From Eubacterium sp. (GTDB lineage: Bacteria > Bacillota > Clostridia > Lachnospirales > Lachnospiraceae): a stretch of DNA of 48,636 nucleotides. Below the pieces are notes generated by a model, which saw nothing but the letters and a program-made list of their open reading frames with translations, was not told where the DNA came from and made no database searches. The DNA lies in assembly GCA_017477505.1 (NCBI GenBank), contig JAFUVQ010000030.1:1-48636 (forward strand). Direction: 5' to 3'. This document shows, in pieces, positions 1 through 48,636 of the stretch. Both the position numbers and the translations under genes were made by a program. Positions within the stretch are counted from its first letter, which is position 1. Each line of letters starts with the position of its first letter.

Positions 1-1703
1 AAGAGGAGAAGAAAGAAGAAAAGAAAGAAGAGAAGATCGAGGAAAAGATCGAGAACAAGATCGAGAACAAGATCGAAGAGGCGCCAGCTTCAGGTAATAA
101 ATCTGAGTTTGACGGATTTGAAATTATTGATGAGATTCCGGGAGAGAACAAGGAATACGTAGATGAAGCCTTAAATCGCCAGCTTAAGCAGATAAAAGTT
201 CTGGGCATCAAGGTTGAAACTGAGATACCTAAGGATCCGGAAGATGCCAAAGATGTACGAAAAGCATCAGCTCAGTTCATAAATGATCATGATAATTACG
301 TTTATGCAAAGAGAAAGATGCTTGAAGAACTTGAAGGAATGGAAGCTAGGCTTAGAGGAGTCGAGCAGCAGGGAGATAAAAAGCCGCTCGGAGCAGAGGG
401 TACCGGAACAGAATTGTATCGTAATATGGCCAGTGCACTTGGAAAATGTATAGAGGTTCTTAAGAGTAAAGGTGAAACACCATACAGTGTTTCGAAATCG
501 CTTAGAGAATTCGGAACAGCCTGCTTTAATTACTATGATAAGCGTAGACCTAAGATCGGTAAGAAGGAAGGCGATGCCGGCATCAGATTAGATGTTGCCA
601 ATGATGGACAGACTCGTGCTTTCGAACTGGCTGAAATGTATGACGGTTACAGAAGACAATTCTCCAACAATGCGTATGTTATTTATACAGAAAGTCAGTT
701 GGCTAACGCTAAAGGCAAAACCAAACATCATTTCACCAAGGCTTGCGATTACCTTCTTGAAGAAAAATGTAAGTTTATTGAAAATACCTATAAATTAGGT
801 GTAATGGAAAGACCGAAGAGCGTAATGAAGCAGGATAGAGCGTTTGTTGAACGGAACCAGCTTGCACATGAACAGTTCCTGCTCAGGAGTAAACTGGAGA
901 GCTTCTCAAAGCTGAAGGTAAAGGCAAGTTATAATACACTTTATAGCGAGTCCATCATTCTTGATATCAAAGAGCCTACCAAGAGACAGACACCTAAGCA
1001 GTGTGCTAAAGATTATATTCTTCAGGATTATGCTAATCTGCTGGTTGATCCGGATGCTACACCTAAAATGCTCGAAGATGCCAGAAAGACGCTTGAACCA
1101 AAGATATTTGAAGCAAAGGTGAAAGAACTTTCCGAGAATCCGGTATTCAAATCACTTGTTGAAAAAAATGGAAAGATTGAATACAATACATGGGCTTCAG
1201 TAAGCAAAAATGCAGACAGGCTTATGAAAGAAAATCAGAAGAAGCTTATATTGATGGGAGCTGACAATAAGGATACCAGACTTGCAGATAAAGTTCTCCC
1301 TGCTAAGAAGAGCTTCAGTGATAATGATAAGGATTTCATGTACAACAAGCTTGGAGAGATAGTTCTTGCCCAGATATGTACTGATAATAAGCATGTAGTT
1401 CAGGGCCTTCTGACAGCTCCATCATGCAGAGAGAATTTCCTGAAAGAAACTGTTAATGCAATAAAGAAAATACCAACAGTGAGTGATATAATTGATGGAT
1501 TTGCAGAAAATGAGTTTAACCGTCCGGAGACACGGAATGATGTGCTTAATATTCTTGAAAAATCTATCAGAAACAAAACACTGAAGAATGAAGTTGTTAA
1601 TTCTATTTCAAAGAGAAGGCAGGTAAATCTGTCCAAGATCAGTAACAAGAACAAGGATATGGATAAATCTGCGAACAAAGAAGCTCAGAAAAAGAAGAAG
1701 TAA
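1..1703 (+). CDS. Large helical Lys/Glu-rich protein, 3' part only (5' truncated by window edge)
   Basis: The reading frame is open from base 3 to the TAA at 1701-1703, giving 566 residues and no start in the window. The first visible ATG at 318 is internal, because the upstream codons are uninterrupted and coherent. The N-terminal visible part is a charged EK-rich stretch with imperfect 12-bp tandem repeats (bases about 37-78). A helical region follows, and the protein ends in a Lys-rich tail (QKKKK). There is no signal peptide or membrane segment in the visible part. Around residues 130-200 it has a pattern of the type A-x-G-K-C ... C-F-N-Y-Y ... G-I-R. This resembles the C-terminal module of the 771-residue protein at 21758-24073, so the two may be paralogues (inference). 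Function unknown. A strong terminator follows. Confidence 0.75.
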   Translation, partial: EEKKEEKKEEKIEEKIENKIENKIEEAPASGNKSEFDGFEIIDEIPGENKEYVDEALNRQLKQIKVLGIKVETEIPKDPEDAKDVRKASAQFINDHDNYVYAKRKMLEELEGMEARLRGVEQQGDKKPLGAEGTGTELYRNMASALGKCIEVLKSKGETPYSVSKSLREFGTACFNYYDKRRPKIGKKEGDAGIRLDVANDGQTRAFELAEMYDGYRRQFSNNAYVIYTESQLANAKGKTKHHFTKACDYLLEEKCKFIENTYKLGVMERPKSVMKQDRAFVERNQLAHEQFLLRSKLESFSKLKVKASYNTLYSESIILDIKEPTKRQTPKQCAKDYILQDYANLLVDPDATPKMLEDARKTLEPKIFEAKVKELSENPVFKSLVEKNGKIEYNTWASVSKNADRLMKENQKKLILMGADNKDTRLADKVLPAKKSFSDNDKDFMYNKLGEIVLAQICTDNKHVVQGLLTAPSCRENFLKETVNAIKKIPTVSDIIDGFAENEFNRPETRNDVLNILEKSIRNKTLKNEVVNSISKRRQVNLSKISNKNKDMDKSANKEAQKKKK

Positions 1704-1745
1704 TAACTAAGTAAAGAACTGAAACAATTAAACAAACATTAATTT

Positions 1746-1784
1746 AACAGGCAGAAGTTATAACATTAGCTTCTGCCTGTTTGC
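1746..1784 (+). terminator. Rho-independent terminator after the first gene
   Basis: A perfect 12-bp stem, AACAGGCAGAAG at 1746-1757 and its complement at 1770-1781, with a 12-nt loop and a short T stretch. The A/T-rich left flank means it could also work on the opposite strand. Confidence 0.85.
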
Positions 1785-1858
1785 TAAAGAGGATTGACCT
1801 GTTCATGGAGATCACCACATTTGCCAAAGCGGGATTTCACCAATTTTTAAAATATGTG

Positions 1859-1887
1859 TTGACAAATTATATTTGATACAATATAAT
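1859..1887 (+). promoter_or_regulatory. Consensus housekeeping promoter for the flavodoxin gene
   Basis: TTGACA at 1859-1864 and TATAAT at 1882-1887 are separated by exactly 17 bp, an exact match to the sigma-A/sigma-70 consensus. It lies 30 bp upstream of the flavodoxin start, so strong constitutive expression is expected. Confidence 0.9.
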
Positions 1888-1916
1888 ACTTAAAAAGTAA
1901 AAGGGAGATGATGAAC

Positions 1917-2324
1917 ATGTCATTTGCAGTAAGATATTATACAAAGACCGGAAATACAAAAAGACTGGCGGAGGCTGTTGCCAGGGAACTTGGGGTTGAG
2001 GCTCTTCCTATAAGTGAGCCGGTAACTGAACCTGTTGATTATTTGTTTTTAGGAAATTCATATTACGCATTTACTATAGATCCGGAGGTCAGGGCATTTG
2101 TAGCATCTCTTGATAAGAGCAAAGTAGGAAAGATAGTCAACTTTGGAACAGCAGCCATGCTGAAGTCCACTTACAAGAAGGTAAAGGCTGAAGCAGACAA
2201 AGTCGGAATTCCGATGGATCCCAGAGAATTCCACTGCAAGGGAGAGTTCAAAGGTGCACACAAGGGAAGACCAAATGAAGATGATATAAAAGCAGCTTTA
2301 GAGTTTGTAAGACAGTTTAAGTAA
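1917..2324 (+). CDS. Flavodoxin-family protein
   Basis: A 135-residue protein with the flavodoxin N-terminal FMN-phosphate loop (YYTKTGNTKRLAE, close to T-x-T-G-N-T) and a following beta strand LFLGNSYYAF typical of the second flavin loop. It probably binds FMN and carries electrons in the cytoplasm; the partner is unknown. Three in-frame ATGs (1908, 1911, 1917) sit behind GGGAG at 1903-1907. Only the third has a normal 9-nt spacer, so 1917 was chosen. It is led by a consensus promoter and followed 19 bp later by a small Cys-rich membrane protein, probably in the same transcript. The length is typical of short flavodoxins. Confidence 0.85.
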   Translation: MSFAVRYYTKTGNTKRLAEAVARELGVEALPISEPVTEPVDYLFLGNSYYAFTIDPEVRAFVASLDKSKVGKIVNFGTAAMLKSTYKKVKAEADKVGIPMDPREFHCKGEFKGAHKGRPNEDDIKAALEFVRQFK

Positions 2325-2343
2325 GAAACGGAGGGAAACAGTT

Positions 2344-2535
2344 ATGTGTAAAAAGTGTTCAGATTGTGTTAAAGAGTGCGGTAAGAAAAACTGTGTAGGC
2401 GCTATAGTATGCGTTGCGCTTTTCAGTCTTATTCTTGGATGCCTCATTGGTGTTCATAAAAATGTGATCAAGGCATGCATTAAGAAAGAAGAGCTTCCGG
2501 AAGCTCCGGAATGGCACTTCTGGTGCAAGAAATAA
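2344..2535 (+). CDS. Small Cys-rich single-pass membrane protein
   Basis: A 63-residue protein with a GGAGGG ribosome site about 8 nt before the ATG. The N-terminal 17 residues hold four Cys in C-x2-C-x2-C-x3-C spacing plus Lys. One hydrophobic helix follows (about residues 18-36, itself containing three Cys), then a short charged tail ending WCKK. The Cys cluster could bind a metal or iron-sulfur centre, or be redox active beside the flavodoxin upstream; this is an inference from motif and neighbour. No family recognised. A strong terminator closes the two-gene unit. Confidence 0.75.
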   Translation: MCKKCSDCVKECGKKNCVGAIVCVALFSLILGCLIGVHKNVIKACIKKEELPEAPEWHFWCKK

Positions 2536-2572
2536 TAATCTCAGTGAACTTGAGATATCCTAAGATAATTGA

Positions 2573-2615
2573 CGGGCTGTATGGCGGTAGTATTACCGCT
2601 TACAGCTCGTTTTGT
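2573..2615 (+). terminator. Strong terminator after the flavodoxin unit
   Basis: The outer stem pairs 2573-2581 with 2601-2609 (one G-U pair). The inner stem GCGGTA pairs with TACCGC around a GTAT loop. TTTTGTCT follows. Confidence 0.85.
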
Positions 2616-2730
2616 CTATATATAATCTCTTTGATTTCATCATGAATCATGATAAAATTGGCACATAATTATATTACAGTTTTATAGACGATGAAAAATT
2701 CGTAATTACAGAGAGTTCGGCGATAAGATA

Positions 2731-3414
2731 ATGGACATTAAACACTATTACATAGAAAAAGGGAATGGGGAACCGCTTATTCTGCTTCATGGAAATGGAG
2801 AAAACTGCAACTATTTTCAGGGACAGATTGACGGGTTCTCCCAAATGTATCATGTATATGCAATAGACACAAGAGGACACGGAAAAACACCGAGAGGCGA
2901 CAAGCCATTTACCATACGCCAGTTTGCTGATGACCTGCTGGGTTTCATGGACGAGCACCAGATAGAAAAGGCACATTTACTTGGATTTTCGGATGGCGGA
3001 AATATAGCTATGATTTTTGCTGTTAAGTATCCGGATAGAGTAAATCGGTTGATTCTGAATGGAGCAAATCTGAATCCGGCCGGGGTGAAGCGGTCTACGC
3101 AGATTCCCATCGAAATAGGTTATAAGATTGCAAAGAGATTTGCAAAAAAAAGTGATTCTGTAAGATTGAATGCGGAAATGCTCGGTCTGATGGTAAACGA
3201 TCCTAACGTGGAACCGGAAGAACTTGCCAAAATCAAATCAAAGACTTTGGTAATTGCCGGAACAAGAGATATGATAAAAGAAGAACACACAAGACTGATA
3301 GCTTCGAGCATTCCGGGTTCAGAACTTGTTTTTCTTAATGGCAATCATTTTATAGCGAGCAAACATCCGGAAGATTTTAATAGGGCAGTATTGTTTTTTT
3401 TGGAATCGAGGTGA
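2731..3414 (+). CDS. Alpha/beta hydrolase
   Basis: A 227-residue single-domain cytoplasmic hydrolase. The oxyanion-hole strand LILLHGNGEN is near residues 16-25. The nucleophile elbow GFSDGG gives Ser87, the acid is probably Asp180 (AGTRDMI) and the base His206 (GNHF), so the Ser-Asp-His triad is complete. The short lid between residues 110 and 160 is typical of small esterase/lipase-like members; the substrate cannot be told. The ribosome site before 2731 is weak. It lies alone between a terminator and the broken YbaK gene. Confidence 0.88.
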   Translation: MDIKHYYIEKGNGEPLILLHGNGENCNYFQGQIDGFSQMYHVYAIDTRGHGKTPRGDKPFTIRQFADDLLGFMDEHQIEKAHLLGFSDGGNIAMIFAVKYPDRVNRLILNGANLNPAGVKRSTQIPIEIGYKIAKRFAKKSDSVRLNAEMLGLMVNDPNVEPEELAKIKSKTLVIAGTRDMIKEEHTRLIASSIPGSELVFLNGNHFIASKHPEDFNRAVLFFLESR

Positions 3415-3540
3415 CATCGTATGGTACCTGATTATAATCGAAATGGGGATGTTGAGGAATGGCTGTTCAGGCGGTAATATGAGAAGAGCAAGGGTGGTTC
3501 GCACACACCTATTATAATAAGAGGACAAAAAGGAGCATTA

Positions 3541-4091
3541 ATGCAAATGGAATTACATGATGGCAGACCGGAAGATTTGGAAGGAAGATTACCCAGAGAA
3601 ATACGTACATATGATTTCCTCGATAATCTCGGTATAACATACAAGCGTACAGATCATGCGCCAGCAGATAATATGGAGGCATGTAACGAGATAGATGCGG
3701 TTCTTGGTGTGATAATCTGTAAGAATCTGTTCCTGTGTAACAGGCAGAAAACGAAGTACTATCTTCTGATGATGCCGGGAGATAAGAAGTTTAAGACAAA
3801 AGAACTTTCTTCACAGATTAATTCAGCAAGGCTTTCCTTCGCGGATTCTGAGGATATGCTTAAGTATCTCGATATTGAACCGGGGCGGTAAGCATTATGG
3901 GTTTAATGAATGATAAAGATCACGCTGTACAGCTCCTTATCGATGAAGATGTTTTGAAGGACGAGAATATTGGATGTCATCCTTGTGTATGTACATCGAG
4001 CTTGAAGATGAAGACTTTGGACATAATAGAGAAGTATCTTCCCGCAACCGGGCATGATTATATAACAGTACACCTTGTAGGAGAGGACTAA
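3541..4091 (+). pseudogene. YbaK/ProX-type aminoacyl-tRNA deacylase, split by a one-base frameshift
   Basis: Two consecutive ORFs (3541-3891 and 3897-4091) together give one full-length YbaK/EbsC-like protein of the ProX type, which hydrolyses mischarged Ala/Cys-tRNA(Pro) in trans. The first ends ...DIEPGR-stop and the second begins MGLMND. The family continuation is PGAVSxMGLMND. Adding one G to the G4 run at 3882-3885 (CCGGGGCGG to CCGGGGGCGG) restores exactly PGAVSIMGLMND. The rest looks undamaged, including GCHPCVCTSSL near the C-terminus, so the lesion is recent or a homopolymer sequencing error. AAGGAG lies 5 nt before the first ATG. DUF4186 follows 11 bp later. Confidence 0.85.
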
Positions 4092-4102
4092 GAGGCTTTT
4101 AT

Positions 4103-4501
4103 ATGGACGAATTATTCAGGCGTCTTGCAGGATCAAAGTTCAGAAGCCATTTCCATCTTTCGGATAAAGATAAGAAGTATGTAAAGGAGAAATCACTTGA
4201 TACTATCAAGGCTCATGCGAAGGACATTATCGCAAAGCGGCTTGCTCCCGCGATAATACCCAATGATGGTAAGCAGACACCTACCAAGGGACACCCGGTA
4301 TTCATAGCCCAGCACGCCACAGCATGTTGCTGCAGAAGCTGTCTCAGTAAATGGCATCATATAAATCCCGGCAGAGAAATGACGGAGGCAGAGCAGATGT
4401 ACATCGTGGATGTGATCATGGCATGGATAGAAAAAGAGATGGAAGGATACAGTGGATCCGAAGAGGAGTATGATGGTCAGATGTACTTTGACTTACAATG
4501 A
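4103..4501 (+). CDS. DUF4186 family protein
   Basis: 132 residues. The protein matches the DUF4186 pattern from memory: FRSHFHLSDKDKKYV near the start, RLAPAIIPNDGKQTP and GHPVFIAQHATACCCRSC in the middle, then KWHHINPGREMT and a C-terminal helix. The dense conserved His/Cys (HATACCCRSCLSKWHH) suggests a metal site. The family has no characterised function. It is 11 bp downstream of the broken deacylase, probably co-transcribed, and ends at a strong terminator. The C-terminal 15 residues after the helix are acidic and variable. Confidence 0.8.
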   Translation: MDELFRRLAGSKFRSHFHLSDKDKKYVKEKSLDTIKAHAKDIIAKRLAPAIIPNDGKQTPTKGHPVFIAQHATACCCRSCLSKWHHINPGREMTEAEQMYIVDVIMAWIEKEMEGYSGSEEEYDGQMYFDLQ

Positions 4502-4537
4502 AGAGAGAAATAAAGAATGATAGTGAATTTTCTATTT

Positions 4538-4575
4538 GAAGCCTTCCAGAATAATATCTGGAAAGCTTCTTTTTT
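4538..4575 (+). terminator. Rho-independent terminator after DUF4186
   Basis: GAAGCCTTCCAG (4538-4549) pairs with CTGGAAAGCTTC (4558-4569) with one mismatch. A run of six T follows. Confidence 0.9.
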
Positions 4576-4596
4576 AAAAAAAGAGGGGATTTAAAA

Positions 4597-4625
4597 TTGA
4601 CATGGGAATTAGAAATATGTAAGAT
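4597..4625 (+). promoter_or_regulatory. Promoter of the Fic gene
   Basis: TTGACA at 4597-4602 and TAAGAT at 4620-4625 with a 17-bp spacer, placed after a terminator and 45 bp before the Fic start. Confidence 0.75.
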
Positions 4626-4644
4626 AATAAGCAAGATAATAAGC
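4621..4644 (+). repeat. Two perfect tandem copies of a 12-bp unit in the fic leader
   Basis: AAGATAATAAGC occurs at 4621-4632 and 4633-4644, with a third partial copy (AAGAT) following. It overlaps the -10 element and the probable transcription start, so copy number could alter the leader. It may be a regulator site or simple slippage product. Confidence 0.7.
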
Positions 4645-4669
4645 AAGATGGAAAAGAGGTAGCAGGCAT

Positions 4670-5662
4670 ATGGAGAGTTATATTCCACCTTATACAATTT
4701 CAGAAAAGATGTTGGAACAGGTCTCTTCTATATCTGAGAAAGTTGGAAAGATTACCAGTCATAGAGAACTGGAATCCAAACCGCATCTTCGTAGAAATAA
4801 TCGTATCCGTTCGATTCACTCATCACTAAAAATCGAAGCTAATTCTCTTACTTTAAACGAGGTTAGGGATGTCATAAATGGCCATTTGGTAATAGGTGAT
4901 CAGAAGGAAATCCAAGAGGTAAAGAATGCATATGCTGCTTATGAAAAAATATCTGAGATAAATCCCTCAAGCATACAACAGTTAAAAGAGATTCATGGTA
5001 TCATGACGCATCTGACTGTAGAGGAGTCAGGGGTGTTTCGTAAGGGAGATGAAGGTGTTTTCTCCGGGGATACGTGTATATTTGTTGCACCACCACCTCA
5101 TATGGTACCAATCCTTATGAAGGATTTGCTTTCATGGGTAAAAAAATATGAAGGAAAAGTGCATCCTTTAATAATGGCAGCAGTCTTTCATTATGACTTT
5201 GTGTTTATACATCCATTTGCTGATGGGAATGGGCGTATGGCAAGACTTTGGCATACTGTGTTCCTGTATCGTTGGAGAAATGTATTTGAATATATCCCAT
5301 TGGAAAGCCAGATAGAGAGATTTCAGGAACAATACTATGATTCTATCGCCAAATGTAACACGTTAGGAAATTCCGATGTCTTTATTGAATTCATGCTTGA
5401 TATGATTGATAACGTCTTAGATGATGTCATGTTACAGGTTAATAAAGCAAATGCTGAAACCACTGAATATGTAAAAAAGATGCTTGAACTGATGGAGTAT
5501 GATATTCCGTATACATCGAATGATATTATGGTCCAACTCGGATTGAAGTCTAAAGAAACGCTTCGAAAGAATTATATTAATCCGGCAATTGATTTAGGAC
5601 TGATACGTATGACGATACCTGACAAACCTAATAGCAAAAATCAAAGATATGTTAAATTGTAG
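4670..5662 (+). CDS. Fic/DOC family AMP-transferase, class II (self-inhibited)
   Basis: 330 residues. The Fic catalytic motif HPFADGNGRMAR lies at residues 181-192 with His181, Asp185 and both Arg intact, so AMP transfer from ATP to protein hydroxyls is expected. The N-terminal helix carries SSLKIEANSL (about 51-60), matching the S-x3-E inhibitory-helix motif that places an inhibitory Glu in the ATP site in class II Fic proteins. The beta-hairpin flap (FVAPPPHMVP, residues 138-147) that positions targets is present. The C-terminal 70 residues look like a winged helix (TSNDIMVQLGLKSKETLRKN). It has its own promoter and no small antitoxin gene, fitting a self-controlled stand-alone enzyme; its target is unknown. 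Confidence 0.92.
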   Translation: MESYIPPYTISEKMLEQVSSISEKVGKITSHRELESKPHLRRNNRIRSIHSSLKIEANSLTLNEVRDVINGHLVIGDQKEIQEVKNAYAAYEKISEINPSSIQQLKEIHGIMTHLTVEESGVFRKGDEGVFSGDTCIFVAPPPHMVPILMKDLLSWVKKYEGKVHPLIMAAVFHYDFVFIHPFADGNGRMARLWHTVFLYRWRNVFEYIPLESQIERFQEQYYDSIAKCNTLGNSDVFIEFMLDMIDNVLDDVMLQVNKANAETTEYVKKMLELMEYDIPYTSNDIMVQLGLKSKETLRKNYINPAIDLGLIRMTIPDKPNSKNQRYVKL

Positions 5663-5806
5663 GCTAGTGAGGACACCAAGAGGTCACGGGCCATACTACC
5701 CTGATTTCTAAAGAACTATCTGAAGGGTTAATAAACGGTCATCAGAGATCATTCGTTAGGGTGTTATTTTTTGTATTTGATCATATCGTGTAAGAGGAGA
5801 CTAGGG

Positions 5807-6160
5807 ATGAACAGCATGAAACAGGACCGGATCCTGATCAGAAATAATATCGAGAAACTGGTTTACAGCTGTTCAGAGCATATCAACAGGATTAAAAGAT
5901 TCTCCAGAGAAGAATCCATATCGGAAGATGTATTGGACAGGACAGTTTCAGAGCTGGAGGCACTTCGTGACAAGTGGGCCAAGTGCCTGGAGCGGATAGA
6001 CCGCTACGGAATGGATGATGAGGGAGAGTACTCATATCCTGCGTTGAGTTATAGCGGAAGCTATGCATTTGTCATCCTATCCGGAATCCTCAAGGATTTC
6101 AGATTTGAACTGGAACGGCTGCAGCTTCAGGATGACTATTGTGAAGATAAAACGGAGTGA
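5807..6160 (+). CDS. Helical hypothetical protein
   Basis: 117 residues from the ATG at 5807, chosen because AGGAG (5795-5799) sits 7 nt upstream; a longer frame back to 5771 has no ribosome site. The protein is charged and mostly helical (heptad-like spacing at residues 15-60 and 85-110), with a central Gly/Tyr patch. No signal peptide, membrane segment or recognised family. It stands alone between the Fic gene and an orphan fragment. Confidence 0.6.
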   Translation: MNSMKQDRILIRNNIEKLVYSCSEHINRIKRFSREESISEDVLDRTVSELEALRDKWAKCLERIDRYGMDDEGEYSYPALSYSGSYAFVILSGILKDFRFELERLQLQDDYCEDKTE

Positions 6161-6300
6161 CGGGATTCATAAATTGAGGATTACATTACAGCCAGGTGTT
6201 GATCTTTTGTTATACTTACTATGTTAATACATAATATGGATGGGTATCTGGAAAGAACACGAAATTGAAATGTTCAGTCCGTAGACCTGCCCTCTGATAA

Positions 6301-6660
6301 GTCAGTGATCGGCTGAAAGTTACAGGTAAATATAAAAGAAGTATTAGTTTTAGAGAAGTTACCAATCTCTGGAACGTGAAGAAAGTATTGGATATGGATT
6401 CTGCACAGCTTTCTGACGAGGCAAAGGCTGCGAGAGAAAATGCTATGAGTACTTTTGATACGCTTTTTACCGGAGCAAACATAAAGCTTTCTCCGGCCAA
6501 AACCTCACAGAAAAATGCAGTAAATCCGGTAAAAGCAACAAAAAAGACGCCTTCTGCTACTGTTAAAAAAGGAGCAAAAAAGACAACTTCCGGTACTGTT
6601 ACAACAACAAAGACAAATGTGAAAAAGACTACGGCATCCTTGGGTGGCAAGAGAAAGTAA
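6301..6660 (+). pseudogene. Orphan reading frame with Lys/Thr/Ala-rich tail, probably the remnant of a larger gene
   Basis: The frame is open from 6301, right after two stops (TGATAA), to the TAA at 6658-6660. The best in-frame start is GTG 6376, but it has no good ribosome site, and the codons from 6301 to 6375 also read as plausible protein. The first 50 residues look like a folded helical end. The last 50 are a low-complexity KTT/KGAKK tail ending GGKRK. Similar Lys-rich ends occur at 1703 and 36278. The simplest reading is the 3' end of a lost large gene; an intact 94-residue basic protein is the alternative. Confidence 0.4.
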
Positions 6661-7170
6661 AGGAGATAAATGGGGGTATATGATGATATCTGTATCTTCT
6701 GAGTTGTGAAGTATTATGATACTATTCATGTATCCTCCTTTCTGTTGAGGTCTGCAAAACTATCATACGATAAGAGATAAGGAGGGACAATAAATGTCTC
6801 TCCTATCTTTATCTCTAAACTCAGGCCCAAAAAACTTTAGATACCTGACTTTCTCTGGTAAATCCATATGAGGGCATTTTGCGCATGACAAGTGCATATG
6901 CATTTGATTACAATATAGGAAATGCAGTGGGACGTTTTAAACTATATCTGACCTTGGTAGTTAGAATTAAGTGATGAGCTTTGGTAATGAGATTAATTAC
7001 ATTATTTGCGATTTATGCCCATAATTAGAAGGCTGATTATGGATTTGATTGTACTGATATGCTAGAATCAGAAATAGTATCAGTTTTGACAGGCTTTTAA
7101 AAGATTTGCAATATGTATTGAACGATTAATATATTTATATGTTATATGATTACTTATGGAGAATTGTAGT
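6661..7170. other. Intergenic region of about 500 bp
   Basis: AT-rich, with no ORF above about 40 codons that has a ribosome site. It contains one imperfect hairpin (6775-6808) and a TTGACA at 7087-7092 that has only a weak -10 (CAATAT) at 17 bp. I see no RNA gene. It most likely holds the regulatory leader of the large SLH protein plus decayed sequence. Confidence 0.5.
6775..6808 (+). terminator. Possible terminator hairpin
   Basis: AGATAAGGAGGGACA pairs imperfectly with TGTCTCTCCTATCT around a short AT loop (one bulge, one G-U). The following TTTATCT is a poor T tract, so terminator function is uncertain. Confidence 0.4.
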
Positions 7171-10100
7171 ATGAGGAATATGATTAGAAGGTTATTTGTT
7201 ATAGTAATGATTCTATGTATCTCTGTATGTTTTTTTAATACTAAGGCACTTGCTGATGGAGATTCTATGGAATTAGATACCAGTATTATTGATAAAAGAA
7301 ACGAAGAGTTTACTACTGAATATGGGTTTAGCTATACAGATCTGTTTAATGTTTATACTGGATGTCTAACAGCTGATACAAAACCTTTGCAGATCGTGAA
7401 ATCGGTTGGAAGGGATGCGGCAGTATCATTATCAGAGACAGATTTGTTTTTTGCAGCTGTTGAAGAGGCAGTATCTAACAATTCTTTAGCTTTGGCAAAT
7501 GTATATAAAATGAAGTTTGCTGAGTTTTCTGACAAGATTTCAACACCATATGAAGACCAGCTTGATGATCTTACGATTCTTTATATTAATGAGGTATTTG
7601 ATAACGAGACTACATTAAGCAATGCAATCAGAAAAGTAGAGGGTGTATATTCGAATTATAGGAAAACCCATACTTTAAAAGATGTGAAAGATGCATTCGA
7701 CAGGGACGATTTTAATCTATTGATTGATGCCTACTATAAAGATGTTACCACTGAAAAGGAATTAAGGGAAATAAAAAAGGCGGTGATGGACAGGGAATAT
7801 TATATCAGCCTGTCTTTAAAAGATGAAATCAGTATAGCCGAATACTATATTTTTTTGTTGGAATCATATCATGTCAATTATGAAGTGATTAAGACTCTGT
7901 ATGATTTAATACCTAAAGACACCGTATTATCGGAAGGATTGGAAAGATATCTGAATAATTACAGTAAACTATTCCTGCCTAAATTCTGTGATTATATTGC
8001 AAATGATGTTGTTATCGATAAGATTAGTGATCTGTTACTCTCAAATAATCTTCAATGGAGTTATGCTTATGGTGAATGGGCAGTACTTAAAGTAATAATA
8101 AACGTGATCGATTACTTTTATGATAAGCACATGCCATCTGCTACTGATATTACAAGGTATTATTTACTTGATGGTTTTCTGTCGTCGATAGATATGGGAT
8201 TGACGGAACTTAGAAAAAGCATGTATGAAGATATCAGTAGTCAAGGGAAGGTGAGTTTAGAAAAAATCAATAATTATGAGTTTCTGTATAATACTTATAT
8301 TAAAACAATGGTAATGTATTTAGAGGCTGCACTGGATATAACAAAATCAAGCTTGTTTTCCAGTTCGGAAACTAATCAGCAGGCTCAGATTAGAATTATC
8401 ATGAACTCACTGAAGAGAGACTATAGTTATGAGTATTATATAGAATTATGCGCTAAAATGGCACTCGGAGAGGATATTGACGAAAGCAGTTTTATTATTT
8501 CGGAGATAACGTGTACAGTAAAAACCGGTCAGACAGTTAATATCTTTTCTCGAAACGGAAAAGAAGTTTGTGAATATAAAACAGAGAACGGAGAGATAAC
8601 TGAACTGCCGGTATTTCAAGGCAAAGTTTTTGGGGGAATAGAACTGAGTGGAGGGACTATTAATATTGAATCAGATGTGAAGTCTTCATATCTGTTGATT
8701 CATAGCGGAACTGTAAATACAAATGGACACAGTTTAGAGTCTGATAGAGTTGACTTTTTAAATGAATATCGCAGTACTGGAAAGCTATACTTGTTTGGGA
8801 CTGGAAGCGTTATTTCCAAACGAGATAGTCTCATAAGACAGGTTCAGGTGATTGGCAACGGAGGAATAATCAGAAGTGATAAAGGCATTAAAACTGAGTC
8901 TGATGATAAGTATGGAGGGGTGAGTTTTAATGATTGCACTCTGATTGCAAAGCAAGGGCTCAGCTGCGGGGGTACAAACTACTTTCATAACGTCTCAATA
9001 ACCGGGGATACAGGGGGAGGAACTTTAAGCTGTTATGGAACCGTAAAGGTTGAAGGTAAAGCGGGAGGCAACTACTACATTCAGGAAGATTCATGTATTG
9101 AGGCAAATAGATTTGCTGTTAATTCCCTGTATAATTATGGCGGAACGATTATTTCTAAAGGGGATTTTTCATACAGTGGGCGAGTAACAAGCGAGAGTGA
9201 TAAAGCACGCTTTGTTGTCTATGGTAATCTGTATGCTAATGGGTATACGGCTGGTTGGTGGGCTTTAGGTTTATATACGTGTTTTCTGCAAGCCGGGACA
9301 ATGGAATTGTATGGTGATTTATACGGAGTGGAAGATGTGGATGGAAAGACAATGTGGGGCGGACCATATTATTATTCATTCAGTTCTACAAGTGACTTTG
9401 TATTAAAACTCTGTGGAAATAAAAAACAAAAGCTTATTCTTCCGGGTACTTCCGGAAGTATATCACATTTATGCCTGGAAAATCCTGATGTTGATATTCA
9501 GACGGATTTAGAAATTGATAACCTATACGGCAATATGAATTTGGATTATGTTACTACTGATATAGAGATCAAAAATGCTAATGGTTATACTATTAATACT
9601 TCAGGCATAACTACTGGCTCAATATCTCTGACAAATGGTAACTACAATCAAGTTGGTGATGCTAATGGACACATAACTATCAAGGACGGATTGGGAAATA
9701 TCCGCGGAGATGTGAAAAAAGGTATTACATTTTCAAATGGTGAATGTAACATAGATGGAAATATAAATGGAAGTATATCTGTCAGTGATGGAAAGCTTTT
9801 TCAAAATGGGACGGGGAATAGTATTGATGTTGATTCCATGGGCCTTAATAATTCTCAGATAGTATCATGTAGTGATGTAACTATTAATGGCGGATTTGGA
9901 ATGTCAGGAACGTCAGTATTGGATGTAAATAAGAATCTTTATATTTACGGGTATACATATTATTATACCACTGGCTGGTCATATACCAGATACTATCTAT
10001 TAAAGGGTGGAGAAATAAGAATATCCGGAGATCTGATTACCGGCAAAAATGAAGATAACCGTACAGCATTTTATATGTATGGAGACAGTTCGTTAGTTTT

Positions 10101-13100
10101 TAAGAATGGAGATCACTACGTCAGCAATGAGAACAATATCACAATTAAAAATCTCAAGCAGGAGCAGGAATCTGTAATTAAGTTTAATAATACAGGAGTT
10201 AATATAGATACTTTATTATCTGATATAGTTGTAGATTCAAGTGAAATAAATATAAGCGCATGGAACGACTATTCATTGTTAAATATAGATTCCGAGGATA
10301 TAGAAATAAACTTTCCTAGTGATTATATTAAGTTTTCAGGAGTTAATGATGACGAAAAGCATATAAAGTATTATTCAAAATGTAATATTGAAGGAGATGC
10401 CAGGATGTATAGAAGTAATGGCATCAGTAATTTAGATATGTATTCAGGGGAGTCTTGTGATATCAACTTTTCTGGAACTGCTATTGCATCTATGTTAGGT
10501 ATGAATGATACAGATGATGTAATAAAGGTTGAAAATAATAAAACATTATCATCTATAAAAACAGGTTCTGAGATGGTAGCATTAACTCTTGAAGAGCCAA
10601 AAGTTGATTCTTCACTAAATGTTAATGTATTAAGCGTTAAAGAGTATTGTAAGAAATATAATCATAAATTTGATGATGGGGTTGTAGTAATAGATTCAAC
10701 ATGTTCTGAAATGGGAACAAAACTATTTACTTGTGTGAGATGTAATACTACAAAGAACGAAAGTATACAAAAGAAGCCGCATAATACATATAGTTTAGAG
10801 GCTGTAGCTCCTACCTGTACATCAGATGGCTTGACTGAAGGCAAAAAATGCCTTGATTGTGGAACAGTTACGGTCTCTCAAAAAGTAGTTAACCGATTGG
10901 GACATGATTGGGACGAAGGAGAAGTAATAAAAGAGGTTTCCTGTACAGAAGATGGTATAATCCTTTACAGGTGTACAAGATGCGATTCTAAAGAAGAAAG
11001 AATAGTGACTAAGCATCATGATTATCAACCGATTGAGGGTACGTACGTAGAGCCTTCGTGTACAGAGGGAGGTAAAGAGGCTGATCGAAAATGCACTAGG
11101 TGCGGGGATATTATTGAAGGAGGGGCAATTAATCCCCTTGGTCATAATGAAGTGACAGATGATGCAGTAGAACCAACGTGTACCGAACCTGGACTGACAG
11201 AGGGTATTCACTGTTCCAGATGTAAAGAAATCATAAAACCGCAGGAAGAAATAAAGGCGCTTGGGCATGAAGAAGTGATAGATGATGCAGTGAAAGCATC
11301 ATGTACCGAACCCGGGCTGACAGCAGGAATACACTGTTCCAGATGCAAAGCAATTATAAAGGCTCAGGTGGAAAACAAGCCAGCACTTGGACATGATTGG
11401 GATTCTGGTAAGGTTACTAAAGAAGTTACTTGTACTGAAGATGGTGAAAAGACAATTACCTGTAACAGGTGTAATGAAACTAAGAAGGAAATAATAAAGG
11501 CAGCCGGACATATAGAAGAAGAAATTCCGCCAACTGAAGCAACTTGTGTTAAGGAGGGTAACACAAAAGGGAAGAAATGCTCAGTCTGTGGTGAGATACT
11601 GGATGCACCCAAAGTCATAAGTAAAACCGAGCATTCATGGAGTAAGAGGGGGACATGTATAAAAGCTCCGACATGTACGGAAGAAGGCATCATTATTTTC
11701 AGCTGCAGTATATGTAATAATACAAAGATTGAAAAAATGGCACCTCTTGGTCATGATGAAATTGTAAGTAACCCGGTAGAACCTACATGTACTATGCCAG
11801 GGTTAACTGAGGGGAGACGTTGTTCAAGATGTTACGAGGTCATTAAAGAACAGGAGGAAATACCTGCACTTGGTCACGATGAAGTAACTGTCGATGAGGT
11901 TCCTGCAACCTGTGCAGAATGTGGTTTCACGGCGTATACGAAGTGTAATAGATGCGGCGAGAATATTACGGAAGGCACAATAATTGAAAAAACTAAGGGA
12001 CATATTTGGGATTCTGTAATAATTTCTGAACCTACAGAAATACATACCGGTCTCAGAAGATACACCTGCCGTGTCTGTGGAGAGACAAAGGAAGAGGTGA
12101 TTCCGGCTATAGAAGCAGAAAATCCGCTTGAACCTCTTACGGTAGAAACTATTGAAGGAGTACCAGCTGAAATACTTGTATACAATTCATGTGTAATCAG
12201 CAAAACATTTAACAGAGAAATTGAAAATGGAGAAAGCTTTGAATGGCTGGCAATTGATGAAGTGAACTCAGATGGCTCAGAAGTAGTTCATGATGGTTCA
12301 GCTTTTGACGTACTGAATTGTGGAAGAATCGCAGTAATAGACGGTGATACCATTATAGCATTGGGACCAGGTAAGGTAAGACTTGCATATTATATAAACG
12401 GTATTCTGACCAAAACAGATATAGTAATTGAGGTGTTTGACAGATTCTATACGCCTTCAGTTCCTGAGCTGGAATCAGTTACATCTAATTCTATATCAGT
12501 AAAACCAATGGAGGGATGTGTTTACTCGAAAGATGGTATTAATTGGCAGGAGTCAAATGTATTTGAGGATCTTGAACCGGAAACAACGTATTCAATAGTT
12601 GCTAAAAAAACAGCAAAAGGATTCACTAGGGAGAGTAATCCAAGTAAAGCACTTGTAGTTAACACTGTTAAAGAAATCCCAGATACTTTCTGGCCGTTTA
12701 AGGATATGCATCCTGAAGACACATTAGCAGAAGAAGTAAGATATGCGTATGACAGAGGTATAGTGGGCGGATTTGGAAAACCTGATGAAAATGGTCTTGT
12801 AAACTATAAGCCGGAACGGAATGTTACCAGAGCACAATTTGCAATAATGCTTTACAATATGGCGGGTAGACCGGAATATGAATGTAATGTAGCAGACTTT
12901 GATGATGTACCGGTAGGAGCTTCAGGATACGATGAAATCATGTGGGCATCAAGCAATGGTATAATCAGTGGTTTTTCCGGATACGTATTCAAGCCTGATA
13001 ATCCTATCAGCAGGACCCAAATAGCGATCATGCTAAAGAAGTATGCAGATTATATGGGATATGAAGAAATGTATGCTGCTGATACAGATACTAATCTGGA

Positions 13101-13281
13101 AAACTATGCTGATTATAACGATATTAAAGAAGGATCGCATGAGTACCTTAAGTGGGCAATAGATCAGGGGGTTTTATCTGGTACTTCGAGCGGAAAGCTT
13201 AATCCAAATAAGCCTGCTAGAAGGGATCATTGTGCTGCGTTTCTTGCAAGGTTCTATAGCAGGTTTATTGAAATGAAGTAA
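7171..13281 (+). CDS. Giant secreted S-layer-homology protein with beta-helical region and twelve His/Cys repeats
   Basis: 2036 residues from ATG 7171, chosen because GGAG at 7158-7161 is 9 nt upstream (ATG 7156 lacks a ribosome site). A signal peptide occupies residues 1 to about 29, with hydrophobic core FVIVMILCISVCFF and cleavage near ALA-DG. A helical domain runs to about 450. Gly/Asn/Ser-rich strands (about 470-1150, e.g. GGTINIESDV) suggest a right-handed beta helix. About 1165-1640 hold twelve tandem units of about 40 residues, pattern GH-x-W ... T-C-T-x2-G ... C-x2-C. Eleven have one His and three Cys; the last lacks the first Cys. About 1660-1835 look like Ig/FN3-type linkers. Three SLH domains (about 1841-2033) anchor it to secondary cell-wall polymer. 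Probable cell-surface adhesin or scaffold; ligand unknown. It is flanked by non-coding DNA and a strong terminator. Confidence 0.9.
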   Translation: MRNMIRRLFVIVMILCISVCFFNTKALADGDSMELDTSIIDKRNEEFTTEYGFSYTDLFNVYTGCLTADTKPLQIVKSVGRDAAVSLSETDLFFAAVEEAVSNNSLALANVYKMKFAEFSDKISTPYEDQLDDLTILYINEVFDNETTLSNAIRKVEGVYSNYRKTHTLKDVKDAFDRDDFNLLIDAYYKDVTTEKELREIKKAVMDREYYISLSLKDEISIAEYYIFLLESYHVNYEVIKTLYDLIPKDTVLSEGLERYLNNYSKLFLPKFCDYIANDVVIDKISDLLLSNNLQWSYAYGEWAVLKVIINVIDYFYDKHMPSATDITRYYLLDGFLSSIDMGLTELRKSMYEDISSQGKVSLEKINNYEFLYNTYIKTMVMYLEAALDITKSSLFSSSETNQQAQIRIIMNSLKRDYSYEYYIELCAKMALGEDIDESSFIISEITCTVKTGQTVNIFSRNGKEVCEYKTENGEITELPVFQGKVFGGIELSGGTINIESDVKSSYLLIHSGTVNTNGHSLESDRVDFLNEYRSTGKLYLFGTGSVISKRDSLIRQVQVIGNGGIIRSDKGIKTESDDKYGGVSFNDCTLIAKQGLSCGGTNYFHNVSITGDTGGGTLSCYGTVKVEGKAGGNYYIQEDSCIEANRFAVNSLYNYGGTIISKGDFSYSGRVTSESDKARFVVYGNLYANGYTAGWWALGLYTCFLQAGTMELYGDLYGVEDVDGKTMWGGPYYYSFSSTSDFVLKLCGNKKQKLILPGTSGSISHLCLENPDVDIQTDLEIDNLYGNMNLDYVTTDIEIKNANGYTINTSGITTGSISLTNGNYNQVGDANGHITIKDGLGNIRGDVKKGITFSNGECNIDGNINGSISVSDGKLFQNGTGNSIDVDSMGLNNSQIVSCSDVTINGGFGMSGTSVLDVNKNLYIYGYTYYYTTGWSYTRYYLLKGGEIRISGDLITGKNEDNRTAFYMYGDSSLVFKNGDHYVSNENNITIKNLKQEQESVIKFNNTGVNIDTLLSDIVVDSSEINISAWNDYSLLNIDSEDIEINFPSDYIKFSGVNDDEKHIKYYSKCNIEGDARMYRSNGISNLDMYSGESCDINFSGTAIASMLGMNDTDDVIKVENNKTLSSIKTGSEMVALTLEEPKVDSSLNVNVLSVKEYCKKYNHKFDDGVVVIDSTCSEMGTKLFTCVRCNTTKNESIQKKPHNTYSLEAVAPTCTSDGLTEGKKCLDCGTVTVSQKVVNRLGHDWDEGEVIKEVSCTEDGIILYRCTRCDSKEERIVTKHHDYQPIEGTYVEPSCTEGGKEADRKCTRCGDIIEGGAINPLGHNEVTDDAVEPTCTEPGLTEGIHCSRCKEIIKPQEEIKALGHEEVIDDAVKASCTEPGLTAGIHCSRCKAIIKAQVENKPALGHDWDSGKVTKEVTCTEDGEKTITCNRCNETKKEIIKAAGHIEEEIPPTEATCVKEGNTKGKKCSVCGEILDAPKVISKTEHSWSKRGTCIKAPTCTEEGIIIFSCSICNNTKIEKMAPLGHDEIVSNPVEPTCTMPGLTEGRRCSRCYEVIKEQEEIPALGHDEVTVDEVPATCAECGFTAYTKCNRCGENITEGTIIEKTKGHIWDSVIISEPTEIHTGLRRYTCRVCGETKEEVIPAIEAENPLEPLTVETIEGVPAEILVYNSCVISKTFNREIENGESFEWLAIDEVNSDGSEVVHDGSAFDVLNCGRIAVIDGDTIIALGPGKVRLAYYINGILTKTDIVIEVFDRFYTPSVPELESVTSNSISVKPMEGCVYSKDGINWQESNVFEDLEPETTYSIVAKKTAKGFTRESNPSKALVVNTVKEIPDTFWPFKDMHPEDTLAEEVRYAYDRGIVGGFGKPDENGLVNYKPERNVTRAQFAIMLYNMAGRPEYECNVADFDDVPVGASGYDEIMWASSNGIISGFSGYVFKPDNPISRTQIAIMLKKYADYMGYEEMYAADTDTNLENYADYNDIKEGSHEYLKWAIDQGVLSGTSSGKLNPNKPARRDHCAAFLARFYSRFIEMK

Positions 13282-13323
13282 ACAGAGTTAAAAGAAAAAG
13301 TTTTTCAGTTTACTCAACTCAAA

Positions 13324-13365
13324 ACCGCCCTGTCTTCCTTTACGTGGAGACAGGGCGGTAATTTT
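13324..13365 (+). terminator. Strong terminator after the SLH gene
   Basis: Perfect 12-bp stem ACCGCCCTGTCT (13324-13335) with AGACAGGGCGGT (13348-13359), then AATTTTAT. Confidence 0.9.
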
Positions 13366-13517
13366 ATCCATCTATATCAAAAGTATAGGTGGTAACTTCG
13401 TAAGCGGTTTGATACAATATACTTGTTACAATCTGAGGAAATCCAAGGGCAATGGGTGAATGCAGATGAGGGGTAAGATACAGCAAAACATATATAGAAC
13501 TAACATGAAATAATAAG

Positions 13518-13551
13518 GAGCAGACAGGAAGATAAGACCTGTCTGCTCTTT
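13518..13551 (+). terminator. Second terminator, upstream of the HerA cassette
   Basis: Perfect 11-bp stem GAGCAGACAGG (13518-13528) with CCTGTCTGCTC (13538-13548), then TTTGTG. It insulates the following cassette from upstream read-through, or attenuates it. Confidence 0.8.
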
Positions 13552-13607
13552 GTGCATTAATAGGCTGGAAAAGAAAATTAGACATGCAGCAAAAAGGAGA
13601 AGGAAAT

Positions 13608-15251
13608 ATGGTCAAAGTAAAGATAGACTACAATCCATATTTGATGGCTTGTAAAGTGGAGTTCAATGGGAAGGAACCTCATATCAATAGTCTTGTTGAA
13701 AAATATGATAAGACTCCTTTGCAGATTTGGATGAACCAAATTCCTCATATTCTTTATGATGAAATGAATGGATATGATTTTGATTTGGAATTTGTCGGTC
13801 CGGATCTTGAATATGAAGATATTGTAGATTCATTTAGGAAAGCTAAAGTATCAGCAGATGATGTAAGATGTAGTCATATTAAGACAATGGAGAAGCGGGG
13901 TGATAAAATGGCCGGAATCACTGCGCTTAATGAATGGATGGATAATAACCGTAATGAACGTTTTGATTTTGACACATTTAAAATAGAGAATCAGGACGTA
14001 TTTGATAATAGTTTTTCACTGGTTATTATTGGAGATATTAAACTTGGTGATTTTTCATTTGATAATACAAATGTGTCTATCGAAGTTATACCTAATGTTA
14101 AGGAATTAGATAATACTGAATTGAAAGATACACCTATTATTATTGAGGCTGAAAGAATGACTGTTCAGGAACTTCAGACTTTGCTTTTTACCATTCTTGA
14201 AGAGAATAGTGATGTTATTGCAGAACAGTTTTTTATTTTTGTTAGGTCTAAGCATAAAATGGAAATGTATCGGAGATTGTTAGAGGATATTGATTTTTCA
14301 AAAACATGCATTATAAACTCAATTTCTGATACTACCTTGAGAAGATATTTTGAATATTATCCCGTTTCCGATTATATCAGAGAGTACTTGTCTGCTATAA
14401 GGAAGGAAGTGAACTCATTAAAATCCGAATTGAGTAAAGAAAAAGATGAAGCTGATAAAGCAAATAGTGAAGTTATGTCCAATATTATGATGATTGAAGA
14501 TCACATATCTACGATAAAGGATTCTATAGTTGAATTGGACAACATTAACAAGACATCAATTACAGTTGATTGGGAGTCGACAAAAAGTGTAATGATGGAT
14601 ATGCTGACTTCGTGGAAAATAAAGAAAACAAAAATTACAAGCTACGAGGAAGCTATAAAACTTGCCGGACAATTTGAAGAAGAAATAAAGCATCAGTGGA
14701 CGAAGTTTATTGAAACAGTTTCGCAGAATACGTCCTGGTATATAAATAGTACGACTGATAATTGTATTGAAATATATGATAAAGCAAAAGAGGTTCACAC
14801 ACCTAAAGATCATATAAACTCTGAATTTGAGAGTTATATAAGTTCATTCGATGGTATTGCCTTAGATCTGCTGAAGATAAAAGAAGAACACTATGAAAAA
14901 CCTAAAGAAGGTTTGTTTAATGCATTTCATAAAGTGATAAATGCAACTAGCGATAATAAAGAAGAAGTACTTGTCACTACTTATTCATGCCAGCAATGGA
15001 GAGAGTGTGCTGTCAGTATAGTTACGCCGGTAATCGATAGAGTTATAGAAGAAAGAAACAAAGAAATTCAAGAACATAGTAATAAAGTATCTCTTGAATA
15101 CTCAGAAAAGCTGATTAAGTTGTTAGATGAAAGAATTGAAGATAAAAACAGATTCTCTGTCCAATTGTCATCAGATATCCAGGAATTACAAAAAGATGTT
15201 GATTGGTTGAATTCATTTTCAGAAAGATTAGAGTCGATAGAAAGGAGTTAA
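13608..15251 (+). CDS. HerA cassette, gene 1: coiled-coil protein of unknown family
   Basis: 547 residues from ATG 13608, chosen for AAGGAG at 13594-13599 with an 8-nt spacer; the earlier ATG 13584 has none. The N-terminal 250 residues form a mixed alpha/beta domain beginning VKIDYNPYLM, with a PLQIWMNQIPHILYDEMN segment. I have the impression of similar N-termini beside ATPase genes in other Firmicutes but cannot verify it. Residues about 265-547 are largely coiled coil (ALSAIRKEVNSLKSELSKEK-type heptads, then a long C-terminal helix). No signal peptide or membrane helix. It lies 4 bp upstream of the HerA-like gene. A scaffold or adaptor role for the ATPase is inferred only. Confidence 0.75.
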   Translation: MVKVKIDYNPYLMACKVEFNGKEPHINSLVEKYDKTPLQIWMNQIPHILYDEMNGYDFDLEFVGPDLEYEDIVDSFRKAKVSADDVRCSHIKTMEKRGDKMAGITALNEWMDNNRNERFDFDTFKIENQDVFDNSFSLVIIGDIKLGDFSFDNTNVSIEVIPNVKELDNTELKDTPIIIEAERMTVQELQTLLFTILEENSDVIAEQFFIFVRSKHKMEMYRRLLEDIDFSKTCIINSISDTTLRRYFEYYPVSDYIREYLSAIRKEVNSLKSELSKEKDEADKANSEVMSNIMMIEDHISTIKDSIVELDNINKTSITVDWESTKSVMMDMLTSWKIKKTKITSYEEAIKLAGQFEEEIKHQWTKFIETVSQNTSWYINSTTDNCIEIYDKAKEVHTPKDHINSEFESYISSFDGIALDLLKIKEEHYEKPKEGLFNAFHKVINATSDNKEEVLVTTYSCQQWRECAVSIVTPVIDRVIEERNKEIQEHSNKVSLEYSEKLIKLLDERIEDKNRFSVQLSSDIQELQKDVDWLNSFSERLESIERS

Positions 15252-15255
15252 GTTT

Positions 15256-18200
15256 ATGAATGAGTTAAAGATTAGAGAAAGTGAAGAGCTTTCTGTAAGT
15301 TCAGAACCCTTAACAATAGAAAATCGACTTGAGATTATTGAAGAGGGAATTAGAAAGAAGTATCTTGCAAGACTAACGGAAATGCAAATATGCCCAATAA
15401 ACGCCATGCTTCCGCTTGAAGAAGATCTTATTGACAATATACGTATGTATAAAGTTACAGAAATGGTTTACCCGAAGGATGAAATAGCTACAGATAAATT
15501 CACTACTGTATTTAATACATTATCAACTTATAATGCATCGATATTTATAATACTTGATTCTGACGGCGAGAAAACTGATTTCTACATCGGTGTCAGAAAT
15601 AATGAAATGGATGAAAAGTATAAAAGATCAACAGTTACTCTTGGAGATACTCTTAAGAATACATTGGTTGGTCATTTTCCGGGCGCAAAGATTGAAAATG
15701 TTGATAGAACAAGTATAGCCACACTTTCTGAAAAAATTATTAATCAGGATAATGTAGCATCTGTTAGTGTTGTAGGAAGCACAAAAAATGAGAAAGAACA
15801 ATCAAATAATCAGTTTGTACAGGGAATAGAAAAACTGGCGTTGTCTATGCATGATAGACAATATATAGGAATAATAATAGCCGAAAACCAATCGCCAAAG
15901 ACTGTGCAATCTTTAAGAGAAGATTATCAAAAAATGTACACAAAACTCTCACCTCTTCAGAAAGTTCAGTTTTCTGATAGTACTTCAGATGGAACGTCCA
16001 GGAGTAAGTCATTTTTTGAGATGAGTGGTAATCAGAAAGCCGCTATGGTTGGTGGCGCAATTGTATCTGTTTTAGGAGCTGTGGGAGGTGCGTATATAGG
16101 TGGAATTGGTGGCGCAAAAGCTGGAGCAGATATGGGAAGATCTATCGGAGCTATGGTAGGAGGAACAGTTGCCGGGCAGTTTAGTAATTTTATATCATCA
16201 CTTGCTCCTTCTGAACAAACAACAAAATCCGTATCAACTAATACTTCCTCCACAACTGAGAATAAGGCTGTCACAGATACCATGCAACTACTTGATGAGT
16301 TGATACAAAAAACAAAAGAATATGATAGCTATGGTATGTGGAATATCGCAAGTTATTTTATTTCCGATGATATGTCTGCAGCTGAAATAGCTGCAAGTAA
16401 TTATCGTTCTCTTATGAATGGAGAGAAGTCTGGCAGGGAACTTTCCGCTATTAATTCATGGAGGTGTAATAACCCTGAGATTATTGGTGACTTCCGTGAT
16501 CTAACAACATATCTTTCAAGATTTATGCATCCAACGTTCTGTTATGGAACATCTGATGAGTTTAATGTATTAACTGATGCGACTACTTCCGTAAGTGGAA
16601 GAGATCTTGGACTCCATATGGGGCTTCCTCGTGAGACGGTTTCTGGACTCCCTGTAATAGAACATGCTGAATTTGGAAAGGAAGTAACAACATATCAATT
16701 ATTTACGGATAAAAAAGAATTACGTCCGGAAGAAAAAATGAGACTCGGAAGAGTTTTTGATCTCGGAAGAATAACAAATAAGATTGTAGAACTTGAGAAT
16801 AAGAGTCTAAATATGCACACATTTATAACTGGGTCTACTGGATCAGGAAAGAGTAATACGGTATATCAGATGCTCAGTGAACTCTATCATGATAATATTC
16901 CATTCCTTGTTATAGAACCTGCTAAAGGTGAGTATAAGGATGTGTTTGGGCATCTTTCGGATGTGAACGTATTCTCTACAAATCCTAATGTGTCGGAACT
17001 TATAAATCTTAATCCATTTAAGTTTCCTAGTTCAATACATGTACTTGAACATGTTGATGGTCTGGTTGAAATATTCAGCGCTTGCTGGCCGATGTACGAT
17101 GCAATGCCGGCATTCTTTAAAGATGCGATGCTCAAATCATATGAATCAGTTGGTTGGGATTTGGGTTCATCGACGTTTGACGGGGAGGATGTTGAATTTC
17201 CGGATTTTGAAATATTAGCTGATGAACTCAATGAACTCATTGAGAATTCAGACTATGCATCTGATATTAAATCAAATTATAGAGGCGCACTTATCACTAG
17301 AGTTAAGTCATTATCTGTTGGTCTAAACAAGTTTATTTTTACATCAGAACAGACACCATATGAGCGTATTTTTGATGAGAATTGTATCCTTGATATAAGC
17401 CGTGTTAAATCCGGTGAGACAAAGGCTCTTATCATGGGAATGATGGTATATATTCTTAATGAGTACAGAGTGGATAGAAAAACTACTAATAATAACGGTC
17501 TGAAACACGTAACTGTCTTGGAAGAAGCTCATAATCTTCTGAAGAATACAACGAATTCACAGTCTGAATTGGTCAGCAAGTCGGTTGAAATGCTCACACA
17601 GACTATTGCAGAAATCAGAACTTATGGTGAAGGTTTTATTATAGTAGATCAGTCTCCTTCATCAGTTGACATATCAGCTATTAAAAATACAAATACTAAG
17701 ATAGTACTTAGAACTCCTGAAGCAAATGACAGGGAAGCTGTAGGACGTTCTATGGGACTTACAGAAAACCAGGTTAATGAAATAGCAAAGCTTCCGGGAG
17801 GTGTTGCAGTTGTCTATCAGAATAATTGGGTTAATCCAGTGCTTACTTTGGTAGATAAGGCACCGGTAAAAGACGTGCCATATCTGAATGAACATCCAGT
17901 GAAGATTAAAACTATAAAGATAGCTCGGAAATCAATTTTAAAAATGCTTATGCATCCATGGATTGGTAAAGAAATGATTTCTGATGAAGAATTGAAATCA
18001 TCCTTACGAGTTATTGAATTATCAAGATCAGAGAGAAAAGAGATTAAAGGGTTGATTTCTGACTATGAATTATTTGCAGGAAACCTCATATGGAAAGAAG
18101 ATGATATGCCTAAACTTCAGAGGTTAATAAAAAGTGTATTAGGTATTTCAGATAAGGATTATGTTCAGATGAATAGTGCAGATGATTTATATAAGCTAGT

Positions 18201-18282
18201 TAGTGGGAAGGTAAGGAAACTGTCAGATAAAGAAATCAAAGATATTTGCTATGTTTTGACATATACAAAGGGGGTAGAGTAG
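15256..18282 (+). CDS. HerA cassette, gene 2: HerA/FtsK-like DUF87 ATPase with internal glycine zipper
   Basis: 1008 residues; AAAGGAG lies 8 nt before the ATG. Residues 1-240 are an alpha/beta N-terminal domain (FYIGVRNNEM, VGHFPGAKI), reminiscent of VirB4/HerA-type N-termini. Residues about 258-310 form an extreme glycine zipper (GGAYIGGIGGAKAGADMG), suggesting membrane insertion or helix packing. The motor is complete: Walker A GSTGSGKSNT (526-535, Lys532), a following strand FLVIEPAKGEYKDVF typical of HerA/VirB4, Walker B HVTVLEEAHN (about 751-760) and a C-terminal sensor region DQSPSSVDISAIKNTNTKIV. The C-terminal 130 residues are helical. Such hexameric motors pump DNA or, in VirB4, drive secretion. 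Its stop codon directly abuts the next ATG. Confidence 0.88.
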   Translation: MNELKIRESEELSVSSEPLTIENRLEIIEEGIRKKYLARLTEMQICPINAMLPLEEDLIDNIRMYKVTEMVYPKDEIATDKFTTVFNTLSTYNASIFIILDSDGEKTDFYIGVRNNEMDEKYKRSTVTLGDTLKNTLVGHFPGAKIENVDRTSIATLSEKIINQDNVASVSVVGSTKNEKEQSNNQFVQGIEKLALSMHDRQYIGIIIAENQSPKTVQSLREDYQKMYTKLSPLQKVQFSDSTSDGTSRSKSFFEMSGNQKAAMVGGAIVSVLGAVGGAYIGGIGGAKAGADMGRSIGAMVGGTVAGQFSNFISSLAPSEQTTKSVSTNTSSTTENKAVTDTMQLLDELIQKTKEYDSYGMWNIASYFISDDMSAAEIAASNYRSLMNGEKSGRELSAINSWRCNNPEIIGDFRDLTTYLSRFMHPTFCYGTSDEFNVLTDATTSVSGRDLGLHMGLPRETVSGLPVIEHAEFGKEVTTYQLFTDKKELRPEEKMRLGRVFDLGRITNKIVELENKSLNMHTFITGSTGSGKSNTVYQMLSELYHDNIPFLVIEPAKGEYKDVFGHLSDVNVFSTNPNVSELINLNPFKFPSSIHVLEHVDGLVEIFSACWPMYDAMPAFFKDAMLKSYESVGWDLGSSTFDGEDVEFPDFEILADELNELIENSDYASDIKSNYRGALITRVKSLSVGLNKFIFTSEQTPYERIFDENCILDISRVKSGETKALIMGMMVYILNEYRVDRKTTNNNGLKHVTVLEEAHNLLKNTTNSQSELVSKSVEMLTQTIAEIRTYGEGFIIVDQSPSSVDISAIKNTNTKIVLRTPEANDREAVGRSMGLTENQVNEIAKLPGGVAVVYQNNWVNPVLTLVDKAPVKDVPYLNEHPVKIKTIKIARKSILKMLMHPWIGKEMISDEELKSSLRVIELSRSERKEIKGLISDYELFAGNLIWKEDDMPKLQRLIKSVLGISDKDYVQMNSADDLYKLVSGKVRKLSDKEIKDICYVLTYTKGVE

Positions 18283-20157
18283 ATGACACTTGATTCATTC
18301 GAGAATAACTCTTTGAAAGTAGAAGGATTAGACATAACAGATAAAATGAGCACATTCAATAAGTCGTTTGATTCTAACGTAAAGAATGTTGATGGGAGAT
18401 TTGTTAATAATAGTTTTTATATATCAAAGACTCAACTTTCAGATTGGTTAGGCATAGAAAATCAAATGCTTTCTAACATTTCTATGGATTCAGTATTAGC
18501 TAATGTGAAACAGATGTATGAAGGCGTTGAATTGCCAGGTGGAGAAAAGACACTTGGAATCAAAGAAGTTGGTAATTGGAAAGGTGACATAAGCGATAAA
18601 AGTATTTTAAAAAGTAGAGCTGGATACGATGCTGAAATAATAAGCACGGCTAAAGAGAATATCATTAATAAGATATTTGGCAATGATATTACAACTTATA
18701 GAGCTGATGACCGACCGGATTTATTTCCCAGAAACGATCAATATGTTGACAAAATTAGAGTAGATTCTAATGGTAACATAGTAGAAAGAATTCAAACTAA
18801 ATTTATTGGAGATGATGGGGCTGACTGTGCAAAACAATTAATGGGTAAAGACTTTGATAAATATTATGAAGATGGAAAAGTTGATAAGGTTGAGATACCA
18901 AAGGATTACTATAAAGATGCTAAAAACTACTATGAGACTAGAAGAAATAAAGTTCAGGAACAAATTGACAGTGCTATAAAGAGAGGTGATTCTGAAACCC
19001 TTGCAAAGAAACAAGCGGAATTAGATCGAATCAATAAAAGGGATAGTATGCTTGAAAAGAGTAATACTACTTCAACTGAAGCGATACAGGCTGCTAAGCA
19101 TCCTAAACAATATGCCGCAAAACAGATGGCTTCTGCTGCTATAAAAGAAGGCTTCGATGGTGGAGTAGAGCAAGCAAAGACTGCTATGATGATTACAGGA
19201 GCTATTTCTACAGTAGATAATCTTTCAAAATATATTGAAGGAGATATTACCGCTGTGGATGCTGTAAAGAATATAGCCATTGATACGGGAACGGCAGGAG
19301 CGGCAGGTTTTGGAGTTGGGTTTATTTCAACTTCCACCGGTGCACTGATGAAGAGCTCTAGTAATAAATTAATACAGGAGATGGGCTCTGTTGGAAATGG
19401 GTGCATTCCTACAGCGGTTGTTTCATACGGTATTGAGGTTCATGATGTTGTCATAGATTACGCAAAAGGTAATATAGATAATTCAGAATTTGTGGATGAA
19501 CTTGGAAGAGGAGGTGCAAAAGTTGTTGGAGGTACTATAGGTGGAGCGTTAGGTGGATACCCGGGTGCTACGATTGGCAGTGTAGTGGGTGAAGCAGCAT
19601 ATGACTCTGCTAAATATGTTTCAGATATTGTTGTGGATTTGGCTCTGGGTGAAAAAGAACTTAATCAGTTACCGACTGAAGTAAAAGCAGCTATAGAGAA
19701 TAAAGCAGACGAAACAGTTGAAAAAGCTGCTAATGAAATTAATAAACTGGTCGATAAGGCTGATGAGGTAAAGAAAATAGCAGAATATGTTGCAGAAGAG
19801 ACTGGAATAAATGATACTTTAACTGAAATTAAAGAAAATGTTGAAGATGTTGTTGAAGAGACAGCAGGCAAAACCGTAGAAACGGCAACGGATTTAGAAC
19901 AGTCGGCTAAAGAAATTGTATCTGGGGCAGTAAACTATGCTGTTACATCTGAAGCTTATGTTTCAGTTGTTGAAGCTTGTGAAGGGGCAGTAGAGACTGT
20001 TGCAGATGATTTATCTAAGTTAGAGAAAAAGGCGGTGGAGTATGCTGATAAAGCGACAGATGCGGCTAGTAAATTTGGCGCTGATGCGGTAAGAGATGTA
20101 AAAGCTGCATTTAATGATTTTAATTTAAAGAATTCACTTCCATTTACGTTAGCATAA
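18283..20157 (+). CDS. HerA cassette, gene 3: putative PD-(D/E)xK-like nuclease with glycine-zipper and amphipathic-helix tail
   Basis: 624 residues, starting on the base after the ATPase stop (TAGATG) with GGGGG upstream. Residues about 105-215 resemble a restriction-like nuclease core: Asp156 in YVDKIRV, a turn (DSNGN), then VERIQTKF with Gln171-x-Lys173. This fits the D...(E/Q)xK pattern of Mrr-like members, but it is a pattern call without a profile search. Residues 215-270 are helical. About 333-445 are Gly/Ala/Val-rich with small-x3-small repeats (GGTIGGALGGYPG), suggesting membrane association or a pore-like bundle. The last 170 residues are Ala/Glu/Lys-rich amphipathic helices. With the adjoining ATPase this looks like a motor-effector pair. 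Toxin or secretion substrate are alternatives. Confidence 0.7.
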   Translation: MTLDSFENNSLKVEGLDITDKMSTFNKSFDSNVKNVDGRFVNNSFYISKTQLSDWLGIENQMLSNISMDSVLANVKQMYEGVELPGGEKTLGIKEVGNWKGDISDKSILKSRAGYDAEIISTAKENIINKIFGNDITTYRADDRPDLFPRNDQYVDKIRVDSNGNIVERIQTKFIGDDGADCAKQLMGKDFDKYYEDGKVDKVEIPKDYYKDAKNYYETRRNKVQEQIDSAIKRGDSETLAKKQAELDRINKRDSMLEKSNTTSTEAIQAAKHPKQYAAKQMASAAIKEGFDGGVEQAKTAMMITGAISTVDNLSKYIEGDITAVDAVKNIAIDTGTAGAAGFGVGFISTSTGALMKSSSNKLIQEMGSVGNGCIPTAVVSYGIEVHDVVIDYAKGNIDNSEFVDELGRGGAKVVGGTIGGALGGYPGATIGSVVGEAAYDSAKYVSDIVVDLALGEKELNQLPTEVKAAIENKADETVEKAANEINKLVDKADEVKKIAEYVAEETGINDTLTEIKENVEDVVEETAGKTVETATDLEQSAKEIVSGAVNYAVTSEAYVSVVEACEGAVETVADDLSKLEKKAVEYADKATDAASKFGADAVRDVKAAFNDFNLKNSLPFTLA

Positions 20158-20320
20158 TTGGTATGGGTAATTATACCCTTAATAGCAAGCCTACCGGAAT
20201 TATACTTCATTTAAAAACAAACAGTGATCCCGATTGGCCTACAGATTAGCTTAACCATCCGTTAGAGAATTAGGAGCCGGTTAGTTCACAAAACAAATCA
20301 CGATAGGAGACAAATTTGTA

Positions 20321-20803
20321 ATGTCCGAAATTGACAGACTGAAAGAAATAGTGATTAAACTCAGAGCTGATGACGGCTGTCCGTGGGACAGAGTTCAGAC
20401 GCATTCCAGTTTGAAACCGACTTGTGTTGAAGAGGCAGCGGAGGTTGTTTGCGGAATCAATATTCTTGAGGAAACCGGAGATTCGGAAAATCTAAGAGAG
20501 GAACTTGGTGACCTTTTGCTGCAGGTGATGTTCCATGCTGTTATAGCTGAGGAAGAAGGGTTCTTTACATTTGAGGATGTGGCAAAGACTGTTTCTGAGA
20601 AGATGATTCGAAGGCATCCCCACGTTTTCTCAGGAGTTGAATTCGAGTCTGACGAGGCAAGACATGCAGCATGGGAGGAAATCAAGAAGGACGAGAAGAA
20701 AGGTAAAGAATGGCAGGAACCTTATCTTCGTGATGCCATGGATGAGAGCATGGAACTTATAGAAAGAGCGAAGAAGAGGAAAGGGTTCCTCAGTAATATA
20801 TAG
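20321..20803 (+). CDS. mazG: MazG-type nucleoside triphosphate pyrophosphohydrolase
   Basis: 160 residues, one MazG domain: the CPWDRVQTHSSL opening, E-E-x2-E helix (EEAAEVV) and E-x2-D helix (EELGDLLLQV) that bind Mg2+, then VSEKMIRRHPHVF. It hydrolyses non-canonical or alarmone-type NTPs to NMP and PPi. It is shorter than the two-domain E. coli enzyme (about 263) and corresponds to its N-terminal half plus a tail, as in many Clostridia. AGGAG lies 11 nt before the ATG. FdhD follows after 15 bp. Confidence 0.9.
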   Translation: MSEIDRLKEIVIKLRADDGCPWDRVQTHSSLKPTCVEEAAEVVCGINILEETGDSENLREELGDLLLQVMFHAVIAEEEGFFTFEDVAKTVSEKMIRRHPHVFSGVEFESDEARHAAWEEIKKDEKKGKEWQEPYLRDAMDESMELIERAKKRKGFLSNI

Positions 20804-20818
20804 GAGTCAATTGATTAG

Positions 20819-21571
20819 ATGGAAAATGTAGAGCGTTTTACGACAACCCGCCTGTACCCCGACGGTCACGAAGAGTCCGGGGAAGCGGCTTTAATCTCCG
20901 AACATAACCTGAATATTATCATAAATGAGCAGCCCGTTTACACACTTGTCTGCACTAAGAATGATCTGAAGGAACTGGTTGTGGGAAGGCTTCTCACGGA
21001 TGGATTCATTGAGAAGGCGGATGATATTAATAATATTTACTTCTGCAAATATAAGTACGAAGCAAGTGTTTTTCTGAAGTCGGATATCGCTTGGGAAGAG
21101 ACGACAGTGAAGGTTCCAACCTGCTGTACCGGAAACAGGACTTTTGTATCAAATGCCAAAGAGCATGTGCTGCATAGACTTCCGGATTATGAATGGAAAC
21201 AGGAGTGGGTATTCAGTCTTGCGGAAGAGTTCAAGAACGGGGCAAAGATTCATGATATGACCGGAGCAAGTCATATCTGTATACTTGCCAGAGAAGGTAA
21301 GACTCTTTTTGTTACTGAGGATATCGGAAGGCACAATGCCATTGATAAAGCAATAGGATATGCACTGCTGAATCAGATTCCTCTTTCGGAATGCATGCTG
21401 TTTACTTCGGGGCGTGTTCCTGTAGATATGGTTGAGAAGGTGATCGCAGCGGGTGTTCCGGTTCTGGTTTCGAAGTCTGTTCCCACCGTGCAGTCAGTGG
21501 AGCTTGCGAAAGAATACAATCTTACACTGATATGCAGAGCATGGCCGGACCGTTGTGAGATTCCTGAGTGA
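20819..21571 (+). CDS. fdhD: FdhD-family sulfurtransferase (formate dehydrogenase accessory protein)
   Basis: 250 residues with the FdhD hallmarks ELVVGRLLTDGFI, TEDIGRHNAIDKAIG, LFTSGRVPVDMVEKV and GVPVLVSKSVPT. FdhD hands sulfur from a cysteine desulfurase to the Mo/W-bis-MGD cofactor of formate dehydrogenase. The mobile-loop cysteines, usually C-x2-C in the E. coli protein, appear here as adjacent Cys102-Cys103 (VPTCCTGNR). Sulfur transfer may use one Cys. No formate dehydrogenase or molybdopterin gene is in the window, so the substrate must be encoded elsewhere. It follows mazG by 15 bp. The 3' end is part of a degenerate tandem repeat. Confidence 0.9.
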   Translation: MENVERFTTTRLYPDGHEESGEAALISEHNLNIIINEQPVYTLVCTKNDLKELVVGRLLTDGFIEKADDINNIYFCKYKYEASVFLKSDIAWEETTVKVPTCCTGNRTFVSNAKEHVLHRLPDYEWKQEWVFSLAEEFKNGAKIHDMTGASHICILAREGKTLFVTEDIGRHNAIDKAIGYALLNQIPLSECMLFTSGRVPVDMVEKVIAAGVPVLVSKSVPTVQSVELAKEYNLTLICRAWPDRCEIPE

Positions 21572-21655
21572 TACATTTACTGATAACATTTGTGAGATTC
21601 CCGGGTGATATATGTACTGATAGAATTTGTTATATTTTCGAGTGATGCATGAATT
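21553..21655 (+). repeat. Degenerate tandem repeat of about 37 bp across the end of fdhD
   Basis: Three successive units, starting near 21553, 21589 and 21626, share the frame GTGAGATTCC-x-GGTGATA-x-AT...ACTGATA-AATTT with rising divergence. The first contains the last codons and stop of fdhD. It probably arose by local duplication; no function is evident. Confidence 0.6.
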
Positions 21656-21757
21656 TGTTGCGCTTTTGTTGATAAATAGGATATAGAATTTGTATTAGTA
21701 AAAAACAATTATTCGTAATGGATATGTATTGTTATTTGAATCGGAAAGGGTTAAGAA

Positions 21758-24073
21758 ATGAGTCAGAAGGATCAGGTATCAAAAAGAAAAGAAACCTATA
21801 GAAGCGCTGCAAAGAAGGTAAAGCATGACCAAGAGCTTTATGATGCATTCAGAAGGCTCAACAGTGCAATACCTCAGAGAAAGAGAAGGACACCTCTGTC
21901 CGTGCTGGATCTGAGTAATATGGAAACGGCATACAGAAATACCATTAATAAATTAAATGAAAAGATGGAGCAGCTTTCTACAAGGATTGATGAACAGCCA
22001 GCGGGGAACAAGAGGCAGATTGCTGCCAAAAAGAAGATGGAGGCTCAGTACGAGTATTATACCAAGCTCAGAAAGACACTCAGCAAGGATCTTAAGGCAG
22101 TCACTGTATGTAAGAAACTTCCGGAACAGCAGCTTCCGAATGTTACACAGTTCTATGAAAATGCCCGTTCCGAGAGGATGGAATATGACATTAGAAAGGC
22201 ACCCAAATTTGGTGGTGGTATCAATACAAGATACAGAATAACAACTCCTGATAAGGATGGGTTCTTTACTGTTTCGAAAAAGGGTATGTCTGATAGTGAG
22301 AAGAAGGAAATGGAAATAGATGAGATAAACAGAAAGTACGGAAACAAATCCATCTTCAACACCTATAACAGAAATAATATCCGTAATCTTGCTCAAATAC
22401 TTCTTAGGAATGACCGGATAAAGAACATGATTCTCGATAAATATGATCTCTTTCTGACAAAAGCATCCCGCTCTATCAGTCGAAGGGAAATTAAAGATGA
22501 GTTTATAGATTGTATTAATAAAGGCAATGTAACTGATGAGGCGAAACCTGTATTTGCAAATATAATCCAGGAAATCAAACCCGGTGAGATGTTATCACTT
22601 TTTGAGTATATGCAGGCAGCTCATAGGATAGACAATGGATCCAGTCTCAATAGAGATATCGGAATCAATGCGAAATCAAAGCAGGATAAGCGAAACTGTG
22701 CCATGACTATGCTTTCAGATATGCTTGGCAGAAAGGATCTTCTGGCATCTTCAACAAACCTGCAGATAAGAGATCCCGAAACAGGAAAGATTATAAACGG
22801 AACATTTATGGAAACTGCAGAGGGAGTGGATTGTCAGAGCGCTAAAAAAGAGGACCTGGAAAAGTTCAATCAGCTTACTCCGGAAAAGATTGAAGGAAGT
22901 CTTCAGCTTAAGAAGGATATTGCGGATCTGCAGATTTTGGACTGGCTTGGAGGTAATTCCGACAGAAATCCCAGAAACATGATGTATAAGTTTGACGAAG
23001 CCGGAAATTTGTGCGGGCTTGTCGGAATAGATAATGATCTTACATTTGGCAAGGAGGATCACGCAAAAAACTGTGAAGGTATTTATCTTGAAAATATGAA
23101 TGTCATCACAAAGGAGATGGCTGATAAGGTCATGAATATGAACAGAGAAGAGTTCAAAAATATGCTTTTCGGTTATGACCTTTCCACGGCTGAAGTAAAC
23201 AGAGCTTTAAAGAGATTGGATGATCTTCAGACAAAGCTTGAGAATGATAAAGAATATTTTATGGGCATGCCGCCGGAATATATAGAGGATGGCAGAATAA
23301 GAATTGTAGATGATGAGCAGCTTGGAAATATTTCATTCTACAAGAGTCTGGCAGGCGGAAAAATGAAATTAAATCCGGAAATGGAAATTCAGGGCAGAAT
23401 GAAGAAAAACCTTTTCACTTCAATTTCCGAATATGGAATTGATGCAAAGGGATACGACAACAGTATTACTACAGCAACCGAAAGTATATTGAAGGATAAC
23501 GTAAATGTACTGCGTGAGGCTACACTCCTGGATAAAAGAATTGATGCCATGGATGCATCTGAAGCAAAAACATATAGAACTCATCAGCCATTCCGAGATA
23601 TGATCACAGCTATGAAAGGTGTCAAGAATACATATGATTTTGTAAGTAACGGCTTAGTAAAACCTAAGCATGACGGAAGTGTAGAGGTCAGTGAGGAAAA
23701 TATTCAAGCATACAAAAAGGCTCTTGAAGATGCTGTTAAGAAGTGTGATGATTATATGGCTACCAAGGATGAGGCAAAGATTATGAAGATGTCAAAAACC
23801 AGCAATGGTTACGAACGTTATATGCTCGCCAGGGAATCCAAGGAAGGAATACAGAAAACCCTTGAAGCTCTTAACGGTATGTTCGAGAAGAGTGAATTAA
23901 TTGATGACTACAGATACAAAGTTGAAAGGCATAAGGCAGTCTGTCAGAATCAGATGAAGAAGATAGAAGAAAGGGATAACCCTAAAAGGGAGGAACTGCT
24001 TAAAAAGGCCAAAGAAGTGAATCAAAAACGTGGAGTCAATATGAATAAACCGGAAGTTGCAGTCTATTTATAA
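21758..24073 (+). CDS. Large helical protein with an atypical lipid/protein-kinase-like catalytic motif
   Basis: 771 residues, no signal peptide or membrane helix. An N-terminal helical/coiled-coil region (1-130) is followed by a central region whose motif ILDWLGGNSDRNPRNMMY (about 393-410), then GLVGIDNDLTFG (422-433), matches the catalytic loop and metal site of the PI3/4-kinase, actin-fragmin kinase and HipA-like fold. Asp402 is the catalytic base, Asn407 and Asp425/Asp427 bind metal. His of DRH is replaced by Asn. The C-terminal 200 residues are helical, with a C-x2-Y ... G-x2-R pattern that also appears in the protein at 1-1703. I infer an ATP-dependent kinase of protein or lipid. Family name unknown; a strong terminator follows. 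Confidence 0.75.
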   Translation: MSQKDQVSKRKETYRSAAKKVKHDQELYDAFRRLNSAIPQRKRRTPLSVLDLSNMETAYRNTINKLNEKMEQLSTRIDEQPAGNKRQIAAKKKMEAQYEYYTKLRKTLSKDLKAVTVCKKLPEQQLPNVTQFYENARSERMEYDIRKAPKFGGGINTRYRITTPDKDGFFTVSKKGMSDSEKKEMEIDEINRKYGNKSIFNTYNRNNIRNLAQILLRNDRIKNMILDKYDLFLTKASRSISRREIKDEFIDCINKGNVTDEAKPVFANIIQEIKPGEMLSLFEYMQAAHRIDNGSSLNRDIGINAKSKQDKRNCAMTMLSDMLGRKDLLASSTNLQIRDPETGKIINGTFMETAEGVDCQSAKKEDLEKFNQLTPEKIEGSLQLKKDIADLQILDWLGGNSDRNPRNMMYKFDEAGNLCGLVGIDNDLTFGKEDHAKNCEGIYLENMNVITKEMADKVMNMNREEFKNMLFGYDLSTAEVNRALKRLDDLQTKLENDKEYFMGMPPEYIEDGRIRIVDDEQLGNISFYKSLAGGKMKLNPEMEIQGRMKKNLFTSISEYGIDAKGYDNSITTATESILKDNVNVLREATLLDKRIDAMDASEAKTYRTHQPFRDMITAMKGVKNTYDFVSNGLVKPKHDGSVEVSEENIQAYKKALEDAVKKCDDYMATKDEAKIMKMSKTSNGYERYMLARESKEGIQKTLEALNGMFEKSELIDDYRYKVERHKAVCQNQMKKIEERDNPKREELLKKAKEVNQKRGVNMNKPEVAVYL

Positions 24074-24113
24074 TGTCGTCAGGATCATGATTCAATATAA
24101 GTCATCAAGGCAG

Positions 24114-24153
24114 AAAAATGCCGGAAAATCAGATTGATTTGCCGGCATTTTTG
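24114..24153 (+). terminator. Terminator after the kinase-like gene
   Basis: AAAAATGCCGG (24114-24124) pairs with CCGGCATTTTT (24142-24152). The stem extends inward through AAATC/GATTT, and the right arm supplies the T run, so it can work in both directions. Confidence 0.9.
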
Positions 24154-24195
24154 TTGTTTAATAGCTTAGATAATAACAGAAAGTGAGTATAAAGA

Positions 24196-24825
24196 ATGAT
24201 AAACAGAGATGATATGCTGGAACTGACCAGGCGTATGACACCGTCACGTAACTGTTTTGCGAGAATTGCTGGTGCGTACATGGATGAAGAAGGATACGAC
24301 AACGGAACATTTAACATACATTTTGGAAAGCTTTCCGTATCGGATACAAAAAGAAATCTTGAGATAGCGAAGAGCATTCCATTTTCACTTACAAATGAAG
24401 AGCTGAAGGAATACCGTTTTCCCCTGGGCGCTGACCGTAAGAAAAGCATGTGGTCGCTCCTCACTGCGCTGAAGAAGGCCGAGCTGAAAGAGGATTCTCT
24501 TCTCAGTGTACTTTACGAAGTAATCGGTGAAAACTACAGGACGGACAGAGAATATTCAATCTTCATGTTCTACGGCTCCTATGACGTTCCCCGTAAGGGT
24601 ACTGACAAAGAGTGGATAGAAGGCTCCGAGGAGGTATACGACTTCCTTATCTGTGCGGTATCACCACTGGAGGGAGAGTATGAGCCCGGAAAGCCTGAGT
24701 TCGGCTTCCTCTTCCCTGCATTCAGAGAACGCAGCAGCGATGATAATTACATTGATATTTATAATTCCGATCCCGATAATGTGCAGGCTGAAGTAATGAA
24801 GCTGATATTGGGCGAATCAGTATAG
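24196..24825 (+). CDS. DUF4317 family protein, about half the usual length
   Basis: 209 residues. The pattern matches DUF4317 of Lachnospiraceae: an opening TRRMTPSRNCFARIAGAYMD, a middle MFYGSYDVPRKGTDK and VYDFLICAVSPL, then the signature GFLFPAFRERSSD. Family members I recall are about 380-450 residues, with a second half after this point. Here the frame ends 30 residues later with a natural-looking end, so this is either a short subfamily or a C-terminally truncated gene. Cytoplasmic, function unknown. It sits between a terminator and the HAD gene. Confidence 0.75.
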   Translation: MINRDDMLELTRRMTPSRNCFARIAGAYMDEEGYDNGTFNIHFGKLSVSDTKRNLEIAKSIPFSLTNEELKEYRFPLGADRKKSMWSLLTALKKAELKEDSLLSVLYEVIGENYRTDREYSIFMFYGSYDVPRKGTDKEWIEGSEEVYDFLICAVSPLEGEYEPGKPEFGFLFPAFRERSSDDNYIDIYNSDPDNVQAEVMKLILGESV

Positions 24826-24854
24826 AATCTATACATTATATGCAAATTTTCGTG

Positions 24855-24883
24855 TTTAATACATTGGTTGGAAATGTTATAAT
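24855..24883 (+). promoter_or_regulatory. Possible promoter of the membrane HAD phosphatase
   Basis: TATAAT at 24878-24883 with a poor -35 (TTTAAT, 24855-24860) at 17 bp, placed 38 bp before the preferred TTG start. Confidence 0.4.
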
Positions 24884-24920
24884 TGAGAAGGATATTTTTG
24901 GACTGATGGGAGGACACGAT

Positions 24921-26057
24921 TTGAAAGATAATAAGAATAATAATATCTGGAAGCTAACCACCATAGCAGCGGTTCTGTTGCTAGCGGTGGTTAGTGTGCT
25001 TTATGGGCTCGGTGTCGGCTGGAAGAAGACTGCAGACAAAGCTTCAGATAAAGAAACAAAGCAGCTCTCTCTCTGGACGGCAGATGCAAAAGCGAAGACC
25101 GAGCTCGAGTCATATGTGAAGGCAGTGACTGACGAAAAGAGTGCTGACTTCATTCCGGTGGAAAGGCGTATTGCGGTATTCGACCTGGACGGTACGCTTT
25201 ACGGGGAAACCAATCCGACGTATTTTGATTACAGCCTGGTCATTCACAGGGTTCTGGAGGATCCTGATTATAAGGATAAGGCAACTGATTTTGAGCGTAA
25301 GACAGCAAATGCCATAGTGGCAATGCTCCGCGGTGAGCCTGAGCCTGATGAGCTTGAGGTCGACAATGCCAGAGTACTTGCATCTGCATTTTCCGGAATG
25401 ACAGTGGACGAATTCAGTGATTACGTTGCTGATTTCCTGAATCAGCCTGCTCCGGGTTACGAAGGTATGACGAGAGGCGAATCATTTTATAAGCCTATGC
25501 TTGAAGTTGTAGATTACCTGAAAGCAAATGATTTCACCATTTATGTGATAAGCGGAACAGAGAGATTCATGATAAGGCAGATTACCGGTGAGACCCTCGG
25601 AATTCCTAACAGTCAGTTCAAGGGTACAGATCTTTCGCTTGTTGCCAGCGGTCAGGGGACGACAGACAGTCTTCATTATGTTTTCACTGATAATGATGAG
25701 GTTCTCTGGGGCGGTGAACTACTGGTTGAAAATATTAAAATGAATAAGGTCAGCGTTATAGTTCAGGAGATCGGCGAGCAGCCGGTGCTTTCCTTCGGAA
25801 ACAGCTCAGGTGACGTCAGCATGGCTGAATATGTTACAACAAATAATCCATACAGGAGCCTGGCTTTCATGCTCTGCTGCGACGACACTGAACGTGAGTA
25901 TGGCAACATCGAGAAGGCTGATAGCATGCTGGCTCTCTGTAAGGAGCAGGACTGGATTCCGGTATCTATGAAGAATGACTGGACGACGATTTACGGTGAT
26001 GGTGTGAAGAAGACTTCGGATAAAAAGCCATTTCCGTTTGATGTGGATGACAACTAA
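24921..26057 (+). CDS. Membrane-anchored HAD-superfamily phosphatase
   Basis: 378 residues from TTG 24921, chosen because GGGAGG (24908-24913) is 7 nt upstream; longer frames from 24840 lack a ribosome site and would add residues before the anchor. Residues about 8-32 (WKLTTIAAVLLLAVVSVLYG) form one N-terminal membrane helix, so the enzyme is probably anchored with the catalytic domain outside. HAD motif I is FDLDGTLYG (Asp88 and Asp90), motif II is VISGTERF and motif III/IV is SFGNSSGDVSMAEY. A long cap between motifs I and II resembles phosphoserine-phosphatase-like members. Substrate unknown. Confidence 0.85.
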   Translation: MKDNKNNNIWKLTTIAAVLLLAVVSVLYGLGVGWKKTADKASDKETKQLSLWTADAKAKTELESYVKAVTDEKSADFIPVERRIAVFDLDGTLYGETNPTYFDYSLVIHRVLEDPDYKDKATDFERKTANAIVAMLRGEPEPDELEVDNARVLASAFSGMTVDEFSDYVADFLNQPAPGYEGMTRGESFYKPMLEVVDYLKANDFTIYVISGTERFMIRQITGETLGIPNSQFKGTDLSLVASGQGTTDSLHYVFTDNDEVLWGGELLVENIKMNKVSVIVQEIGEQPVLSFGNSSGDVSMAEYVTTNNPYRSLAFMLCCDDTEREYGNIEKADSMLALCKEQDWIPVSMKNDWTTIYGDGVKKTSDKKPFPFDVDDN

Positions 26058-26095
26058 TTTAAAGATTTATCTCAATGAAAGAAAGAGGGTTAATA

Positions 26096-26341
26096 ATGGA
26101 ACACTATACATATTCACCAAAGGGCGTTTGCTCGGTAAAGATTGATTTTGATGTTGAGGAGGGGCTTCTCCACAATGTACAGTTTACGGGAGGATGTAAC
26201 GGCAATCTCAAGGCTATCGGAAAGCTGGTTGAGGGGAAGCCGGCGAAGGAAATCGCGGACATACTCCGGGGTAACAAGTGTGGCATGAGAAGTACATCCT
26301 GTGCAGACCAGTTTGCAAAGGCTTTGGATGAATTAAATTGA
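26096..26341 (+). CDS. TSCPD-domain protein (TIGR03905-like)
   Basis: 81 residues from ATG 26096, with AGAGGG 6 nt upstream; this matches the usual length better than the frame from 26075. It contains FTGGCNGNLKAIGKLVEG and the TSCPD-like STSCADQFAKAL. This domain is found at the C-terminus of some ribonucleotide reductases and as stand-alone small proteins in Clostridia. Conserved Cys suggest metal binding; the role is not established. It lies in a run of closely spaced genes (26096-27589). Confidence 0.85.
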   Translation: MEHYTYSPKGVCSVKIDFDVEEGLLHNVQFTGGCNGNLKAIGKLVEGKPAKEIADILRGNKCGMRSTSCADQFAKALDELN

Positions 26342-26356
26342 GATCGGGATTGGGAT

Positions 26357-26983
26357 ATGACTACTGTATTATGTTTTGGCGATTCAAATACATATGGATA
26401 TAATCCGTCAAATGGATTTCGTTATCCTGAAAATGTGAGATGGACCGGAAGACTCAAAAAACTGCTGGGACCTGATTATGTAGTAGTAGAGGAAGGATGC
26501 AACGGCAGGACTACTGTTTTTGATGATCCGTTTGAAGGATGGAAGAACGGGCGCGGCTACTTGAAGCCATGCCTGAATTCCCATAAACCTGTGGACATAG
26601 TTATTATGATGCTGGGCAGCAATGATATGAAAGAGACATTTCATGCAAGTCCTGAAGATATAGCCCGCGGGGCGGAGACACTTGTAAGAGATATAATTGA
26701 TTTTACAGGAGAGAAGCAGGGATTCATTCCCAAAATCATCCTTGTGTCTCCGCCACATATAGGAGAAGGCATAAGCAGTTCGCCGTTCTATGGCAATTTT
26801 CTGGAGAATGCCATAGACAGGTCAATGCAGCTTGCGGGGTATTACAGAAAGGTTGCAGAACGAAATGACTGCGTATTTGTCGACGCGGCGGAATATGTAG
26901 AACCATCACCGCTGGATTCATTGCACCTCAGTGCAGAGAGTCACGCAAAACTGGCTGAAGCTTTTTCTGAAATTATAAAATGA
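26357..26983 (+). CDS. SGNH-family (GDSL) hydrolase
   Basis: 208 residues with all four blocks: GDSNTYG (Ser10), EGCNGRT (Gly block), MLGSNDMK (Asn89) and DSLHLS (Asp187, His190). The complete Ser-Asp-His site predicts an esterase or acyl/acetyl hydrolase. There is no signal peptide, so a cytoplasmic carbohydrate-ester or acyl substrate is likely. It follows the TSCPD gene by 15 bp, probably in one transcript. Confidence 0.9.
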   Translation: MTTVLCFGDSNTYGYNPSNGFRYPENVRWTGRLKKLLGPDYVVVEEGCNGRTTVFDDPFEGWKNGRGYLKPCLNSHKPVDIVIMMLGSNDMKETFHASPEDIARGAETLVRDIIDFTGEKQGFIPKIILVSPPHIGEGISSSPFYGNFLENAIDRSMQLAGYYRKVAERNDCVFVDAAEYVEPSPLDSLHLSAESHAKLAEAFSEIIK

Positions 26984-27031
26984 TACTGGCTGAAGGGATT
27001 TTGTACAATTACCTGATTGGGAGAAATTATT

Positions 27032-27589
27032 ATGAGTACATTATTTATCAATGCATGTGTTAGGGAAAACTCAAGAACAAGACGGATTGCGGAAGCGCTG
27101 CTGGATAAAATCGGCGGGGAGATCGATGAGGTACAGCTTTGGAAGCAGAACTTTCCGAAGGTAGATGCGGAGTTTCTCAGGAAAAGGGATTTTCTCATAT
27201 ACGAAGAGCAGAATGACAATGAGATGTTCAATCTCGCCAGGCAGTTTGCGGAGGCAGATGAGATTGTTATTGCAGCACCATTCTGGGATCTTTCATTTCC
27301 GGCTTCACTGAAGCAGTATATAGAACTTATAAATGTGCTCGGCGTTACATTTGTCTATACCGAGGATGGGATACCGAAGGGACTTTGCAGAGCAAGAAAG
27401 CTTACCTATATCACAACGGCAGGCGGGGAATTCTTCCCTGAGGAGTTCGGATTCGGTTATATCAAAGCACTTGCGGAAAACTTCTATGGTATTCCGGAAG
27501 TGAAGCTCATAAAAGCTGTCGGGCTTGATATAGTGGGTGCGGATCCGGAGAGTATCATCATGGAGACAATTGACGGGACAAATAACTAG
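27032..27589 (+). CDS. Flavodoxin-fold NAD(P)H oxidoreductase (azoreductase/quinone-reductase-like)
   Basis: 185 residues from ATG 27032, with GGGAG about 8 nt upstream; the frame from 27017 has no separate site. FMN-binding signatures are NACVRENSRTRRIAEALL near the start and APFWDLSFPASLKQYIE around residue 82, then YITTAGG near 125. These match the Flavodoxin_2/AzoR group that reduces quinones, azo or nitro compounds with NAD(P)H. Substrate unresolved. It precedes the EAL protein by 12 bp and may be co-transcribed. Confidence 0.85.
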   Translation: MSTLFINACVRENSRTRRIAEALLDKIGGEIDEVQLWKQNFPKVDAEFLRKRDFLIYEEQNDNEMFNLARQFAEADEIVIAAPFWDLSFPASLKQYIELINVLGVTFVYTEDGIPKGLCRARKLTYITTAGGEFFPEEFGFGYIKALAENFYGIPEVKLIKAVGLDIVGADPESIIMETIDGTNN

Positions 27590-27601
27590 GGGTGACACAA
27601 A

Positions 27602-30600
27602 ATGGGAAGACGTAAGATAGCACTGCTTGTGGCTCAGGGCGACGAAGAATATCAGAGTGACTTCGTAAGAGGCGCGATGAAGAAGGCATTCTCCGAAGGG
27701 GTGGATGTCTATGTATTCTCGATGTACATCAAATATCAGAATACTGCGGAAAGAGAAGTTGGAGACGCAAATATATATAACCTTATCAACTACTCAAACT
27801 TTGATGGGGTGATAATTCTTTCAGATATGATACAGACTCAGGGGGTCGAAGCGGCCCTTCAGGAGAAAATCCACGAATGTTTTTCCGGGCCTGTGATCTG
27901 TGTGGATAAGGACAGCAGGTATTATCCGAATTTCTGGACAGACGGATATCAGGCGGTATATGACACCATAGCCCATATGATTGAAGTTCATGGGATGACG
28001 GATATCGCGTATCTCACGGGTAAAAAAGATCATATTCATTCTAAGCGGAGACTTGATGCATATCGAGCATCCATGGAAGCACATGGACTGCCGGTTCAGG
28101 AAAACCGCATCTACTATGGTGATTTCTGGTATTTCTCGGGAACCGCATTTGCGGAAGAACTCCTGAGAGACAGAGGACATCTGCCGGAAGCTGTCGTATG
28201 TGCAAATGATCCCATGGCTATCGGCGTTGCTATAGGATTTCAGAAGGCCGGACTCAGAATTCCCGAAGATATAGCGGTAGTCGGGTATGGCTCATCCGAA
28301 GAGGGAAGAACAAGTCCATGTCCTATCACGGCTCCATATATTCCGGGCTCTTATTACGGAGGATATGCCATAGACAGCATGCTGAAGCTTATGAATGGTG
28401 AAGAGCCTGATGAACCGAAACCGAAGACCAGACTCTTTATCGGTGAAAGCTGTGGCTGTTCCAAATCGCGTCAGACCATAAAGCTTCCTCTCAGATCGGA
28501 ATGGACTACGGGTAATTCCGAAGGCGGTTTCCAGTCCCTTCATGATTACCTGAAAGAGGACCTTCTCCTGACCGATAATGTGGAGGATTTCTTCCGCACG
28601 GTATATGATTATATCTATTTCATGACGGGACTCCGTCGTATGGATATCTATCTTGATCCGCAGTGGAAATACCCTGAACAGCTGGTTAAGAATGAGTTCC
28701 TCGTCGAAGGATATCCGGGAAGGATGCTTCATGTTCTTTCTTACGATGCGGACAATTCAGGACGCTGTCTCGTAAATCTGGAAAGGATGATGGACACTTT
28801 CAGAATGCTGGATATAGAGGATAAAGACTGTCCGGAAGGGCATTTCTTTGTGCCGATATTCTTCGAAAACAGAACATTTGGCTATGCGGTATTTGATTAT
28901 GGAAATGAACCGCGTTCTTATGATATGGTCCTTAGATTCTGGATGAACTCAGTTGCTCTGGGACTTGAAGCTCTGCGCCGTACCATAGCACTGAAATGCT
29001 TCAGCCTTTTCATGACGCCGGATATGGAGCCTCAGTTCAGGCTTTCAGATGAATACAGCGGCAGGGGATTTGATGATGATAATCTCAGTGATGATGAACG
29101 CGAGGAACGGCTGACGGTTTCGGGACTTCTGGACGCCAATCTTTTCAGATATCATTTCCAGCCGATAGTAAAAGCGGAGGATGGAGAGATTTTCTCTTAC
29201 GAAGCACTTATGCGTTCCAATACTGACCGCAAGATATCACCGCTCAGGATCATTCATCATGCAAATGGACTCGGGAGACTCCGGGACGTTGAGAGAGCTA
29301 CTTTCCTGAACGTACTTTCCGAGGTGGATAAAAGGAAAGAGGAGTTCGGTGACAGGAAGATATTCATCAACAGTATTCCTGGAATCAAGCTGAAGGAGGA
29401 GGACCAGGAGAAGGTTGATAATCTCCTCAGAAAGCATTCCGGAAATATAGTTGTTGAACTCACGGAACAGGCCGAGCTGGAAGACGATACCCTTGAAGCG
29501 CTTAAAAATCATCTCAGGGATCTTGGCGCAGGAATAGCGGTAGATGATTACGGTACGGGTTATTCAAATGTAAGCAATCTGCTCCGATATATGCCTGACT
29601 GTGTCAAGATTGACCGTTCGCTTCTTTCTGAGATACAGAACAATACTCAGAAGCAGCATTTCGTCCGCAACATCATAGAATTCTGCCATGAAAATGATAT
29701 TCTTGCCCTTGCGGAAGGAGTTGAAACTACAGAGGAGCTCCGTATGGTCATTCGCCTGGGAGCAGACCTTATACAGGGCTTCTATGTTGCGAGACCATCG
29801 TCGGAGATACTTCAGTCAGTAAGCAGCGATATGAAGATGGAGATCTGCCGATTCTACCGTGAACGTGTTGACGGACTCAATGATCAGGTATATGTGGCAG
29901 GCAAGACTCCGCGTATCACTACAAATATCCTGAGCAAGGAAGCCAAGACTACCATACTGGTGGGAGAAAAGGGAGTTGCATACCGCGATCTCATCATTGC
30001 CGGAACACCGAATGTGAGTTCAGATATACATATTGAAGTCAAGGAAGGATATTCCGGAATGATCACATTAGAAAACGTTACATTTTCCAACAAGAAGCAG
30101 CGGCCATGCATACGTATGGCTGAGCACTGCCACCTCAGACTCAGACTGGTAGGTGAGAATAATCTCAGAGGCGGTGGAATCCTGGTGCCGGAAAGCTCAT
30201 CTCTTACCTTGGAAGGTACCGGTAATCTGAGGATATTCCTGGATGGAACGGAAGTTTTCGGCATTGGAAATGAAATCGGCAAGCACCACGGGGATCTTGA
30301 TTTCTATCAGGAGGGTGAGATATCTATAGAAGCAGGCGGCAAGACCATGATAGGAATAGGTTCCGGACTGGGCGGCAGAATCCGTATCAATAAGGGTAAG
30401 TATTCCCTTTATATGACCGGAAGTTACGGCATGGGAATAGGTTCCATCGATGGCGATGAGGATCTTCTTATCCATGACTGTGACCTTTATATGGACTGTA
30501 CTTTACGTGAAGGAGTCTGCATGGGAAGCATAAACGGATCGATGAAGATTGAAGCCATGAATACACTTTTCAGACTTAATTCGGGCGGAATGAATATAGC

Positions 30601-30940
30601 GATCATAGGTACCCTTAAGGGAAAATCTGCTGATATCCGCATGCATGATCTCTCAAATCATATCAGTGTCCGTTCAGACAGTTCCACAGCTTTCGGAAGC
30701 CTGGCAGGCAGTTCAAGGATAGATTTCGCTTCAGTGGCGATAAGATATAAGTCTGCGGGGGGCGATGCATTTGTCTTTGGAGGAAACAGACCGGATACTA
30801 CGGTGACCATGGACAATTCCGACTTCAAAGCGCGCATGAGTACGGGAACTGTAACAAAGGCTCCGGAGGAGAATCTTACATACACGAGAAGTATTATGGA
30901 TGTAATAATAGGCGAAGATGCGCTTAATCTATCATCATAA
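27602..30940 (+). CDS. c-di-GMP phosphodiesterase: LacI-type sensor, GAF-like region, EAL, beta-helix tail
   Basis: 1112 residues, no signal peptide or membrane helix. Residues 1-285 are a Peripla_BP_3/LacI-type ligand-binding fold without a DNA-binding domain (IALLVAQGDEEYQSDF, VVCANDPMAIG, AVVGYGSSEEG). About 300-490 look GAF-like. The EAL domain (about 510-755) retains SYEALMR (Glu534), FINSIPG, ELTEQAEL, DDYGTGYSN, CVKIDRSL, AEGVET and QGFYVARP, so cleavage of c-di-GMP to pGpG is predicted. Residues about 765-1105 are Gly/Ser-rich strands (GTGNLRIFL, GIGSGLGG) like parallel beta-helices usually found on secreted carbohydrate-binding proteins; their presence on a cytoplasmic enzyme is unusual. 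A GGDEF gene lies 3 kb downstream. Confidence 0.88.
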   Translation: MGRRKIALLVAQGDEEYQSDFVRGAMKKAFSEGVDVYVFSMYIKYQNTAEREVGDANIYNLINYSNFDGVIILSDMIQTQGVEAALQEKIHECFSGPVICVDKDSRYYPNFWTDGYQAVYDTIAHMIEVHGMTDIAYLTGKKDHIHSKRRLDAYRASMEAHGLPVQENRIYYGDFWYFSGTAFAEELLRDRGHLPEAVVCANDPMAIGVAIGFQKAGLRIPEDIAVVGYGSSEEGRTSPCPITAPYIPGSYYGGYAIDSMLKLMNGEEPDEPKPKTRLFIGESCGCSKSRQTIKLPLRSEWTTGNSEGGFQSLHDYLKEDLLLTDNVEDFFRTVYDYIYFMTGLRRMDIYLDPQWKYPEQLVKNEFLVEGYPGRMLHVLSYDADNSGRCLVNLERMMDTFRMLDIEDKDCPEGHFFVPIFFENRTFGYAVFDYGNEPRSYDMVLRFWMNSVALGLEALRRTIALKCFSLFMTPDMEPQFRLSDEYSGRGFDDDNLSDDEREERLTVSGLLDANLFRYHFQPIVKAEDGEIFSYEALMRSNTDRKISPLRIIHHANGLGRLRDVERATFLNVLSEVDKRKEEFGDRKIFINSIPGIKLKEEDQEKVDNLLRKHSGNIVVELTEQAELEDDTLEALKNHLRDLGAGIAVDDYGTGYSNVSNLLRYMPDCVKIDRSLLSEIQNNTQKQHFVRNIIEFCHENDILALAEGVETTEELRMVIRLGADLIQGFYVARPSSEILQSVSSDMKMEICRFYRERVDGLNDQVYVAGKTPRITTNILSKEAKTTILVGEKGVAYRDLIIAGTPNVSSDIHIEVKEGYSGMITLENVTFSNKKQRPCIRMAEHCHLRLRLVGENNLRGGGILVPESSSLTLEGTGNLRIFLDGTEVFGIGNEIGKHHGDLDFYQEGEISIEAGGKTMIGIGSGLGGRIRINKGKYSLYMTGSYGMGIGSIDGDEDLLIHDCDLYMDCTLREGVCMGSINGSMKIEAMNTLFRLNSGGMNIAIIGTLKGKSADIRMHDLSNHISVRSDSSTAFGSLAGSSRIDFASVAIRYKSAGGDAFVFGGNRPDTTVTMDNSDFKARMSTGTVTKAPEENLTYTRSIMDVIIGEDALNLSS

Positions 30941-30968
30941 GAAGTAGCGGGAAAAATTGTTTGATATG

Positions 30969-30977
30969 TGGTAAAAT
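30969..30977 (+). promoter_or_regulatory. Extended -10 promoter of the GNAT gene
   Basis: TG-G-TAAAAT (TG at 30969-30970, TAAAAT 30972-30977), placed 57 bp before the ATG. The upstream TTGTTT is a weak -35. Confidence 0.5.
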
Positions 30978-31033
30978 TCAGGTATATGTAACTATCGTTT
31001 TTTTGGATTGTTTAGAGTATTTGGGGGTATAAT

Positions 31034-31468
31034 ATGACAATCAGAATGGTTACTACCGATGACGCTGCAGATGTATGCAGGATATGCGGCGATGAACTTG
31101 GTTATCCCAGTGATAAATTTATTGTAATGGAGCGTATCAAGCAGCTTAATCAGGATAAAGAGGCTGTATTTGTTGCGGAGCAGGGCGGTGTTGTAGTGGG
31201 TTTCGTACATGTTGAAATATACAACACCCTCTACTTTGAAGCCTCAGCCAATATTCTCGGTCTTGCTGTAAGCAGCAGCTGCAGAAACACAGGAATAGGA
31301 AAGGCACTCCTGGACAGAGCAGAACACTGGGCTATGGAAAATGATATTGAACTTATGCGCCTCAGCTCCAGTAAGAGAAGAGCTGACTCACATCAGTTTT
31401 ATGTACATCAGGGATACTATCCGGAAAAAGAACAGGTTAAGTTCGTAAAGAGACTTCCGGAAAGTTGA
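31034..31468 (+). CDS. GNAT family N-acetyltransferase
   Basis: 144 residues, a single GNAT domain. Motif A is present as LAVSSSCRNTGIGKALLD (acetyl-CoA pyrophosphate loop R-N-T-G-I-G), preceded by strand FVHVEIY and followed by motif B HQFYVHQGYYPE. GGGGG precedes the ATG by about 7 nt. The acceptor substrate cannot be told; it resembles small aminoglycoside/AAC(6')-like or protein acetyltransferases only at fold level. Confidence 0.88.
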   Translation: MTIRMVTTDDAADVCRICGDELGYPSDKFIVMERIKQLNQDKEAVFVAEQGGVVVGFVHVEIYNTLYFEASANILGLAVSSSCRNTGIGKALLDRAEHWAMENDIELMRLSSSKRRADSHQFYVHQGYYPEKEQVKFVKRLPES

Positions 31469-31496
31469 AAGATGATTATGCAGTTTGGAGAAAAAT

Positions 31497-32687
31497 ATGA
31501 TTAGAAACAGATTTATTACTCTGGTGCTGGTTGGAACTCTTGTTCTTTCAACCATAACCGGATGCGGTAAGTCAGGCGGGCAGAATACTACAGGTAAAGA
31601 CGAGAATGTTGCCACCGGACAGGAACCGACAGAACATATCTCAACCGGTGAAATCGGAGTGTCGGAAAATGAGGAGTTTGGATCCATCTACATAGAACCA
31701 TCCATTGATGAGTTCAATGAGATGGGTTTTAAATATGGAGACAGCTTAGACATTACATTTGACAATGGAACAGTTCTTGAGGATGTACCATATTTCAGTG
31801 GCTATTACGCTTCAATAGGAGAACTGCTTCTCTGTGCTTATCCCGGATATCCTCATGCGGTAATTGACAGGAGCTCCGTAGGTTCAACATGGGATGAATT
31901 CGGACTTAAGGATAATTCCAAAGTGACCATCACACTCCGTGAGAGAGGCAGATATTCCGAGTATGAGGAACTTTTTGCACTGAAATATTCAGATGATTAT
32001 GATGATTATGATACGGATGCAGAGTTCGGAAATTTCCGTGAGATAAAGGGTGGTAAGCTGAAGAAAGGTATGTTCTACCGCTCTGCATCTCCTTGCGACA
32101 ATTCGCATAAGCGTGCTGTATGTGTAAACAGTCTGATCGAAGAAAAGAAGGTCAAATTTGTCATAAATCTTTCTGATAATGAGGAGAGATACAAGGGACA
32201 TGAAGAGGATCCGGACTTTATGTCTTTCTACTATGATAATCTCTACAGGGACGGAAATGTTATGCTTCTCGGACTTGATGCAAACTATAAATCCGAAGAA
32301 TATGCAAAGTCAGTTTCAGAAGCGCTTCTGGCAATGACAGAGCATGGTGAACCGGTTCTTATACACTGCGTTGAAGGTAAGGACAGAACAGGTTTTGTAT
32401 CGGCACTGCTTCTTGCACTTGCTGGAGCGTCGAAAGATGAGATTACCGATGATTATATGATTACATTTGATAATTATTACGGTATTACAAAGGACGCTGA
32501 GCCTGAAAAGTATAAAGCCATAAAAGTTAATGTAAATGATTTTCTTTATTGTTTATGTGATGCTGAGAAAGGTGTGGCTGTAAATACACTGGATATTAAG
32601 AAGGGTGCCGAGAACTATCTTCGCCGTGGAGGACTTTCCGACGAGGATATCAAGGCAATCGAGAAATATATTACTGAACAGGAATAA
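31497..32687 (+). CDS. Secreted lipoprotein tyrosine phosphatase
   Basis: 396 residues from ATG 31497, with GGAG and a 6-nt spacer; the frame from TTG 31485 has no site. A lipoprotein signal peptide (FITLVLVGTLVLSTITGC) has its lipobox Cys near residue 23. A low-complexity Thr/Gly/Glu linker follows, then a domain of unknown type (about 55-165), then a phosphatase domain with the loop HCVEGKDRTGF (Cys291, Arg297, C-x5-R) typical of Y_phosphatase3/dual-specificity enzymes. An extracellular, membrane-tethered protein or inositol-phosphate phosphatase is predicted. The general acid Asp is probably in NLYRDG upstream of the loop. It is preceded by GNAT 28 bp away. Confidence 0.9.
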   Translation: MIRNRFITLVLVGTLVLSTITGCGKSGGQNTTGKDENVATGQEPTEHISTGEIGVSENEEFGSIYIEPSIDEFNEMGFKYGDSLDITFDNGTVLEDVPYFSGYYASIGELLLCAYPGYPHAVIDRSSVGSTWDEFGLKDNSKVTITLRERGRYSEYEELFALKYSDDYDDYDTDAEFGNFREIKGGKLKKGMFYRSASPCDNSHKRAVCVNSLIEEKKVKFVINLSDNEERYKGHEEDPDFMSFYYDNLYRDGNVMLLGLDANYKSEEYAKSVSEALLAMTEHGEPVLIHCVEGKDRTGFVSALLLALAGASKDEITDDYMITFDNYYGITKDAEPEKYKAIKVNVNDFLYCLCDAEKGVAVNTLDIKKGAENYLRRGGLSDEDIKAIEKYITEQE

Positions 32688-32722
32688 GTGAAAAAGACCT
32701 GCCGGAAGAAAAACGGTAATAA

Positions 32723-32751
32723 TTGTGAGTTTGCGTGTAAAATGATAAAAT
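32723..32751 (+). promoter_or_regulatory. Promoter of the CDF transporter gene
   Basis: TTGTGA (32723-32728) and TAAAAT (32746-32751) with a 17-bp spacer, 33 bp before the ATG at 32785. Confidence 0.6.
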
Positions 32752-32784
32752 ATATTCTGAATAATTGTTTTATGAGAGTAAATT

Positions 32785-33909
32785 ATGGAAAAGGTTGTTG
32801 ATTCAAGGGAAAAGACCATAATCAGGACAAGTATCATCGGTATAGCAGCCAATGTATTGCTTGCCGCATTCAAGGCTGTTATAGGTATACTGAGCAATTC
32901 CATAGCTATTGTTATGGACGCTGTAAATAATATTTCAGATGCCGGCAGTTCACTTATTACAATAATAGGAACCAAGCTGGCGGGGCGTGAGCCTGACAAG
33001 AAGCACCCGTTCGGTTATGGACGTATTGAATACCTGAGTGCCATGATCATTTCTGTGATCGTGCTGTATGCAGGTGTGACGTCTCTGATCGAATCCATTA
33101 AAAAGATCATAAACCCGGTTACACCGGATTATTCGACAGTCTCGCTGATAATTGTCGCAGTGGCGGTTGTTGTAAAGATAGTGCTGGGAAGATATGTAAA
33201 GAGTGTTGGAAAAAAAGTGAATTCATCATCGCTTGTCAATTCCGGTGAGGATGCTACACTTGATTCTGTCATTTCAGCTTCGACGCTTCTGGCAGCAGGG
33301 ATATTTCTTATATTTCATATATCTCTCGAGGCGTGGTTGGGAGCAATCATTTCAATCATTATCATAAAATCCGGTTTTGATATGCTGAAAGAAACTATAT
33401 CTCAGATACTCGGAGAAAGAAATGATCCGGAGCTCGCGAAAAGCATCAAAGAGACAGTTACAGGCTTTCCCGATGTTCAGGGAGCATATGACCTTGTGCT
33501 CAACAATTACGGGCCGGATGCATGGAACGGTTCGGTTCATATAGAAGTCCCGGATACTTACTCCGCGGACAGCCTAGACCTGCTCATAAGAAGCATTCAG
33601 GAAGAGGTTTATAAAAAGCATCAGGTAATCTTAACTGCCATAGGACTGTATTCTGTAAATACAAAGGATGAGTATGTTATTGAAGCTAAAAAGAAAGTTA
33701 CGGAAATAGTATTGTCCCATCCACATGTATTGCAGATGCATGGGTTCTACATGAATAAAGAAAAAATGACCATTAGATTTGATATCGTTGTCAGCTTTGA
33801 TGCAAAGGACAGAAGAACAGTTTATAAGGGTGTTCGTGACGACGTACAGAAGGAATATCCTGATTATACATTACAGATAGCCATGGATACTGACTTTTCG
33901 GAAGAATAG
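32785..33909 (+). CDS. Cation diffusion facilitator (CDF) family transporter
   Basis: 374 residues with about six membrane helices (first near 13-35). Family signatures are SIAIVMDAVNNISDAGSS in helix 2 (metal-site Asp residues) and KKHPFGYGRIEYLSAM between helices 2 and 3. The cytoplasmic ferredoxin-like C-terminal domain (about 205-285) is followed by a further alpha/beta segment to 374, longer than the E. coli YiiP C-terminus. It exports divalent metal, probably Zn, Mn or Fe, against protons. Metal specificity is not decided by the visible residues. GGDEF follows 18 bp later. Confidence 0.92.
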   Translation: MEKVVDSREKTIIRTSIIGIAANVLLAAFKAVIGILSNSIAIVMDAVNNISDAGSSLITIIGTKLAGREPDKKHPFGYGRIEYLSAMIISVIVLYAGVTSLIESIKKIINPVTPDYSTVSLIIVAVAVVVKIVLGRYVKSVGKKVNSSSLVNSGEDATLDSVISASTLLAAGIFLIFHISLEAWLGAIISIIIIKSGFDMLKETISQILGERNDPELAKSIKETVTGFPDVQGAYDLVLNNYGPDAWNGSVHIEVPDTYSADSLDLLIRSIQEEVYKKHQVILTAIGLYSVNTKDEYVIEAKKKVTEIVLSHPHVLQMHGFYMNKEKMTIRFDIVVSFDAKDRRTVYKGVRDDVQKEYPDYTLQIAMDTDFSEE

Positions 33910-33927
33910 GAAGGAATATAATCATTT

Positions 33928-35019
33928 ATGAAAATACTTAAGACATTGCGCAACTACTTCTTTTATTGCGGAATTGAAAAGGATGAATATAACGCAATAA
34001 AGAAGGATGCTTATATTTCTAATTTCAAAGTGTGGAGAATACTTCATTTCCTGTTGGTGACTGTATTCGCCGGTCTGTATATCTGTTCGCTGTGTGTGGA
34101 CATAATGAAAGTAAACAGCTATATGTATCTGATGGCTTTTATCTATTCTCTGCTTGCCATACTCCTCTTCTTTAAATTGAGAGAAGATTCTATTGCTGCA
34201 CAGTTACTGATCTATCTGACAATCTCACTGTTGTTTCTGTTTGGCTGCTTCATCTCAATGAATAAGCCGGGTATTCCGGCAGTATCATTTATAGCTTTTC
34301 TGATAATCACGCCGATGTTTATGATAGATAAGCCTTTCTTCATGGCTATCGAACTAAGTGTGGCATCCGCAGTATTTCTGCTATGGTCATACAGTGTAAA
34401 GCCGCATGATATATGGTCAATTGATTGCGGAAATGTAGTCCCGTTTACGATTATCGGAATCTTTCTTAATGTTATCGCCAATTCAATACGTATCAAAGAA
34501 TTTGTTCTGACAAGAAAGATCAATATACAGAAGGATACGGATGACCTGACCGGACTTAAGAATAAAGGAGCCATGACCAGGGAGATCAACCGTTTCCTGA
34601 CAGATGGAATGATGGATAAAGGCATACTGTTCGTGATGGATATCAATCATTTCAAGTCCATCAATGATACCTATGGCCATGATGTTGGAGATGATGTACT
34701 TCGACAGTTCGGTAGATTTCTCCGTGAAACGTTTAATGATGACGATATAGTGGGCCGTTTCGGAGGAGATGAATTCATCGCATTTATCAAAAATGATGAT
34801 GATAAGGATAATGCATGTCGTATGGCCGGGAATATCTGCAAAATGGTACCTGAAAGAGTAACTCTGGCAGATACTGAAAGGAAGATAGGACTTAGTATCG
34901 GTATTGCCATATATCATGGCGAGGAAAAGAATTATTCCGCACTCTTCAAAAAAGCAGATATAGCATTATATGATGCTAAAGCGGATACGGAAGTTAAATA
35001 TCATCTTTATGAAGATTAA
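33928..35019 (+). CDS. Membrane diguanylate cyclase (GGDEF)
   Basis: 363 residues: about six membrane helices in residues 35-190, then a GGDEF domain (about 200-360). Signatures are DDLTGLKNKGAM, DINHFKSINDTYGHDVGD and the active loop RFGGDEF (Gly279-Phe283), all intact, so conversion of 2 GTP to c-di-GMP is predicted. The RxxD product-inhibition site that normally lies just upstream of GGDEF reads NDDD, so feedback inhibition is probably lost. The membrane part is like 5TM/6TM sensory domains. It may oppose the EAL protein at 27602. Confidence 0.92.
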   Translation: MKILKTLRNYFFYCGIEKDEYNAIKKDAYISNFKVWRILHFLLVTVFAGLYICSLCVDIMKVNSYMYLMAFIYSLLAILLFFKLREDSIAAQLLIYLTISLLFLFGCFISMNKPGIPAVSFIAFLIITPMFMIDKPFFMAIELSVASAVFLLWSYSVKPHDIWSIDCGNVVPFTIIGIFLNVIANSIRIKEFVLTRKINIQKDTDDLTGLKNKGAMTREINRFLTDGMMDKGILFVMDINHFKSINDTYGHDVGDDVLRQFGRFLRETFNDDDIVGRFGGDEFIAFIKNDDDKDNACRMAGNICKMVPERVTLADTERKIGLSIGIAIYHGEEKNYSALFKKADIALYDAKADTEVKYHLYED

Positions 35020-35031
35020 TCATAGTGAGAG

Positions 35032-35063
35032 AATCCCCACTCCTTTATGTGGGGGATTGGGGG
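35032..35063 (+). promoter_or_regulatory. Hairpin next to the ribosome site of the MBL gene
   Basis: AATCCCCAC (35032-35040) pairs with GTGGGGGATT (35049-35058) with one bulge. The pyrimidine arm could instead pair with the second G5 run (35059-35063), which is the Shine-Dalgarno sequence of the next gene. No T tract, so it is not a classic terminator; translational control is possible. Confidence 0.45.
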
Positions 35064-35067
35064 ATAT

Positions 35068-35829
35068 ATGAATCTACTTCAGGATGAAAGAAATGTTTCG
35101 CTAAAGTGGCTTGGTCAGATGGGGTTTCTGGTTGAGTCCGATGAGATGACAATTTGCATAGACTACTATGCAAGTCCGGATGATGCGAGACAGATTGAGC
35201 CGCCGATTCCGGCAGATGAACTGAAGAATATTGATGTATTTCTGGGGACTCATGATCATCTGGATCATATAGATCATGAGGCCTGGAAGATATGGGCCGT
35301 GACGAATCCGGATGCAAAGTTTGTATTTCCGGCTGCTCATATGGATAAGGTACTGGCAGACGGAGTGGATGCCGGTAATGCTATCGGACTTAATGATGGT
35401 GACTCGATAAAAATCGGAAATCTTACTATACATGCTATAGCTGCGTCACATGAATTTCTTGACCGGGACCCCGTAACCGGATTATATCCTTATCTGCAGT
35501 ATATCATAGAACTGGATGGTGTAAGAATTCACCACGCAGGGGATACGGTGAGATATGAGGGGATGATGCCCAGACTGAGATCATTTGGAAAGATTGATGC
35601 AGAGATACTGCCGATAAACGGAAGAGATGCCACCAGGTACCGTCAGAATTGTATCGGAAACCTGACATATCAGGAGGCCGCGGATCTTGCGGGAGAGGTT
35701 GAACCCGGTATAGTTATTCCGGGACACTGGGATATGTTTGCTCATAACAGTGAAGATCCGAATGCTTTTGCGGATTACATTGATGCCAAGTATAACGGGA
35801 AACTAAAGTGTATCATCCCGAAGATTTGA
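35068..35829 (+). CDS. UlaG-like metallo-beta-lactamase-fold hydrolase
   Basis: 253 residues from ATG 35068 behind GGGGG (4-nt spacer). Metal motif THDHLDHID (residues 61-69) matches H-x-H-x-D-H, followed by ASHEF, HAGDT and GHWDMF, which complete the di-metal site of the L-ascorbate-6-phosphate lactonase (UlaG) group. It is usually a lactonase or phosphodiesterase in sugar metabolism. No ascorbate operon is nearby, so the substrate is open. A transposase remnant abuts its 3' end on the other strand. Confidence 0.88.
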   Translation: MNLLQDERNVSLKWLGQMGFLVESDEMTICIDYYASPDDARQIEPPIPADELKNIDVFLGTHDHLDHIDHEAWKIWAVTNPDAKFVFPAAHMDKVLADGVDAGNAIGLNDGDSIKIGNLTIHAIAASHEFLDRDPVTGLYPYLQYIIELDGVRIHHAGDTVRYEGMMPRLRSFGKIDAEILPINGRDATRYRQNCIGNLTYQEAADLAGEVEPGIVIPGHWDMFAHNSEDPNAFADYIDAKYNGKLKCIIPKI

Positions 35830-36090
35830 TGGTTCTTACACATTCTGGATGCTTGATTGCGTTTGCAAGCAATACAGTTATTAGTTGGGTTATTCCTGAA
35901 AGAATAAGATCTGCATGAAGAGTATCTTCCCATTCTTGAGTGCCACGTAATGTACCGGGATATGCTCGGAGGTTCAGTTCAGGATATATGTGAACCATTC
36001 TTCCTGAAGGAGAATTTGTGCAAGGATTATCGCATTTACATACTCGATGATATTTGCCATCAGTTGAAAAAGCAAATCCGAATTCAGCAG
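35813..36090 (-). pseudogene. Transposase C-terminal remnant with internal deletion
   Basis: The minus-strand frame reads CKCDNPCTNSPSGRMVHIYP, then NLRAYPGTLRGTQEWEDT, then LHADLILSGITQLITVLLAN and a stop at 35813. This is the end of a DDE transposase with C-x4-C-T-x-S-x2-G-R and RG-x2-EW signatures. From memory of such proteins, the segment between EWEDT and LHADL should carry an R-T-x2-E-R helix with the catalytic Glu. It is absent, so about 40 residues have been deleted. No N-terminal part is found upstream and no terminal repeats are recognised. Its last codons overlap the end of the MBL gene. Confidence 0.65.
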
Positions 36091-36104
36091 TAAGGATTGA
36101 TAAA

Positions 36105-36278
36105 ATGATCGCAGATATCAATAAACACCGTAATGTAGATAAAAAGATAAATGGCGATACATTTACAACAACCTACGGCGCCGAGAGAGCAAAGGCAAGA
36201 GCTGCCAAGAAGCAGAAGAAGACAGATACAAATAAAAATACAGAAGTGAAGAAAGATAATAAAACACTTTCGATGTAA
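36105..36278 (+). CDS. Lys-rich small ORF, possibly the 3' end of a disrupted large gene
   Basis: 57 residues from ATG 36105, with AAGGAT about 7 nt upstream. The sequence begins as a helix (MIADINKHRNVDKKING), then FTTTYGAERAKARAAKKQKK and a Lys/Asn/Thr tail. The frame stays open further upstream but there overlaps the transposase remnant on the other strand. The Lys-rich end resembles those at 1703 and 6660. It may be the stump of a gene cut by the insertion. A terminator follows directly. Confidence 0.4.
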   Translation: MIADINKHRNVDKKINGDTFTTTYGAERAKARAAKKQKKTDTNKNTEVKKDNKTLSM

Positions 36279-36289
36279 TATAGTGAGGG

Positions 36290-36321
36290 GGAACCTTGCC
36301 GGGGAGGCAGGTTCCTTTTTT
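36290..36321 (+). terminator. Rho-independent terminator
   Basis: GGAACCTTGCC (36290-36300) pairs with GGCAGGTTCC (36306-36315) with one bulge, followed by TTTTTT. Confidence 0.9.
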
Positions 36322-36356
36322 GTTTATGGAAGAAGAATCAGATAAATTCAATATTC

Positions 36357-36376
36357 TATTTGACGGGCGTCAAATA
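36357..36376 (+). promoter_or_regulatory. Operator 1: 20-bp palindrome overlapping the -35
   Basis: TATTTGACG-GG-CGTCAAATA is a perfect inverted repeat with a 2-bp centre. Its TTGACG (36360-36365) is the -35 of the kinase operon promoter. Confidence 0.85.
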
Positions 36377-36388
36377 AAAACATATAAT
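36360..36388 (+). promoter_or_regulatory. Promoter of the HipA-like operon
   Basis: TTGACG (36360-36365) and TATAAT (36383-36388) with a 17-bp spacer. A second TATAAT lies at 36392-36397. The promoter is framed by the two palindromes, so binding of a repressor would block it. Confidence 0.85.
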
Positions 36389-36400
36389 GATTATAATAGC

Positions 36401-36420
36401 TATTTGACGTTCGTCAAATA
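36401..36420 (+). promoter_or_regulatory. Operator 2: second copy of the palindrome at the transcription start
   Basis: TATTTGACG-TT-CGTCAAATA has the same half-sites as operator 1 and is centred 44 bp downstream of it (about four helical turns). This is the pattern of a dimer pair or loop-forming autorepressor. Confidence 0.85.
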
Positions 36421-36439
36421 AAAAGAGAGGGGTTGTGTG

Positions 36440-37252
36440 ATGGAATCAAAGATTGTTAAAGAAAAAACAGACCTTACATATCTGAAATGGTCACATGTCC
36501 GCAGTTCCAGTGGGACGGCGGGGACATTTCTTAAGTCAGAATCAGTTACTGAGGGGAAAAAGATATACTATAAACTCTCTAACTTTGATTCCTTGCATGG
36601 TGTTGTTGGCCATGAATGTGTAAATGAAATTATTGTAGACAGGTTGCTAACAGTATTAGGGGTTCCACATTTATCATATGAATTAATAAATGCTGAGATT
36701 GAGATAGATGGCCAAAAATATAATACATACCTTGCTTCCTCAGAGGACTTTAAAAAACCGGGAGAAAGCAAAACAGCATTGGATAATTACTTTCGGGTTA
36801 ATTCTAAAGAAGGTGAAACCCCTTATGAATTCTGTGTAAGGAATAGATGGAGAAAATACATAGATACAATGATTGCGGTGGATTTTCTTATTCTTAATCG
36901 TGATAGACATGGGGCAAATATAGAGGTGCTTCGGAATTCACGAAAGAAGACTATCAGGCTTGCTCCACTTTTTGACCACGGACTGTCCCTTCTTTATTCA
37001 TGTATAAATGAAAAAGAAGTAAAAGCTTTTGATATTATGGAAGACAAGAGATGCCAGAATTTTATCGGTGGATATTCCTGCTATGAGAATCTTGGGTTTA
37101 TAAAGGATAAGGGTAAAGTCTTCAGTCATAAGCTTTCGTTGTCTGATAGAACTTACATATTTGAGGACTTAGAAGGAATCATTTCTAGGGAGCATATAGA
37201 TAAGATTTGGAATATGATATATGAGAGGTTTAAGATATATGAAAGCTTATGA
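36440..37252 (+). CDS. HipA-like protein kinase, probable toxin-like partner
   Basis: 270 residues from ATG 36440, with GAGAGGGG about 7 nt upstream (GTG 36437 is an alternative). The catalytic region DFLILNRDRHGANIEV supplies Asp155 and Asn160, and LAPLFDHGLSLL supplies the metal Asp179, matching the HipA/PI3K-like fold. An N-terminal ATP-lobe motif KLSNFDS and an adjoining helix (HECVNEIIVDRLL) fit that assignment. HipA kinases phosphorylate translation factors or tRNA synthetases and cause growth arrest. The protein is much shorter than HipA (440 aa) and lacks its N-terminal domain. That domain may be supplied by the next gene, whose start overlaps this stop by 14 bp. Confidence 0.85.
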   Translation: MESKIVKEKTDLTYLKWSHVRSSSGTAGTFLKSESVTEGKKIYYKLSNFDSLHGVVGHECVNEIIVDRLLTVLGVPHLSYELINAEIEIDGQKYNTYLASSEDFKKPGESKTALDNYFRVNSKEGETPYEFCVRNRWRKYIDTMIAVDFLILNRDRHGANIEVLRNSRKKTIRLAPLFDHGLSLLYSCINEKEVKAFDIMEDKRCQNFIGGYSCYENLGFIKDKGKVFSHKLSLSDRTYIFEDLEGIISREHIDKIWNMIYERFKIYESL

Positions 37253-38075
37253 AATAAGAGATTTTGAGTCTGACGCAAATGTAGGTGTGCTCCTTTACTA
37301 TGAACAGGAGAAAGCTTATATAATCGAGCTTGAAAGTACTCTTGATGAGTGGACAGCGCCTCTTCTTTTTTCAGGTTATGTAAAATCAAGTATATATACT
37401 ATACCGAGGGATATAAGTCTGGCGTGGATACGTGAGAGAGTTATACCAAGTGGCAGGCAGAATATCAATAGCATATTGAATCATCACAGATTAAAGGAAT
37501 ATGATGAAATGAAATTGCTTGAGTTATCAGAAGGTAAATGCTCTCAGGATTCATTATATATCAGAAGAATAGATGATCTTCCTGCATATGTATTAGAAAG
37601 AATGAATCGGAATCTTGTGGATGTAACACTTTTAAGTGACAGAACACTGCTTTGCTTCTTTAAGGATGACTCAGTTAAAAGAGTAAAGCTTGATTTTCTT
37701 GGAAATGAGATGCTCAGAGCAAAAATAGAAAAAAGAGTAAAAAAAACTGATATCGATAAGATTATTAGGAACGGAAAGCTTTATAACACTGCGAGGCTGG
37801 GTGCAGACGGATATTTTTTGACATTTAATAATTCAATAGATATTCCATCATCATTACTTTACGATGTTGGAAAGGAAATAGATATTAAATTTAGCGAGAT
37901 ACAGGAATTTGTGAAGAAGAATATTGTGGATACGACAGAGAGTTGTAATATTCTAGGGTGTACTCGTCAAAATATTTCATATAAAATAAGGCGTGAGGAG
38001 TTTCCTGTATTGAAACATGGAGTAAATGGCAATCTATATCTTAAAGGTGATGTTGAGAAGAATATTTGGGGGTAA
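37239..38075 (+). CDS. Partner of the HipA-like kinase: WIRERVIP-type N-domain, DUF2442-like domain, C-terminal HTH
   Basis: 278 residues from ATG 37239, overlapping the kinase gene, which suggests translational coupling. Residues 1-120 include LAWIRERVIPSGRQNI and EYDEMKLLELSEGKCSQD, a segment that I recall as part of HipA-like proteins of this type. Residues about 128-215 resemble DUF2442 (VTLLSDRTLLCFFKDDSVKRV, TARLGADGYFLTF). The last 50 residues form a helix-turn-helix (ESCNILGCTRQNISYKIR) with a following wing. It may be the DNA-binding autoregulator of the two palindromic operators and the antitoxin-like partner. This is an inference from domain order. Confidence 0.75.
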   Translation: MKAYEIRDFESDANVGVLLYYEQEKAYIIELESTLDEWTAPLLFSGYVKSSIYTIPRDISLAWIRERVIPSGRQNINSILNHHRLKEYDEMKLLELSEGKCSQDSLYIRRIDDLPAYVLERMNRNLVDVTLLSDRTLLCFFKDDSVKRVKLDFLGNEMLRAKIEKRVKKTDIDKIIRNGKLYNTARLGADGYFLTFNNSIDIPSSLLYDVGKEIDIKFSEIQEFVKKNIVDTTESCNILGCTRQNISYKIRREEFPVLKHGVNGNLYLKGDVEKNIWG

Positions 38076-38437
38076 GCTTATTGGGTGATCTGATGAATGC
38101 AGATTCAGTTCACAGATTAAAGGCCTGCTTGAAAAAGGCATTAGCAGAAGCTATAAACCTAAACAAGAAAATAGTTTGTTAATGTATAAGGAATAATGAT
38201 TATGATAGAAGGGGTAGATTAAGGCTGTCTTTGACTCTGATAAAGAGACTCCGGTAATTGTTATTTATTATGGTGGTGAAAACATTATCAGACATGTTGA
38301 TTTTCAGGTGAATAACGAATTATAATCATTTCATCGGAGACGATGTTATTTTAGAATCACTTTGATTTTGTTGGTTGTGAGATTTATAGAGCAAGAGGGG
38401 TAATTAATCATAAATATTCAGAATGGAGGGTTTAAAT
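38076..38437. other. Region without an intact gene
   Basis: It contains a 29-codon ORF (38093-38182) with no good ribosome site and a gene fragment (38196-38325). No terminator after the kinase operon is clear. Sequence is AT-rich. Confidence 0.5.
38196..38325 (+). pseudogene. Frameshifted fragment of an unidentified gene
   Basis: A short opening MIMIEGVD-stop (38196-38219) is followed in the next frame by IKAVFDSDKETPVIVIYYGG and then ENIIRHVDFQVNNEL to the TAA at 38323-38325. The second part has convincing protein character (alternating hydrophobic strand, acidic loops). The two together look like one small protein broken at about 38218. No family recognised. Confidence 0.4.
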
Positions 38438-38674
38438 ATGGGGCCATTTGATAGATTGTTTGATAGAAATGGAGATGGATCTCTTGATGGTTTTGAAAGA
38501 GCTATGGAGATGGATTTTATAGACTACGTAAACGGAGAAGGATTCTATGAAGAAAAATCGTCACATGATGATTTTGATGATTTAGATGACTTAGATGAAG
38601 ATGAGATTGACGATGATGATGACTTTGACGGTGATGATGACTTTGACGGTGATGAATTTGATGATGACTTTTAA
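38438..38674 (+). CDS. Small EF-hand protein with poly-Asp tail
   Basis: 78 residues from ATG 38438, with GGAGGG 7 nt upstream (the earlier ATG 38423 has none). Residues 9-20, DRNGDGSLDGFE, are an exact canonical EF-hand calcium loop (Asp1, Asn3, Asp5, Gly6, hydrophobic at 8, Glu12). A helix follows (ERAMEMDFIDYVNGEGFYEE). The last 30 residues are almost only Asp, Glu and Phe in repeats of the type D-D-F-D-G-D. No signal peptide. It could buffer Ca2+ or bind basic partners. The antisense His-rich ORF is a shadow of this tail. Confidence 0.8.
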   Translation: MGPFDRLFDRNGDGSLDGFERAMEMDFIDYVNGEGFYEEKSSHDDFDDLDDLDEDEIDDDDDFDGDDDFDGDEFDDDF

Positions 38675-38722
38675 TATATGTGAATAAATCAGTATAAAAG
38701 AGAATTGCAGGAGGAAAGTAAA

Positions 38723-39274
38723 ATGAGCAGAGTAAATTTTGGAGCAAAACCACTTATGTACCCACAGCCGGTGCTTATCATCGGGACATATGATGAAAAT
38801 GGAGTGCCTAATGCCATGAATGCTGCATGGGGCATCACAACGGATTTTAAAGAGATTACGATCAGTCTGTCAGAGCACAAGACTACGGATAACCTTAAGC
38901 TCAGGAAGGCATTTACCGTTAGCATGGCTACGGAAGAACAGGTTGTTCCATGTGACTATGTGGGAATCGAGTCGGGAAGAAAAGTGCCGGATAAGTTTGA
39001 GAAAGCAGGTTTTCATGCTACAAAGAGCGAGTTCGTGGATGCACCATTGATCGATGAACTCCCGCTTGCGATGGAGTGCACCGTAAAGAGTTTTGAGGAC
39101 GGGATTCTGGTCGGAGAGATCGTAAATGTATCTGCTGATGAAAGCGTAGTTACTGATGGACTGGTAGATATCAAGAAGGTAAAACCAATCAGCTTTGACC
39201 CATTTGGAAATGCATATTTCGGTGTGGGTGAGAAGGTAGGAAATGCATTTAAGGATGGTATGGCGCTTAAGTAG
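38723..39274 (+). CDS. Flavin reductase-like FMN-binding protein
   Basis: 183 residues from ATG 38723, with AGGAGG 8 nt upstream. It has the flavin-reductase-like fold signature: PQPVLIIGTYDENGVPNAMNAAW near the start, ITISLSEHKTTDNLKLRKAFTVSM, then GIESGRKVPDKFEKAGF, characteristic of the clostridial subgroup of the split-barrel flavoproteins. It is expected to bind FMN and act in electron transfer or reduction of a small molecule. Partner unknown. Confidence 0.88.
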   Translation: MSRVNFGAKPLMYPQPVLIIGTYDENGVPNAMNAAWGITTDFKEITISLSEHKTTDNLKLRKAFTVSMATEEQVVPCDYVGIESGRKVPDKFEKAGFHATKSEFVDAPLIDELPLAMECTVKSFEDGILVGEIVNVSADESVVTDGLVDIKKVKPISFDPFGNAYFGVGEKVGNAFKDGMALK

Positions 39275-39342
39275 GCCGGAGGCTTTATTCGTAGCATTTT
39301 CTGTTCCTGAATTGTACCTTTCATCTTTTCAAGGAGTGACGC

Positions 39343-40146
39343 ATGAGTACATATGTAATGAGTGATATTCACGGTTGCTATGATGAATATAGCAGGATGC
39401 TGGATAAAATACATTTTTCTGAAAAAGATTGTTTATATTTGGCAGGAGATTATATTGACCGTGGAAAAGACAGTCTGGCTATGTTGAGATGGCTGGAGAA
39501 GCGTCCCTCGAATGTATTTCCGATTAAAGGAAATCATGATGTTGAGTTTGCGGAAAATGTAAGTCTTATGAAGAGGGCTGATAAGGCAAATAATCTATAT
39601 ACGGATTATAATTCAAATGCCGATACTAAAACTCTTTTTGATACTGTCAGATATATCTTAAAAGAAAAAGGTGGAATGGCATTTAAGTATTATGATTACT
39701 ATGGGACAATTAATAAGCTGCTTACGGAAGATAAAGTGACAATGAACGACTTGCTCAAATGGCGGAATATGATTTTGGACTATCCGTATTTTTATAAATT
39801 CCAACTGAGTGGTAGAACTGTTATTATAGTTCACGCGGGGTATATAGAAAGCCCGGAAGCGGCCGGATACGGATTAGAAAATATCGAGGAGTTTTATCTG
39901 TATGCAAGAGAAGAAAGTATTAAAATCGGCGGAGTGAAGCATGGGATGGTTATTGCCGGACATACGCCTACGATTGCGAAGAAAATGTTCAGCTTTAATA
40001 ACGGAGAAGTCTTCAGATATTATGATCGAGAGAAGGATTGTATCTTCTATGATATTGATTGTGGCTGCGTGTATTGTGAAGTAGAACCTTCTGCAACACT
40101 TGCCTGCATTCGGTTGGAGGATGAGGAAATCTTTTATTATACGTAA
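39343..40146 (+). CDS. Calcineurin-like metallophosphoesterase (Ser/Thr protein phosphatase type)
   Basis: 267 residues with all metal blocks: MSDIHGCYDEY (D-x-H-G), GDYIDRGKDS, GNHDVEF, VHAGY and AGHTPT. The pattern GD-x-IDRG is that of bacterial PrpA-like PPP phosphatases that remove phosphate from Ser/Thr or His, or of symmetrical ApaH-like enzymes. AAGGAG lies 7 nt before the ATG. The macro-domain gene follows 15 bp later. Confidence 0.9.
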   Translation: MSTYVMSDIHGCYDEYSRMLDKIHFSEKDCLYLAGDYIDRGKDSLAMLRWLEKRPSNVFPIKGNHDVEFAENVSLMKRADKANNLYTDYNSNADTKTLFDTVRYILKEKGGMAFKYYDYYGTINKLLTEDKVTMNDLLKWRNMILDYPYFYKFQLSGRTVIIVHAGYIESPEAAGYGLENIEEFYLYAREESIKIGGVKHGMVIAGHTPTIAKKMFSFNNGEVFRYYDREKDCIFYDIDCGCVYCEVEPSATLACIRLEDEEIFYYT

Positions 40147-40161
40147 AATGGAGTTCAGATT

Positions 40162-41376
40162 ATGTCATTCAAAATAGTACGTAACGATATCACAAAAATG
40201 AATACCCAGGCTATTGTAAATACAGCAAATGCTAGGGCTATCGTTGGAACCGGCTGCGACAGCGCTATTTATAATGCGGCGGGATATGATGAACTTTTGG
40301 CATATAGAAAAGAGAAAATTGGAGCGGTTCCGGAGGGAGAGGCATTTATTACTCCGGGATTTAATCTTAAAGCTGAGTATATTATTCATGCTGTTAGTCC
40401 TATGTATATTAGTGGCGATAGTGGTGAGGAAGTAAAGCTTCGTTCATGTTACAGGAAGAGTCTGCAGCTTGCCCGGGAGTACTCTGTTAAAACTATCGCA
40501 TTTCCACTTATATCGACCGGCGGATTTGGATATCCCAAAGAAGAAGGACTTCGTATTGCTGTTGATGAGATTAATTCATTTCTTGATAGTCATGATATGC
40601 AGATTTATCTTGTCGTATTTGATGATAAGACTACAGCGCTTGGAGAAAAGATATACCCGGATCTTGAAGAGTATATAGATCAGAATTATGTTGAGAGTAA
40701 AAGAAATGAGGAGTATGGAGATGCTTTATCTGAGTCAAAAATGGCATTTTCAAACACTGTCCTGGCTGACAGAACTCCACGTAAAAGAGAAGAGAGACAG
40801 GGACGCGGGCTAAGAGACATTTTTAAAAAGCCTTCCCCAAAGTCAAGTGTGAGGAAAGAAACCGGCTATGCTGACTTTGATGAATGTGAGGAAGATTCTG
40901 ATTTTCCGGATGCTACTCAGGGGATTTCCGGGAATGCAACATTCGGTGCAGCGCTCTTTTCTGCTAAAATGCCTGAATCACCGGTGCCATTTGGCGAAGA
41001 GCATGAAAGCAGACTTGAAGAGAGGATTAAACATCTATCCGATACATTTTCACAGTATCTTCTTTATCTGATCCAGGATAAAAATATGGAAAATGCGGAA
41101 GTATATAAAAGAGCTATTGTGGATAAAAAAACATTTTCCAAAATAAAGAATAATGTTAATTATCATCCGCAGAAGCTGACTGCGCTTTGCCTTTGTGTCG
41201 GTGCAAAGCTTAATCTGGACGAGTCCAAAGATCTTCTGGCCAGGGCGGGATATGCTCTTTCGCCATGTGATATGACAGACATTATATTTTCATATTTCAT
41301 AGAAAATGAGATATATGACATGATCGAACTTGATATTCAGCTGGAAGAACATGGGCTTCCATGTATCATTTCCTAA
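40162..41376 (+). CDS. Macro-domain protein with clostridial C-terminal helical domain
   Basis: 404 residues. Residues 1-165 form a macro domain (IVNTANARAIVGTGCDSAIY, GEAFITPGFNL, YIIHAVSP, IAFPLISTGGFGYP) that binds or hydrolyses ADP-ribose or its derivatives. The catalytic Asn and GxGV-type loop are recognisable (here GTGC). A charged, disordered linker (about 170-285) follows. The C-terminal 115 residues (DKNMENAEVYKRAIVDKKTF, CLCVGAKLNLDESKDLLARA) resemble an XRE-like helical domain that I recall in clostridial regulators. The gene may be co-transcribed with the phosphatase upstream (15 bp). Confidence 0.88.
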   Translation: MSFKIVRNDITKMNTQAIVNTANARAIVGTGCDSAIYNAAGYDELLAYRKEKIGAVPEGEAFITPGFNLKAEYIIHAVSPMYISGDSGEEVKLRSCYRKSLQLAREYSVKTIAFPLISTGGFGYPKEEGLRIAVDEINSFLDSHDMQIYLVVFDDKTTALGEKIYPDLEEYIDQNYVESKRNEEYGDALSESKMAFSNTVLADRTPRKREERQGRGLRDIFKKPSPKSSVRKETGYADFDECEEDSDFPDATQGISGNATFGAALFSAKMPESPVPFGEEHESRLEERIKHLSDTFSQYLLYLIQDKNMENAEVYKRAIVDKKTFSKIKNNVNYHPQKLTALCLCVGAKLNLDESKDLLARAGYALSPCDMTDIIFSYFIENEIYDMIELDIQLEEHGLPCIIS

Positions 41377-41487
41377 TTGATTTCAAAGGTCGCCGCGTGG
41401 GAGACCGGTTTTAGATTTAATTTTCGTATAATGTATCCAACAAGTAAAAAACCTGCAAAGGTCATTAAAGAAAAGGAGGATACTATT

Positions 41488-42162
41488 ATGCGTAAGGGAT
41501 TAACAGAGATTGTATTTATACTGGACAGAAGCGGTTCTATGAGAGGGCTTGAAGCAGATACTATAGGTGGCTTCAATTCAATGATTGAAAAGCAGCAGAA
41601 AGAGGAAGGGGAAGCTTTCATATCTACGATACTATTTGATGATCAGTCAGAGGTTCTGTATGACAGAGTTCCAATCGGTAAGGTAGAGCCGATGAATGAT
41701 AAGCAGTATTATGTAAGAGGATGTACAGCACTTCTGGATGCCGTAGGCGGAGCTATTCATCACATAGGAAATGTACATAAGTATGCAAGACCTGACGATG
41801 TTCCGGAGAAGACTATATTTATAATCACTACGGATGGTATGGAGAATGCCAGCAGGAACTATGATTATAAAAATGTGAAGAAAATGGTTGAACGTCAGAA
41901 GAAAAAGTATCATTGGGAATTCATTTTCCTGGGTGCCAATATTGACGCCATAGAAGTTGCAGGAAGGTTCGGAGTTTCAGCAAATAGAGCTGTACGTTAT
42001 GAATGTGACAGCGCAGGAACAGCGCTTAACTTTAATGTTATGTCCAGAGTGCTCAGTTCAGCAAGAACCTGCGGTTCTGCAGAAGAAATGGAAGAAATGC
42101 TTGACAAACGCGCTATGCTTTCCGAAATCGAAAGCGACTACAAGAAACGTCACAGAGGTTAG
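41488..42162 (+). CDS. VWA-domain protein
   Basis: 224 residues from ATG 41488, with AAGGAGG 8 nt upstream. One von Willebrand factor A domain with a complete MIDAS metal site: DRSGSM (D-x-S-x-S), Thr in RGCTALLDAV and Asp in TTDGMENAS. The spacing fits the bacterial cytoplasmic VWA group. No signal peptide or membrane helix. MIDAS proteins bind metal-dependent ligands or regulate AAA ATPases such as MoxR, none of which is visible here. Partner unknown. Confidence 0.9.
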   Translation: MRKGLTEIVFILDRSGSMRGLEADTIGGFNSMIEKQQKEEGEAFISTILFDDQSEVLYDRVPIGKVEPMNDKQYYVRGCTALLDAVGGAIHHIGNVHKYARPDDVPEKTIFIITTDGMENASRNYDYKNVKKMVERQKKKYHWEFIFLGANIDAIEVAGRFGVSANRAVRYECDSAGTALNFNVMSRVLSSARTCGSAEEMEEMLDKRAMLSEIESDYKKRHRG

Positions 42163-42184
42163 AGGGGGCATTTAACAAAACCGC

Positions 42185-42219
42185 GTCGGTGACAGGCACT
42201 TAACAGTTTGTTCATATTT
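42185..42219 (+). repeat. REP-like repeat, copy 1
   Basis: Contains the core CGGTGACAGGCACTTAA followed by AGTTTGTTCATATTT. Copy 2 begins 65 bp downstream and differs at two positions, one beside the core and one inside it (CAG/TAG). The core resembles a dispersed GGTGACAGGCAC-type repeat seen in many Firmicutes genomes (from memory). Confidence 0.7.
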
Positions 42220-42249
42220 ACGTCGTGGTGCCAACCGGCATCGGCCCGC

Positions 42250-42284
42250 ATCGGTGACAGGCACTTAATAGTTTGTTCATATTT
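42250..42284 (+). repeat. REP-like repeat, copy 2
   Basis: Same core as copy 1. It ends about 10 bp before the extended -10 promoter of the WYL pseudogene, so it may carry a -35-like element. Confidence 0.7.
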
Positions 42285-42295
42285 TGGGCTCAATG

Positions 42296-42304
42296 TGGTA
42301 TAAT
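42296..42304 (+). promoter_or_regulatory. Extended -10 promoter before the WYL pseudogene
   Basis: TG-G-TATAAT (TG 42296-42297, TATAAT 42299-42304). The best -35 at 17 bp is TTCATA (42276-42281), inside repeat copy 2. Confidence 0.55.
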
Positions 42305-42350
42305 TATTCCGTGATTTCTATTGGTTTTATGGGGATTAGGAGCAATAGTT

Positions 42351-42566
42351 ATGCGGGGTAAAAATCTAAAATTTAAATTATTATATTTGGCTAAATTTAT
42401 GTAAGAGCAGACAGATGATTCTCATATGCTTACCATGCCGCAGATTATTAATGAACTAGCACAGTATGACATTGAAGCGCAGCGTAAAAGTATATATGAC
42501 AATCTGGCTGCTCTTAATGATTTTGGGGCCGGTGGATGCATTCAGGCATCGGAATTCATTTACTAG
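42351..42566 (+). pseudogene. WYL-domain transcription regulator, N-terminal remnant with early stop
   Basis: From ATG 42351, with AGGAG well placed, the frame reads MRGKNLKFKLLYLAKFM, a TAA at 42402-42404, then in the same frame EQTDDSHMLTMPQIINELAQ and YDIEAQRKSIYDNLAALNDF, stopping at 42564. This is the winged-helix N-terminus of WYL regulators (K-L-K-L-L-Y-L-A-K ... LTMP-x-II ... R-K-S-I-Y-D). The WYL sensor domain is missing and the tail GGCIQASEFIY is unrelated. The gene is broken twice: a nonsense codon and a large 3' loss. Confidence 0.8.
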
Positions 42567-42599
42567 TATTGTGAGTAGACAGGATGGGAGGATATGCTA

Positions 42600-43451
42600 A
42601 TGAGTACTAAAAAACCTGTAGTTGCCATCATGTATGATTTTGATAAAACCTTATGTACTAAAAATATGCAGGAGTATTCATTTATTCCTGACATTGGTTT
42701 ATCGGTGGAAGAATTCTGGAGTGCTGCCAATAATCTGTCCAGATCACTTCAGATGGATGGAATACTGGCATATATGTGGCAGATGATAAATGAGTCGAGG
42801 AAGAACTCCAAAAGCATACATCGCAAGGATTTCGTTAAGCTTGGTAATAGTCTGGAGTTTTATGACGGCGTAAATGAATGGTTTGACCGCATCAATAATT
42901 ACGGCAAGAAAGCCGGCGTTCAGGTTGAACATTATGTCATTTCCTCCGGACTTAGGGAAATAATCGAGGGTTCAAGCATATATAAAAAGTTCAAAGAAGT
43001 ATACGCCTGCGAGTTCATGTATGATGAAAATGATACTGCCTGCTGGCCCAAGAATGTCGTCAACTATACAACCAAAACACAGTTTCTGTTCAGAATAAAC
43101 AAAGGCGTCTCCGATCTCTCGGATGACAAGTCATTGAATAATTATATTCCGGAGGACGAGAGACGGGTTCCATTTAGAAATATGATCTACATAGCGGACG
43201 GAATAACTGACGTGCCATGTATGAAACTTGTAAAAGTAAATGGCGGATATTCAATCGCCGTATACCAAAAGAAGAAAAAAGAACAGGCAAATGAATTGCT
43301 GAGAGATAACAGAGTTAATTATATAGTACAGGCAGATTACAAAGAAAACTCCGAGCTGGATAAACTGATTAAAGATGTTATATCAGAAATCGGAGCAAAG
43401 GATAGACTGGTGAGACTGCAGTTGAAGCAGAAGGCGAAGATAAGGGAGTGA
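42600..43451 (+). CDS. HAD-family phosphatase
   Basis: 283 residues from ATG 42600, behind GGGAGG with an 8-nt spacer. HAD motif I is MYDFDKTLC (Asp13, Asp15), motif II is HYVISSGLREI and motif III/IV is YIADGITDVPCM. A long insert (residues about 30-110 and 130-190) makes a helical cap. It resembles phosphoserine-phosphatase-like haloacid dehalogenases of Firmicutes. Cytoplasmic; substrate unknown. The C-terminal end is a basic helix (LKQKAKIRE). Confidence 0.85.
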   Translation: MSTKKPVVAIMYDFDKTLCTKNMQEYSFIPDIGLSVEEFWSAANNLSRSLQMDGILAYMWQMINESRKNSKSIHRKDFVKLGNSLEFYDGVNEWFDRINNYGKKAGVQVEHYVISSGLREIIEGSSIYKKFKEVYACEFMYDENDTACWPKNVVNYTTKTQFLFRINKGVSDLSDDKSLNNYIPEDERRVPFRNMIYIADGITDVPCMKLVKVNGGYSIAVYQKKKKEQANELLRDNRVNYIVQADYKENSELDKLIKDVISEIGAKDRLVRLQLKQKAKIRE

Positions 43452-43562
43452 GGGAGATAATAGTTACTCTCAGAAGGGACTTAGAAGTTAGGAAACTATA
43501 TCGCAATGATGGATAAATTGGAAGAAGCCAATGTACAAAATAGAAACAGCGATTGAAAGAAG

Positions 43563-44459
43563 GTGATAGGTATCGAAACTTTTTATCTTATTGATTATGA
43601 AAACGTACATGAGGATGGTTTGTCCGGATGTCAGAATCTGGGGGAAACAGATCATATCTTTATCTTCTTTACACAAAACGCCAAAAATATTGATATGAGC
43701 GACATTTCAAATCATGGAACTGCTGTTTTGGATATGATAGAGGTTCCTGCTGGAAAACAGTCTGCGGATATGCATATAGGATCATATCTTGGATATCTAG
43801 CCGGAAAGAATGGGAAAAATTGCAGAGTTATTATTGTCAGCAAGGATACGGACTTTGACAATGTTATCAAGTTCTGGAATCAAAAGACCGGAATATCAGC
43901 TTCCAGAACTGAGAAGATAAAGAATAAATCTGTACCCAAGCCACAAACAATTAATCAGCAAAAAGTAGTTGCCAATAAGCCTGTTATAAAAGTAAACGGC
44001 TCAAGGAAAACTAAGCTTAATCAGGAAGTCATGCAAGCTGTGAGTAGTGCCGGTTATGATGCTTCTGAAGCTAATAAAGTTGCCCAGATTGCTGCTGGTT
44101 TGTATGGTGATGATCGTATGCTCTCAGAAGTACATAATGCTCTGAGTAATAAGTATTCTGATTATCTTGACATATATGCTGCGATTAAACCTGTATTATC
44201 AAAATATGCGGATGATAATCAGTTAAAAAATGGTGAAAATACAGTGTCATCCAAGGACAAAACTACCACAAACAGTGAGATACAGAAGGTTCTGAGCATA
44301 GCTGGTTTTTCAAATGATGTCATCAACTATGTTGCATCAACGGTAGTGAAGAATCTTGGGGTGAAGAATGGTAAACAGCAGACATATAGGACGATTATAG
44401 CTAAGTATGGTCAGAGTAAAGGACTGAATATATATAATCACATTAAGAAGTATATTTGA
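43563..44459 (+). CDS. PIN/NYN-type ribonuclease-like protein with two helical repeats
   Basis: About 298 residues. The N-terminal domain (1-120) has LIDYENVHEDGL, FFTQNAK, GKQSADMHIGSYLGYL and IVSKDTDFDNVI, matching the clostridial PIN-like (PIN7/NYN) group; acidic residues Asp11, Asp68 and Asp95/Asp97 (approximate) form a metal-dependent RNase-like site. After a Lys-rich linker, two related helical units follow (LNQEVMQAVSSAGYDASEAN about 165-225 and SEIQKVLSIAGFSNDVINYV about 240-298). The start is unclear: GTG 43563 lies directly on AGAAGG with no spacer, so a start a few codons later is possible. No neighbour is clearly linked. Confidence 0.8.
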   Translation: MIGIETFYLIDYENVHEDGLSGCQNLGETDHIFIFFTQNAKNIDMSDISNHGTAVLDMIEVPAGKQSADMHIGSYLGYLAGKNGKNCRVIIVSKDTDFDNVIKFWNQKTGISASRTEKIKNKSVPKPQTINQQKVVANKPVIKVNGSRKTKLNQEVMQAVSSAGYDASEANKVAQIAAGLYGDDRMLSEVHNALSNKYSDYLDIYAAIKPVLSKYADDNQLKNGENTVSSKDKTTTNSEIQKVLSIAGFSNDVINYVASTVVKNLGVKNGKQQTYRTIIAKYGQSKGLNIYNHIKKYI

Positions 44460-44549
44460 TGAGGTATATACACTGAATTATTAATTGATAATGAGTTCAA
44501 TCACTGGTCAAATGGAAATAAAGTCCACAAGGAGTATAGATAAAAAGTT

Positions 44550-44768
44550 ATGGGACTTTTTAAAAGGCTTTTCGGATTTATAAAAGTACGACAGAATACA
44601 CAGCAGAAGAGTCCTATATATGCTCAGGATCGACCGAAGAATGTAAATGTAATACGTATATTGGAATGTGAAAAGTATATAAATGATTTGCTGACTTCGG
44701 ACAGATATACTAAAAAAGATAAAAATGGAACTGGTTCAGGTTCAGTAAAAAGAAAATTGAATGAATAA
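44550..44768 (+). CDS. Small basic hypothetical protein
   Basis: 72 residues, beginning MGLFKRLFGFIK, an amphipathic basic helix similar to the MGPFDRLF start at 38438. The rest is Lys/Asn-rich with CEKYINDLLTSDRYTKKDK. The ribosome site (GGAG 44531-44534) is 15 nt upstream, too far for strong translation. The stop overlaps the next ATG by 8 bp. It may be the stump of a longer gene. Confidence 0.45.
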   Translation: MGLFKRLFGFIKVRQNTQQKSPIYAQDRPKNVNVIRILECEKYINDLLTSDRYTKKDKNGTGSGSVKRKLNE

Positions 44769-44925
44769 CAGAAACAAAAATGCAAAGTATTCAGATGATC
44801 AAATCGAAGAAGCTAGGTATCTTGATTCTAAGGCTAAGTTTATTGTTAGAGACAGGATATCTGATGAGGTAATTAATACTTCCAATAAATGGGTGGGTGT
44901 AAATAATCTCAAATATAAAAAATAA
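44761..44925 (+). CDS. Small hypothetical protein, overlapping the previous ORF
   Basis: 54 residues, starting at ATG 44761 inside the end of the 44550 ORF (ATGAATAA overlap), so translational coupling is possible. It is hydrophilic, with a helix SDDQIEEARYLDSKAKFIVR and end VGVNNLKYKK. No family recognised. No ribosome site of its own. Confidence 0.4.
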   Translation: MNNRNKNAKYSDDQIEEARYLDSKAKFIVRDRISDEVINTSNKWVGVNNLKYKK

Positions 44926-45059
44926 AATAGATATCTAACCATAAAGAAATTAATGATGAATACAAAGGATTAGACTGAATCAGTGTAAATACCGACCGAT
45001 AAGAGTACACGGGCTTGCCCTGGGTTTTCGGAATATATACTAATTGTAAGGAGCAAAAA

Positions 45060-45695
45060 GTGCAAACTTGTGATGATTGTATTGTGAAGAAAAGAGGAGA
45101 TTGTTTTGGAGAGCCTAAAATATGTTCCATGTTTAAAGGAGTAGCTGCTGTTTCTCGGGATGAGATTAATAGATGGCCCGTAGTAATGCGTAGCAATAGG
45201 CATTCGGATTATCTTGAAAAGAAAAAGGATCAGGAAAGGTTTAATAAGAATAATCGTAGAGATAGCAATATCTATTCCGCTGCAAATAGACAGGAAAGAA
45301 CAAATGAGTTAAAAAAACGAGTCCAAAAAGAAAAAAGAATAACGATTTTTTCAATTCGTAAAAAGTATATAGATGACATAATCGTTTGGATTATTATTGA
45401 TGATTGTGACGAAGGTTTTTCTGGTGAATATACGCTTGAATATAAAGGACAGATGCGCTCCGGATATGTAAAGAGTTATGTTGATCAATCAGAAGCATTA
45501 TTAAGCATTATAAAAACTGTGATTGGTAGAATTACAGATAGGAGAAAGAAAATTGTATTTATCCCAACAGTTCCTTTTGAGATATTAAGGAATAAAGCTG
45601 GATTGTACGAAGCTTTCACTAGAATGGTTAAAGGTATGGATTATTCAGTAGAAGCTCATCCGGAGATTAAAAGTCAGTTACGTGAATTACTGTAA
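45060..45695 (+). CDS. Hypothetical protein with N-terminal Cys cluster
   Basis: 211 residues from GTG 45060, chosen because AAGGAG (45048-45053) lies 6 nt upstream; the frame back to TTG 45015 has no site. The N-terminus holds C-x2-C-x8-C-x6-C (MQTCDDCIVKKRGDCFGEP then KICSMF), a likely zinc or iron-sulfur knuckle. Residues 45-100 are strongly charged and probably disordered. The C-terminal 115 residues are alpha/beta (WIIIDDCDEGFSGEYTLEYK, then helices and IVFIPTVPFEIL). Family not recognised. Base use is more AT-rich than the DUF1810 gene downstream. Confidence 0.65.
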   Translation: MQTCDDCIVKKRGDCFGEPKICSMFKGVAAVSRDEINRWPVVMRSNRHSDYLEKKKDQERFNKNNRRDSNIYSAANRQERTNELKKRVQKEKRITIFSIRKKYIDDIIVWIIIDDCDEGFSGEYTLEYKGQMRSGYVKSYVDQSEALLSIIKTVIGRITDRRKKIVFIPTVPFEILRNKAGLYEAFTRMVKGMDYSVEAHPEIKSQLRELL

Positions 45696-45763
45696 TCCGT
45701 AAGTTGAAAACACCCGAAGTTATTTTGCATGCGGATCATTTATCTGAAACGGGGAATCGACAT

Positions 45764-46192
45764 ATGACCGATAAATACAACCTTGAAAGATTTATAAAAG
45801 AGCAGCAGCGGGATTATTCAACGGCTTATGCTGAATTATCTCAGGGGCGCAAGCGCAGTCACTGGTCCTGGTGGATAATTCCGCAGATTGTGGGGCTTGG
45901 AATGACTGCTACTTCGCGTATGTACGCTATAAAGAGCATGGATGAAGCAGTTGCTTTTCTCGCTCATCCGTATCTTGGTAAGAATATACGTGAGATATCA
46001 AATGTTCTGCTGAGCCTCCCATCAGATGATGCAACCGCCATTATGGGATATCCGGATGATCTGAAGCTTCGTTCCTGTATGACACTGTTTGCGGAAGCAG
46101 ATCCGAGTGATGAAGTATTTCAGAAGGTTCTTGATAAGTTCTTTAATGGCGAAAAAGATGAGAGGACGCTTGAAATACTGAAGACTTTGTAA
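45764..46192 (+). CDS. DUF1810 family protein
   Basis: 142 residues from ATG 45764, with GGGGA about 9 nt upstream; the frame from TTG 45704 extends beyond the family's usual start. Family pattern visible: YNLERFIKEQQRDYSTAYAE, GRKRSHWSWWIIPQIVGLGM, YAIKSMDEAVAFLAHPYLG and LKLRSCMTLFAEAD. DUF1810 proteins are small cytoplasmic helical proteins of unknown function, common in proteobacteria and Firmicutes. The DUF434 gene follows 15 bp later. Confidence 0.88.
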   Translation: MTDKYNLERFIKEQQRDYSTAYAELSQGRKRSHWSWWIIPQIVGLGMTATSRMYAIKSMDEAVAFLAHPYLGKNIREISNVLLSLPSDDATAIMGYPDDLKLRSCMTLFAEADPSDEVFQKVLDKFFNGEKDERTLEILKTL

Positions 46193-46207
46193 TGCAGGGA
46201 GATTTTG

Positions 46208-46927
46208 ATGAGTGATGCAAAAAGGGGATTTGTTCCATCAGATAAAAGAGAGTTTGGTGAAAAGTCGTTGCCTAAGCTGCGTAAGGCTGCAGAAGAAGTA
46301 TTATTTCTTCTGAATCATGGATATCCGGTTAAAGGAGCCACCAGATTTGTGGGTGATCACTATATGTTTTCAGAACGCCAGCGATTGGCTCTGGCAAGAG
46401 TGGTTTCTCCTGAAGAACAGATAGATTCAAGGTTAAGCAGAAAAGTGGAGAATATAGAAGACGACATTATCTACATAGATGGCTTCAATGTTATCATCGG
46501 ACTTGAGATAGCTTTTTCAGAATCAATGCTTTTTACCTGTATGGACGGAACTATCAGAGATTTGGCCGGACTTAGAGGTACGTATAGATTGATTCCGGAA
46601 ACTGACAAAGCAGTCAAGGCACTGCTTAAAACATTAGAGAGATTAAAGGTCAGGAAAGCTGTTATATACCTGGATAAACCGGTATCAAATTCCGGAAGAT
46701 TGAAACAGAAGATATATGAGTCAGCAGAAGCATTTGATATAGAAGTTGAAGTAATAGTCGAAGATGCGGTGGATTATATCCTGAAGAAAAAACCACTCAT
46801 AGCATCAGGCGATGCCATAATCCTGGATGCATGTGATAAATGGTTCAATATAGTCAAGTGCGTGATAGAAGATAATATAGGTGAATATTCGTATATTGAT
46901 ATCTGCCCAAGGGGGGGAAAAAAATAA
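46208..46927 (+). CDS. DUF434/DUF5616 protein (PIN-like fold)
   Basis: 239 residues from ATG 46208, with GGGAG 6 nt upstream. The N-terminal DUF434 half is seen in LRKAAEEVLFLLNHGYPVKG and ATRFVGDHYMFSERQRLALA. The C-terminal DUF5616 half starts IIYIDGFNVIIGLEIAFSES and has AVIYLDKPVSNSG, IVEDAVDYILKKK and GDAIILDACDKWF, a PIN-like arrangement of acidic residues suggesting a metal-dependent nuclease. The function is not established. A deleted YciI gene follows. Confidence 0.85.
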   Translation: MSDAKRGFVPSDKREFGEKSLPKLRKAAEEVLFLLNHGYPVKGATRFVGDHYMFSERQRLALARVVSPEEQIDSRLSRKVENIEDDIIYIDGFNVIIGLEIAFSESMLFTCMDGTIRDLAGLRGTYRLIPETDKAVKALLKTLERLKVRKAVIYLDKPVSNSGRLKQKIYESAEAFDIEVEVIVEDAVDYILKKKPLIASGDAIILDACDKWFNIVKCVIEDNIGEYSYIDICPRGGKK

Positions 46928-46942
46928 AGGAGGTAACTAACA

Positions 46943-47151
46943 ATGCAATTCATTTTAAAAGCTTATGATGGGGAAGGCGTGCTGGAAAAGAGGATGGAAA
47001 GATGAAAGGTTCCGTGCTTATCATGGATTTTGAAAGTCGCAGGGAACTTGATGATTATATTGCAAATGAACCTTATGTTCTGGAAAAGGTTTGGGAAAAG
47101 ATTGAGATCGAAAATATAAATGTGGTTATAGCTAACGGAATCGAAAGATAA
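46943..47151 (+). pseudogene. YciI-family protein with internal deletion and frameshift
   Basis: AAAGGAGG lies 9 nt before ATG 46943, an ideal start. The first frame, MQFILKAYDGEGVLEKRMER-stop (46943-47005), is the N-terminus of a YciI-like protein. The second frame from ATG 47002, MKGSVLIMDFESRRELDDYI then ANEPYVLEKVWEKIEI to the TAA at 47149, is its C-terminus. About 40 middle residues, including the usual His/Asp site, are missing. The joint GGATGGAAAGATGAAA lies in a short repeat of GATG. The overlap ATGA could still couple two peptides, but loss of function is likelier. Confidence 0.8.
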
Positions 47152-47164
47152 GGGGCCGATGATT

Positions 47165-47566
47165 ATGAAACTCATTAATATGTCCTGTCCTAATTGCGGG
47201 GCCGCGCTTCAGGTAAATCCTGAGCTTAAACAGGCTCAGTGTAATTATTGCGGTAATCTTTTTTATATGGATGATGATGTTCAGCACATTCAGTTTGATA
47301 ATGCTGAAGACGCCGGTTATATGTTTGAAAAAGGAAGACAGCGTGCGGAGGAGGAATACAATAGGGCCAATCTTCAGCAGCCGGTTCAGCCGAAGAGGAG
47401 AAAGACCTGGCTCTGGGTATTGGGATGGATATTCATTTTCCCGGTTCCGCTGACTATTCTGATGCTCAGGAATAAGGAGTTGGATGCCAAGGTGCGTTAT
47501 GCCATTATCATCGTCGCATGGGTGGCATATATACTTATCGGAATATACGGAGGCGTCAGGGGATAA
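47165..47566 (+). CDS. Zinc-ribbon membrane protein
   Basis: 133 residues from ATG 47165, the second of two close ATGs (47159, 47165) behind AGGGG. An N-terminal zinc ribbon (SCPNCGAALQ ... AQCNYCGNLF, two C-x2-C pairs) is followed by an acidic linker (residues 30-65). Two hydrophobic helices end the protein (TWLWVLGWIFIFPVPLTILM near 80 and AIIIVAWVAYILIGIYGGV near the end). The ribbon should face the cytoplasm. Common stand-alone architecture in Firmicutes; role unknown. A lipoprotein gene follows. Confidence 0.85.
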   Translation: MKLINMSCPNCGAALQVNPELKQAQCNYCGNLFYMDDDVQHIQFDNAEDAGYMFEKGRQRAEEEYNRANLQQPVQPKRRKTWLWVLGWIFIFPVPLTILMLRNKELDAKVRYAIIIVAWVAYILIGIYGGVRG

Positions 47567-47590
47567 AGCTGTAAGCCCGGGAGGACGTGT

Positions 47591-48478
47591 ATGGTTGATA
47601 GAGTGAGGATTCAAATGAGCCGATTAAGGTATATAAAAACATTTGCCGGATTGTTTATATGCATTTCATTTATATTTGCTCTCTCTGCATGCACCCACGT
47701 GGAAGATAAAGTGCCCGTCGTTACCTGCAGCGAAAATGAGATTTCGGTAAATGGCAAGGTTGTTGGCCGGGCCGACGGGCGGGTATGTGTAAACAGAATG
47801 GACAGCAGTGTTGTCTCCCTGTCAGTTGGATCGACTGTTACGAAAGACGGCAGGCTGAATATCGTCAACGTGGATTCTGATGGAAATGAGATTAAGCTCA
47901 GTGACGTCATAACGGACAGTGCTCTCTACGAGTCGGAGATTGTAAATGAACTGAATCGGCCGAGGATTTTGGTACGGGATTCCATCGATATCAGACCGGA
48001 AGTGGACCGGGAAGCTATGGAAAAAGTTCTTCTTTCTTATGATGAGGCCATGAAGCTGCCTTTCATAATGGGTGAAAAGGGTGTTACTATCATTTACACG
48101 GAGGAAAATGGCGCGAGTTATACTGTGTCCTTCGATTATGGCAGCGCTCTCATCGCAAGCAGATTCGTTCCGAAGGGGGGAATGATGTGCACCGACTGGA
48201 TGATCGGCAGAGTGGGGACCGGAGTTTCCGGCATGGTGAAGGAGGAATACTCCGATCATTGGGCTGAAGATTCCATTCAGATAGAGAATTACAATGGACA
48301 AACGTATTACTGGTTCTGCGTTGCATATATAGACGATGAAGATAACAGAACTTATTATTCCGTGGTTGCAGAGAAGACTGATGACGGGCGGAAAGTCATC
48401 TATTCACAGCAGGTAGACGGTCCATTTGTATGCTGTGACCTGGAAGAGTTCGCCCGGATACTCGAGGGGAGCAGGTAA
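47591..48478 (+). CDS. Lipoprotein of unknown function
   Basis: 295 residues from ATG 47591, chosen for GGGAGG 6 nt upstream; ATG 47618 is an alternative that gives a tidier signal peptide. The signal peptide FAGLFICISFIFALSAC ends in a lipobox (LSAC). The mature protein has an N-terminal beta-rich domain (residues 38-100) and a C-terminal domain with YWFCVAYIDDEDNRTYYSVV and QVDGPFVCCDLEEF. No enzymatic motif seen. It is expected on the outer face of the membrane and may be co-transcribed with the zinc-ribbon protein (24 bp). Confidence 0.8.
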   Translation: MVDRVRIQMSRLRYIKTFAGLFICISFIFALSACTHVEDKVPVVTCSENEISVNGKVVGRADGRVCVNRMDSSVVSLSVGSTVTKDGRLNIVNVDSDGNEIKLSDVITDSALYESEIVNELNRPRILVRDSIDIRPEVDREAMEKVLLSYDEAMKLPFIMGEKGVTIIYTEENGASYTVSFDYGSALIASRFVPKGGMMCTDWMIGRVGTGVSGMVKEEYSDHWAEDSIQIENYNGQTYYWFCVAYIDDEDNRTYYSVVAEKTDDGRKVIYSQQVDGPFVCCDLEEFARILEGSR

Positions 48479-48578
48479 GGCGAAAAACCAGATATGGTAG
48501 TGTCAAGTGATGTATGAAAAACCAAGCCAAGAAAGATGACTCAGATGAACCTTGAAAATTGCAAATATTTTTACCGGT

Positions 48579-48635
48579 AAGCTCTCCGAGGGCTTAGGGC
48601 GCTGCCCTAAGAACCTGCAAGGGACTCGTCCCTTG
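48579..48635 (+). repeat. Run of three palindromes at the window end
   Basis: AAGCTCTCCGAGGGCTT (48579-48595) is an imperfect inverted repeat. It overlaps CTTAGGGC-GCT-GCCCTAAG (48593-48611), a perfect 8-bp stem. CAAGGGAC-TC-GTCCCTTG (48618-48635) is a further perfect inverted repeat. Dense GC-rich palindromes after a gene are typical of dispersed repeats near mobile elements; the element itself is outside the window. Confidence 0.6.
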
Positions 48636-48636
48636 A

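What the first reader, a model, noticed from the sequence alone, without database searches (positions are those of the whole stretch)
13608..20157. Candidate undescribed three-gene HerA-type motor and putative nuclease cassette with two glycine-zipper proteins
Three genes separated by 4 and 0 bp encode a coiled-coil protein, a 1008-residue HerA/VirB4-like ATPase with intact Walker A and B, and a 624-residue protein with a D...QxK pattern. Both the ATPase (about residues 258-310) and the third protein (about 333-445) have unusually long glycine zippers, a feature of membrane insertion or pore-like bundles. Known HerA defence pairs use other partners (NurA, Sir2, DUF4297), and I do not recognise this partner set. 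The block is more AT-rich than its neighbours and lies between terminators, like an accessory cassette. A membrane-tethered DNA motor with a nuclease, or a contact or secretion system, are both possible.
Basis: partly seen in the sequence, partly recalled or inferred. Interest (0 to 1): 0.8.

Follow-up and report, generated by a model that had tools for sequence, protein, structure and literature searches.

The report
Dynamin-derived HerA motor with swappable nuclease
Three adjacent genes in a gut bacterium form a cassette that looks like a weapon or a defence: a relative of dynamin without the GTPase, a HerA-type motor, and a protein whose nuclease part is exchanged between relatives; I found no description of this combination in the papers I could search.

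Summary
In detail: three genes 4 and 0 bp apart, intact HerA-type ATPase, conserved QxK region, real glycine zippers. The trio is conserved: of 50 related contigs, 45 have a gene 1 homologue upstream and 42 a third gene of recognisable nuclease type. Gene 1 is more than a coiled coil: its profile matches dynamins of sister operons (hhalign probability 99.5) but lacks their P-loop. Gene 3 behaves like a polymorphic toxin: one C-terminal zipper module carries PD-(D/E)xK-like (here), NS_2 or LHH nucleases, and nuclease type changes at least 17 times on a quick ATPase tree. Loci without the zipper module mostly have an immunity-type gene next door (10 of 11), zipper loci rarely (1 of 31), but this rests on about four evolutionary changes. 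Sister plasmid operons in E. coli and Treponema read dynamin, dynamin, small gene, ATPase, nuclease, SMI1; Lactococcus is similar. Best reading: a membrane-linked conflict system, probably anti-invader or abortive; export of antibacterial toxins is a serious rival. Ten searches of an open-access library found no description. The nuclease fold and all functions are untested.

The parts
13324..13359 (+). terminator-like hairpin ahead of the cassette (14-pair stem)
   Evidence: 2 sites found against 3.0 expected in shuffles, so presence alone is not significant
13608..15251 (+). gene 1, 547 aa: dynamin relative without a GTPase P-loop (alpha/beta head, about residues 1-240, then long helical stalk 242-546)
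13608..14327 (+). head of gene 1: conserved N-terminal domain (NPY...F.G...P..NS...W...EMNGY.F) plus about 90-100 residues where sister dynamins have a GTPase of about 280
14331..15245 (+). helical stalk of gene 1
   Evidence: predicted secondary structure; profile 241-541 against Lactococcus dynamin 427-756, only 17.2 bits with a bias of 26.3, so weak by itself; extends the match to residue 397
15256..18282 (+). gene 2, 1008 aa: HerA/DUF87-family ATPase
16027..16185 (+). glycine zipper of gene 2 (residues 258-310), hydrophobic, best 19-residue mean 1.82
   Evidence: insignificant PDB match to SlyB (E 0.15)
16831..16854 (+). Walker A of gene 2 (526-533)
17509..17532 (+). Walker B of gene 2 (752-759, VTVLEEAH)
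18283..20157 (+). gene 3, 624 aa: modular nuclease-type effector
18283..18411 (+). N-terminal segment of gene 3 (residues 1-43, FNKSFDSNVKNVDGRF); shared with NS_2-type third proteins; proposed docking signal (inferred)
   Evidence: (profile hits 12 NS_2-type proteins at E 5e-6 or better; LHH/WHH types only 0.01 or worse); a looser motif of my own has no chance control
18592..19050 (+). PD-(D/E)xK-like nuclease domain (residues 104-256; E118, D156, Q171, K173)
   Evidence: fold not confirmed
19132..19692 (+). C-terminal glycine-zipper module (residues 284-470)
19960..20154 (+). conserved C-terminal segment of gene 3 (residues 560-624), ending NDFNLKNSLPFTLA

Best explanation
A horizontally moving conflict cassette. 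Gene 1 is a dynamin-family scaffold that has lost its GTPase and probably keeps dynamin's self-assembly or membrane association (inferred). Gene 2 is a ring-forming HerA/VirB4-like ATPase held at the membrane through its glycine zipper (ring and membrane inferred). Gene 3 is the effector: an N-terminal docking segment, an exchangeable nuclease, and a glycine-zipper module that tethers or restrains it (roles inferred). On a trigger such as phage or plasmid entry, or membrane disturbance, the gene 1/gene 2 assembly releases or feeds the nuclease so that nucleic acid in the same cell is destroyed, either the invader's or, in an abortive response, the cell's own. Shown by computation: the homologies, the conservation, the domain swapping, the immunity-type partners in relatives. 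Inferred: trigger, membrane role, target, and that the action is inside the cell.
For: Gene 1: Foldseek's first 15 PDB hits hold 13 dynamin-superfamily chains (best E 1.2e-3, none at or below 0.001, their TM-scores at most about 0.2); the gene 1 profile hits sister-operon dynamins at 4.9e-26 (Lactococcus), 2.6e-20, 1.6e-19 and 1.3e-18 (E-values for a small target set); hhalign probability 99.5, E 2.9e-23, over residues 3-397; 0 of 37 gene 1 proteins has a P-loop in the head. Motor: DUF87 9.7e-12, HerA 4d2i 1.9e-9. Effector modularity; at least 17 changes of nuclease type on the ATPase tree. WYL regulators in two of three dynamin-bearing plasmid operons (not seen). 103 flanking proteins hit 135 PADLOC models, 103 length-matched control proteins 22; neighbours include Cas12a, SngB/SngC-like and AbiLi-like genes. 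The trio occurs in Synergistaceae MAGs, whose envelope is two-membraned (recalled), and no fourth gene family recurs beside the trio in more than 5 of 50 loci. 30 of 31 zipper-module loci have no recognised immunity gene next door, which is hard to square with toxins fired at kin.
Against: No functional data. Immunity-type genes (SUKH/SMI1, YezG-like, DUF6985) beside the nucleases in related loci are the hallmark of exported polymorphic toxins, and a T4SS coupling-protein model passes its cut-off on a short part of gene 2. The defence-neighbour comparison uses redundant models (many for one Cas12a), only 103 of 222 eligible neighbours, different taxa for test and control, and the control too holds a type I restriction enzyme and mad3/mad8 hits; of 10 neighbours I picked for a closer look 4 had no PADLOC hit. 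With default filters the gene 1 profile did not hit the E. coli dynamin; with filters off it did (7.2e-13), the Treponema one only at 3.5e-4 and L094, L098, L099 and L101 not above threshold. The gene 3 model is poor outside about residues 100-275 (pLDDT 55.8 overall) and its fold search gave nothing significant. The zipper/immunity exclusion is not significant once relatedness is allowed for.
Confidence: 0.46

Rival explanations
1. A minimal toxin-export system: the ATPase works like EssC or VirB4, threading polymorphic nuclease toxins through the membrane, helped by a dynamin-like protein; the glycine zippers help insertion into the target membrane, and immunity genes protect kin.
For: Nuclease swapping on a constant carrier; adjacent SUKH, YezG-like and DUF6985 genes in relatives; TrwB_AAD_bind above its cut-off on a short part of gene 2; best NCBIfam match of the ATPase is CedD, 1.8e-29 but far below its cut-off, a CedB paralogue of an archaeal DNA-import system with homology to part of the VirB4 N-terminal domain (PMC11868833, abstract); glycine-zipper toxins are known among T7SS LXG effectors (PMC10434224 and PMC12744356, title and start of abstract in the listing).
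Against: No LXG-type trafficking domain among the 19 Pfam families found in 56 third proteins; no fourth gene, so no cell-wall or outer-membrane partner, recurs in more than 5 of 50 loci; 30 of 31 zipper-module loci lack a recognised immunity gene.
Confidence: 0.32
2. A capture system like those proposed for DndH and Orc/CDC6-HerA operons: the motor pumps invading DNA to the nuclease, which cuts it directly; gene 1 positions the ring at the entry site.
For: HerA-nuclease pairing and mobile context resemble the 'HerA/FtsK capture' theme (PMC10853773, sections 22 and 26).
Against: None of the partners listed there (Orc/CDC6, D5 helicase, wHTH) showed in the family scans of the trio; immunity proteins would not be needed for a nuclease fed only invader DNA; NS_2 nucleases act on RNA as well as DNA by family name.
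Confidence: 0.15
3. Plasmid or element maintenance, or part of a conjugative element, with the nuclease as an addiction or exclusion factor.
For: Some copies lie on mobilizable or conjugative plasmids.
Against: No transfer gene family recurs beside the trio in more than 5 of 50 loci; only 43 of 72,556 plasmid records match at all, 8 of them over 80% of the protein.
Confidence: 0.05

Closest known systems
HerA defence pairs (HerA-Sir2, HerA-DUF4297, HerA-NurA; pairs recalled)
   Same: HerA-fold ATPase next to an effector; PADLOC HerA profile hits gene 2 at 4.1e-23
   Different: Long N-terminal region and glycine zipper in the ATPase; NCBIfam anti-phage HerA models far below cut-off (45 of 800 bits); partners are a dynamin relative and a swappable nuclease
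[quoted passage not shown] 2012, PMC3482391, passages seen)
   Same: Constant regions joined to interchangeable nucleases, with SUKH and YezG-like immunity genes in relatives
   Different: ATPase and dynamin relative in the operon; in the window class the nuclease sits in the middle with a C-terminal zipper and no immunity gene next to it; no known trafficking domain found
HerA/FtsK capture systems (Rakesh et al. 2024, PMC10853773, sections 22 and 26 read)
   Same: Mobile operons joining HerA/FtsK motors with nucleases
   Different: None of the partner sets described in those sections matches this one
Bacterial dynamins (LeoA, IniA, Campylobacter dynamin pair)
   Same: Fold-search neighbours of gene 1; three plasmid sister operons carry two annotated dynamins each
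   Different: Gene 1 has no P-loop and a shortened head
Type VII secretion ATPase EssC and LXG toxins
   Same: HerA/FtsK-clade ATPase with toxins; some LXG toxins have glycine zippers (listing)
   Different: No WXG/LXG family in the scans of the trio or of 56 third proteins

Membership tests
HerA/FtsK superfamily (gene 2) | DUF87/HerA domain with Walker A and B | tested here: met
   Pfam DUF87 45.9 bits, cut-off 23.2; Walker A invariant and EEAH of Walker B invariant in 48
Anti-phage HerA (NCBIfam NF042943/NF042944) | score above curated cut-off | tested here: not met
   45.1 of 800 and 37.3 of 850 bits
CedD | score above curated cut-off | tested here: not met
   102.8 of 600 bits
T4SS coupling protein (TrwB_AAD_bind) | full-length match to the domain | tested here: not met
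   passes the cut-off (25.5 of 20.5 bits) but only profile positions 7-61 of 387 match
Dynamin superfamily (gene 1) | homology to a dynamin beyond the GTPase | tested here: met
   hhalign probability 99.5 over residues 3-397; separate stalk match weak, 17.2 bits with bias 26.3
Dynamin superfamily (gene 1) | GTPase domain with P-loop | tested here: not met
   no head P-loop in 37 of 37; one chance match at residue 389 of L051
PD-(D/E)xK nuclease (gene 3) | alpha-beta-beta-beta-alpha-beta core with acidic and Q/ExK residues | tested here: inconclusive
   predicted element order and conserved E118, D156, QxK fit; no Pfam or significant fold match; the core definition is recalled
Polymorphic toxin system | constant region with exchangeable toxin domains | tested here: met
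Polymorphic toxin system | adjacent immunity gene | tested here: not met
   window: next gene is MazG, 163 bp away; in relatives 11 of 42 scored loci have one by my labels
Polymorphic toxin system | export out of the cell | not testable with these tools
   needs a secretion assay
T7SS | WXG/LXG substrate and EssC-type ATPase | tested here: not met
   no WXG/LXG hit; FtsK_SpoIIIE below its cut-off, 22.1 of 24 bits
Known anti-phage systems (PADLOC) | full gene set of a named system | tested here: not met
   HerA and mad8 hits to gene 2 only; none to gene 1; gene 3 weak ZorA/LmuB, E 0.017 or worse

The most novel reading that the evidence does not exclude
A previously undescribed class of membrane-based conflict system in which dynamins, or here a GTPase-less dynamin, team with a HerA-type motor to hold and deploy exchangeable nuclease toxins, and in which a C-terminal glycine-zipper module takes the place of the immunity protein as the built-in restraint.
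Probability: 0.35. Interest if true: 0.88.

Novelty: new variant of a known kind. Interest (0 to 1): 0.72.

Why it matters
It would tie together three themes usually studied apart: bacterial dynamins (mostly of unclear purpose), HerA motors and polymorphic nuclease toxins. It gives one testable answer to what some bacterial dynamins are for, offers a natural GTPase-less dynamin, and suggests a way to keep a toxin harmless without an immunity protein.

Tried and rejected
Gene 1 as a plain coiled coil: rejected. Gene 3 as a partition or conjugation protein: no match in Pfam, NCBIfam or PDB sequences. Phage origin: 2 of 50,697 phage records match, both unannotated faecal contigs; the viral-contig collection was not scanned. 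Sister operon in E. coli: 1 of 5426 genomes, in a search that finds near-identical DNA only. Zipper against immunity: the Fisher p treats related loci as independent; the independent-pairs test has at most 4 pairs and cannot reach significance. The list of immunity-bearing loci used there was set by me: one search gives family counts and the row of L061 only, so SUKH for L063, L064, L065, L069, L072, L077 and L085 is assigned by likeness (the count of 7 fits), L068, L080 and L050 by position and likeness; L046 (DUF6508) and L038 (no family) were scored as without. By position alone (same strand, within 60 bp, at most 200 aa) 6 of 31 zipper rows have a small downstream ORF (window counted, L081 not in that tree but also positive). 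Rows dropped before the count: L083, L084, L043, and L042, L051, L054, L057, L067, where no ORF follows. L075 fell below my zipper threshold there although it has a weak match. G160, the only same-genus genome in the family sample, has no match to genes 2 and 3, but its FdhD is only 43% identical, too distant for an empty-site comparison.
Full report
Observation. GxxxG is far in excess in the ATPase and in excess in the third protein. The composition contrast is modest and only an upstream terminator-like hairpin was found. The flanks are ordinary: a 2041-residue S-layer-homology protein upstream, MazG and FdhD downstream.

Conservation. One scan of named genome contigs gave 50 loci with relatives of the ATPase, 46 of them at 60-87% identity. 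In 45 of 50 a gene 1 homologue was found by phmmer (not in L057, L078, L083, L084, L085); in L038, L059 and L068 it is split into two ORFs. Third genes sort as PD-type 19, NS_2-motif 13, LHH 5, WHH 4, AHH 1, and 8 unassigned (L043, L050, L051, L057, L074, L075, L083, L084; three of these were not scored or lack a third gene). PD was assigned by profile, the others by motifs I chose; the Pfam tally over 56 third proteins agrees in kind: Endonuclea_NS_2 in 16, WHH 7, LHH 5, Colicin-DNase 7. Hosts are Lachnospiraceae and other Bacillota, Synergistaceae, Atopobiaceae and Coriobacteriaceae, and rumen MAGs labelled Oxalobacter and Bacteroidales, where binning error is possible. In samples the strong ATPase match is uncommon: 11 of 200 family genomes at E below 1e-150 (39 of 200 at E up to 1e-3, many with matches confined to part of the ATPase) and 5 of 398 phylum genomes at E up to 1e-60, the window's own genome counted in both. 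No other gene family recurs beside the trio in more than 5 of 50 loci (341 neighbouring ORFs, all-against-all).

Gene 1. The AlphaFold model (pLDDT 85.8) has an alpha/beta head and a long helical stalk. Foldseek's first 15 PDB hits include 13 dynamin-superfamily chains, with weak E-values and low TM-scores. Sister operons strengthen this: in E. coli pTW10590_133, Lactococcus pB26B and Treponema pTS2 the ATPase follows two genes annotated as dynamins plus one or two small genes; Pfam Dynamin_N was found in the three of these six that were scanned. The gene 1 profile matches the second Lactococcus dynamin in its N-terminal domain (73 bits) and weakly in its stalk (17 bits, high bias), and profile-profile comparison gives probability 99.5 over residues 3-397. 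Not every dynamin matches: the E. coli one is hit only with filters off (7.2e-13), the Treponema one at 3.5e-4, and L094, L098, L099 and L101 not above threshold. In the alignment the dynamin P-loop falls opposite a part of gene 1 without one, and about 280 residues are reduced to about 90-100. No gene 1 protein of 37 has a head P-loop. Of 13 sister loci read (L087, L088, L090, L091, L093-L101), 8 have dynamin-type partners (L095 judged from P-loop and profile, L090 from annotation and P-loop), 2 other P-loop GTPase-like genes, 1 a relative of gene 1 without P-loop, and 2 none.

Gene 2. A DUF87/HerA ATPase. Its best NCBIfam model, CedD, is far below cut-off; TrwB_AAD_bind passes its Pfam cut-off on a short stretch. 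Of 63 ATPases examined, sister loci included, 44 have a 19-residue mean hydropathy of 1.6 or more in the N-terminal part, in some at another place than the zipper.

Gene 3. About residues 100-275 are predicted with confidence; the order helix-strand-strand-strand-helix-strand and conserved E118, D156, Q171, K173 fit a PD-(D/E)xK nuclease, but no family, sequence or fold search confirms it. L078, which also lacks gene 1, lacks the QxK residues. Domain exchange is direct: the third proteins of sister Synergistaceae loci L059 and L060 are 75% identical over 258 C-terminal columns and unrelated in the nuclease part; window and L038 share only the first 40 residues and the zipper and tail, although their ATPases form one clade with L037 at SH-aLRT 100. 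The zipper profile is met behind PD, NS_2 and LHH (L065, L066) nucleases; the N-terminal profile is met in PD and NS_2 types and only doubtfully in others. On a quick tree of 63 ATPases, with 22 of 59 inner branches open and long sister branches, the fewest changes of nuclease label are 17 (labels assigned by me).

Immunity. Among 18 genes I picked from behind third genes, Pfam finds SUKH/SMI1 in 7, DUF6985 in 3, DUF7832 in 2, YezG-like in 1 and DUF6508 in 1. Within the main clade, loci whose third gene has the zipper module carry a recognised immunity gene in 1 of 31, those without in 10 of 11. The pattern rests on about four changes on the tree. L074 and L075 keep a zipper-type protein with no recognisable nuclease.

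Context. Of 222 eligible flanking proteins I gave 103, those nearest the trio; they hit 135 PADLOC models (25 shown), against 22 for 103 length-matched proteins from 17 arbitrary contig ends of the same bacterial family. Redundant models inflate the first figure, and the sets differ in taxa. Named neighbours include Cas12a and, among 10 picked, SngB/SngC-like, AbiLi-like, MkoA-like and PD-T4-6-like genes, 4 of the 10 having no hit.

Interpretation. I favour an intracellular, membrane-linked anti-invader or abortive system, because of defence-type neighbours, presence in two-membraned hosts without further conserved partners, and absence of recognised immunity in 30 of 31 zipper loci. Export of antibacterial toxins is the main rival, because swapped nucleases with immunity partners are its hallmark. 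Neither is tested.

Literature. Ten full-text searches of the open-access library, passages of PMC3482391, PMC6768887, PMC12839542 (with part of its reference list), PMC10853773, PMC13092281 and PMC7159879, sections 22 and 26 of PMC10853773, and the abstract of PMC11868833 showed no operon joining dynamin, HerA and a swappable nuclease. Most subscription papers, and preprints, are not in that library and no supplement was read, so prior description cannot be excluded.

Noticed in passing
window 21758-24073 (+): 771-residue protein with a weak PI3/PI4-kinase-like motif (Pfam PF00454, E 0.0011, below cut-off); possibly a divergent kinase.
   Followed up: partly
window 7156-13281 (+): 2041-residue protein with three S-layer homology stretches and repeated cysteine-rich units of the CTxPGLTEG..CSRC type.
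   Followed up: partly
L103:1719-3278 and L104:3822-5390: The same PD-type nuclease and zipper profiles (E about 1e-26 to 1e-30) are met in two family genomes that have no ATPase match at E up to 1e-3, beside a small TerB-looking protein (by eye) and a 335-residue protein alike in both loci.
   Followed up: partly
L060:10930-12546 and L067:4180-5565: NS_2-type nuclease in which the usual GH of the motif reads GD, perhaps inactive; the motif's role is recalled.
   Followed up: no
L099 and L100, upstream of the ATPase: In two relatives the dynamins are replaced by other P-loop GTPase-like genes (L099 scanned).
   Followed up: partly
L094 and L101: Relatives in which the ATPase is preceded by an M48-peptidase-looking membrane protein (by eye) and followed by a protein whose start resembles gene 1 by eye only (profile E 0.43 and 1.1); in L094 it carries a Big_2 domain.
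   Followed up: no
L092:1110-7874: Distant Photobacterium relative pairing the ATPase with a DUF2357 protein, 3.5 kb upstream of a Csm6 gene.
   Followed up: no
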